Part shown: positions 1 through 37,783 of the stretch, piece after piece
Layout of the letters: every line of letters starts with the position of its first letter
Position numbering within the stretch: position 1 is the stretch's first letter
Source of the DNA: Cyanobacteria bacterium RYN_339
GTDB lineage: Bacteria > Cyanobacteriota > Sericytochromatia > S15B-MN24 > JAQBPE01
Direction: 5' to 3'
Assembly: GCA_028287685.1 (NCBI GenBank)
Contig: JAQBPE010000362.1
Location: 1-37,783, forward strand
DNA length: 37,783 nucleotides
Program-made: the position numbers and the translations under genes
Notes under the pieces: model-generated
What the model was told of the DNA's origin: nothing
The model's input: the letters and a program-made list of their open reading frames with translations, nothing else
Databases searched by the model: none

Positions 1-68
1 GTTGACCGGAAAGCCGACCGACCATCCTAGGGTATGTACCCCAAGACGGCCGAGCTTGGAGTGGCAAG

Positions 69-461
69 ATGAAAATGGCGCGGTATCCCATCTTTGCGGC
101 GATTTGGGCGGTGACCGCTTGCGCGAACACCAGCGATCCCGTGATGTTCCAGCTCGAGCCGCCGGCCCCTTGTCCCGGCCAAAGCGTGAAGGTCAGCACG
201 ACGCAATTGCCGGTGAAGGGCGCCATCTATTTGTGGAACACACCCGGCGACTTCACGCTCGACTTCTGGTCCCAAAACCTGACCCAGGGTGGCTCTCGAA
301 CCCAGGTCTATCACGGCAGCAGCCTTGTGCCGTTCACCGTAACGCTCGATCCAACAACTACCAAGCCGAAGGACCAGGTTGAATTGACCTATACGGTCAG
401 CCTCGATGGCAAGCCGAAGGGGATTGGGACCAAGTCCATCAACGTAGCGGAGTGTAAGTGA
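69..461 (+). CDS. putative secreted/lipoprotein-like hypothetical protein
   Basis: 130-aa ORF with N-terminal hydrophobic stretch ending in a Cys (FAAIWAVTACANTS); no recognised domain. Confidence 0.6.
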   Translation: MKMARYPIFAAIWAVTACANTSDPVMFQLEPPAPCPGQSVKVSTTQLPVKGAIYLWNTPGDFTLDFWSQNLTQGGSRTQVYHGSSLVPFTVTLDPTTTKPKDQVELTYTVSLDGKPKGIGTKSINVAECK

Positions 462-477
462 AGAGCCGTCCGGCCAT

Positions 478-503
478 AAAAAAGGCCACCCCGGAGAGTG
501 GCC
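478..503 (-). terminator. rho-independent terminator of the NHLP precursor gene
   Basis: Minus strand GGCCAC-tctccggg-GTGGCC followed by TTTTTT, just downstream of the stop at 517. Confidence 0.8.
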
Positions 504-516
504 CGCAGAAGAGGGC

Positions 517-1014
517 TTAGAAGAGCCTGCGCCCGAGCTGAACCCCCAGCGACCCTGGCGACCCGTTTCTACCCGTGTTGATCGCCACCCCCCCGGCCCA
601 GCCCGCGGTGCCATAGAAACTGCCGTCGTTGTGGCCGCCCAAGCCGGCGCCGGCGCTCAAGCCGGCCCCGGCGGAACCCGCGTCGCTGTGGTCGTTGCCG
701 CCGCCGAACGTGCCCTTGAAGAAGGACACGGCGCCGGACTTGCTGCCACCGGAGACGGCTTCGAGGTCGCTGTCGGACAGCTCGCCATCGGTGCTGGTCT
801 TGGCCTGGTACGGCAGCACGATCGTGTATTCAGTGGGCGAGGCTTCGACGACCTTGATCACCAGGCCGGGGGGCAGTGGGGCGTTGACAGCGTTCTCGAT
901 AACGGCCTTGGGGTCGGCCAGCAGCAGGGCGCGGAAAGCGGGGTCTTGGAGGGCCGCATTGACGATGATGGTGTTCAGGTCGGCGACCATTTGAGCTTCA
1001 TTAGGACCGGACAT
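517..1014 (-). CDS. NHLP-leader (nitrile hydratase-like leader peptide) RiPP precursor, proteusin-like
   Basis: Leader 'AALQDPAFRALLLADPKAVIENAVNAPLPPGLVIKVVEASPTEYTIVLP...ELSDSDLEAVSGG' matches the NHLP pattern including the double-Gly; RBS AGGAGG upstream; Gly/Ala-rich core of 75 aa without Cys. Confidence 0.85.
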   Translation of the reverse strand: MSGPNEAQMVADLNTIIVNAALQDPAFRALLLADPKAVIENAVNAPLPPGLVIKVVEASPTEYTIVLPYQAKTSTDGELSDSDLEAVSGGSKSGAVSFFKGTFGGGNDHSDAGSAGAGLSAGAGLGGHNDGSFYGTAGWAGGVAINTGRNGSPGSLGVQLGRRLF

Positions 1015-1185
1015 CAGACCTCCTAGGAAAGGGCGAACCTACTTGACGGGCGATGTAACGCATGTCGATAAACGACACTCCGCCAACGCTTCAGTCAACA
1101 ATTACAATGTTCTATACCCGGTCTGCGGGTCGGAAATACGGCCAATTGATGGTCCTGACCGAGTCGTGCCCAGAAACAACCGTCT

Positions 1186-1905
1186 CTATTGAGCTTGGTC
1201 GATGCCGCCGACGAGGTGCATGCGCCATATGTCCCACTCCGACCCCAACCCCGCCTCGATGACGAGGTCCTCCCCACCCACCGGGTGCCGCAACCCCAAT
1301 TGGCACGCGTGCAGCCACAGCCGTTGCAAGCCCAACAGCGCCGCCAGGTCGCGGTTCAGCGGCCCCTTGCCGTGGGTGGAGTCGCCGATGATCGGGTGGG
1401 AGAGGTGCTTCATATGCCGGCGCAGCTGATGGCGACGCCCGGTCAGGGGTTGCAGCTCCACCAGGGCGCAGCGGGTGGTGGGGAACCGACCTTGCGGCAG
1501 GGGCAGCTCGTAGCGCTCGAGCGTCCGGTAGCGGGTCACCGCGTCCTGCATCTCGACGCGCTGGACGCGCATATCGTCGGGCATGCGGCGCAACGGATGG
1601 TCGATCAGGCCCTCGTCGTCCGGCCAGCCGCGCACCACGGCGCGGTAGGTCTTGCTCACGCCTTCACCCGCCTCGAAGACCAGCCCCATCGCGCGGGCCG
1701 TCGCCGCGTCCAGGGCGAACAGCAAGACGCCGCTGGTGCCCTTGTCGAGCCGGTGCGCAGGCCAAACCGGCCGGTCCAGCTGGTCGCGCAGCAGCTGCAA
1801 CGCGAAGCGGGTCTCGCCCGCGTCCAGGCCGGTGCGGTGCACCAACAAGCCCGGGGGCTTGTCTACCGCCACCAGATACGCGTCGCCATACAAAACCGTG
1901 AGCAT
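1186..1905 (-). CDS. truC: tRNA pseudouridine(65) synthase TruC-like (RluA family)
   Basis: MLTVLYGDAYLVAVDKPPGLLVHR, AHRLDKGTSGVLLFAL, LQPLTGRRHQLRRHMKHLSHPIIGDSTHGKG, LQRLWLHACQL resemble TruC. Confidence 0.85.
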   Translation of the reverse strand: MLTVLYGDAYLVAVDKPPGLLVHRTGLDAGETRFALQLLRDQLDRPVWPAHRLDKGTSGVLLFALDAATARAMGLVFEAGEGVSKTYRAVVRGWPDDEGLIDHPLRRMPDDMRVQRVEMQDAVTRYRTLERYELPLPQGRFPTTRCALVELQPLTGRRHQLRRHMKHLSHPIIGDSTHGKGPLNRDLAALLGLQRLWLHACQLGLRHPVGGEDLVIEAGLGSEWDIWRMHLVGGIDQAQ

Positions 1906-1910
1906 GCCGG

Positions 1911-2297
1911 CTATTCCGGGAAATGCTCGCGCATGTGCGCCGCCAGCTGATCGAGCGTCTCTCGATGGGCCGCGCGACTCTTCTTGTTCGCACCTTCGGC
2001 GGTCATCAGCGCGCGAACCCGCGTTTCGAGCCTCTTGCACGCCTTCAACGTGGGCGGGAACTCCGGCGGCGGCGCGGGTTCGTCCCAGCCCGGGAACTTG
2101 GCGTTCAGGATCTCGATCAGCGCCTGTAGCTCGACCTCGGCAGGCGTCTGTAAGGTCTGTTCCTCACCGGTGGCATCTCGCGCGATCACCTTGCGCAGGT
2201 GGGCGACCCTCGACCGGCCCTGGTCGCGATTCTTGGGAACGTGCAAAATCTGGTCTCCGTGGGGTGGGGTCAGGCGGTCGTCGCAGCGCTGCGACAA
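1911..2297 (-). CDS. hypothetical protein in truC operon (true start may be internal)
   Basis: 128-aa ORF between truC and the MBL-fold gene with compact spacing. Confidence 0.5.
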   Translation of the reverse strand: MSQRCDDRLTPPHGDQILHVPKNRDQGRSRVAHLRKVIARDATGEEQTLQTPAEVELQALIEILNAKFPGWDEPAPPPEFPPTLKACKRLETRVRALMTAEGANKKSRAAHRETLDQLAAHMREHFPE

Positions 2298-3100
2298 GCC
2301 TCGAACTCCGTATGATCATGAGAGCATATGATTTGCACGGACGGGGCCGCGTCACGCGCCAAGTCGCGCAACCGGTCCTGATTTGCCAGCCGCGCCTTGC
2401 TGTCGACCTCCGTGAGCCGTTGGAAGAGGTCCAGCCCGAGCGACGTTTGCCGCGTCGGGCCGTGCACCTCGCCATGGGCGAAGTAGGCGTCTCCTGCATG
2501 GAGCAACCAACCCTTTTCGGTTTGCACCGCGACGCCGCAGTGACCGCGGGAATGCCCATGCAGAGGCACCAGCAGAATGTCCGACCCAATCGTTTGGACC
2601 GCTTCGAAACCCTGCCAGCGTTCGCCTTGCACCGTGTGCCGCACCCAGTTCGGGCCGTGCGCCCACATCGCCTGCTGGTAACGGTGGCTCTCGAAGGGCG
2701 AGGACGGGGCCATGGCAGCCTCGTGCTCGCTCTCGAAGACATGGACCGCGGCGCGCGGGAAGTCTGCGATGCCGCCGGCATGGTCCAGGTCCAGATGCGT
2801 CAAGACGATGTGCCGTACGTCGTCGACGTTGTAGCCCAGCCGCTCGATCTGGCGGCGCGCGGTCTCTTCGGGGTCCAAGCGGGGCCGCGTCATCAGCAGG
2901 AACGGCGCGCCCAGGAGCTTGTCAGGCGCCTGAATGGCGTCCAAGCCAATCCCCGTATCCACCAAGACCAACCCGTCGTGGGACTCGATCAACAGGCAAT
3001 GACAGATCAGGCGGCCAGCACTGAAAATCCCGCCTGTCCCGTGGACGAACCGCTCGCCGGTCGGGCACATGGTGGCACAGTTGAGGTGATGGATGCGCAA
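2270..3100 (-). CDS. MBL-fold metallohydrolase, N-acyl homoserine lactonase-like
   Basis: HLDLDHAGG zinc motif, GHSRGHCG, LLHAGDAYF, CSHDHTEFE; layout resembles AHL-lactonase-like MBL proteins. Confidence 0.75.
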   Translation of the reverse strand: MRIHHLNCATMCPTGERFVHGTGGIFSAGRLICHCLLIESHDGLVLVDTGIGLDAIQAPDKLLGAPFLLMTRPRLDPEETARRQIERLGYNVDDVRHIVLTHLDLDHAGGIADFPRAAVHVFESEHEAAMAPSSPFESHRYQQAMWAHGPNWVRHTVQGERWQGFEAVQTIGSDILLVPLHGHSRGHCGVAVQTEKGWLLHAGDAYFAHGEVHGPTRQTSLGLDLFQRLTEVDSKARLANQDRLRDLARDAAPSVQIICSHDHTEFEACRSAATTA

Positions 3101-3316
3101 GGGTCACTCTTCCGGGGCAGACCGATGAGGGGGTAGAAGCGCCGTACCCAGAACGTCGGTCACCTTTGCAAACGCGATGGGTTAACCCACCTTCACCAAC
3201 ACTTGAGCGATTCTTAAGTCGATGACCGCCCGTTGTCAGCGGCTGGTTAGAGCCCCGGCCGAAGAGAGATCGTGTAGCCACCCAGCCGGTGGCAACGCAT
3301 CGCAAAGGAGCATCGC

Positions 3317-3991
3317 ATGAACCCCTTCAGCCTCCTCGGCCGTTCCCTGGCCTCCATCGTTCATCTGGCGGGCCGCCGCGAGGCGGGTGCCGTGGTTGGC
3401 AAGGAAGCCTGCGAGGGCGTCGCGCGGCAAGCGGGCGAAGTCCTGGGCCGCGACACCGTGATGACCAGCGAGCAGGTTCTGGTGGATCGCCTGGTGAAGC
3501 AACTGGATCGCGAAACGAGCTCGGTGCCCGGCAACCGTGCCGTGATGAGGTACCGCGGCGCCCGGAGCTCGCTGAACACGATGTTGGAGAGCGGCACGCT
3601 CACGCGCCAGCAGTTCCAGGCGGTCAACGACCGGCTGACGACCAGCGCCGTCGAACGCGAGCTCGGGGAACGGGCGGGCATGGAGCTGCCGATCCGGCTG
3701 CGCTGGCTCGACCTCCTGAAGGAAGAGTCCACCATGTCCCCGACGCTCTACGCGGCCACGCGCAAGCGTTCCCAGGATGCGGCGGCGGCGGAGCTGATGG
3801 CGATGAAGTTCCCGGACTGGCGGACCGCCAAGTACACCTTCGATCGTTTCGCGGCCGTGGCGGACCTGTCGGCCGAGGCGAAGGCCTCGATGCAGCAGGA
3901 GTTGCTGGTCAAGGCCCTGGCCGATGCGGAGAAGCAAGGCCGTCAGCTCGATTTGGTGGTGCCGGGCCCGGACAGCGGAAGCATCGGCTAA
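3317..3991 (+). CDS. hypothetical protein
   Basis: 224-aa ORF with AAAGGAG upstream of the ATG. Confidence 0.6.
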   Translation: MNPFSLLGRSLASIVHLAGRREAGAVVGKEACEGVARQAGEVLGRDTVMTSEQVLVDRLVKQLDRETSSVPGNRAVMRYRGARSSLNTMLESGTLTRQQFQAVNDRLTTSAVERELGERAGMELPIRLRWLDLLKEESTMSPTLYAATRKRSQDAAAAELMAMKFPDWRTAKYTFDRFAAVADLSAEAKASMQQELLVKALADAEKQGRQLDLVVPGPDSGSIG

Positions 3992-4045
3992 CCGGCCAGG
4001 GCGTGAGATCTGGGCAGGCAAGCGAGCTTGTTGTAAGCTTTCCCC

Positions 4046-5293
4046 ATGACTTACGCACGCTCGAAAGCTTTCCTTCCCATCGCCCTGACGCTCGCACTAG
4101 GCGGCTGCGAGGTCATCGACGCCGGCGTGCTAACGCCGCTACCGCCGGCCTCCGGCGCGGTGACCACCACCGGCAAGCCGGCCGCACCCGTCATCAAGCC
4201 CCGCGGCGGCGCGATCGGCACGCCGACCGGGGCGACGGTGGAGGCGCGCGTGCTCGACTTGATCAACCGCACACGGGCGGTGGCCGGCCTCACGCCGGTG
4301 ACCTACGACGCGCGCGCCACCAAACTGTGCATGGCCCACGCGAACTACCTGATGCTCAACGCCAACTCGCCGGCGTTGGCCGGCTTCAGCGCCCACAAGG
4401 AAGACCCCTCGTTGCCGGGTTATGACCCCGAGTGGGCCAACCTGAACCTGGGCAACGACGTGCACTTCATCGAGCCCCTGCCCGCGGTCGACGACTGGGT
4501 GGCATCGCTCTACCACCGCACGCAGATGCTGGACGCCAACCTCGTGCAGATCGGCTTCGGCTACGCCGGCGACCGGGCCAAGGACAACGCCGCCGCCGTG
4601 CTGGCGTTCAAGCAAGGCAGCGGGCCCGAGGCCGAGGTCGCCTACCCGGCCGACGGCCAGACGGAGGTGCCGCTGAACTTCTACGGCGAGTTCCCCAACC
4701 CCATCCCGGCAGGCCATACCGGCCCGGTCGGCTACCCCCTCACGCTCCAGGAGCCGAGCAGTGCGAAGATGACGGGCTTCAAAGGCTCGCTAACGGATGA
4801 TGCCGGCCACGACGTGCCCTGCTACTACTCCGACAAGGAGCATCAGGCCAGCTCGCTCTACGACCAGGGCAACGTGGTGTGCCTGCTGCCCCAGCTGCCC
4901 CTGGACCTCGCCACCACCTACCACGTGAAGGTCAGCGGCACGCTGGACGGCCAGTCCATCACGCGGACCTGGACGTTCACCTCCCGGCCTGCCCCCGCCG
5001 CGATCGAGGCGTCGGACCACGCCGCCGTCGCCGCCCAGGCCGGTCAACTGGCTACGATCGAGGGCAAGGTGCGCTCCGGCGGCAAGCTGGATGACGGCAC
5101 GATCTACTTCAACTTCAGCGCCGATTTCGACCCATCGATCTTCCTGAAGCCCGAGGTCTGGGCCCAGACCGGCCTGGGCGACCCGGGTGCGCTCGTCGGC
5201 AAACGCATCCGGGCCATCGGCCCGCTGGTGAAGGGCGGCTCCTACGCCACCATGGACGTGCCGACGGCCAAGTGGTTCACGGCGCTCAAGTAG
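4046..5293 (+). CDS. CAP (SCP/PR1)-domain lipoprotein
   Basis: Lipobox LGGC; CAP-like 'LDLINRTRAVAGLTPVTYDARATKLCMAHANYL...YHRTQMLDANLVQIGFGYA'. Confidence 0.75.
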   Translation: MTYARSKAFLPIALTLALGGCEVIDAGVLTPLPPASGAVTTTGKPAAPVIKPRGGAIGTPTGATVEARVLDLINRTRAVAGLTPVTYDARATKLCMAHANYLMLNANSPALAGFSAHKEDPSLPGYDPEWANLNLGNDVHFIEPLPAVDDWVASLYHRTQMLDANLVQIGFGYAGDRAKDNAAAVLAFKQGSGPEAEVAYPADGQTEVPLNFYGEFPNPIPAGHTGPVGYPLTLQEPSSAKMTGFKGSLTDDAGHDVPCYYSDKEHQASSLYDQGNVVCLLPQLPLDLATTYHVKVSGTLDGQSITRTWTFTSRPAPAAIEASDHAAVAAQAGQLATIEGKVRSGGKLDDGTIYFNFSADFDPSIFLKPEVWAQTGLGDPGALVGKRIRAIGPLVKGGSYATMDVPTAKWFTALK

Positions 5294-6137
5294 CCTCGCC
5301 GAGCAACGCGGCCAACTCGGCCAGCACCACCTCCGCCGCCGGGCTCGGCTGGATCCCCGCGCGGCGCACCACGTAGAAGGGATTCGCCACGTCGACGGGC
5401 GGTTCGGCCACGATCGCGAGCGTGCCCAGCCGGATGCGCTCCCGCACCGCGAGCTCCGGCACGAAGGCCGCCCCGACGCCTGCCTCGCACAGGTGGATCG
5501 CCACCTCCAGCAGGTCGACCTCGGCGCTGACCTTGCGCCGGAACCGCCCGTCCGGCCAGCCGTCCAGTGTTGCTGGGGGCACCACATACTTGAGCGCGTC
5601 CCAGGTCGTAAAGGCTTGCGGCAGCGCCACGATGACGGAGGGGTTCATGAGCCCGCCCTCCCAGGCGAGGTCCTGCCGCTGCGGCCGCGCGAACAGGACG
5701 CCGAGGTCCACCTCGCCAGCCGCGACCCGCTCTTCTACCTGATCATGCGACATCGACAGGAGCCGCGGGCGGATGCGCGGATGCGCGACGACCAGATTTG
5801 CCAGCAGCCGCGGCAGCAAGTAGTTGTGCACGAAGGCGACGCCCGCGATGCTGATCGGCCCGACTGGGACGCGGGAGCGATGGTCGGCGATCGCCTGCTC
5901 GATGTTCTCCAGCCCGGCCATGATCCCCGGCACCTGGTCCAGCAGCGTTTGCCCGGCGGGCGTCAGCCTACGCAGTCGCTGGTCTCGTTCGAAGAGCTTG
6001 ACCTTGTAGTGCGCCTCCAGGCTGGCCACCGCCTTGCTCACGGCCTGGGGCGTCACATGCACGCGCTCGGCGGCCGCCTGGAACGACCCCGTCGCGGCAG
6101 CGGCCAGGAAGTAACGCAGGGCGTCGAGGTTCACCAT
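5286..6137 (-). CDS. LysR-family transcriptional regulator
   Basis: N-terminal HTH 'LDALRYFLAAAATGSFQAAAERVHVTPQAVSKAVASLEAHYKVKLFERDQRLRRLTPAG'. Confidence 0.9.
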   Translation of the reverse strand: MVNLDALRYFLAAAATGSFQAAAERVHVTPQAVSKAVASLEAHYKVKLFERDQRLRRLTPAGQTLLDQVPGIMAGLENIEQAIADHRSRVPVGPISIAGVAFVHNYLLPRLLANLVVAHPRIRPRLLSMSHDQVEERVAAGEVDLGVLFARPQRQDLAWEGGLMNPSVIVALPQAFTTWDALKYVVPPATLDGWPDGRFRRKVSAEVDLLEVAIHLCEAGVGAAFVPELAVRERIRLGTLAIVAEPPVDVANPFYVVRRAGIQPSPAAEVVLAELAALLGEAT

Positions 6138-6253
6138 CGCGCCATTATAGCGGCAGGTCGCAACCAATGGTTGTGAAACATGGAGAAAACCCTTCGTTGG
6201 ACGCGGGAACTCCCGCCCGCTTAGGATGGAACCAAGTACAAAGGAGCCCGTCC

Positions 6254-6697
6254 ATGTCTCTCGCCCGTTTCGCAGCCCCGCTGGGCCTGGCGCTCATCGT
6301 TTCGGCCTGCCAGGCACACCCCGTAACGGCCGCCCCCGTCCGGACCGCCATGCAAGTCGGTGTCCGGCAGGCGCCCGCCAGCGTCTCTGGCGACTGGGTG
6401 GTGCACCTCTACGTGGGCAAGCAGGCCTTCGCCGACCAGCTCCACCTCGTGGCCGACGCCAGCGGCGCGTTGAGCGGCACGTTGACGGTCACCGGCGTCT
6501 TCACCGCCCCGCTGGAAAAGGTGCGCCTGGTGGACGACGTACTCTCCTTCGAGATCCTCGCGCCCGAAGGCGCCAAGCCCTTCCGGGTCTTCTACCGGGG
6601 CCAGGTGGAGCCCAAGGCCACCACCATGACCGGTTTCGCCACCCTGGCCGACGGCTCGCTCATGGGCGGCTACGTGGCCCAGAAGCAGGCCCAGTAA
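6254..6697 (+). CDS. putative lipoprotein, hypothetical
   Basis: Signal peptide/lipobox LIVSAC; RBS AAGGAG at 6241. Confidence 0.7.
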   Translation: MSLARFAAPLGLALIVSACQAHPVTAAPVRTAMQVGVRQAPASVSGDWVVHLYVGKQAFADQLHLVADASGALSGTLTVTGVFTAPLEKVRLVDDVLSFEILAPEGAKPFRVFYRGQVEPKATTMTGFATLADGSLMGGYVAQKQAQ

Positions 6698-6706
6698 TGA
6701 GCCCAC

Positions 6707-7462
6707 CTGTTCGACAACCACCGCTCCATCCGCAAGTACCGCCCCGATCCGATTCCGGAGGACGTGCTCGATCGGATCCTGGAGGGCGCCATCCGCGGCA
6801 CGTCGTCGTCCGGCAACATGCAGGCCTTCTCGATCATCGTGACGACGGACCCCGCGCTCAAGCAGGCGCTTTACCCGTTGCACTTCGAGCAGGACATGGT
6901 GCTGGAAGCGCCCGCCTTCGTCACCTTCTGCGCCGATTTCCACCGCATGCGCCGGTGGTTGGAAGCGTCCGACGCGCCGGACAACTTCGACAACCTCATG
7001 AGCTTCATGATCGGGGCGATCGACGCCATCCTGGTGGCCCAGAGCGCGGCGCTGGCAGCCGAGCAAGAGGGCCTGGGGCTGTGCTTCTTGGGCACCACCC
7101 TGGCCAACTGTGCGGCCATTTCGGAGGTGCTGCAGCTGCCTGCCAACGTGGTGCCGGTCGTCGGGTTCAGCCTGGGCTACGCGGCGGAAGCCCCCGGCCC
7201 GCGCGATCGCCTGCCCACCCATGGGCTGGTCCACCGGAACGTTTACCAGGCACCCGACGTGCGGGAAATCTACGAAGCGCGCCAATCGCGCGGTTGGGCC
7301 CGCTACATGCAGGACGACCAGCTGCGAGCGATGGTGGAGGCCTCCGGCGTCCAAAACCTGGCCCAGCTCTATACCACGGTGAAGTACACGCGCGAATCGC
7401 ACCAGGCCTACTCCGCGACCATCCTGGACTGCCTGGAGCGGCAGAACTTCCTGGCGGGCTGA
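6707..7462 (+). CDS. nitroreductase family protein (5' end ambiguous, possible frameshift)
   Basis: In-frame 'LFDNHRSIRKYRPDPIPEDVLDRILEGAIRGTSSSGNMQAF' plus 232-aa ORF; no normal start codon in this frame before the conserved N-terminus. Confidence 0.8.
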   Translation: MFDNHRSIRKYRPDPIPEDVLDRILEGAIRGTSSSGNMQAFSIIVTTDPALKQALYPLHFEQDMVLEAPAFVTFCADFHRMRRWLEASDAPDNFDNLMSFMIGAIDAILVAQSAALAAEQEGLGLCFLGTTLANCAAISEVLQLPANVVPVVGFSLGYAAEAPGPRDRLPTHGLVHRNVYQAPDVREIYEARQSRGWARYMQDDQLRAMVEASGVQNLAQLYTTVKYTRESHQAYSATILDCLERQNFLAG

Positions 7463-7530
7463 TTATCGCGCTGAAATCCCAGACTAACGCTACAATTCGT
7501 TCTCCCAGGTCCAAGAGGTTGAACCATACG

Positions 7531-7899
7531 TTGTCTGCAAGAGAACTCTTCGAACGCTACAAAACCGAAATCAACCTACACGACTTCACTCGCCTGGAGC
7601 CGCTCATTTCGGCCGAGTGCCAGTTTTGGTTTTCAAGCGGCACCTATCAAGGACTGCAAGAAGTCCGCAACGCGTTCGAGAAGACCTGGAACCTGATTCA
7701 GGAAGAAGTTTACGGCGTCACCAACGTCAACTGGCTTGCCGAGTCCCAAGCAGCCGCCGTCTGTACCTACACCTTCACCTGGCACGGCCTGATCGACGGC
7801 AAACGGCAGGAGGGCACTGGCCGCGGAACGTCCTGCTTCAGATTGGAAGGCGACGGCTGGAAGATCATCCATGAACATCTGAGCCACTTCCCCAAGTGA
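7531..7899 (+). CDS. SnoaL-like / NTF2-fold (DUF4440-type) protein
   Basis: 'RYKTEINLHDFTRLEPLISAECQFWFSSGTYQGLQEVRNAFEKTW...GRGTSCFRLEGDGWKIIHEHLSHFP'; TTG start likely. Confidence 0.75.
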   Translation: MSARELFERYKTEINLHDFTRLEPLISAECQFWFSSGTYQGLQEVRNAFEKTWNLIQEEVYGVTNVNWLAESQAAAVCTYTFTWHGLIDGKRQEGTGRGTSCFRLEGDGWKIIHEHLSHFPK

Positions 7900-7980
7900 C
7901 GTGGGATGGCAAGCGGCGCTAGCCCGAAGTGGCCTCGATGGAGCTGACCGGCATCGACCAGGGCGCCAGGGCCCTTTCGT

Positions 7981-9618
7981 CTAGCGCCTCGCGGCCTTCG
8001 CCAGGATCACCTCGGCGGTGGTGAGCAACAACCCCTCGTCGCCCAGGCGACGGTCGTTGCCCCCGAGGGCGGTGACGACGGCTTGGACGTGCGAATTGAC
8101 GCCCGCCAGGTCACCGTTTTGCGCGGCACGTTCTGCCGCGGCGAGGTCCGCCTCAAGGTTAGGCCGTCCCTCAAGCCAGCGGGCCGCCACGGCAGCGCGA
8201 GCTTGCTGCCGCAAATGCCGGACGACTGCCAGCACGGGTGCTTCCGTGGTCACGTCGCCCGGCGCGGATGTCACGTCCTTCCGGCTGTTCGACAGGATGT
8301 CGAGCCCGTTAGCAAACTCGACCTCGGACATCCCGGGCGGTACGTCGGCGATGTTGGGGATGGGCGTGTCGCCCTGTGCATTGGACGCTAGGACGGCTGG
8401 TAGCCCCTTGCTGGTCAACAATAGCTTGCCCAGGGAAGCGCCGGGAGCGACGAGGTGGGCCTCGTCATCCGCGGCCCACGACCACAACGGTCGGTTCCGA
8501 TAGGCGCCGCCCGACCAGCCCTTGGGTGCCGACGCGCTCAGCACCTTCGACCCCACCGCGATGGCAAACACCGCGAGTTTTTGGCGGCTGGCCGGCGCCG
8601 AGGTGATCTGGTACTCGTAGGCTATGGTATTCGTGGCCCGCTGGAAGCTCGTATGGGCCGAGATCGACACGGACAGCCCGCTCGCCTCCAACGCGGCCGG
8701 AATCCGCGGCGTCGTAATCGAGGGCTCCGCCACGGTCGTGATATGCCAGTGGCTGTCTTCCACGAAGACCGAGCCGCCCAGCCGCGTGATGGCCTGGCGC
8801 CACTTCTGGTTGCCCGACCGGATGTCCGTGCTGATGCCCTGCCGGTGGTTCTCGTGCTTGCTGCCCAAGGTCCAGTAAGGCACGCCATAGGCCGGTCCCA
8901 GGTCGAACGGGCCACCTGACGCGATGCTCTGGTCGTTGATCAAGAAATTGGCGGCAAACAACTTGAAGAACTCGTCCGCCAGGCTCACCATCAGCGCCTG
9001 GGTCCCGGGGGTGCAGTAGTGATTGACGGGGTGGTCGGCCGTCTGACCCACCAACACGTAGTGATCGGCGGGCCCGGGCTCCGGCATCAGGCCCAGCTCG
9101 TAGGCAACCGGCAACTCCGCGCGTCCCGCCAGCCCATCGCCCGTGCTCGCGGAAACCACGTCGATCCCGCCGATGCCCGACGCGCGATAGGTCAGCCGCA
9201 CCTTCCCTTCCTGATCGGTGGTCACGGTGGTGTCCGGCCCCAGGCTCTTGGCATTGTAAAACGCGCCCACCGGCCGATGCGACTCGTCGTGGAGATGGCC
9301 GCCGGAGTGCTCGTTGAAGCCCGCTTGCAGGCGCACGCGCAGCCCGGGAACGGGAACGCCGTCCCGGTTGGCTTGCACGGTCATGGCGGTGCACTCGGCG
9401 CCGGCCTCGGCGTCTTTGGCCTTGTCGGGGAGCGGGTGAAGCGTTGGCTTGGCGAAGGAGATGACCAAGCCGGTGGTCTCAGCGGCCAAACGTTGATGCG
9501 CTGCAATGGCGCCAGTTTGCGCCTTTGATCCGACGTTGAACGAGGGAATGCGGCCACAGGCCGTGCTCATGGCCAACGCCAAGACGAGACTCAGGGGTCT
9601 GATAGGCCATGATTTCAT
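7981..9618 (-). CDS. lipoprotein with Ig-like region and candidate LAS-type (M15/M74-like) metallopeptidase motif
   Basis: Lipobox MSTAC; Ig-like 'VTTDQEGKVRLTYRASGIGGIDVVSAS'; HRQGISTD (HxxxxxxD) and HWH. Confidence 0.65.
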   Translation of the reverse strand: MKSWPIRPLSLVLALAMSTACGRIPSFNVGSKAQTGAIAAHQRLAAETTGLVISFAKPTLHPLPDKAKDAEAGAECTAMTVQANRDGVPVPGLRVRLQAGFNEHSGGHLHDESHRPVGAFYNAKSLGPDTTVTTDQEGKVRLTYRASGIGGIDVVSASTGDGLAGRAELPVAYELGLMPEPGPADHYVLVGQTADHPVNHYCTPGTQALMVSLADEFFKLFAANFLINDQSIASGGPFDLGPAYGVPYWTLGSKHENHRQGISTDIRSGNQKWRQAITRLGGSVFVEDSHWHITTVAEPSITTPRIPAALEASGLSVSISAHTSFQRATNTIAYEYQITSAPASRQKLAVFAIAVGSKVLSASAPKGWSGGAYRNRPLWSWAADDEAHLVAPGASLGKLLLTSKGLPAVLASNAQGDTPIPNIADVPPGMSEVEFANGLDILSNSRKDVTSAPGDVTTEAPVLAVVRHLRQQARAAVAARWLEGRPNLEADLAAAERAAQNGDLAGVNSHVQAVVTALGGNDRRLGDEGLLLTTAEVILAKAARR

Positions 9619-9765
9619 GGGCTACTCCGCTCTCATTAAAGTCTCTTTGCCTAACGTTAATCCAATCTTAACATGTACCGGGGCAATCGTCAATTGGCGG
9701 CACCGCTTGCTCCGACGCTGGTCGGCAAACTATAGTACCTGCGGCTCGAGCCGGAGAGGAACGTC

Positions 9766-10242
9766 ATGATTTCGAAGAACACCGTTTGCATTTGGTATGA
9801 CCACGGCGCGGAGGAAGCTGCCCGCTTCTACGCCCAGACCTTCCCCGACACCACAGTCGGTGCCGTGCACATCGCACCGTCCGACTTCCCGAGCGGCAAG
9901 AAGGGCGACGTCCTCACGGTCGAATTCTCGGTGTGCGGCGTGCCCTGCGTGGGTCTCAACGGCGGGGACGCGTTCAAGCAAAGCGAGGCATTCTCCTTCC
10001 AGATCGCCACTGACGACCAGGCGGAAACCGACCGCTACTGGAACGCGATCGTCGGCAATGGCGGCGAGGAGAGCATGTGCGGTTGGTGCAGGGACAAGTG
10101 GGGCGTGTCCTGGCAGATCACGCCGCGCGTCCTGACGGAAGCGATGGCCAAGGGCGGCGACGTCGCCAAGCGCGCTTTCGAGGCCATGATGGAGATGCAG
10201 AAGATCGACGTCGCCAAGATCGAAGCGGCGGTGCGCGGCTAG
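9766..10242 (+). CDS. VOC family protein (PhnB-like)
   Basis: 'CIWYDHGAEEAARFYAQTFPDTTVG...GDVLTVEFSVCGVPCVGLNGG...GWCRDKWGVSWQITP'. Confidence 0.85.
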   Translation: MISKNTVCIWYDHGAEEAARFYAQTFPDTTVGAVHIAPSDFPSGKKGDVLTVEFSVCGVPCVGLNGGDAFKQSEAFSFQIATDDQAETDRYWNAIVGNGGEESMCGWCRDKWGVSWQITPRVLTEAMAKGGDVAKRAFEAMMEMQKIDVAKIEAAVRG

Positions 10243-10297
10243 ATCAACGGCACCCGCGAATGCCGGTAATGGCGTAAGTAGCCCGAGCCTCCGGTCA

Positions 10298-11002
10298 TCA
10301 CGTCGTCAGGCGGCCACGGGTGACCTCGAGTCGTTGCCCGAACTCGACAGGGCTCGCGGCGGCGTCGGTCAGTCCCGCCTCCTTCAGTAAGCCCACCAGG
10401 ACCGGTCGGTGATCATGCAGGAGGCCATGCTGCGTCGGTTGCTCCTGCCTGTGCCCGTGAGCGTGACCGTGCTGGTGACCGTGAGCGTGGCCGCGCTCGT
10501 GACCGTGTCCTGCTTGCTCCAACGACTGAAAGTCGATGATGAAGACGCGCCCGCCAGGCCTCAATACGCGCCGGATCTCACCGACGGCTCGTGCGAGGAC
10601 GTCGGGCGCCAGGTGATGCATGACCAGGCTGCTGACAACCACGTCCACGGTGGCATCCGCAAAGGGAAGTTGCGCGATCGACGCAACCCGATAGTCGATC
10701 GCGAGGCCAGCGCGCTTGGCCCTGCGCCGAGCGCCCGCGACCAGCGCTTTCGAGAGATCGATGCCGGCGACGTGTCCGGTCGGTCCGACGCGCCGGCTCA
10801 ACATCAGCGCCAACTCCCCGGTACCGCACCCGAGGTCAAGCACCGACTCTCCCGGGGTCACCTCCACCAGGTTGGCGGTGAACTCGCGGAATGACCCTGC
10901 CTTACCGCCTATCCATTGGTTGAGGGTTGTCTCATAGCGCCAGGGTGCGAGTGCGCCCCGAATGGACGACGCCTTTACCTTGAAGGCGGAATGGTTAGCC
11001 AT
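10298..11002 (-). CDS. class I SAM-dependent methyltransferase with His-rich insertion
   Basis: VLDLGCGTGELAL, IRRVLRPGGRVFIIDF; insertion GHGHERGHAHGHQHGHAHGH; start overlaps the Rrf2 stop. Confidence 0.85.
   Translation of the reverse strand: MANHSAFKVKASSIRGALAPWRYETTLNQWIGGKAGSFREFTANLVEVTPGESVLDLGCGTGELALMLSRRVGPTGHVAGIDLSKALVAGARRRAKRAGLAIDYRVASIAQLPFADATVDVVVSSLVMHHLAPDVLARAVGEIRRVLRPGGRVFIIDFQSLEQAGHGHERGHAHGHQHGHAHGHRQEQPTQHGLLHDHRPVLVGLLKEAGLTDAAASPVEFGQRLEVTRGRLTT
10451..10510 (-). repeat. low-complexity His/Gly/Ala-coding repeat inside the methyltransferase gene
   Basis: Degenerate reiteration of gtgaccgtg/gtgagcgtg units encoding HGHAHGHQHGHAHGH. Confidence 0.8.
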
Positions 11003-11447
11003 GGTCAAGATGCTCCTGACGGCCATGCGGCGCTCGCCGGCCCAATTCGGTCGACAGTTCGGCGAGCGTCACCCGGCTGAACTTCTCCAACACCATCGCC
11101 TCCGCCTCCCGAAGCGCCTGATCGATCACCTGGTTGACGACCTGTTCGACGAGGCAAGCCGGGTCGTCGTTGCGGAGGCCCATCGCCAACATGGGGGGCT
11201 CGCCGAGGGCTTTGTGGATGTCGCGGAGGGTGATGGCGTCGAGGTCGCAGGCCAGGCTCCAACCGCCGCCATGGCCCTTCTCCGAGTGGATCCAGCCTGC
11301 TTCCCGCAAACCGGCCAGCGTTCGACGTACCACAACCGAGTTCGTCTGCAATGAAGTGCCCATCTCCTCCGAGGTCATCGGTCGCTTGCTGTGCGCCATG
11401 TGCAAAAGGAGGTGGAGGACCAGCGACAGGCGGCTATCTCGTTTCAT
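10995..11447 (-). CDS. Rrf2 family transcriptional regulator
   Basis: 'LSLVLHLLLHMAHSKRPMTSEEMGTSLQTNSVVVRRTLAGLREAGWIHSEKGHGGGWSLA...ITLRDIHKAL'. Confidence 0.9.
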   Translation of the reverse strand: MKRDSRLSLVLHLLLHMAHSKRPMTSEEMGTSLQTNSVVVRRTLAGLREAGWIHSEKGHGGGWSLACDLDAITLRDIHKALGEPPMLAMGLRNDDPACLVEQVVNQVIDQALREAEAMVLEKFSRVTLAELSTELGRRAPHGRQEHLDHG

Positions 11448-11467
11448 GTAACTTATACTATTACATG
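11445..11467. promoter_or_regulatory. inverted-repeat operator candidate overlapping the rrf2 start
   Basis: CATGTAA-cttatacta-TTACATG; minus-strand TTGACG-N18-TAGTAT promoter overlaps it. Confidence 0.6.
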
Positions 11468-11559
11468 ATGGGCGGCACCGTCAACGGCGTGGTTTCGATT
11501 TCGGACCAAATCCACTAACCTGTCGAACGACCGTTCACCCGATCCCCGCAGGAGGCTCC

Positions 11560-12348
11560 ATGACCACGGCGACCATCACCTACTCCCCCGGCAAGTTCGT
11601 CTTCCACGAGCTGTACACCCAGGACCCGGCGGCCAGCAAGAAGTTCTACTGCGAGCTGTTCGGCTGGACGGCGCAGGACCTTCCGATCGGCCCGGACGCC
11701 TTCTACACCCGCTTCATGCTGGGAGAGACGATGGTTGCCGGCATGATGCCCATCGCCCTCATCCCGGCCCCGGACGACCAGAAGCCGCCCGCGCACTGGG
11801 CCGTTTACGTGTCCGTGGATGACGTGGACGCCGCCACCGAACGTGCGGTGGCCGGCGGCGGCACGCTGTTGAGCGGGGTCCATGAAGTCCCCGGCATGGG
11901 CCGCTGGTCGGTCATGTTGGACCCCCAGGGCGCGATGTTCCGCCTCTACAAGGCGGCCGCGGGCGATGGCGAGGACGTCGACGGGCGCGAGTGGGGCCGC
12001 TTCTGCTGGGAGAGCCTTGCCACCTCCGACGTGCCGGCTGCCGTGAAGTTCTACCAGGACGTGGTGGGCTGGGGCACCGAGCCCATGGGCCAGATGCCGC
12101 TCTTCACGCGCAAGCGTGCGAACGGCGAGACCGTGAGCGTCGCCAGCACCGGCCCCGCCCACAACACGCCGCACTGGGGCGCGTTTGTGTCCACCGCGGA
12201 CGCGAATGCCACCCTGGCAAAGGCGAAGGCGCTGGGCGCCAAGGTCCTGCTAGAGCGGACGGAGATCCCGAACGTGGGCGCCTTCGCGATCATCGACGAT
12301 CCCAACGACGCCGCGCTCTACCTCTTCGAGCCCGCGCCCAACAGCTAG
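11560..12348 (+). CDS. two-domain VOC/glyoxalase family protein
   Basis: 'KFVFHELYTQDPAASKKFYCELFGWT' and second repeat 'WGRFCWESLATSDVPAAVKFYQDVVGWG'. Confidence 0.88.
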   Translation: MTTATITYSPGKFVFHELYTQDPAASKKFYCELFGWTAQDLPIGPDAFYTRFMLGETMVAGMMPIALIPAPDDQKPPAHWAVYVSVDDVDAATERAVAGGGTLLSGVHEVPGMGRWSVMLDPQGAMFRLYKAAAGDGEDVDGREWGRFCWESLATSDVPAAVKFYQDVVGWGTEPMGQMPLFTRKRANGETVSVASTGPAHNTPHWGAFVSTADANATLAKAKALGAKVLLERTEIPNVGAFAIIDDPNDAALYLFEPAPNS

Positions 12349-12373
12349 GCTCTTCGGGCTTCCTGGCCCCGCG

Positions 12374-13534
12374 TCATCGAGGCCAGGAGCCGGCCTGGAA
12401 AGCCACCTTGCGAATGCCGCAGGGCGACCCGTTCGTGTTGCTGCCGAAGTCTGACACGTAGAGGTCGCCCGCCCGGTCCACTGCGATTTCCCCCGCGTTA
12501 AGGAAGCGCGTGTGGCCCAGGTCATGGCCGATGTAACCTGTGGTGCCCTGGTTGGCCGGGCTGAGCACCGTGCAGGTGCCATCCGGGTCCAGGCGGTAAA
12601 GCTGTTGGGCGCTGAAGTAGATAGCCCCGGAGGGGTGCCAGGCCAGCTCCGCGGGCAAGATGTTGCCCTTCAGCAAGCGGATCAAGGTCGTGACCTGGCC
12701 GGACGGTGATACGCGCTGGATGCAGTTGGCCCGATGATCCGCCACCAGCAAGTTCCCCCCGCCGTCGAAGGCGAGTCCCTCGGGCTCGTCGAAGCCCCGG
12801 GCGAAGGTCGAGACGTCGCCGGCGGGCGTGATGCGCTTGATCACGTTGGCTTCTTGGTCGGAGACGTACACGTTGTCCGCCGCGTCTACGGCCAGGCCCC
12901 AGGCCCGCTCGAATTGCTGCGGCTGGTGCAGTGCCTGCGCACCAAACTTGCCCGCCGCCACCACGGACGCCTCGCCATTGGGTGCGAACTTGAACAAGCC
13001 CGCCTGGTAGTCCGTGGCGTACAGGTTGCCCTGGTGGTCGAAGGCCATCGAGGTGGGCACGAAGCTCACGGCCTCGAGGGTGGCATGCTTGAATTCGCCG
13101 ACGGCACCGTTCGGCGCGATCACCTGGATCCGCGGACCGTCGGCAACATACAGGTTGCCCGCGGCGTCGAAGGTCATGGCGTAGATGCCAAAGAAGAGCA
13201 TCGTTTCGCGGGTGTTGCCCCCGGGCCCGCCGATGACGCTGCCCGCCCACGTGCTCACCACGGGCGCCGTGCCGGGGCCGGGCCAGGGCTTCGGGTTGGG
13301 CCAGCCAACGAGTGGCTCGTAGGCCGTGTCCTCCGGGTCCGGCGACCAGTGCGGGTCGTGGCCAACTTGGGCCAGCTTCGGGCTTACTCGCTCGGTCTCC
13401 GGCCTTTGCTTCGCCGCGGCCACGGTCCGCTGGTGGGTGCGTGCCGGCTCCTGCTTCGGCTTGGAGCGCGCGCAACCAACCAGCACGCAGCCCAGCGCGA
13501 GGGCCAGGGGCAAGCCCCCAAGCGGCCTACGCAT
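12374..13534 (-). CDS. NHL-repeat (beta-propeller) lipoprotein
   Basis: Lipobox LVGC; repeated 'GNLYVADGPRIQVI', 'DNVYVSDQEANVIKRITPAGDVSTFA', 'GNLLVADHRANCIQRVSPSG'. Confidence 0.85.
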   Translation of the reverse strand: MRRPLGGLPLALALGCVLVGCARSKPKQEPARTHQRTVAAAKQRPETERVSPKLAQVGHDPHWSPDPEDTAYEPLVGWPNPKPWPGPGTAPVVSTWAGSVIGGPGGNTRETMLFFGIYAMTFDAAGNLYVADGPRIQVIAPNGAVGEFKHATLEAVSFVPTSMAFDHQGNLYATDYQAGLFKFAPNGEASVVAAGKFGAQALHQPQQFERAWGLAVDAADNVYVSDQEANVIKRITPAGDVSTFARGFDEPEGLAFDGGGNLLVADHRANCIQRVSPSGQVTTLIRLLKGNILPAELAWHPSGAIYFSAQQLYRLDPDGTCTVLSPANQGTTGYIGHDLGHTRFLNAGEIAVDRAGDLYVSDFGSNTNGSPCGIRKVAFQAGSWPR

Positions 13535-14682
13535 CAGCGCGACCCCGGTAGGGAGGCTCGCCAGCCCTTACGCAGCACCCGGAGCGCGTTGCCCGCCATG
13601 ATCGCTTCCGCGTCCACGGTCCCATATCGGGCCACCAGTTGCTCGCCCAGGCGCGCGTAGTCGCTCATCCGCCGGTACCCGGGCAACCCGCGCGTGAACC
13701 CATCCATATCCGACCCGATCGCCGCATACCGGTGGCTCCCCGTCACGGCCGCGATCCGATCGATGTGGCGGCACAACAACCCGAAGCCGCGGTCGGCCGC
13801 GGGCAGGCCATTCCCCAACATATGCTCGCACAGGATCACCCCCAACACGCCGTCCCGCGCGGCGACCTGGGCGATCGTCTCGTCGCTCAGGCAGCGCTCC
13901 CGGTCCCCGAAGCGGCAGGCCATGTGCGAGGCGATCACGGGCACGCTTTTCTCCGCATCGAGTGCGTCCAAGAGGGCGAACGTGTCGGCGATCGCCCGCT
14001 CGCTCATGTGGACGATGTCCACCAGAACGCCATTGCCCACCATCGCCATGACCAGGTGCCGCCCCAGCTCCGACAGCCCTATGTCCGGCTGCGGGAACAA
14101 CCGGTGGAACAAATCATCCGGGATGTAGGGGATGGCCCGCGACACCGTAGCGAGGCCCCGCCAGAAGAAGTGCGCGGGACTCACGTAGGCCAGCCCCCGC
14201 CCGGCGAGGGTCGCCACGTTCGCCGTAATCGCGTCCGGCGTTCCGCCCAGGTGGAAGCCGCCTTCGATCGCGTGGAGGAAGGCCACGCGCCCCTCGGCGA
14301 TCGCCCCATCAAGGTCCGCCACGTTGCGACACACCCGCGCGGTCTCGGGATGCCGCCGGGCCAGGTGCCGCTCCACGGCCTCCAGTTGAGCGAGCAAGCG
14401 CGGGAAGTACGCGTCGTCCGGTGGTGCCCCGTAGCCGTGGGACAGGTCGAACTCGTCGAGGGGCGAATACAGGACGGAGAGCACGACCCCCACCCCGCCT
14501 TCCCGCATGGCCGACACCGTCGCCCCGGGCCGGGACGTGAAGGTCTCGTAGTTGCCAATCCGGCAGGCCAATTCGAGCAGCGCGGCATGGGCGTGGTCGC
14601 CGGGGTGGGCGGTCTCCACGAGCGCCCGGCGGAAGTCTCCCATCAGGTGCATGGGGTAATGCACGTGAAGGTCTACGAACAT
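13534..14682 (-). CDS. membrane dipeptidase-like, peptidase family M19
   Basis: 'FVDLHVHYPMHLM', 'AFLHAIEGGFHLGG', 'VDIVHMSERAIADT', 'PVIASHMACR', 'AIGSDMDGFTRGLPG'. Confidence 0.85.
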   Translation of the reverse strand: MFVDLHVHYPMHLMGDFRRALVETAHPGDHAHAALLELACRIGNYETFTSRPGATVSAMREGGVGVVLSVLYSPLDEFDLSHGYGAPPDDAYFPRLLAQLEAVERHLARRHPETARVCRNVADLDGAIAEGRVAFLHAIEGGFHLGGTPDAITANVATLAGRGLAYVSPAHFFWRGLATVSRAIPYIPDDLFHRLFPQPDIGLSELGRHLVMAMVGNGVLVDIVHMSERAIADTFALLDALDAEKSVPVIASHMACRFGDRERCLSDETIAQVAARDGVLGVILCEHMLGNGLPAADRGFGLLCRHIDRIAAVTGSHRYAAIGSDMDGFTRGLPGYRRMSDYARLGEQLVARYGTVDAEAIMAGNALRVLRKGWRASLPGSR

Positions 14683-14795
14683 GGCAACTCCTCCGACGTC
14701 GACGCGTTTCCACGCTACCACAAGATAACCAAGCTAGCGTTCACCGGGTAAGATGTCGTCGCGGCCCAACATTTTGCCACGCCCAGGAGGTCCCC

Positions 14796-15209
14796 ATGTC
14801 ACGCCCATTCGCCACCTGTCTCGTCGTCCTGGGCTTGCTTGCGGCGGCGCCCGCCTGGGCCCGCGGCGAGGCGACCCCGCTGAAGTTCGCGCCCGGCGCC
14901 TCGAGCGCCTCGGTCCAAGGCGGGGCGCCGCAAGGCCTGCACGCGCATTACACCCTGGGGGCACGCAAGGGCCAGAAGATGAAGCTCCGCGTAAGCTCCA
15001 CGGGCAACAACGCCGGTATCGCGATCTTCCTGCCCGGATGGACGTTCGATAAGGACGGTTACCCCAGCGGCAAGATGCTCGCCGGCGCCGGCGAAAAAGA
15101 GGACGTGTCCACCTGGAACGGCACCTTGCCGGCCTCCGGGACCTACCTGGTCGACATCGGCGGCAGGCATGGCGGGACCGACTACAAGCTGACGGTCGAG
15201 ATCAAGTAG
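14796..15209 (+). CDS. secreted protein, PPC-like domain
   Basis: Signal peptide; 'AHYTLGARKGQKMKLRVSS...WNGTLPASGTYLVDIGGRHGGTDYKLTVEI'. Confidence 0.65.
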   Translation: MSRPFATCLVVLGLLAAAPAWARGEATPLKFAPGASSASVQGGAPQGLHAHYTLGARKGQKMKLRVSSTGNNAGIAIFLPGWTFDKDGYPSGKMLAGAGEKEDVSTWNGTLPASGTYLVDIGGRHGGTDYKLTVEIK

Positions 15210-15239
15210 AGGCAACGGGGCCGTTGCCAGGAGCACCCC

Positions 15240-16115
15240 ATGCTGCGTAGATTGGCCACCCTGGTCCTGACGATGGCCGTGCAGGTCTCGATCGTGGCGG
15301 CCCTGGCCACGCGCACGGTCATGGCCAACGACCTGAAGATCGCCTATTCGGAGGCGGGCGCGGGCACCCCGTTGGTCTTCATCCACGGCTTCCCGCTGAA
15401 CCGGCACCTGTGGGACGCGCAGGTCCAGGACCTGGCCGCGGACCACCGCGTCATCGCCATCGACTTGCCGGGCTTCGGCGACAGCCAGGCCCGTGGCGGC
15501 TCCGTGACCATGGACGTGTTGGCCGCGGACGTCCATGCGGTGCTCCAGCAGCTCCGGGTCGAACGGCCGGTCATCATCGGGCACTCGATGGGCGGGTTCG
15601 TGTCGCTGGCTTACGCCGAACGCTACCCCCAGGACCTGCGCGGCCTGGTGTTGGTCTCGACCAATGCGGAGGCCTCCTCGGAGAAACGGGCCGTCGCGCA
15701 TCGGGCGCTCGCCGAGCAGGTGCGCGAGGTGGGTGCGGCGCCGGTCATCGACGCGTTCGCGCCGCTTATGGGGCCCGCCGGCGCTCTCGATCCCGCGCTC
15801 GACCTCCGGGCCCGCGCGCTCATGGCGACCGCCAGCCGCGATGGGCTGGCCAGCTGCCTGGTCGGCATGTCGCAGCGGCCCGAGCGGCTCAAGTGGCTGT
15901 CAACGTCGACGATCCCGGCGCTTGTGCTGACCGGGACGGCGGATCAAACGATCCCGATGGCTGCCTCGCAGCGGATGGCGGCCGTGATGTCGAACGCGAA
16001 GCTTGTCGCGCTGGAAGGTGGAGGGCACCTGCTCCCGCTCGAGCGCCCGGCCCGCTTGACTGCGGAAATCCGGCAGTTCGCTCGGACGTGCCCCCCCACG
16101 GGTGGCGCCGAATGA
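15240..16115 (+). CDS. alpha/beta hydrolase
   Basis: 'TPLVFIHGFPLNRHLWDAQVQDLA', GHSMGG nucleophile elbow, 'IPALVLTGTADQTIP'. Confidence 0.9.
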   Translation: MLRRLATLVLTMAVQVSIVAALATRTVMANDLKIAYSEAGAGTPLVFIHGFPLNRHLWDAQVQDLAADHRVIAIDLPGFGDSQARGGSVTMDVLAADVHAVLQQLRVERPVIIGHSMGGFVSLAYAERYPQDLRGLVLVSTNAEASSEKRAVAHRALAEQVREVGAAPVIDAFAPLMGPAGALDPALDLRARALMATASRDGLASCLVGMSQRPERLKWLSTSTIPALVLTGTADQTIPMAASQRMAAVMSNAKLVALEGGGHLLPLERPARLTAEIRQFARTCPPTGGAE

Positions 16116-16230
16116 TCGGGCGTTGATCGCGGCGCTGTAGCCGAGGCCCCGGAACGATGGGGCTCCCACGGGCGGTCGCGCCCTGGAGCCCTGCGTTACG
16201 AGCGCCGTTGGTTGGGGCATGGGTCCAACC

Positions 16231-17370
16231 ATGCTCAAGCGCGCCCTGTTCCTCGCGGCCCTGTTGGCCGCCCCCTCCGCCCACGCCGCCCCTGCCGGCA
16301 CCGTCTTCCTGGCCGGCGGCCACGTCATGGACCAGGACGCCGACCTCTGGAAGGCGTTCATCGGCCGGGCCAGCTCCCCCACCATCGCGGTCTTCGGCAG
16401 CGCCCGCGAGTCCCTGAAGGTGGCCCGCGGGGCTTACGAGCAGGATACCCCCGGCATCTGGTGCTACCAGCATGTGCTGAAGCACTACGGCGCCAAGCCC
16501 CGCTTCGTGCCCATCGCCATCGACAATTACCGCCAGGCGGCGCATGACCCGGCCAACTTGAAGTTGGTGGAGCAGGCCGGCGGCGTGTGGTTCGGCGGCG
16601 GCGCCCAGGACTTGCACGCGCGGTGCCTGCTGGAAGATGACGGTCGCGACACGCCGCTGATGTCCGCCGTGCGCAAAGTTTACCAGCGTGGCGGCGTGGT
16701 GGGCGGCACCAGCGCCGGCGCGGCGGTGATGGACAAGCTGACCTATGGCGACGGCGAGAGCGCGGACTACCTGCTGGCCAACCGGTTGGTGAAGCGTCCG
16801 CTGACGGCCTTCGGCAAGGCGGACACGGCCATGGGGGATGGCAAGACCGGCGGCTACACCACGGGCTTCGGCTTCACGTCGGGCATCGATGCGGCCGTGG
16901 ACACACACGTGGACGCCCGCGGCCGCTATGGCCGCGTGTTGGTGGCCATGGGCCAGCTGGACTACCACTTCGGCATCGCGCTGGCGGAGAACACGGCCCT
17001 GGCGGTGCAGGGACAGCGTGGCGTGGCATTCGGTGCGGGCAGCGTGGTGGTCTTCGACGGGCGCCAGGCCGAGATCGCCAAGGCCGGGCGCTTCACGGCG
17101 CGCGACGTGGGCGCCAGCGTCTTGCGCGCCCATGATGCCTATGACTTCACCACCGGCGAAGCCACGCTCGGCCGCCGCCCCTCGCCCGGCCCGCTGCCCA
17201 CCGCGCCCGCCAACCTACTGAATCGCGACGCCTTGCCCCGCGTGATCGAAGCCTTCCAGGCCAGCGGGGCCCGCGAGCTGCGCTGCCCGGCGCCGGCCGC
17301 GAAGCTCGTCTTCACCCTGCGCCGCGGCTACACCACCCTGCTCGATGTGACCCCCCTGGAGGCCCCGTGA
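16231..17370 (+). CDS. secreted cyanophycinase-like protein (peptidase S51 family)
   Basis: Signal peptide; 'GGVWFGGGAQD', 'GGVVGGTSAGAAVM', 'DTHVDARGRYGRVLVAM'. Confidence 0.85.
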   Translation: MLKRALFLAALLAAPSAHAAPAGTVFLAGGHVMDQDADLWKAFIGRASSPTIAVFGSARESLKVARGAYEQDTPGIWCYQHVLKHYGAKPRFVPIAIDNYRQAAHDPANLKLVEQAGGVWFGGGAQDLHARCLLEDDGRDTPLMSAVRKVYQRGGVVGGTSAGAAVMDKLTYGDGESADYLLANRLVKRPLTAFGKADTAMGDGKTGGYTTGFGFTSGIDAAVDTHVDARGRYGRVLVAMGQLDYHFGIALAENTALAVQGQRGVAFGAGSVVVFDGRQAEIAKAGRFTARDVGASVLRAHDAYDFTTGEATLGRRPSPGPLPTAPANLLNRDALPRVIEAFQASGARELRCPAPAAKLVFTLRRGYTTLLDVTPLEAP

Positions 17371-18638
17371 AGTCCCTGATTTGCCTGGCCGTCGCCGCCT
17401 CGTTGGCGCAAGACGCCCTGCCCGTGGGCGAGCTGAAGCAGCGCATGGGCAACTACTTCAACGCCTACGTGAAGGACCTGGAGGTGCTCACCAACATCGA
17501 CTCGGGCTCCGGCGACGTAAAGGGCAGCAAGGCCGTCACGGACCTGTTGGCGGCCCAGCTGACGGCCTCGGGCGGCCAGGTGGAGCGCCTGACCAACGAC
17601 AAGGGCACCCACCTGATCGTGCGCTTCAAGGGCCAGGGCAAGAAGAAGCTGTTGCTGATGGCCCACACGGACACCGTGTTCGTGGCAGGCGACGCCGCCA
17701 AGCGGCCTTTCCGGGTGGATGCCCAGCAGCACGCCTGGGGCCCGGGCGTGGGTGATGACAAGGCCACCTGCCTGCAGCTGGTGTACGCCATGAAGCTGAT
17801 GAAAGAGTTGAACTACAAGGGATATGGCGAGTTGGTGCTCTACTTCGACGCCGAGGAGGAGACCGGCTCCGACTTCGGCGAGCAGATCATCACGCGGCTC
17901 GCGAAGCAGGCGGATGCGTGCCTGGTCATGGACACCGCGCGCCCGAACTGGGGCATCGTGGCCCAGCGCAAGGGCTACGCCACCTACCAGATCGACGTGA
18001 AGGGCATCTCCGGCCATGCCGGCAACGCCCCCCACCACAGCGCCAGCGCCACGATGGAGCTGGGGCACGTGATCACGGCGCTCTACAAGCTGGCCAGCCC
18101 CCTGCCGGGCGACCCCCACAGGTTCACGGAAGAAGCCCTCGCGAAGCGCCACGTGCCGGACCGCGGCCAATTCATCCCCGCGAACTCCATCAACGTGGGC
18201 GTGGTGAGCACCCCCAACACCAAGCGCAACGTGATCCCCGACGCCGCTTCCGCCGTGGTGGAAATCCGCTGCTTCGAGCTGGCGGAGTTGAAGCGCCTGG
18301 ACAAGGCCATCCGCGCCATCAAACCCAAGGTCCAGGGCACGAGCATCAGCGTGAAGGGCCAGATCGTGGTGGGGCCGGAGCAGAAGACGCCCAAGGTCCA
18401 GCAGCTGATCGATACCTACAAGCGGGTGGTCAAACAGGCGTACGGTGCCACGGTCACGGAGTGGCTGGCGGGCGGCATCTCGGACGGCAACGTCGCCGCC
18501 CAGTACACCCCCACCATCGACGCGTTGGGCGTGGAAGAGCACGACGAGCACACGGCGCGGGAATGGGTGGACCTGACCACCGTTACGCCGCGCACCGTGT
18601 CGCTGGTCAAGTTCGTCCAGGCCGTGTGCGAACGGTAG
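17367..18638 (+). CDS. M20 family metallopeptidase (glutamate carboxypeptidase-like)
   Basis: 'LLLMAHTDTVF', 'GPGVGDDKATCLQLVYA', 'LYFDAEEETGS', 'KGISGHAGNAPHHSASA'; GTGA overlap with the upstream gene. Confidence 0.9.
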   Translation: MKSLICLAVAASLAQDALPVGELKQRMGNYFNAYVKDLEVLTNIDSGSGDVKGSKAVTDLLAAQLTASGGQVERLTNDKGTHLIVRFKGQGKKKLLLMAHTDTVFVAGDAAKRPFRVDAQQHAWGPGVGDDKATCLQLVYAMKLMKELNYKGYGELVLYFDAEEETGSDFGEQIITRLAKQADACLVMDTARPNWGIVAQRKGYATYQIDVKGISGHAGNAPHHSASATMELGHVITALYKLASPLPGDPHRFTEEALAKRHVPDRGQFIPANSINVGVVSTPNTKRNVIPDAASAVVEIRCFELAELKRLDKAIRAIKPKVQGTSISVKGQIVVGPEQKTPKVQQLIDTYKRVVKQAYGATVTEWLAGGISDGNVAAQYTPTIDALGVEEHDEHTAREWVDLTTVTPRTVSLVKFVQAVCER

Positions 18639-18668
18639 CCTTTCGCGCGGACGCCGGAGGCGCGTGAC

Positions 18669-19499
18669 ATGGACCCTCGGGTGGAGCAACTGGACGCGCG
18701 TGAAATCGACGGCATCGTCGACCTCTCGCAATCCGTAGGGTGGGACTACGCGCCGGCGGAGATCGCCACGGCGATGGCGGCCGGAACGATGGTAGGCGTC
18801 CGGGACAGTGCCGGCGGCCTACTCGCCTGCGCCGGGATCTTCCTCTATCCTAGCCTGGCGTCGCTCGGCCTGGTGATCGTGCGGCCGGAGGCCCAGGGGC
18901 GCGGGCTCGGCCGTCACGTGACGGCAGCGTGCGTCGAGCTGGCAGGCGATCGCCCGGTGGTCCTTGCCGCGACGGAGGCCGGGCGGCCTCTCTACGAGCG
19001 GCTCGGGTTCCACACGGTAGGGACGCTGCACAAGATGTTCGCGGCGACGTGGACGCCCATCGATCAATCAGTGACGGTGGCCGACGGGCTGCCCGACCAG
19101 GTGCAGACCATCGACTTGGATGCCGCCGCGCTCGGCACGTCCCGCGCGGCCTTCCTCGCTGCACGTATCGCCCAGGCCTGCGACCACGTCAGCGTCCGCG
19201 ACGGCGCGGGCGAGACGGTGGGGTTCGCGCTGGCCGTGCAGGCGCCGGAGGTGCGGGTCATCGGGCCCGTGGTCTCGCAGGACGCGGGGACTGCCTTGGC
19301 GCTCGTGGATGCGCTGGCGAGGCGGCATGGGGGGCGTCTGCGGATCGACGTGCCATCGGAACATAACGGCCTCGTCGAAGCGCTGCAGGCGCGCGGCTTC
19401 GTGCTTGACCGGATCGTGCCCGTGATGGCGCTGCGGCCCGAGCGGCTGCCGCAAGGCAATGGAACGCGCTTTGCCATCGCGGCGCAAGCCTTCGGCTGA
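18669..19499 (+). CDS. GNAT family N-acetyltransferase
   Basis: 'LGLVIVRPEAQGRGLGRHVTAACVELA...ATEAGRPLYERLGFHTVGTL'. Confidence 0.85.
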   Translation: MDPRVEQLDAREIDGIVDLSQSVGWDYAPAEIATAMAAGTMVGVRDSAGGLLACAGIFLYPSLASLGLVIVRPEAQGRGLGRHVTAACVELAGDRPVVLAATEAGRPLYERLGFHTVGTLHKMFAATWTPIDQSVTVADGLPDQVQTIDLDAAALGTSRAAFLAARIAQACDHVSVRDGAGETVGFALAVQAPEVRVIGPVVSQDAGTALALVDALARRHGGRLRIDVPSEHNGLVEALQARGFVLDRIVPVMALRPERLPQGNGTRFAIAAQAFG

Positions 19500-19518
19500 C
19501 ACCGCCGCTCGCCGAGGG

Positions 19519-19836
19519 CTAACCTCCGGGATTGCGGAAGTAGGCGCGGAAGCCTGGCTGAGACTTGATGTTCTTCGAGCTCTTGCCTGGAAAGTGCTTT
19601 TGATTGGTCTTGCTGGGGGCGCTCACCTCGCCCGTCGGGGCAGCCGGCGACTCTGGCGAGCTAACGGCGTCGACTTCGTAGCCCGGTTGGCCTTCATGGC
19701 AATTCTTGAACTTCTTGCCGCTGCCGCAAGGACAAGGCTCCCGGCGATTGGTCCTGACCGTGGCGGAGGCTGGACTTGCGGCCGTGACGGCCGTTTCAGG
19801 CAGATCGGACTGGGTGACTTCTTGTGGACTGTTCAT
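19519..19836 (-). CDS. SEC-C metal-binding motif protein
   Basis: 'REPCPCGSGKKFKNCHEG'; internal ATG chosen as start. Confidence 0.8.
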   Translation of the reverse strand: MNSPQEVTQSDLPETAVTAASPASATVRTNRREPCPCGSGKKFKNCHEGQPGYEVDAVSSPESPAAPTGEVSAPSKTNQKHFPGKSSKNIKSQPGFRAYFRNPGG

Positions 19837-20088
19837 GCCTTGCATCCTCACGGGCGCTGCCGGTCTGACTGCACACCGTAGTGGGTGGCGATTATCACGA
19901 TACCACGCCATTGCGGGCAAATCGTTGGCCGCTTGCTCGTCACCTGGCACGCCTGCCAGCCCGAAGGAGGAGGCCGCGGGAGCGCGTTGGATGTGTGTTT
20001 TCTCTGTTATATGTTCGTTAAGGCAAGCAACCCGATGGCCTCGGGCCGGGAATAGTTACGTGGGAAACCAGCTACGCGTGGAGGACAG

Positions 20089-21111
20089 ATGACGACTATC
20101 AACGAGCCGCAACGGGTTGCCAATAGCACAGGCGGCAAGCCCCCCAGCGTAGCCAATCAGGGTGCGGTCGCGCCCGGTGCCGAGCCCCAAACGCCCCCCA
20201 AGGGCAGTTCTGGTGCGGCCGGCAACCAGCCCCTTCCGGCCCAGCGCGCCGCCCCGACCGGCATGACCTTGCCTGCCTGGAGCCCTCCCTCGACGGCCGC
20301 TGCCGCGGTGCCCTCCTACAGCGACACCTTCGGCAACCATGGCTACGTCAAGGACGGCAGCAACCCCGCGATGTTGGGGCTGATGTCCCGCGCGGTCGCG
20401 GCCAACCCGCAGCTTGCCAGCGGTCCCCTCGGCCAAGGCGTGAAGGACGGCCATGTGGGGCCGCAACAAGTGAAGGCACTGCAAGACTTCCTGCAGTCGA
20501 AGGGCTATTCGGTCGGCTCGAAGGGCGTCGACGGGAAGTTCGGGCCCGACACCCACGCCGCGTTGGCGAGCATGTTGAACGGCCAGCCGCCCCAGGCCGC
20601 CAAGGCGGACCCGAAGCCCGCGAACACCGACCCGAAGCCTGCCGCCGTGCCGCCCAAGGGTGAGACGCCTGCCGACCCGGGCAAGGTCAAGAAGGATCCG
20701 GTCGTCCCGCCCAAGGATGCACCCGCCAGCACCCCCACGGACAACCACACCGCGGTCTACGACGTCTCGTCGCACACGGTTACCTTGCCCGACGGCACCA
20801 AGCTGGAGGCCCATTCCGGCCGCGGCGACGCCCAGGACGATCCCAACTCGCAGAACCAGCGCAACAAAGGGACGACGCCAACGGGCGTCTACAAGCTCAC
20901 ACCACGCGAGGCAAGGTATCACGGCGTGGCGGCGCTGCGGCTCACGCCGGTCAACGGCACCAACACCCACGGACGCGACGGTCTCCTGGCCCACACCTAT
21001 ATGCTTGGGCCCAAGGGTGAGTCGCACGGCTGCGTGGTTTTCAAGAACTATCCGGCGTTCCTCAAGGCCTATAACAGCGGGCAGATCAACCAGATCAAGA
21101 TCGTCCCGTAG
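20089..21111 (+). CDS. peptidoglycan-binding plus L,D-transpeptidase/Tlde1-like (DUF2778-type) protein without signal peptide
   Basis: PG_binding_1-like 'VGPQQVKALQDFLQSKGYSVGSKGVDGKFGPDTHAALA'; C-terminal 'TTPTGVYKL...HGRDGLLAHTYMLGPKGESHGCVVF'. Confidence 0.7.
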   Translation: MTTINEPQRVANSTGGKPPSVANQGAVAPGAEPQTPPKGSSGAAGNQPLPAQRAAPTGMTLPAWSPPSTAAAAVPSYSDTFGNHGYVKDGSNPAMLGLMSRAVAANPQLASGPLGQGVKDGHVGPQQVKALQDFLQSKGYSVGSKGVDGKFGPDTHAALASMLNGQPPQAAKADPKPANTDPKPAAVPPKGETPADPGKVKKDPVVPPKDAPASTPTDNHTAVYDVSSHTVTLPDGTKLEAHSGRGDAQDDPNSQNQRNKGTTPTGVYKLTPREARYHGVAALRLTPVNGTNTHGRDGLLAHTYMLGPKGESHGCVVFKNYPAFLKAYNSGQINQIKIVP

Positions 21112-21154
21112 CTTTGAACCGTGGCGCACCCGATACGGGTTCAGTAAAATCGTG

Positions 21155-21640
21155 ATGCTCGACCGCCAAGCGTGCATCCTGGGCGCCTTGTTGGCGATCG
21201 CCTCGCTGGCGCTGCCCGCGCAGGCCAGCGCGCCAGCGCGTTTGCCGCCGGCCGCAGCGGAGCAGGCCTTTGCCGAATGTGGCCTGGTCTTCCTGGGCCA
21301 GGTGGTCAGCGTGTCGAAGGATCCGCTCGGGTTTGACTCGCATGCCCGCGTGCGCGTTCTCGAGGCCTGGAAGGGCAACCCCGGAAGGGAACTGGCCGTC
21401 TCGGGCCAGGGCGGCCCCACTTACCCCGCGCGGATCTTCAAGCCGGGCCAACGGCTTCTGTTCTACCTGGAGCGCTCGCTGAACGGCCGCCAGCCCGGGC
21501 CCATAAGCGTGAACCCACGGGGCGAGGTCCACGCAGACTCGTTCACGGATCGGGTCGTGCCGGAGGCGGAGGCCGGCCCGGAACTCGCGGTCTTGCGGCG
21601 GAAGCGCCGGCGGCCGCGGTCCCCGGCGCACGCTGGCTAG
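21155..21640 (+). CDS. secreted hypothetical protein
   Basis: Signal peptide 'LLAIASLALPAQASA'; 'CGLVFLGQVVSVSKDPLGFDSHARVRVLEAWKGN'. Confidence 0.65.
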   Translation: MLDRQACILGALLAIASLALPAQASAPARLPPAAAEQAFAECGLVFLGQVVSVSKDPLGFDSHARVRVLEAWKGNPGRELAVSGQGGPTYPARIFKPGQRLLFYLERSLNGRQPGPISVNPRGEVHADSFTDRVVPEAEAGPELAVLRRKRRRPRSPAHAG

Positions 21641-21684
21641 CCCGAGACCGGTTCTGCTCGGCGTCGGGCTCCAGGTCGTTGCGC
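21637..21684. repeat. dispersed about 48-nt repeat, copy 1 (intergenic)
   Basis: ctagcccgagaccggttctgctcggcgtcgggctccaggtcgttgcgc, near-identical to 24089-24136. Confidence 0.75.
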
Positions 21685-21710
21685 CAGGTCGGGTTACGCC
21701 TGGCCCTTGA

Positions 21711-22145
21711 TTAGCCGAAGGTCGAGAGCAGGTCGTGGCGCTGGCCGTGGAGGTGGTTGGCGCGCTTCTTCAAGTTCGAGGCCAGCAGCCAAAGGCCCAC
21801 GAACACGGGGATGGCGGCGACCGTGACCCAGCCGGCACTTTCCACGAACGAGCTGCCGATGGAGTACATCACGCCGCCCGCGCCGGCCAGGGCCGCGACG
21901 CCGACGCCGACCCAGGCGGCCTGGGAGCCGAGGCCGCTGCGGTGTTCCCGGCGCGACATCTGCGTGGTGCGGTCGAGGAGGTCGTCGCTGGCGGTCGGGC
22001 CCAGCTGGTCCACGGCGGCCACGTACTGGTCGCGGCTGAACTTGCTGCAAGGCGCAGCGGCGTTGTCGCATGCTTCCTTGAGGCGGAAGGCGCGGCTCAT
22101 GGTCGAGCTGTCGTTGCTGCGGGTACCGGCGATGGCCTTGGACAT
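21711..22145 (-). CDS. small membrane protein, about 2 TM helices
   Basis: Two hydrophobic segments (AAWVGVGVAALAGAGGVMYSIG, WVTVAAIPVFVGLWLLA). Confidence 0.7.
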   Translation of the reverse strand: MSKAIAGTRSNDSSTMSRAFRLKEACDNAAAPCSKFSRDQYVAAVDQLGPTASDDLLDRTTQMSRREHRSGLGSQAAWVGVGVAALAGAGGVMYSIGSSFVESAGWVTVAAIPVFVGLWLLASNLKKRANHLHGQRHDLLSTFG

Positions 22146-22371
22146 GGCTTACTCCTTCTCGCGGTGATCGACCGCTCACTCTTGGATAGGAGCGTTATAG
22201 GGAGCACGCTAACACGCCGCTGACAGGACCGCGCGCCCGCCGTTAAGAGGTTGTTATCTTTCGGGTCGTGGTGCTTAACTGCATCCTCTTGCTCGTTCAC
22301 GCGGCCCCCCGCCCCCTGCCCGCGGGTACAAGGTCGACAAGGCGCCCGGCAGCGAGCGCGGGAGGCACCAA

Positions 22372-22710
22372 ATGTCATCAAAGCCGGCCTTCGTGGCCCA
22401 CGTCGCGGCCCAGATGGAGGGCGCGGGCGAGCTCGTCCGGAAGGCGATGTTCGGCGAGTACGGCATCTACTGCGACGGCAAGCTGATCGTCCTCGTCTGC
22501 GACGACCACGCCTACCTCAAGCCCACCCCGGAGGGCCGCGCGTTGATCCCGGACGCCCCGGAGGCCTCGCCCTACCCTGGGGCCAAACCCTGCCTCGTGC
22601 TAGACGGCGTCCTGGGCGATCCAGACCTCATGCGCGAGTTGGCCGCGGCGACCTCCCGCGCCCTTCCAGCTCCCAAGCCCAAGCGCGCCAAGAAGCCGAA
22701 GGTGCCCTAA
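22372..22710 (+). CDS. TfoX/Sxy N-terminal domain protein
   Basis: 'VRKAMFGEYGIYCDGKLIVLVCDDHAYLKPTPEGRAL'. Confidence 0.8.
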   Translation: MSSKPAFVAHVAAQMEGAGELVRKAMFGEYGIYCDGKLIVLVCDDHAYLKPTPEGRALIPDAPEASPYPGAKPCLVLDGVLGDPDLMRELAAATSRALPAPKPKRAKKPKVP

Positions 22711-22835
22711 GGAGCAAGCTGGTGATGCGGCGTCATGACGTCCGCGGGATGCGGGTGGGTTTGCGCGGCGGTATGAAAAAATTAGCCAGACCCCTTGAAT
22801 GGAATAATTCCCTACTGGAATGCTACGATTGGGCA

Positions 22836-23321
22836 ATGTTCATCGCACGCGCGACCCTGGCCGCTACCCTCGTCGTCGGGCTCGTCGCACCTTCCGCGGC
22901 AGCCGCGCCGGCGCCGGAGGCCCCACTGACCGGGCCGGCGAGCAAGTGGGTTAATCCGAACTGGCTTGATCCGTACTTTCTTTTGCCGGCCGCGCCGCTC
23001 GGCCTGATGGCGGGGTACTTCGTCGTTGGGCGGCCGGACCGGGCCTTGATCGCGCCGGTCGGGTTCTATGCGGCAGCGATCGCCGGCGGTATCGCCGGGC
23101 ATAGCCTTGGCCAACTGGGGTCGCCGTCCGGCGCCGGCCAGAAGGCGTTGAGCGACTTCGTCTTCGGCGCCACGGTGGGCGGGCTGGGCTGGGCGGGCCT
23201 CGTCCTGGTGGACCAGGCGCTGTCCCCCCACTGGGGTGGGCCGTTGCTGGCGCCGGCGCTCTCTGTCGGCCTTGCGGCGGGGATGTTCGGGGTGGGCTAT
23301 AACGCGATCGGCTACCGCTGA
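22836..23321 (+). CDS. hypothetical membrane protein
   Basis: Signal peptide and several hydrophobic segments. Confidence 0.6.
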   Translation: MFIARATLAATLVVGLVAPSAAAAPAPEAPLTGPASKWVNPNWLDPYFLLPAAPLGLMAGYFVVGRPDRALIAPVGFYAAAIAGGIAGHSLGQLGSPSGAGQKALSDFVFGATVGGLGWAGLVLVDQALSPHWGGPLLAPALSVGLAAGMFGVGYNAIGYR

Positions 23322-23347
23322 TCGCGCACGGGAGGATCACGGCACCC

Positions 23348-23788
23348 ATGGACGAGGAAGCACTGGACGCGATGATCGATCGGTACCTACCGCCGGTGGC
23401 GGCCGCCGCACGAGCTGCCATGGCCAGCATGCGCACTCGCTTCCCGGGGGTGCACCTGGTCGTCTACGACAAGCGCACGATGCTCGTCATCGGGTTCGGC
23501 GCCTCGGCCCGCCAGGCCGAAACGCCCTTCTCGATCGCGCTCTACCCCCGCTGGGTCATCTGCTACTTCCTGCGCGGCGCCGGCCTCCAGGACCCTACGG
23601 GGCTGCTCGCGGGCGGCGGCAAGGTCGTGCGCCACTTGCGGCTGACGCGACCGGACCTGCTCGATGACCCCGCCGTTCAGGACCTTATCGACCAGACCCT
23701 TGCCAGGCTCCGCGAGGAGGGGCTCCCCACCCCCGGGACGGGCGATGGCGGCGTGACGCTGAAGTTCAGCGCGACTACCAGGCCATGA
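23348..23788 (+). CDS. DUF1801-like hypothetical protein
   Basis: 'AARAAMASMRTRFPGVHLVVYDKRTMLVIGFGASARQAETPFSIALYPRWVICYFLRGAGL'. Confidence 0.55.
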   Translation: MDEEALDAMIDRYLPPVAAAARAAMASMRTRFPGVHLVVYDKRTMLVIGFGASARQAETPFSIALYPRWVICYFLRGAGLQDPTGLLAGGGKVVRHLRLTRPDLLDDPAVQDLIDQTLARLREEGLPTPGTGDGGVTLKFSATTRP

Positions 23789-23862
23789 GGCCGCCGTCCA
23801 CGGCCCGCGAGAAGGCTGTGGTCGACGGGGCCGGCCTGGCCGTCGGCAGCGTGGTCGGACGC

Positions 23863-24855
23863 ATGGCTTACTCCGTGCAACTGGTGGCGCGCCTGACGGT
23901 CGCCGCCGGGTGCCTCTTCTGGATCCTGGCGGAATGGAATTGGAACCAGTGGTGGTGCATGCCGCCTGCCTTGGTGCTGGCCCTCGTCATTCCTTGGCCC
24001 AAGCGGCTGCCGGCGCAGGCGCAACCCGTTGAGCACCCTGCACGGCTGGTCGGGGAGGCCCTTCTGGTCGGCCTTCTGCGCACGCTGTCTAACCCGAGAC
24101 CGGTTCTGCTCGGTGTTGGGCTCCAGTTCGTTGCGCTGGCCATCGCGGCCCGCACGGGGGAGTGGTCGTTCGAGACGCTGGCGACCCTGGTGTTCTGCTC
24201 GCATATCGTGCACTTCATCTTGAACGCTCGCCAGGTCGAGATACGCTTGGCTCTCACCGCCGGCTGCACCGCCAGGGTTGGCGGCTCCCTCGGCTTCCCG
24301 GCCAAGTTCGTCAGTTACGTCGTGGCTTGGACGGCAATAGCGGCGGCGCTGCTGATGCCATACGGCTTGATGTTGGGCCCGTTCTGGTTGCCCCGCGCGC
24401 TATACCAGGCCATGGCAACTGACGTCCCCGGCTTGTTCCTCGTTTTCCTGGGGCTCGGGGTCGTCCTGACCCCAATCGCCACCTGGCTCGCCCTGCGTCT
24501 ACTTTTCGCGCCGCTACTCACGCTGGATCGGGGGATGACTGCCTGGACGGCGCTTTCGGAGAGTTTCCGGCGTTCCAAGGGTCACTTCAGCACCGTGAGC
24601 TTTCTCCTGGTGGCCCAGGCCATGTTGGTGGCGCTCGGGGCATTCAGTCACGGGCTGGCCCTGCCGATCACCATGCCCATTTGCTCCTGGGCCGGGATCC
24701 TGTTGTACCGGCGCGTTGCCACGCCGCAGCGCGGCGGCCCCGGACAGCGCCGCCGCCTGCAAAGCCAACCAGCGGGCCCGGCAATCGCCGCGGAGTCGTC
24801 CCGCCTCACGCCCTTCGACGTTGTCGATCGGCTGGCAGACGGGTTCGAGGTCTGA
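23863..24855 (+). CDS. multi-pass membrane protein, hypothetical (ORF open from 23785)
   Basis: Several hydrophobic segments; start chosen at MAYSVQLV. Confidence 0.6.
   Translation: MAYSVQLVARLTVAAGCLFWILAEWNWNQWWCMPPALVLALVIPWPKRLPAQAQPVEHPARLVGEALLVGLLRTLSNPRPVLLGVGLQFVALAIAARTGEWSFETLATLVFCSHIVHFILNARQVEIRLALTAGCTARVGGSLGFPAKFVSYVVAWTAIAAALLMPYGLMLGPFWLPRALYQAMATDVPGLFLVFLGLGVVLTPIATWLALRLLFAPLLTLDRGMTAWTALSESFRRSKGHFSTVSFLLVAQAMLVALGAFSHGLALPITMPICSWAGILLYRRVATPQRGGPGQRRRLQSQPAGPAIAAESSRLTPFDVVDRLADGFEV
24089..24136. repeat. dispersed about 48-nt repeat, copy 2 (inside membrane-protein ORF)
   Basis: ctaacccgagaccggttctgctcggtgttgggctccagttcgttgcgc. Confidence 0.75.
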
Positions 24856-24933
24856 GGGTTCGACCTGCTCATTCGCAGAGCGTCGGTGACTACACCCGAG
24901 ACCGTTTCCGGCGTGAGGCCTTCAGGTGGGACG

Positions 24934-25353
24934 TCAGAGTGTGGCGAGCACGCTCGCCAGCCGCTCGCCCAGCTTGCCCCAGCCATCGCCGATCCCCTTG
25001 AAGGCCATCGCATCCTTGGGCAGGAAGCCGTCGTGGTCCAGGTGGAGGATCGTGCCGCCGGAAGCCGACGGGTCCAGGGTCCAGGTCAGGACGGTCTCCA
25101 AGCCGCCGCCGCACCAGGTGTGGGACAGCTTGCTGGGTTCTTCCACGACCAGCACCTCGCAGTGGACGGTGCCGTCCCAGTGTGGGTTGGGCTTGCCTTG
25201 CATGGTGAAGCGGTGGCCGACGATGGGCTTGAAGTCATTGGGCATCAGCCACCGCGCAAGCAGCTCCGACTCCGTCAGGGTGCGCCACACCGTGGCGGGC
25301 GGCTTCGCCAGGTCGAATGCCATCTTGATGGCCTGGGGCGTGCCGGTGGTCAT
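24934..25353 (-). CDS. SRPBCC/AHSA1 domain protein
   Basis: 'FDLAKPPATVWRTLTESELLARWLMPNDFKPIVGHRFTMQ'; ATGA overlap with arsR-type gene. Confidence 0.88.
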   Translation of the reverse strand: MTTGTPQAIKMAFDLAKPPATVWRTLTESELLARWLMPNDFKPIVGHRFTMQGKPNPHWDGTVHCEVLVVEEPSKLSHTWCGGGLETVLTWTLDPSASGGTILHLDHDGFLPKDAMAFKGIGDGWGKLGERLASVLATL

Positions 25354-25667
25354 GGGTCGATCTCCTCGAGCAGGGCCTTCAGGTGCTGGGTGCGATCGAG
25401 CCAGAAGGCCTGGTAGTGCTCGATCCAGTCGATCAGTGGGCGCAGCCCCGTCGGAGCGACCTTGTAGTGGATGAACTTCCCGTTCCGCCGCTCCACGACG
25501 AGGCCGGCGCGACGCAGCGCTTGGAGGTGCTGCGACACGGCTGGCTGCGACACGGCGAAGTCGGCGGTGATCTCCTTGACCGTCGCCTCGCCGCGCGTCA
25601 GCCGCTCGAAGATCGCCCGGCGGGTGGGATCTGCGAGCGCCCGGAAGACTTCGGTCTGGTCGGTCAC
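25350..25667 (-). CDS. ArsR/SmtB family regulator
   Basis: 'FRALADPTRRAIFERLTRGEATVKEITADFAVSQPAVSQHLQALRRAGLVVERRNGK'. Confidence 0.92.
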   Translation of the reverse strand: MTDQTEVFRALADPTRRAIFERLTRGEATVKEITADFAVSQPAVSQHLQALRRAGLVVERRNGKFIHYKVAPTGLRPLIDWIEHYQAFWLDRTQHLKALLEEIDP

Positions 25668-25673
25668 GATCCA

Positions 25674-25698
25674 TGAATAAGCGAATACTTATATGTTG
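25674..25698 (-). promoter_or_regulatory. arsR promoter/operator candidate
   Basis: Minus strand TTGACA-N17-TATTCA with inverted repeat ATAAG-N6-CTTAT between the boxes. Confidence 0.6.
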
Positions 25699-25874
25699 TC
25701 AAGCCTGGGAGGTCATGTCCGTCGGTTCTGGTCGGCAAAGGCGGTCGGAGGCCGTCCACCCCGCGGCTGTCGGTTGCTGGAGTGCGAGGCGGCGGCGGTC
25801 GCCTACTTGGCCGAACGGGCATTCTAGACCGCAACCGGTGCTCGTGCTCGCGGCCAGGGTGGTACCTTGGTGGC

Positions 25875-26576
25875 ATGCGCAACCAACCCATCGCGGCCGT
25901 GGCCATCGTCGTGGCGCTTGCGGCCCCGGCCTACGCCAACTGCCCGGAAGAATACGTCGAAACCCGAGAGGTGGCGCCGTTCTTCGCGAAGGCCGTGGCG
26001 GCGATGAAGCTGGGACCGAACGGCAAGTTCTTCGATCGCCTGGACGGCGAGCTGCTCTACGTCACGCCTGCCTTCGAGGCCTTGCCGGGACCGCGCCAAG
26101 CGAACTTGGCCAGGGAGGCGTCGCAAGCCCTTTGGACGGCGATCCCAACGGCCGACGTCGAGAGGATTATCGGGACCGGCCATGTCGCCCACTCGGTGAA
26201 GGTTGCGGACCACCTCGGGCGTTGGCTCTACGTCAACACGCCCTGTTGGGGCGATTTCACGACGCTAACGGAGCACCAACGCTTCGTGGCGATGTTCAGC
26301 TTTGGCTCGGACGACGAAAGGGGGTTCCGCACCCAGACCCATCCGCTGCCGAAGCGGATCGACCTGCGAGCGATGCGGCGGAATTTCGGCCGCAAGGTCG
26401 GCTTGGGTGCCGGGTACTACCTGGGTTGGGTGCCGGAAGGTGGCTTCTTCGAGCTCGACGTCCCGCGAGCGAGCGACGCGAAACGTGTGAAGGCATTTTT
26501 GCCCTCGGCGCCACGCGGCTACCGCTACGACGTCCGCCTGAATGACGGCACGCTGCTAGTCACGGAGCGGCGCTGA
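25875..26576 (+). CDS. secreted hypothetical protein
   Basis: Signal peptide MRNQPIAAVAIVVALAAPAYA; 233-aa ORF. Confidence 0.65.
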   Translation: MRNQPIAAVAIVVALAAPAYANCPEEYVETREVAPFFAKAVAAMKLGPNGKFFDRLDGELLYVTPAFEALPGPRQANLAREASQALWTAIPTADVERIIGTGHVAHSVKVADHLGRWLYVNTPCWGDFTTLTEHQRFVAMFSFGSDDERGFRTQTHPLPKRIDLRAMRRNFGRKVGLGAGYYLGWVPEGGFFELDVPRASDAKRVKAFLPSAPRGYRYDVRLNDGTLLVTERR

Positions 26577-26670
26577 TCCTCGCTCGACTTGGCGGGAGCG
26601 CCATTTCAGCGTGCACGCCCTCCCACCGCGACCGGAGCCGGCCTCGCTTTCCTCGTCCCGTAGACGGCCT

Positions 26671-27432
26671 TCACCAGGCCGTGAGGCCGCCGTCCACGGC
26701 CAACACCTGGCCCGTCACGTAGCTCGCCGCATCGGAGGCCAGGAACACGACCACGCCCTGCAACTCCTCCGGCCGCCCGAACCGGCCCATCGGCACGCGG
26801 GCGATCATGGCCGCCTCCGAGCGCGCGATCAGCCCCTCCGTCATGCGCGTGGGGAAGAAGCCCGGCGCGATCGCGTTCACGCGGATCCCCAGGGGCGCCC
26901 ACTCGATCGCCAGCTGGCGCGTGAGCGCATCGATTGCCCCCTTCGAGGCGTTGTAACCGGCCGCGGCCATGACCGCCGGGTCGGAGCCCCGCTGCCCCGC
27001 CACCGACGACGTGTTGATGATCGACCCGCCGCCCCCTTTGGCCATCACCCGGGCCGCGGCCTGCGCGATCAGGAAGGTGCCGGTGGCGTTGGTGTCGAGC
27101 ACCTGGCGGAAGCGGTCTACGCCCATCTCCAGGGCCGGAGCGCCCCACGACACGCCGGCATTGTTGACGACCACGTCGAGGCGGCCGTGCGCGTCCATGA
27201 TGCCCGCCACGAGCGCCGCGACGGCGACCGGGTCCGTGACGTCACAGGCCTCGACACTGGCCCCGGGACCCAGCGCTTCCCGCGCCTCCGTCAGCCAGGG
27301 CTCGCGGCGGCCGGTCGCGACCACGGTGGCGCCGGCGGCGGCCAGGCCGGTGGCGATCGCCAACCCCAGGCCGCGCGTGCCCCCCGTGACCAGGGCGACC
27401 TTACCGTGCAAATCGAACGAAGCGGGTACCAT
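26671..27432 (-). CDS. SDR family oxidoreductase
   Basis: 'GKVALVTGGTRGLGLAIA', 'VVNNAGVS', 'YNASKGAIDALTRQLAIEWAPLGIRVNAIAPG', 'VTGQVLAVDGG'. Confidence 0.93.
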   Translation of the reverse strand: MVPASFDLHGKVALVTGGTRGLGLAIATGLAAAGATVVATGRREPWLTEAREALGPGASVEACDVTDPVAVAALVAGIMDAHGRLDVVVNNAGVSWGAPALEMGVDRFRQVLDTNATGTFLIAQAAARVMAKGGGGSIINTSSVAGQRGSDPAVMAAAGYNASKGAIDALTRQLAIEWAPLGIRVNAIAPGFFPTRMTEGLIARSEAAMIARVPMGRFGRPEELQGVVVFLASDAASYVTGQVLAVDGGLTAW

Positions 27433-27465
27433 AGGGGGCGTCCTCCGCGAGATAGGGTAACCGAC

Positions 27466-28470
27466 ATGCCGTCGACCAACCAGGCCTTCCTGCTCACCGC
27501 ACGCCCCGTCGGCCTGCCGCGAGCGACCGACTGGCAGCTCGTGGCGCGCGACGTCCCGCCGCTCGGGCCGGACGAGGTCCACGTCGCCGTCGAGTACATC
27601 TCGCTCGACCCGGCCATGCGTGGCTGGATGAACGCCGGCCGCTCGTATGTCCCGCCGGTGGGCGTGGGCGAGGTCATGCGCGCCCTGGGCGCCGGGCGGG
27701 TCGTGGCCTCGACCAGCCCGAGCTTCGCACCGGGCGATGCCGTGACCGGCGTGCTCGGCGTACAGACCCACGCGGTCGTGCCGGCCGCCGGATTGACCAA
27801 GGTGGACGTGGCCCGAGCCCCCTTGCAGCGTTACCTGGGCGTGCTGGGCATGACCGGCCTGACGGCGTGTTTCGGCCTGCTCGAGGTCGGCCGCCCGCGG
27901 CCCGGCGACACCGTGGTGGTGTCCGCTGCGGCCGGCGCCGTGGGCTCCGTGGTGGGCCAGATCGCGCGGATCCAGGGCTGCCGGGTGGTCGGGATCGCCG
28001 GCAGCCCGGGCAAGTGCCAGCGGCTGCGCGACGCCTACGGCTTCGACGCGACGATCGACTACAAGGCCGAAGACGTGATTGCGGCGCTGCGCCGCGAGTG
28101 CCCAAAAGGCATCGACGTCTTTTTCGACAACGTCGGTGGGACGATCCTCGAGGCGGCCCTGGCGAACCTCGCCCGCCACGCGCGCGTCGTAATCTGCGGC
28201 GCGATCGCGCAGTACAACGCGACGGAGCCGTCGCCGGGGCCTGCCAATTACATGGCGCTGCTCGTGCAGCGAGCGCGGATGGAGGGCTTCGTGGTCTTCG
28301 ACTACGCGGAACGGTACGCGGCGGCGCTCGCCGACCTGGCGGGGTGGCTGGAGGCCGGGCAGCTGGTCGCCCATGAAGACGTGGTCGAGGGCTTGGACCG
28401 GTTCCCTGACGCGCTGCTCCGCCTCTTCCGCGGCGAGAATGAAGGCAAGCTGGTCTTGCACGTCGGGTAG
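27466..28470 (+). CDS. NADP-dependent oxidoreductase, MDR (leukotriene B4 dehydrogenase-like/CurA-like)
   Basis: 'EYISLDPAMRGWMN', 'AAAGAVGSVVGQIARIQGCRVVGIAGSPGKC', 'GIDVFFDNVGGTILEAAL'. Confidence 0.92.
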   Translation: MPSTNQAFLLTARPVGLPRATDWQLVARDVPPLGPDEVHVAVEYISLDPAMRGWMNAGRSYVPPVGVGEVMRALGAGRVVASTSPSFAPGDAVTGVLGVQTHAVVPAAGLTKVDVARAPLQRYLGVLGMTGLTACFGLLEVGRPRPGDTVVVSAAAGAVGSVVGQIARIQGCRVVGIAGSPGKCQRLRDAYGFDATIDYKAEDVIAALRRECPKGIDVFFDNVGGTILEAALANLARHARVVICGAIAQYNATEPSPGPANYMALLVQRARMEGFVVFDYAERYAAALADLAGWLEAGQLVAHEDVVEGLDRFPDALLRLFRGENEGKLVLHVG

Positions 28471-28520
28471 GATTAGGTGCCAGGTCCTGGGGTTGCCTGA
28501 TGTGCTGTCCCTACGCCGCC

Positions 28521-28549
28521 TTGACACCGTCGCGCCAGCACAGTGTAAT
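28521..28549 (+). promoter_or_regulatory. sigma70-type promoter of the seven-gene operon
   Basis: TTGACA (28521-28526), 17-nt spacer, TGTAAT (28544-28549), 84 nt upstream of the first ATG. Confidence 0.65.
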
Positions 28550-28632
28550 TGCCCAGCAAATTCGGCGCCCGCGCAGTCTTTCAGCCTCCTCGCCTCGCAA
28601 GGGGCTTGCCGCGACAGCGCCGTGTGGTTCCC

Positions 28633-29610
28633 ATGATCAAGGTTCGCCAGCTCACCAAGCACTTCCGGGTCCACACCAAAGAGCCCGGCCTCAAGGGGTC
28701 GATCCAGTCGCTGTTCCGCCGTCAGTGGCTCGACAAGGTTGCGCTGGACGACGTGTCACTGGACGTCGGGCCCGGCGAAATCTTGGGCCTGATCGGGAGC
28801 AACGGCGCCGGCAAGACCACCCTGGTCAAGACACTCACCGGCATTCTCCACCCCACCTCGGGCACGGTCGAGGTGCTGGGCCGGGTGCCCTGGGAGCGCA
28901 GCGACGACTTCCGCCGCCAAATCGCGCTGATCATGGGCCAGAAGGCCCAGCTCTGGTGGGACCTGCCAGCCTCCGACTGCTTCCTGCTGCTGCGCGAAAT
29001 CTACCAGATCCCCAAGGCCCAGTTCGTGGAGACGCTGGACTACCTGGTGGAGCACCTCCAGGTGCGCGACCAGCTCAACATCCAGATCCGTCGCCTGAGC
29101 CTGGGCGAGCGCATGAAGATGGAGCTGATTGCCGCCCTCTTGCACCGCCCCAAGGTCGTCTACCTGGACGAGCCGACCATCGGCCTGGACCTCGGCGCCC
29201 AGCGCGCCATCCGCGAGTTCCTGCTGCAGTACCGCGCCGAGCACCAGCCAGCCATGATCCTTACCTCGCACTACATGGAGGACATCCAGAGCCTCTGCAA
29301 GCGCATCGTGATCATGACCCAGGGCCGGGTCGTCTACGACGGCTCGCTGGAGCGCGTCGTGAACGACTACGCCACCCACCGCGTGATCCTGGCCGGCCTC
29401 AAGGGTGACCCGGGGACGGTTGCCTTCCACCCCGAGCTGGGCGAGGTCGTCGCCGCTACCCCCGAGCAGATCCGCGTGCGCGTGCCGCGCGCCAAGACGG
29501 CTGACGCCGCCTCCTTCTTGCTCGCGCACTACCCCGTCGCCGATATCACCATCGAAGAAGAAGACATCAGCGCCATCATCGAGAAGTTGCAACGGAAGCC
29601 CGTCGCATGA
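28633..29610 (+). CDS. ABC transporter ATP-binding protein (COG4586-like)
   Basis: Walker A GLIGSNGAGKTTLVK; signature LSLGERMKMEL; Walker B VVYLDEPTIGLD. Confidence 0.93.
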   Translation: MIKVRQLTKHFRVHTKEPGLKGSIQSLFRRQWLDKVALDDVSLDVGPGEILGLIGSNGAGKTTLVKTLTGILHPTSGTVEVLGRVPWERSDDFRRQIALIMGQKAQLWWDLPASDCFLLLREIYQIPKAQFVETLDYLVEHLQVRDQLNIQIRRLSLGERMKMELIAALLHRPKVVYLDEPTIGLDLGAQRAIREFLLQYRAEHQPAMILTSHYMEDIQSLCKRIVIMTQGRVVYDGSLERVVNDYATHRVILAGLKGDPGTVAFHPELGEVVAATPEQIRVRVPRAKTADAASFLLAHYPVADITIEEEDISAIIEKLQRKPVA

Positions 29611-30428
29611 TCGCGCGGCGGCTGGCCTGGGCGCCCCACGTCTACTCGATCGAGCTGCGCAAGCTGCTCTCCTACCGGCTCGACTTCTGGACGCAGTTCC
29701 TGGGCGCGCTGTTCGTGGAACTGCTGGTCGCCTACTGCCTCTGGAAGGCCATCTTCGCCCAGGTCGGCACCGACCGCATCGCGGGCTACGGCCTGGGCGC
29801 GATGATGCTCTACTACCTCGTGGTCTCGATCCTCGACCGAATCAACCGCGGCCCCGAGTGGCCCGGGATGATCTCGCGCGAGATCTACGAGGGCGGCCTC
29901 ACGCGCTACATGGTCTTCCCCGTGCCGTTCTTGGGTTTCAAGTACCTCACGCTGCTCGCGTACCTGAGCATCTGCCTCGTGCAACTCGCGGCCGGCGTGC
30001 TCGCCTTCGCGCTGCTGATCGGCCTTCCGGCCGAAATCCATATCACGCCGCTCTCGGCGCTGCAGTTCCTGGGCGCCATCCTGCTCGCGAACTACCTGTA
30101 CTTCGTCATGAGCGCCATCTTCGAGATGGTCGCGTTCTGGGCCGAGAGCGCCTGGAGCCTTGCCGTCACCCTGCGCATGACGGTGTCGCTCCTGGGCGGC
30201 ACCCTGATCCCGCTCGCGCTCTTCCCGGCCTGGTCGCAGCCCGTGCTGGCCTGGCTGCCGTTCCCCTGCATCATCTCGTTCCCGGCCCGCAGCCTGCTCG
30301 GCGAGCTCGACATGGCCGCCTGGGCCGGTTGGGCGGCCGTGACGCTGGGCTGGGCCGGCTTCTTCACGGTACTGGCAGGCCTGGTCTGGAAGGCCGGCTC
30401 GCGCGAGTACTCGGCCGTGGGGCACTAG
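29607..30428 (+). CDS. ABC-2 family permease (COG4587-like)
   Basis: Multi-TM protein 'YSIELRKLLSYRLDFWTQFLGALFVELLVAYCLWKAIF'; ATGA overlap with ATPase. Confidence 0.87.
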   Translation: MIARRLAWAPHVYSIELRKLLSYRLDFWTQFLGALFVELLVAYCLWKAIFAQVGTDRIAGYGLGAMMLYYLVVSILDRINRGPEWPGMISREIYEGGLTRYMVFPVPFLGFKYLTLLAYLSICLVQLAAGVLAFALLIGLPAEIHITPLSALQFLGAILLANYLYFVMSAIFEMVAFWAESAWSLAVTLRMTVSLLGGTLIPLALFPAWSQPVLAWLPFPCIISFPARSLLGELDMAAWAGWAAVTLGWAGFFTVLAGLVWKAGSREYSAVGH

Positions 30429-30431
30429 GCG

Positions 30432-31220
30432 ATGTGGCGCTACCTGCGGCTCTACGCCCATTTCATCCGCTTCTCGCTCGGCCGCGCCATGACCTACCGG
30501 GTCGACTTCTTCTTTATGATCGTCATGGATATCTTCTACTACGCGTTCAACTTCGCGTTCTACAAGATCCTCTACCTCAAGACCACGACGCTTGCGGGCT
30601 GGAACGAGCCGCAGATCATGGTCTTCATCGCTTGCTACCTGGTGGTGGACGCGCTCAACATGACGCTCTTCTCCAACAACGCCATCTGGCTGCCCATCTT
30701 CATCCAGCGCGGCGACCTGGACTACTACCTGACGCGCCCCGTCTCGAGCCTGTTCTTCCTCAGCGTGCGAGACTTCGCTGCCAACTCGTGCATCGCGCTC
30801 TTCATGGCCTTCTGCATCCTCGGCTGGACGCTGCACCAGTACCCCGAGCCCCTGGGGTTCTGGAAGGTCGTCATGCTGGTCGGGCTGCTTCTCAACGGCG
30901 CCTTCCTCTACCACCTGGTCCACCTGGCGATGCTCATCCCCGTCTTCTGGAGCCACTCCGGCGGCGGGCTGCCCCAGCTCTTCATGTCGCTGAACAAGAC
31001 CATGGAGCGACCCGACCGCGTCTTCCAGGGGTGGACGCGCGTCCTGTTCACCATGCTCATCCCCTTCTCCGTGATCGCCTCGTTCCCCGCCCGCCTGGTG
31101 CTCGAGCGGTTCGACTGGCCGATCTTTGCGCAGTTGGTGGGCGTGACCCTCCTATTTACAATTTTTATCAAGTACTTCTGGGAGAAGGGCCTGAAGGCTT
31201 ATTCTTCGGCATCGTCCTGA
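30432..31220 (+). CDS. ABC-2 family permease (COG3694 / PF06182-like)
   Basis: 'FIRFSLGRAMTYRVDFFFMIVMDIFYYAFNFAFYKILY', 'GDLDYYLTRPVSSLFFLSVRDF'. Confidence 0.87.
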   Translation: MWRYLRLYAHFIRFSLGRAMTYRVDFFFMIVMDIFYYAFNFAFYKILYLKTTTLAGWNEPQIMVFIACYLVVDALNMTLFSNNAIWLPIFIQRGDLDYYLTRPVSSLFFLSVRDFAANSCIALFMAFCILGWTLHQYPEPLGFWKVVMLVGLLLNGAFLYHLVHLAMLIPVFWSHSGGGLPQLFMSLNKTMERPDRVFQGWTRVLFTMLIPFSVIASFPARLVLERFDWPIFAQLVGVTLLFTIFIKYFWEKGLKAYSSASS

Positions 31221-31226
31221 GTTAAG

Positions 31227-32111
31227 ATGTACGAAGCAGGCCGGGGCAAGTTGCGCCCTGCCGACTCGATCACTCATAGGAAGCGTTTGTCTTACGCCGC
31301 ATTTCTCAAGGAGCGCGTGAAGTACGCCCTCGACTGCAAGCCCGAGCGCAGCCCGTCGCTGCGCCAGTCGGCGGATTTCCAGACCCTTTGCCGCGACGGC
31401 ATCGTGATGATCCCGGGCTTCCTCGCCCCCGAGCAGGTCGAGGCCTACGTGCGGCAGATCAAGGCCGACACGCCCATTTTCGACGGCCAGGTGGAGGTTT
31501 CGGACATCGGGTCGTGCATCCTCAACGATGCCGACCAGGTCGGGGACTTCCAGGCCTTCTTCGAGAGCCCGCTGATCCAGGCGATGGCCCGCGCCTACGT
31601 CAGCGCCGACGTCGAGACTCCGCGCAAGCAGATCATGCTCAAGTTGAAGCCGGGCGAAGAGGCCTACAGCGACTTCTACCACATCGACCACTGGGAGCAT
31701 AAGCTACGGGCGTTCTTGCTGCTGCAAGACGTCTCGGCCGACAACGCGCCCCTGGTGTACCTCAAGGGCAGCCACCGCCTCAAGCCCTGGCGGCTGCGCA
31801 AGGAGTTCGAGATCTTCCACCACTTCCGGCCGGCCCCGAAGGACGTCCGCTACGCGACCCCGCACACCACGGAGGAGTCGAAGTGGAGCGGCATGTGCCT
31901 GGCGCCGGAGGTCTACAACATCGGCCGAGCGCACGGCTACGAGGAGTACATCGCAACGGGCACGGCCGGGTCGCTGCTGTTGTTCGACGCGAAGGGCCTC
32001 CACCACTCGACCGCCCTCAAGCAGGGCACTCGCCTGCTGCTGGCCATGCACCTCGACCGCCGCAGCAAGGGCTACTTCAAGCGCGTCATGGACTACGAAG
32101 GCCAGGGCTGA
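31227..32111 (+). CDS. phytanoyl-CoA dioxygenase (PhyH)-like Fe(II)/2-oxoglutarate oxygenase
   Basis: 'FYHIDHWEHKLRAFLLLQDVSADNAPLVYLKGSHRL', 'GSLLLFDAKGLHHSTALKQGTRLLLAMH' (HxD...H and Arg). Confidence 0.87.
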   Translation: MYEAGRGKLRPADSITHRKRLSYAAFLKERVKYALDCKPERSPSLRQSADFQTLCRDGIVMIPGFLAPEQVEAYVRQIKADTPIFDGQVEVSDIGSCILNDADQVGDFQAFFESPLIQAMARAYVSADVETPRKQIMLKLKPGEEAYSDFYHIDHWEHKLRAFLLLQDVSADNAPLVYLKGSHRLKPWRLRKEFEIFHHFRPAPKDVRYATPHTTEESKWSGMCLAPEVYNIGRAHGYEEYIATGTAGSLLLFDAKGLHHSTALKQGTRLLLAMHLDRRSKGYFKRVMDYEGQG

Positions 32112-32116
32112 CCAGC

Positions 32117-33016
32117 GTGCCGCCCGTCTTCCGCCCCCTGACCCTCGGCGACCGCGACCTCGTGACGTCTTACGTGCGCGCGGCGGGCCTGGCGTCGTGC
32201 ATGTACAACTTCGCCCAGATTTATGCCAACCAGCCGCTTTACGCCTACGAGCTGGCCGAGCACGACGGCCACCTGTTCATCTTCAACGCGTTCCGCGGCA
32301 AGCACTACTTCCCGCTGGGCGCGGCCGCCACCCCCGAAAACCTCCTGAATTGGTCGCGCCAGCTGGGGGGCGTGGCGTTCCACTATGCGCCTGGTGCGGC
32401 TGCCGATGGCTTCGAGGTCAGCTCGGACGAGGGCGATTTCGAGTACATCTACGCCACCCGCGCGCTCGCGGAGCTGAGCGACAGCGCCTTCCGCAAGAAG
32501 CGCAACCTCGTGCTGGCTTTCCAGAAGGTGCACCCGGACGCCTCCGCCCGCGCACTCACCGCGCAAGACGTCGGGGCCTGCCTCGCCCTGATGCAGGATT
32601 GGGGCACGAGCCGCCGGCAGCCGGACGAGGCGGATGCGTTCTTCAACGAGTGCATCGCCATCGAGGCGACTGGCATGCGTTACGCCCTCGACCACTTCGA
32701 GGCCCTGCAGCTCGATGCGTTCGGGCTGTTTGTGGGCGATCGCCTCGTCGCCTTCGACGTCTTCAGCGGCCCCGTCGACAGCCTCATCCACGTCACCTAC
32801 GAGAAGTACGACGTGACGGTCCCGAACTGCGTGCCGATTCTGCGCAAGCTCGCGGCGCGCTACCTGCTCGACCAGGGCTACGAGGCCTTCAACTTCGGCC
32901 GCGACATCGGCCTGCCCGGCCTGCGCAAGAGCAAGCGGGCCTACCACCCGCAGCGCATGCTGCGCACGCACACGCTGACCCCGCTTTCCGTGGCCCGCCT
33001 GGAAGTGAACGTATGA
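32117..33016 (+). CDS. DUF2156 / LPG_synthase_C-like GNAT-fold protein, paralogue A
   Basis: GTG start; 'SCMYNFAQIYANQPLYAYELAEHDGHLFIFNAFRGKHYFPLGAA', 'RKKRNLVLAFQKVHPD', 'ACLALMQDW', 'GLRKSKRAYHPQRM'. Confidence 0.78.
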   Translation: MPPVFRPLTLGDRDLVTSYVRAAGLASCMYNFAQIYANQPLYAYELAEHDGHLFIFNAFRGKHYFPLGAAATPENLLNWSRQLGGVAFHYAPGAAADGFEVSSDEGDFEYIYATRALAELSDSAFRKKRNLVLAFQKVHPDASARALTAQDVGACLALMQDWGTSRRQPDEADAFFNECIAIEATGMRYALDHFEALQLDAFGLFVGDRLVAFDVFSGPVDSLIHVTYEKYDVTVPNCVPILRKLAARYLLDQGYEAFNFGRDIGLPGLRKSKRAYHPQRMLRTHTLTPLSVARLEVNV

Positions 33017-33921
33017 CTTCAACCCTGGACCGCGGCGCCGTCACCGGCCTCGGCATGGCTCCCGTCACCTTCGAAGACCGCGAGCTCGTCACGCGCTACA
33101 CGCGGGACTTCGACCTGCAGTCGTGCATGTACAACTTCCTGCACATCTTCACCCGCACCCGCAGCTACCGCTTCCTGCGCCGCGAAGAGGGTGGCCGGCT
33201 CTACCTCTACAACAGCCACCTCGACAAGCTGTACTACCCCCTGGGCGCGCCCATGAGCGCCGCGGAGCTGGCCCGGACCGCGCGGCAGCTCGGCGCCTCC
33301 GCGATCCACTTCGCGCCGGAGCGCTACATCGACGCCACCCCGGACCTCGCGGACCACTTCGAGGTGACCACGCTGCCCGCCGAAGACGAGTACATCTATG
33401 ACAACCAGGCGATCGCCGAGATGGCGGGTGGCCTGTACAGCCGCAAGCGCGAGTCCGTCTCCAAGTTCAAGCGCACCTACCCCGACCACGCCTTCCGGGT
33501 GCTCGGCGAGGCGGACGCAGACGATTGCCTGGCGCTCACCGAGACCTGGCGGCAACAAAAGGGCAGCAACGCCAGCATCGACTACGAGTTCGAGTCGATC
33601 CAGCTGGCCCTGTCGCAGTTCGACGCCCTGGGCCTTAGCGGGCTCGGGCTCTACGTGGAAGGTCGCCTCGTTGCCTACGACATCTTCAGCGGCGGCGTCG
33701 GCACGCTCGCGAGCTGCAGCTACGAGAAGTACGACCGCGACATCCGCGACTGCGTGCCGGCCTTGCGCCAGGCCATCGGCAAGCACCTGCTGGAGGCGGG
33801 CTTCACCCACATGAACTTCGCCCGCGATATCGACGATGACGGCTTGCGGGCCAGCAAATCCTCCTACCACCCCGCGTACAAGCTTCGGCAGTTCATCCTG
33901 ACCTTGAAGGCCCTCCCATGA
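33013..33921 (+). CDS. DUF2156 / LPG_synthase_C-like GNAT-fold protein, paralogue B
   Basis: 'SCMYNFLHIFTRTRSYRFLRREEGGRLYLYNSHLDKLYYPLGAP', 'SRKRESVSKFKRTYPDH', 'GLRASKSSYHPAYKLR'; ATGA overlaps on both sides. Confidence 0.78.
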   Translation: MTSTLDRGAVTGLGMAPVTFEDRELVTRYTRDFDLQSCMYNFLHIFTRTRSYRFLRREEGGRLYLYNSHLDKLYYPLGAPMSAAELARTARQLGASAIHFAPERYIDATPDLADHFEVTTLPAEDEYIYDNQAIAEMAGGLYSRKRESVSKFKRTYPDHAFRVLGEADADDCLALTETWRQQKGSNASIDYEFESIQLALSQFDALGLSGLGLYVEGRLVAYDIFSGGVGTLASCSYEKYDRDIRDCVPALRQAIGKHLLEAGFTHMNFARDIDDDGLRASKSSYHPAYKLRQFILTLKALP

Positions 33922-35021
33922 CCTCTCCCAAGCTTCACATCGGCATCGTCTGCGGCGGGCGCAGCGAGGTGTTCGCGCTGTCCGTGAAGGGTGGCGTCGA
34001 CATCGCCGCCGCGGTCGACCCGTCCCGGTACAAGGTGTCCTTCTTCGTGCTGGATCAGGACCACCGCTGGTTCTTGAGCCAGGCCGGGGCCTTCGCGGGG
34101 CCCCGCGGCCTGGAGGCCTTCGCGTTCGATGCGGCGCACATGACCGAGGTCATGATCGGCCCGCGGGGCTCGGTCATCGACAAGTGCACGGGGGAGCAGC
34201 TCGCCACCCTCGACGTGGTGTTCCCGACCCTCTATGGCCTGTACGGCGAGGACGGCAAGCTGCAGGGCATGCTGGAGATGCTAGATCTCCCCTATGTGGG
34301 CGCCGGCGTGACCGCGTCGGCCATCTGCATGGACAAGGACATCGCCAAGCGGCTGGTGGCGAACGCGGGCGTGGCGACGGCGGAGTCGATCTTGCTGCGG
34401 AGCGCCAGCCAGGTGACGTTTGACGAGGCCAGCGAACAGCTTGGGGTACCCTTCTTCGTGAAACCTTGTCGGATGGGCTCGTCGGTCGGCATCAGCAAGG
34501 TGCGCACGGCCGAGGAGTACCGGGCGGCGATCGCCGAAGCGTTCCGCTACGGACGCAAGGTCATGTTGGAGCGCGCATCCTTCGGCCGCGAAATCCGTAC
34601 GGCCATCATCGGCAACGAGCACCCGCAGGTGGCGATGACGATTGGCGAGGTGCCACTTGGTGGCGGCCTGGACTTCTACGACTACCACGCCAAGCTCAAC
34701 AACCCGATCAACCGCATCCCTGCCTCGTTGGACGAGCAGGTGGCCGAGCACGTGCGCGAGCTGTCGCGGCGGGTATACCAGGCGCTGGAGATCGAGGGGA
34801 TGGCGCGGATCGATTGGTTCCTGGAAGCGGACGGGACCGTGTTGTTTGGCGAGGCGAATACCCTGCCTTGTTTCTCCGCGGGATCGACGTTCCGGGAGTT
34901 GTGGGCGCATTCGGGCGTGGAGAATTCGGGCTTGATCGGGCAGTTGGTGGCGTTGGCGCAGGCGCGGTTCAAGCGGAACCGGGAGTTTGCCTACTCGGGC
35001 CTTTTGGCGCCGGTAAGTTGA
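33918..35021 (+). CDS. D-Ala-D-Ala ligase-like ATP-grasp enzyme (divergent)
   Basis: 'LYGEDGKLQGMLEMLDLPYVGAGVTASAICMDKDIAKRL', 'PFFVKPCRMGSSVGISKV', 'FYDYHAKL', 'GEANTLPCFSAGST'. Confidence 0.9.
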   Translation: MTSPKLHIGIVCGGRSEVFALSVKGGVDIAAAVDPSRYKVSFFVLDQDHRWFLSQAGAFAGPRGLEAFAFDAAHMTEVMIGPRGSVIDKCTGEQLATLDVVFPTLYGLYGEDGKLQGMLEMLDLPYVGAGVTASAICMDKDIAKRLVANAGVATAESILLRSASQVTFDEASEQLGVPFFVKPCRMGSSVGISKVRTAEEYRAAIAEAFRYGRKVMLERASFGREIRTAIIGNEHPQVAMTIGEVPLGGGLDFYDYHAKLNNPINRIPASLDEQVAEHVRELSRRVYQALEIEGMARIDWFLEADGTVLFGEANTLPCFSAGSTFRELWAHSGVENSGLIGQLVALAQARFKRNREFAYSGLLAPVS

Positions 35022-35414
35022 GCGGTTTTTCGACAGCAAGGTAGCTGGTGGATCACGACGAGCCGGCCGCCAAAAAGCGCAAAACCAGAGCATCATGAGC
35101 CGATTTAATGCCACCAACTGTTCAACTACCGCTATAGGCCAGACGAGCGCTGGAGGGCAGGTACAAAAAGAAACTCCCCCCGGAAACGACGGATCTCTTC
35201 TAGAGGGATGGTCTTTATCGGAGCGACGGGAGCGCTTTCCCAGCGTTTCCCCCCACTAGATTGCAAGACGCTGGGCACCGTTCGCTCTGGCACTGCCAGG
35301 CGTTTGGCGGCGGACAATCAAACGCGACACTCGACGACAAACAAAACTTCCCTTTGACCGACCGGCCTGAAAGCCGCTCGGCGAGGTGTCATGCTCCTCC
35401 TTCAGGGAGGCCGC

Positions 35415-36899
35415 ATGAAGAAAGACGCCGAGATCAAGCTTTTGAATCGAGAACGAAAGAAGGGCCTCACGCAGAAACTCGCCGCGGCCAAGGCCGGGAT
35501 GAGCGCGCGCACCGCCCGTAAATACGAGCGTGGCGGGTTTCTGCCATCGGAAATGCCCCGTCCTCCCAAGCTCCGCACGCGGCCGGATCCCTTTGCCGAC
35601 GTCTGGTCGGGCATCGCGGAACTGCTAGCCGGCGACGATGCACTCCAGGCGAAAACCCTGTTCGACCTGCTGGTCGAGCGGCACCCAGGGCGCTTCGAGC
35701 CCGGCCAAGTGCGGACACTCCAGCGCCGGGTCGAGCACTGGCGCGCGACCGAGGGGCCGGGGCGGTTGGTCATGTTCGAGCAGATCCACCAGCCCGGCAA
35801 CCTTGCCCAGAGCGACTTCACGGACATGGGCGAGCTGGCCATCACGATTGCCGGCGAGCTCTTCGTCCACAAGGTCTTCCACATGGTCCTGACCTTCTCC
35901 AACGTCGAAGCGGTCAATGTCTGCTTCTCGGAGTCGTTCGAGGCCCTGTCCGACGGTATCCAGGCAGCGTTCTGGCAGTTCGGCGGCGTGCCGGCGATCC
36001 ATCGGACCGACAACCTGTCGGCAGCGGTGCATCGCCTGGAACGCGACGGCCGCAAGGGCTACACCGGTTCCTACCAGGCGCTCATGAACCACTACGGCTG
36101 CATCCCCGACAGCAACTACCCGGGCGAGGCCCACCAGAATGGCGACGTCGAATCTTCCAACGGCAAGCTGAAGAGCGCCCTGGATCAGACGCTTCGGTTG
36201 CGCGGTAGCCGCGACTTCGAGACCCGTGCGGCCTACGAGGCGTGGCTGCTCGACCAAGTTCGTCGCCGCAACGACACACGGCAGACCCGTTTTGCCGTGG
36301 AGCGCGAAGCGCTAAACGCGCTGCCCACGGCGTCGCTCGCCCAACCCAAGATCGTCACCGTGACCGTCACCCGCTTCAGCACCCTTCTGGTCCTGGGCAA
36401 TACCTACTCCGTGCCGTCCCGCCTCATCGGGAGCCGCTTACAGGTACGCCTCCGTGCGGAAACGTTGGACGTCTACCGAGGCTCCCAGCAGGTGGCCTTC
36501 ATCCCCCGGCTCATCGGGCGTGGCGGCCACCGCATCGATTACCGGCACGTCATCTGGTCGCTGGTGCGTAAACCACGTGCGTTCGCTGCCTGGCGATTCC
36601 GGGAGGAGCTGTTCCCCCTGCTCGTGTTCCGGCGCGCCTACGACGCGCTGGTCGAGGCCAGGACGCCGTCCAGTGCCGACCAGGAGTACCTGCGTATCCT
36701 GCTCCTCGCCGCGAGTGGGTCCGAAGCCGACGTGGCCATCGCCCTCGAGATCATGTTGGAGCAAAAGGTGCCCATCGGCAGCTCGGCGGTGCGCGACCTG
36801 GTACGGGAACCCGGGATGCCAGCCGTTCCCCACGTCACCACGCCCATCGTCGACCTCACCGTCTACGACCGCCTGCTCGCCCCGCGGTGCGCCAATTGA
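35415..36899 (+). CDS. istA: IS21 family transposase IstA
   Basis: N-terminal HTH (KLAAAKAGMSARTARKYERGG); rve-like core 'QSDFTDMG', 'IHRTDNLSAA', 'GEAHQNGDVESSNGKLK'; RBS AGGGAGG. Confidence 0.9.
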   Translation: MKKDAEIKLLNRERKKGLTQKLAAAKAGMSARTARKYERGGFLPSEMPRPPKLRTRPDPFADVWSGIAELLAGDDALQAKTLFDLLVERHPGRFEPGQVRTLQRRVEHWRATEGPGRLVMFEQIHQPGNLAQSDFTDMGELAITIAGELFVHKVFHMVLTFSNVEAVNVCFSESFEALSDGIQAAFWQFGGVPAIHRTDNLSAAVHRLERDGRKGYTGSYQALMNHYGCIPDSNYPGEAHQNGDVESSNGKLKSALDQTLRLRGSRDFETRAAYEAWLLDQVRRRNDTRQTRFAVEREALNALPTASLAQPKIVTVTVTRFSTLLVLGNTYSVPSRLIGSRLQVRLRAETLDVYRGSQQVAFIPRLIGRGGHRIDYRHVIWSLVRKPRAFAAWRFREELFPLLVFRRAYDALVEARTPSSADQEYLRILLLAASGSEADVAIALEIMLEQKVPIGSSAVRDLVREPGMPAVPHVTTPIVDLTVYDRLLAPRCAN

Positions 36900-37684
36900 G
36901 CGACCGTTCGGCCGAGCTGGAGCGGCTTCTCCACGGCCTTCGCCTGGGCACCATGGCGCGCCTCTTCTCCGAAACGGCGGTGCGCGCCGCGCGCGAGGGC
37001 CTCACCCACGAGGAGTTCCTCTACGAGCTTGTCTACCGCGAGGCCGAAGCCAAGGACGAACGCCGTGTCGAGCGGATGCTCGCCCAATCGTTTCTCCCGC
37101 GCGAGAAGAACTTCGAGACCCTCGACATCACGTGCTACCCCCTCGCCATCCGCCAGCAGCTCGCCCAACTGCGCCGCGGCGCCTTCCTCGACGACGCGGT
37201 TAACGTCGTAGCGGTCGGCCAGCCCGGCACCGGCAAGAGCCATCTGGCGGCGGCTATTGGCATCGAGCTGGCCCGACAGGGCCGCAGCGTGCTTTGGACG
37301 CCGACCTTCGCGCTGGTCCAGACCTTGCTCGCGGCCAAGCGCGACCTCAAGTTACCCCGCGAGCTGGCGCGGCTGCAGCGTTTCGAATGCCTCGTGCTCG
37401 ACGACATCGGCTACGTCCAGCAGGATCGCGACGAGATGGAGGTGCTCTTCACCCTGCTGGCGAACCGCTACGAAACACGTAGCACCATCATCACGACCAA
37501 TCTGGTGTTCTCGGAATGGACCCGCATCTTCAAGGACCCCATGACTACCCAGGCCGCGATTGATCGGGTCGTCCACCATTCCGTCATCATCGACCTGGCC
37601 GGCGTGACCAGCTACAGGGTCAAGGCCGCAGAAGACGACCAGAAGAAGAAACCCAAGGACCCCCCACCCGACCCGCCGGATTAG
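36887..37684 (+). CDS. istB: IS21-like helper ATPase IstB
   Basis: 'NVVAVGQPGTGKSHLAAAIG' Walker A, 'FECLVLDDIGYVQQDRDEMEVLFTLLANRYETRSTIITTNLVFSEW'; start GTG 36887 or TTG 36896. Confidence 0.92.
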   Translation: MRQLSDRSAELERLLHGLRLGTMARLFSETAVRAAREGLTHEEFLYELVYREAEAKDERRVERMLAQSFLPREKNFETLDITCYPLAIRQQLAQLRRGAFLDDAVNVVAVGQPGTGKSHLAAAIGIELARQGRSVLWTPTFALVQTLLAAKRDLKLPRELARLQRFECLVLDDIGYVQQDRDEMEVLFTLLANRYETRSTIITTNLVFSEWTRIFKDPMTTQAAIDRVVHHSVIIDLAGVTSYRVKAAEDDQKKKPKDPPPDPPD

Positions 37685-37744
37685 ACCGCCCCATAAGGGT
37701 TCTAGACCGATGCCTGTACGGCGTAGCAAGTAACATAATGTGGT

Positions 37745-37776
37745 ATCGAGGGAGTATGGCTTCATACTCCCTCGAT
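37745..37776. repeat. perfect 14-bp inverted repeat with 4-nt loop
   Basis: ATCGAGGGAGTATG-GCTT-CATACTCCCTCGAT, 60 nt after the istB stop. Confidence 0.85.
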
Positions 37777-37783
37777 TTGCGTG

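What the first reader, a model, noticed from the sequence alone, without database searches (positions are those of the whole stretch)
517..1014. Orphan proteusin-like NHLP RiPP precursor with Cys-free Gly/Ala-rich core
A 90-aa NHLP-type leader ends in LSDSDLEAVSGG. The 75-aa core is SKSGAVSFFKGTFGGGNDHSDAGSAGAGLSAGAGLGGHNDGSFYGTAGWAGGVAINTGRNGSPGSLGVQLGRRLF. It has 22 Gly and no Cys, so lanthionine or sactipeptide chemistry is not possible on this peptide. The G/A/N/S composition is loosely reminiscent of polytheonamide-type proteusin cores. No radical SAM, LanM, cyclodehydratase or C39 peptidase is visible in the window, so maturation would act in trans or beyond the left edge, or the peptide has another role.
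Basis: partly seen in the sequence, partly recalled or inferred. Interest (0 to 1): 0.75.

Follow-up and report, generated by a model that had tools for sequence, protein, structure and literature searches.

The report
Stand-alone precursor for a secreted peptide
A bacterium related to cyanobacteria carries, on its own in the genome, the gene for a small peptide with a standard removable "address tag"; the only matching processing-and-export machinery found in that genome lies on another contig and probably cuts it, and perhaps adds a fatty acid, which makes it a new but ordinary-looking member of a known natural-product family.

Summary
Window 517-1014(-) encodes a 165-aa protein whose first 90 residues pass the curated NHLP-leader model (54.9 bits, cut-off 50.9). 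It ends in VSGG and is followed by a 75-aa core with 22 Gly and no Cys. The gene has its own Shine-Dalgarno and terminator and is locally an orphan. The genome (a non-photosynthetic cyanobacterial relative) does hold machinery. Contig C149 carries a second NHLP precursor beside a LanM, a complete NHLM export set (the only C39 peptidase-ABC found), a tandem GNAT and KS/KR/ACP genes. Contig C279 carries a third precursor beside a second tandem GNAT. No YcaO was found. The window core starts SKSGAVSFFKG and the C149 core SKAGARSFFNG (8/11 identical, 0 of 200,000 shuffles); beyond that the cores are unrelated. In this class of 18 genomes, NHLP precursors and this GNAT family occur in the same three genomes. 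Best reading: an unlinked proteusin precursor cleaved and exported in trans by the C149 system and possibly fatty-acylated on core Lys2 by a selidamide-type GNAT. The polytheonamide comparison has no support. Unlinked and Cys-free NHLPs were already described in 2010, so this is a new member of a known kind.

The parts
517..1014 (-). NHLP (proteusin-type) precursor gene, 165 aa
   Evidence: TIGR03793 above cut-off; AGGAGG at 1019-1024; coding GC3 pattern in leader and core
745..1014 (-). NHLP leader, residues 1-90, ending in Gly-Gly
   Evidence: residues 12-90 matched; PDB proteusin precursors 8tb1/9cjx are the best sequence and fold matches
520..744 (-). Predicted core peptide, residues 91-165, 75 aa, 22 Gly, no Cys
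   Evidence: low pLDDT; no homologue of the whole core in own genome or class
712..744 (-). Core-proximal block SKSGAVSFFKG shared with the C149 precursor (SKAGARSFFNG); candidate acylation site is core Lys2 (codon 739-741)
   Evidence: 8 of 11 identical, 0 of 200,000 shuffles; DNA identity of 78% runs from the DGELSD motif through this block and stops
1019..1024 (-). Shine-Dalgarno sequence AGGAGG
   Evidence: read directly
478..504 (-). Intrinsic terminator immediately after the stop codon; the gene is probably monocistronic
   Evidence: stem 504-483 plus T run; 0.8 such sites expected by chance in the scanned stretch, so the support is mainly its position
69..461 (+). Convergent gene for a small, probably exported protein with no family match; separates the precursor from the contig end
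1186..1908 (-). Upstream neighbour, RNA pseudouridine synthase; not a maturase
   Evidence: PF00849

Best explanation
The gene encodes an unlinked proteusin-type (NHLP) precursor that works with a system encoded elsewhere in the same genome. SHOWN by sequence: NHLP leader with Gly-Gly site; a paralogous precursor on C149 beside LanM, a complete NHLM exporter and a tandem GNAT; an 11-residue block at the start of the core shared with that paralogue only. INFERRED: the leader docks on the same enzymes; the C39 domain of the C149 transporter (the only C39-ABC found) cuts after Gly90 and exports the 75-aa core; a tandem GNAT, of C149 or C279, adds a fatty acyl group to core Lys2, as NpuN does to Lys1 of nostolysamide; LanM may dehydrate some Ser/Thr but cannot make rings within this peptide. 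The exported product would be a Gly-rich, possibly lipidated peptide acting outside the cell. Step confidences: NHLP precursor 0.96; cleavage and export in trans by the C149 NHLM system 0.7; GNAT acylation of Lys2 0.4; LanM dehydration 0.25.
For: Leader family and fold. Three NHLP precursors in the genome, on C149, C272 and C279. C149 neighbours: TIGR03897 LanM, TIGR03796 C39-ABC, TIGR03797 ABC2, TIGR03794 HlyD, all above cut-off; the only LanM and the only C39-ABC found. GNAT next to the C149 and C279 precursors, with a predicted tandem-GNAT fold (mean pLDDT 90.6; best PDB matches are tandem GNATs). Among the 17 other genomes of the class, NHLP precursors and this GNAT family occur in the same two, G003 and G007; in G007 the GNAT directly follows the precursor and the NHLM exporter lies close by, and in G003:C8 precursor, C39-ABC and GNAT share one stretch. 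Cores of the four GNAT-linked precursors have Lys at position 1, 1, 2 or 3; the window core has it at 2. Shared SK-GA-SFF-G block. Tetranucleotide usage of C149 and C279 fits the window (r 0.85-0.93, against 0.67-0.85 for contigs of other genomes). Precedent for GNAT acylation of a core Lys and for GNAT clusters with NHLP leaders: PMC13060382.
Against: No maturase or transporter was seen near the gene. The genome is a draft with 6.7% estimated contamination. A Lys in the first three core positions has roughly an 8% chance with 2 Lys in 75 residues, so this is weak alone; one further NHLP of the class, on G003:C59, has no early Lys. The shared block may only reflect common ancestry. The core is far longer (75 aa) than the average NHLP core beside LanM (26 aa, PMC2887384). 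No expression or mass-spectrometry data.
Confidence: 0.5

Rival explanations
1. An unmodified, bacteriocin-like exported peptide: the NHLP leader serves only for C39 cleavage and export, and the Gly-rich core acts as made, possibly as partner of the C149 peptide.
For: Gly-Gly site and one NHLM exporter in the genome; no enzyme next to the gene; core near-neutral in hydropathy, charge +2, with seven GxxxG motifs; the leader end of NHLPs resembles that of unmodified class II bacteriocins (PMC2887384).
Against: The only core similarity found is to a peptide encoded beside LanM and GNAT; GxxxG is expected often in a core with 29% Gly.
Confidence: 0.25
2. LanM-only substrate: C149 LanM dehydrates Ser/Thr and leaves Dha/Dhb, or joins the core to the Cys of the C149 peptide.
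For: One LanM with CHG and CGN motifs of its LanC domain; Cys-free NHLPs beside LanM are known and presumed dehydrated (PMC2887384); 9 Ser and 3 Thr in the core.
Against: LanM action on an unlinked precursor is untested; the fetched C279, G003 and G007 precursor stretches carry no LanM detectable with this one.
Confidence: 0.12
3. A relic: a duplicated C149-type precursor whose distal core has decayed and is no longer used.
For: Similarity to the C149 gene stops sharply after the 11th core residue, and no homologue of the distal core was found.
Against: The core keeps the coding signature (GC3 0.91) with no frameshift trace in the other frames; SD and terminator are intact; hypervariable cores after Gly-Gly are the rule in this family (PMC2887384).
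Confidence: 0.1

Closest known systems
NHLP (TIGR03793) precursor family / proteusins (Haft 2010, PMC2887384)
   Same: Nitrile-hydratase-like leader, Gly-Gly site, hypervariable core, NHLM exporter in the genome, encoded away from its machinery
   Different: Core of 75 aa is long and lacks Cys; no dedicated cluster seen
Selidamides (phaeornamide, kamptornamide, nostolysamides; PMC9505594, PMC13060382)
   Same: The genome pairs NHLP precursors with tandem GNATs, LanM and NHLM exporter; Lys close to the cleavage site as in NpuA Lys1
   Different: The window precursor has no GNAT beside it; no Cys, so no ring; acylation untested; C149 has KS/KR/ACP genes, not mentioned for the clusters in the papers I read; NpuA itself has a Nif11 leader
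Prochlorosins (ProcA/ProcM; PMC10783134)
   Same: One set of enzymes serving conserved leaders with divergent cores
   Different: Nif11 leaders; cores with conserved Cys; many precursors, against three here
Polytheonamide-type proteusins
   Same: NHLP leader only
   Different: No PoyD-type match found; core similarity is compositional only
Class II bacteriocins with double-glycine leader
   Same: Gly-Gly leader end, C39-ABC export, Gly-rich unmodified-looking core
   Different: 90-aa NHLP leader instead of about 24 aa

Membership tests
NHLP leader family (TIGR03793) | Leader scores above the curated cut-off | tested here: met
   54.9 against 50.9 bits
NHLP leader family (TIGR03793) | Gly-Gly site ending family similarity, then a hypervariable core | tested here: met
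   VSGG at 87-90; leader aligns with seven others, cores do not; only the 11-residue block is shared with one paralogue
Proteusin | Precursor with NHLP-type leader and leader fold | tested here: met
   Best fold and sequence matches are proteusin precursors 8tb1 and 9cjx
Proteusin | Core actually post-translationally modified | not testable with these tools
   Needs expression and mass spectrometry
Proteusin | Maturases clustered with the precursor (usual, not required: PMC2887384) | tested here: inconclusive
   None seen near the gene, but the contig ends 516 bases beyond the stop codon; machinery is on C149 and C279
Selidamide | Tandem GNAT encoded with the precursor | tested here: not met
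   GNATs sit beside the C149 and C279 precursors, not beside the window precursor; it could act in trans
Selidamide | Fatty acyl group on a Lys or (hydroxy)ornithine side chain | not testable with these tools
   Candidate is core Lys2
Class II lanthipeptide | Cys in the core for (methyl)lanthionine rings | tested here: not met
   0 Cys in core
Polytheonamide-type proteusin | PoyD-type radical SAM epimerase | tested here: inconclusive
   No match, but the control genomes gave none either
TOMM (azoline-containing) | YcaO cyclodehydratase | tested here: not met
   No match in the genome with working controls; the genome is about 95% complete

The most novel reading that the evidence does not exclude
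A ring-free selidamide: a lipopeptide made from an unlinked NHLP precursor in a non-photosynthetic relative of cyanobacteria, where a short core-proximal tag (SK-GA-SFF-G) recruits one GNAT/export machine, with its own KS/KR/ACP acyl supply, to otherwise unrelated cores.
Probability: 0.25. Interest if true: 0.55.

Novelty: new member of a known kind. Interest (0 to 1): 0.35.

Why it matters
If matured in trans, this genome would hold a small dispersed set of substrates for one lipidating export system, in a lineage for which my one literature search turned up no report of such a system. The shared block at the start of two otherwise unrelated cores gives a directly testable idea of what a selidamide-type GNAT recognises. 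As it stands it extends, and does not change, what was known of NHLP precursors.

Tried and rejected
Orthologue of the core: none in the own genome or the 17 other genomes of the class, GTDB contigs or viral contigs; the three-paralogue alignment found only leader-level relatives in GTDB contigs, and plasmids gave leader-level hits only. Frameshift relic: the other frames show no similarity to the C149 core, and GC3 supports the annotated frame. Binning artefact for C149/C279: composition agrees with the window, though this does not exclude a close relative. Conserved insertion site: the three relatives compared that carry the pseudouridine synthase share none of 13 other window genes around it. 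The window's own tandem GNAT at 18669-19499 as maturase: belongs to PF18014 and is unrelated to the NHLP-linked GNATs by BLASTP. Weak FapA hits of the core are far below cut-off. The sigma-70 promoter scan found none.

Full report
1. Observation. The ORF at 517-1014(-) is as described: 165 aa, 90-aa leader ending LSDSDLEAVSGG, 75-aa core with 22 Gly and no Cys. It passes the curated NHLP-leader model TIGR03793 at 54.9 bits (cut-off 50.9, E=5.7e-15). AGGAGG precedes the ATG by four bases, an intrinsic terminator follows the stop, and third-position GC is high in both leader (0.80) and core (0.91). The closest solved proteins by sequence are two proteusin precursors, 8tb1 and 9cjx. The AlphaFold model (8 sequences) has a moderately confident leader (block pLDDT 50-88) and a disordered core (33-44); its two best PDB matches are again 8tb1 and 9cjx (E about 0.01, prob 0.99).

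2. Surroundings. The window is the complete contig C272 of a 6.99-Mb, 506-contig draft genome (95.4% complete, 6.7% contaminated). Left of the gene lie a convergent gene for a small protein and the contig end; right lie a pseudouridine synthase, an MBL-fold protein, a CAP-domain protein and a LysR regulator. No maturase or exporter was seen nearby.

3. The rest of the genome. Three NHLP precursors are found: C272 (window), C149 and C279. C149 (13 kb) carries, in order, a KS-like protein, an SDR/KR, an ACP, an unknown ORF, a GNAT, the precursor, LanM, NHLM ABC2, NHLM C39-ABC and NHLM HlyD. LanM, C39-ABC, ABC2 and HlyD all pass their NCBIfam cut-offs. This is the only LanM and, by score, the only strong C39 hit (114.6 bits; the other six are 22-35 bits in shorter frames). 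C279 carries the third precursor directly before a tandem GNAT. YcaO is absent with working controls; PoyD gave nothing but neither did its controls. C149 and C279 match the window in tetranucleotide usage (r 0.85-0.93) better than most contigs of related genomes do (0.67-0.85).

4. The shared block. The window core begins SKSGAVSFFKG and the C149 core SKAGARSFFNG: 8 of 11 identical, never reached in 200,000 shuffles, while the rest of the cores is unrelated (shuffle P = 0.57). At DNA level 78% identity runs from the DGELSD motif through this block and stops. The conserved unit is therefore leader plus 11 core residues. Either this is a recognition element for shared enzymes or it is inherited and not yet diverged; I favour the former moderately.

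5. Comparative distribution. In the 18 genomes held of this class, only G000, G003 and G007 have NHLP precursors, and only these three have the C279-type GNAT. In G007 precursor and GNAT are neighbours, with the NHLM HlyD/C39-ABC/ABC set close by; in G003:C8 precursor, C39-ABC and GNAT lie within about 10 kb (NHLM identity of the G007 C39-ABC and HlyD). A second G003 precursor, on C59, lies at a contig end and has no early Lys. The GNAT model is confident (mean pLDDT 90.6) and its best PDB matches are tandem GNATs. The photosystem reaction-centre family is absent from the genomes of this class and present in ten other members of the phylum, so the organism is a non-photosynthetic relative of cyanobacteria; the name Sericytochromatia is my inference and was not established.

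6. Mechanism. GNATs of this sort fatty-acylate a core side chain in selidamides; in nostolysamide NpuN acylates Lys1, and related GNAT clusters carry NHLP or Nif11 precursors and do not always have a lanthionine synthetase (PMC13060382). The window core has Lys at position 2, and the four GNAT-linked precursors of the class have Lys at positions 1 to 3. I therefore propose cleavage and export by the C149 NHLM system (0.7) and, less surely, acylation at Lys2 (0.4). Cys-free NHLPs and precursors away from their machinery were described in the founding paper (PMC2887384), so neither feature is new.

7. Verdict. New member of a known kind, interest 0.35.

Noticed in passing
L004 (G000:C149) 3-3931: A KS-like protein, SDR/KR, ACP and a 227-aa ORF without Pfam match precede the GNAT and NHLP precursor of a LanM cluster, suggesting a dedicated acyl-chain supply.
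   Followed up: partly
L005 (G000:C279) 14130-15398: Third NHLP precursor directly before a tandem GNAT, with no LanM detected in the stretch; core AGKSQFPGQPGFGLG...
   Followed up: partly
window 18669-19499: Another tandem GNAT (PF18014), unrelated by BLASTP to the NHLP-linked GNATs.
   Followed up: yes
window 1186-1908: Pseudouridine synthase 81% identical to one in G003 (another family) while the best match in G001 (same family) is about 38%; lateral transfer or bin contamination.
   Followed up: partly
L034 (G003:C59) 16463-16828: A second locally orphan NHLP precursor, at a contig end, with C-terminal KKKK and no early Lys in the core.
   Followed up: no

Follow-up and report, generated by a model that had tools for sequence, protein, structure and literature searches.

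The window (the whole stretch of DNA that was analysed, 37,783 nucleotides) carries on its forward strand an operon of seven genes, located at 28633-35021, in which the gene of a Ddl-type ligase, P0001, comes last. Junctions between consecutive genes measure, in order, -4, +3, +6, +5, -4 and -4 bp. The genes of the operon and a mobile element downstream of it are as follows:

28633..29610, + strand: ABC exporter ATPase (P0005; PF00005, 7.7e-26; the nearest NCBIfam model is drrA, below its cut-off)
29607..30428, + strand: ABC-2 permease 1 (P0006; PF06182, ABC2_membrane_6, 9.1e-21), with a 4-bp overlap with the ATPase gene
30432..31220, + strand: ABC-2 permease 2 (P0007; PF06182, ABC2_membrane_6, 3.5e-35)
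31227..32111, + strand: PhyH-family Fe(II)/2-oxoglutarate dioxygenase (P0004; Pfam PhyH, 8.7e-8, and motif)
32117..33016, + strand: GNAT-fold transferase a (P0002; PF09924 by Pfam), a tandem paralogue of P0003 with a putative GTG start
33013..33921, + strand: GNAT-fold transferase b (P0003; PF09924, 2e-20), with a 4-bp ATGA overlap with the ligase gene
33918..35021, + strand: DdlA-type ATP-grasp ligase with a remodelled D-Ala pocket (P0001, 367 aa; Pfam, PDB match, AlphaFold2, Foldseek)
35391..37684, + strand: istA/istB-like pair, IS21-like as read by eye, downstream of the ligase gene and outside the operon

The first-pass annotation of this DNA had read the ligase gene correctly and had treated it alone, overlooking the operon setting. 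Genes for adenylation, thiolation or any other core biosynthetic step are absent from the operon, as are VanH/VanX-like genes. A promoter and terminator scan of the locus gave no signal above that of shuffled sequences. Since the contig ends after the istA/istB-like pair, the 3′ end of the operon is uncertain and a further gene is possible. The last bases of the contig (window positions 37696-37783) recur at the ends of three other contigs (C148, C376 and C343) with overlaps of 82-87 bp, and it was probably this repeat that broke the assembly. No IS copies carrying the remainder of the operon were found at other contig ends, where the 82-87 bp overlaps were all that was seen.

The frame of P0001 runs from ATG to TGA with no internal stops, and the GC3 of the gene (0.89) is similar to that of its neighbours. 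Pfam identified both Ddl domains (Dala_Dala_lig_C, 9e-50; Dala_Dala_lig_N, 1.3e-20), with scores of 169.5 and 74.6 bits, respectively, each above the curated cut-off. Two Ddl subfamily cut-offs of NCBIfam are passed, and the TIGR01205 score is 264.8 against a cut-off of 245.65. P0001 lies below the NCBIfam Ddl equivalog cut-offs listed (297.1 vs 457, 258.7 vs 449, 210.6 vs 472 and others) and far below the cut-off for all Van models listed there. The nearest solved structures, as determined by phmmer against the PDB, are those of DdlA (Klebsiella 7u56, E 2.6e-76), and identity to E. coli DdlA is 39%. An AlphaFold2 model built from 42 sequences has a mean pLDDT of 91.1, with moderate confidence (mean pLDDT 66) in the omega-loop block; its top Foldseek matches are all DdlA, at TM 0.83-0.86. 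By sequence and modelled fold, P0001 is a full-length DdlA-type ATP-grasp ligase.

P0001 was aligned with E. coli DdlB (NC_000913.3), DdlA, one Van-type ligase and another 100 Ddl proteins. The comparison was widened to 117 other Ddl-family proteins (the Glu15 column being scored in 114) from Bacillota, Pseudomonadota, Cyanobacteriota, Chloroflexota, Lentisphaerota, Myxococcota, Actinomycetota and viral contigs. The residue register obtained by phmmer to the DdlA structures is identical to that of the Ddl alignment. The following pocket residues, all on the + strand, were assigned by alignment and checked at the codon level:

33969..33971 (GTG): Val18 at the position of Glu15, the donor ammonium binder; Glu in 114/114 other Ddl proteins
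33990..33992: Gly25 at the invariant Ser22 position
34233..34235 (TAT): Tyr106 at the His63 position; His in 117/117 other Ddl proteins
34479..34481 (TCG): Ser188, corresponding to Ser150, kept
34695..34697 (CTC): Leu260 at the Tyr216 position in the omega loop
34869..34871 (TGT): Cys318 at the oxyanion-loop Gly276 position
34887..34889: Thr324 at the Leu282 position (Leu/Met282)

As can be seen, the replacements that had been read by eye at Glu15, at His63 (LYG in place of LHG) and at Tyr216 (FYDYHAKL) are borne out by codons and alignment alike, and none of the lost residues is restored at its place either in the Ddl set or in a profile alignment to MysD. A one-residue shift of the N-terminal motif, by which Glu17 would stand in for Glu15, was considered and rejected, the ungapped register being favoured in Ddl alignments. 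Within the widened set, P0001 alone has Val at Glu15 together with Tyr at His63, and Tyr216 is present in 115 of the 117 other proteins. The one Van-type ligase compared has both Glu15 and His63. Two further changes are Asp174 to Gly212 and Pro284 to Arg326; like those at Ser22, Gly276 and Leu/Met282, they had not been named in the first-pass annotation.

The first-pass annotation had also stated that the ATP-grasp/Mg and Ser150 motifs remain, and this holds: all seven ATP/Mg residues (Lys97, Lys144, Glu180, Glu187, Asp257, Glu270 and Asn272) are kept, as are Ser150, Arg255, Ser281 and Lys215, which precedes Leu260. From the Glu15-Ser150-Tyr216 triad that it had named as orienting D-Ala, Ser150 is retained and the other two residues are changed. 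P0001 differs in 9 of 56 columns conserved at ≥95%. Changes fall in four of the eight substrate-site columns compared with 5/48 elsewhere (Fisher one-sided p = 0.017, in a small test whose column choice was guided by the finding itself), and in 0/7 ATP/Mg columns. In published structures, Glu15 and Arg255 are associated with the bound phosphorylated ligand (PMC5717164), the counterparts of His63, Arg255 and Asn272 are assigned to catalysis, and those of Tyr216, Gly276, Ser281 and Leu282 are assigned to substrate (PMC6899670; residue correspondence mapped in this analysis). Substitution at Tyr216 shifts the second-substrate choice of Ddl (PMC7691350).

A second ddl, which the first-pass annotation had proposed to look for, is present in the host genome (7.0 Mb in 506 contigs; the assembly is 95% complete). 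It lies on contig C497 (11600-12620), its named pocket residues are intact, and it is vertically inherited: its product is 65% identical to a Ddl on contig C96 of a same-family genome (G001), and the two contigs share six collinear DNA blocks. The C497 protein, 28% identical to P0001, carries an unusual ATP-loop motif, KGATQGSTLG, where KPxxxGSSVG is expected. Because the contig of the window and C497 share a tetranucleotide signature (r = 0.91), we take them to come from one organism; the possibility that the window is a contaminating contig was rejected, since its tetranucleotide profile matches five other host contigs (r = 0.87-0.93). With a second ddl that has an intact pocket and is syntenic with a same-family relative, P0001 would be free of a housekeeping role. 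Judged from these sequences, it is the C497 ddl that supplies D-Ala-D-Ala for the wall, and P0001 is not the housekeeping copy. In a Ddl tree, P0001 falls in the DdlA-type part on the longest branch (2.91 vs a median of 0.45); the placement of such a long branch is unsure, and we therefore name no specific lineage as donor. Genes of the psbA family, present in photosynthetic members of the phylum, were found in 0/18 genomes searched from the host's own class, from which we infer that the host, of the class Sericytochromatia, is a non-photosynthetic member of Cyanobacteriota.

The two transferases upstream of the ligase gene are 40-43% identical to each other and are the only PF09924 proteins in the host genome. 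The AlphaFold2 model of P0003 (pLDDT 92.9) has a double-GNAT fold, which P0002 has by homology. The closest structure to P0003 is 2hqy (DUF2156), a protein without assigned function, followed by MprF C-terminal/catalytic domains, FemX and Sbb17/Sba18; identity to MprF, FemX and Sbb17-type proteins is 12-18%. The two-GNAT-domain architecture is the likeness of the pair to MprF and FemX. Sbb17/Sba18 are aminoacyl-tRNA-dependent peptide synthases, and VlmA, DhpH, DhpK, PacB and Orf11 are GNAT-fold aminoacyl-tRNA enzymes of natural-product pathways (PMC12945691). The tandem transferase pair together with a dioxygenase also recalls the dehydrophos pathway. In the dioxygenase P0004, the HxD...H metal triad is present by motif (HID at residues 152-154 and a distal His259/260).

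A search for relatives of P0001 among 85,488 species by exact 8-mer seeding, by which distant ones can be missed, retrieved no close relatives, and neither there nor in the flanks checked was a sibling cluster found near P0001 homologues. P0003 has matches in 3/294 Cyanobacteriota genomes (its own included), in 12 of 237 genomes of a Myxococcota-centred set and in one of 399 of a Chloroflexota-centred set; the neighbourhoods of seven matching genomes were inspected, and the cluster was present in 0/7. Matches to P0004 in the 294 Cyanobacteriota and 399 Chloroflexota-centred genomes were all weak. The association of the operon genes rests on one genome, and the absence of sibling operons refers to samples and is not proof. 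A role in anti-phage defence was considered and rejected, PADLOC having given only generic ABC/ATPase matches.

Plasmid and viral contigs carry Ddl proteins whose first-D-Ala pocket is intact where covered, or unrelated DUF2156 genes, with the exception of viral contig L177 (IMGVR_UViG_2866048730_000001). At 5006-7453 of this contig, genes for a diaminopimelate epimerase, a Ddl-like ligase and a C39-like peptidase lie in a row; in the ligase, Tyr216 is replaced by Leu and no GGxSxE motif can be recognised, and judged by its sequence it, too, seems to be a repurposed Ddl. In plasmids of Rhizobium and Agrobacterium (L180:3350-5065 and L181:3335-5068), a C39-family peptidase gene is located directly upstream of an intact-pocket Ddl, the same pairing as in the viral contig but in reversed gene order.

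Compared with DdlA of Salmonella (3q1k/3i12) and Klebsiella (7u56), P0001 has full-length homology, the same fold and the ATP/Mg residues, together with Arg255, Lys215, Ser150 and Ser281, but differs in having Val for Glu15, Gly for Ser22, Tyr for His63, Leu for Tyr216, Cys for Gly276 and Thr for Leu/Met282, and in being a non-housekeeping copy placed in an export/transferase operon. VanA, VanG and LmDdl2, ligases forming D-Ala-D-Lac or D-Ala-D-Ser, are likewise derived from Ddl and altered in the omega loop at Tyr216; P0001 differs from them in lacking adjoining VanH/VanX and from the Van-type ligase compared in having neither Glu15 nor His63. MysD, also homologous to Ddl, joins amino acids to a core that is not itself an amino acid, and it has a PhyH partner, MysH (PMC11378024, PMC11983340). 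In the three MysD proteins that we aligned (L137, L141 and L143), His63 is replaced by Phe and Tyr216 by Leu; the identity of the first is confirmed by mysA-, mysB- and mysC-like neighbours, and L143 is assigned through its similarity to L137. In photosynthetic Cyanobacteriota, mysA-B-C-D clusters were observed at L137:4881-9994 and L143:5101-8741. P0001 and MysD have in common a lost D-Ala pocket, an aromatic residue in place of His63, the Tyr216 to Leu change and a PhyH-family partner. They differ in that MysD lacks Arg255, Asn272 and Ser150, all kept in P0001, and in that MysD activates C1 of the mycosporine ring, whereas P0001 retains acyl-phosphate machinery; at 25% identity to MysD, P0001 is far closer to Ddl. 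By this comparison, MysD is the closest functional precedent for P0001.

Since the substrate pocket has changed and the ATP site has not, we read P0001 as a repurposed ligase. The proposal of the first-pass annotation, an active ligase with substrates other than D-Ala plus D-Ala, withstood both checks that it had named as able to refute it, the alignment and the search for another ddl, and is retained as the best reading in view of the pocket changes and the second ddl, with activity and substrates both predicted. With a probability of about 0.6, we propose that P0001 is a neofunctionalised carboxylate-amine ligase which, with the transferases, the PhyH enzyme and the ABC-2 exporter, makes an exported small peptide-like metabolite, the C497 ddl supplying D-Ala-D-Ala for the wall. 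Since Arg255, Ser150 and the ATP/Mg set are kept, P0001 would most likely phosphorylate a carboxylate with ATP/Mg and couple it to an amine. The acceptor probably keeps a free carboxylate, as the Lys215/Ser281 clamp is retained. The donor would lack the α-ammonium or have it elsewhere, because Glu15 and His63, which recognise this group, are lost; an N-acylated or otherwise modified acid, and not D-Ala, would fit. The two translationally coupled GNAT-fold transferases would take part, possibly using tRNA, as their fold suggests; the PhyH dioxygenase would oxidise an intermediate, and the exporter would send out the product. Points that weigh against this reading are the restriction of the gene association to one genome, the lack of an assigned function for 2hqy, the absence of core biosynthetic genes from the operon and the moderate confidence of the model in the omega loop. 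More tentatively, two aminoacyl-tRNA-dependent transferases might make products that P0001 extends or caps with a donor lacking a free α-ammonium, in a compact and so far unmatched type of operon of a non-photosynthetic host.

The homology of P0001 to Ddl and Van, its substitution at Tyr216, where changes shift second-substrate choice (PMC7691350), and the match of P0003 to FemX would also suit a variant of cell-wall synthesis. The ligase would then form D-Ala-D-X or some other modified stem end, and the FemX-like transferases would act on the peptidoglycan bridge, much as happens in intrinsic glycopeptide resistance. This is unlikely: the first-D-Ala binders that the Van-type ligase compared keeps are lost in P0001, VanH/VanX-like genes are absent among the operon genes, and a PhyH dioxygenase and a three-gene exporter fit poorly. 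Slightly less probable still is a modification of lipids or the cell surface, in which MprF-like transferases would load amino acids on a lipid, the ABC-2 system would flip it and the ligase would prepare the head group. The closest named Pfam family of the transferases is the phosphatidylglycerol lysyltransferase C-terminal domain, and MprF cryo-EM structures are among the fold matches of P0003, but P0002 and P0003 have no fused membrane part, and we know of no aminoacyl-phosphatidylglycerol system that includes either a DdlA-type ligase or a PhyH enzyme.

We consider it quite improbable that P0001 has remained a D-Ala-D-Ala ligase through a local rearrangement of its pocket. Its identity to E. 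coli DdlA and the presence of Glu17 one residue ahead of the lost Glu, which it could replace, are consistent with this, but His63, Tyr216, Gly276 and Ser22 are altered along with Glu15, and the genome has the intact-pocket C497 ddl. Even less credence is given to a decaying or non-catalytic copy, which the long branch and the nine changed columns might suggest: the frame is open with the GC3 of its neighbours, every ATP/Mg residue is kept, the fold is predicted with high confidence and the gene ends a tightly coupled operon. Finally, a mycosporine ligase of the MysD type, serving a UV screen, would explain the shared His63 and Tyr216 losses and the PhyH neighbour (cf. MysH). It is largely refuted by the low identity to MysD, by the retention of Arg255, Asn272 and Ser150 and by the presence of a single DHQ-synthase-family gene in the genome (157 bits vs 71 for MysA), presumably aroB; a second such gene that could serve as mysA of a mysA-mysB-mysC set was not found in the 95%-complete assembly.

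The neofunctionalised-ligase reading, partly supported, presents a known kind of enzyme in a variant form, confirming the earlier observation on the pocket and extending its interpretation. To our knowledge, the combination of an exporter, a PhyH enzyme, two GNAT-fold transferases and a Ddl matches no described pathway. A 2009 survey of amidoligases (Iyer et al.) reportedly predicted numerous ATP-grasp/GNAT contexts, among which comparable arrangements may figure. The specialised metabolism of the host lineage is, as far as we know, little explored, and the operon suggests a small, NRPS-free way of making a peptide-like metabolite. Ddl is a drug target, and its first-D-Ala pocket is invariant across a wide bacterial set. 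P0001, being a close homologue with a rebuilt pocket and an intact catalytic core, thus offers a natural experiment on the evolution of ATP-grasp specificity. Since similar losses are seen in MysD, replacement of His63 and Tyr216 may have occurred repeatedly as Ddl enzymes left cell-wall work.
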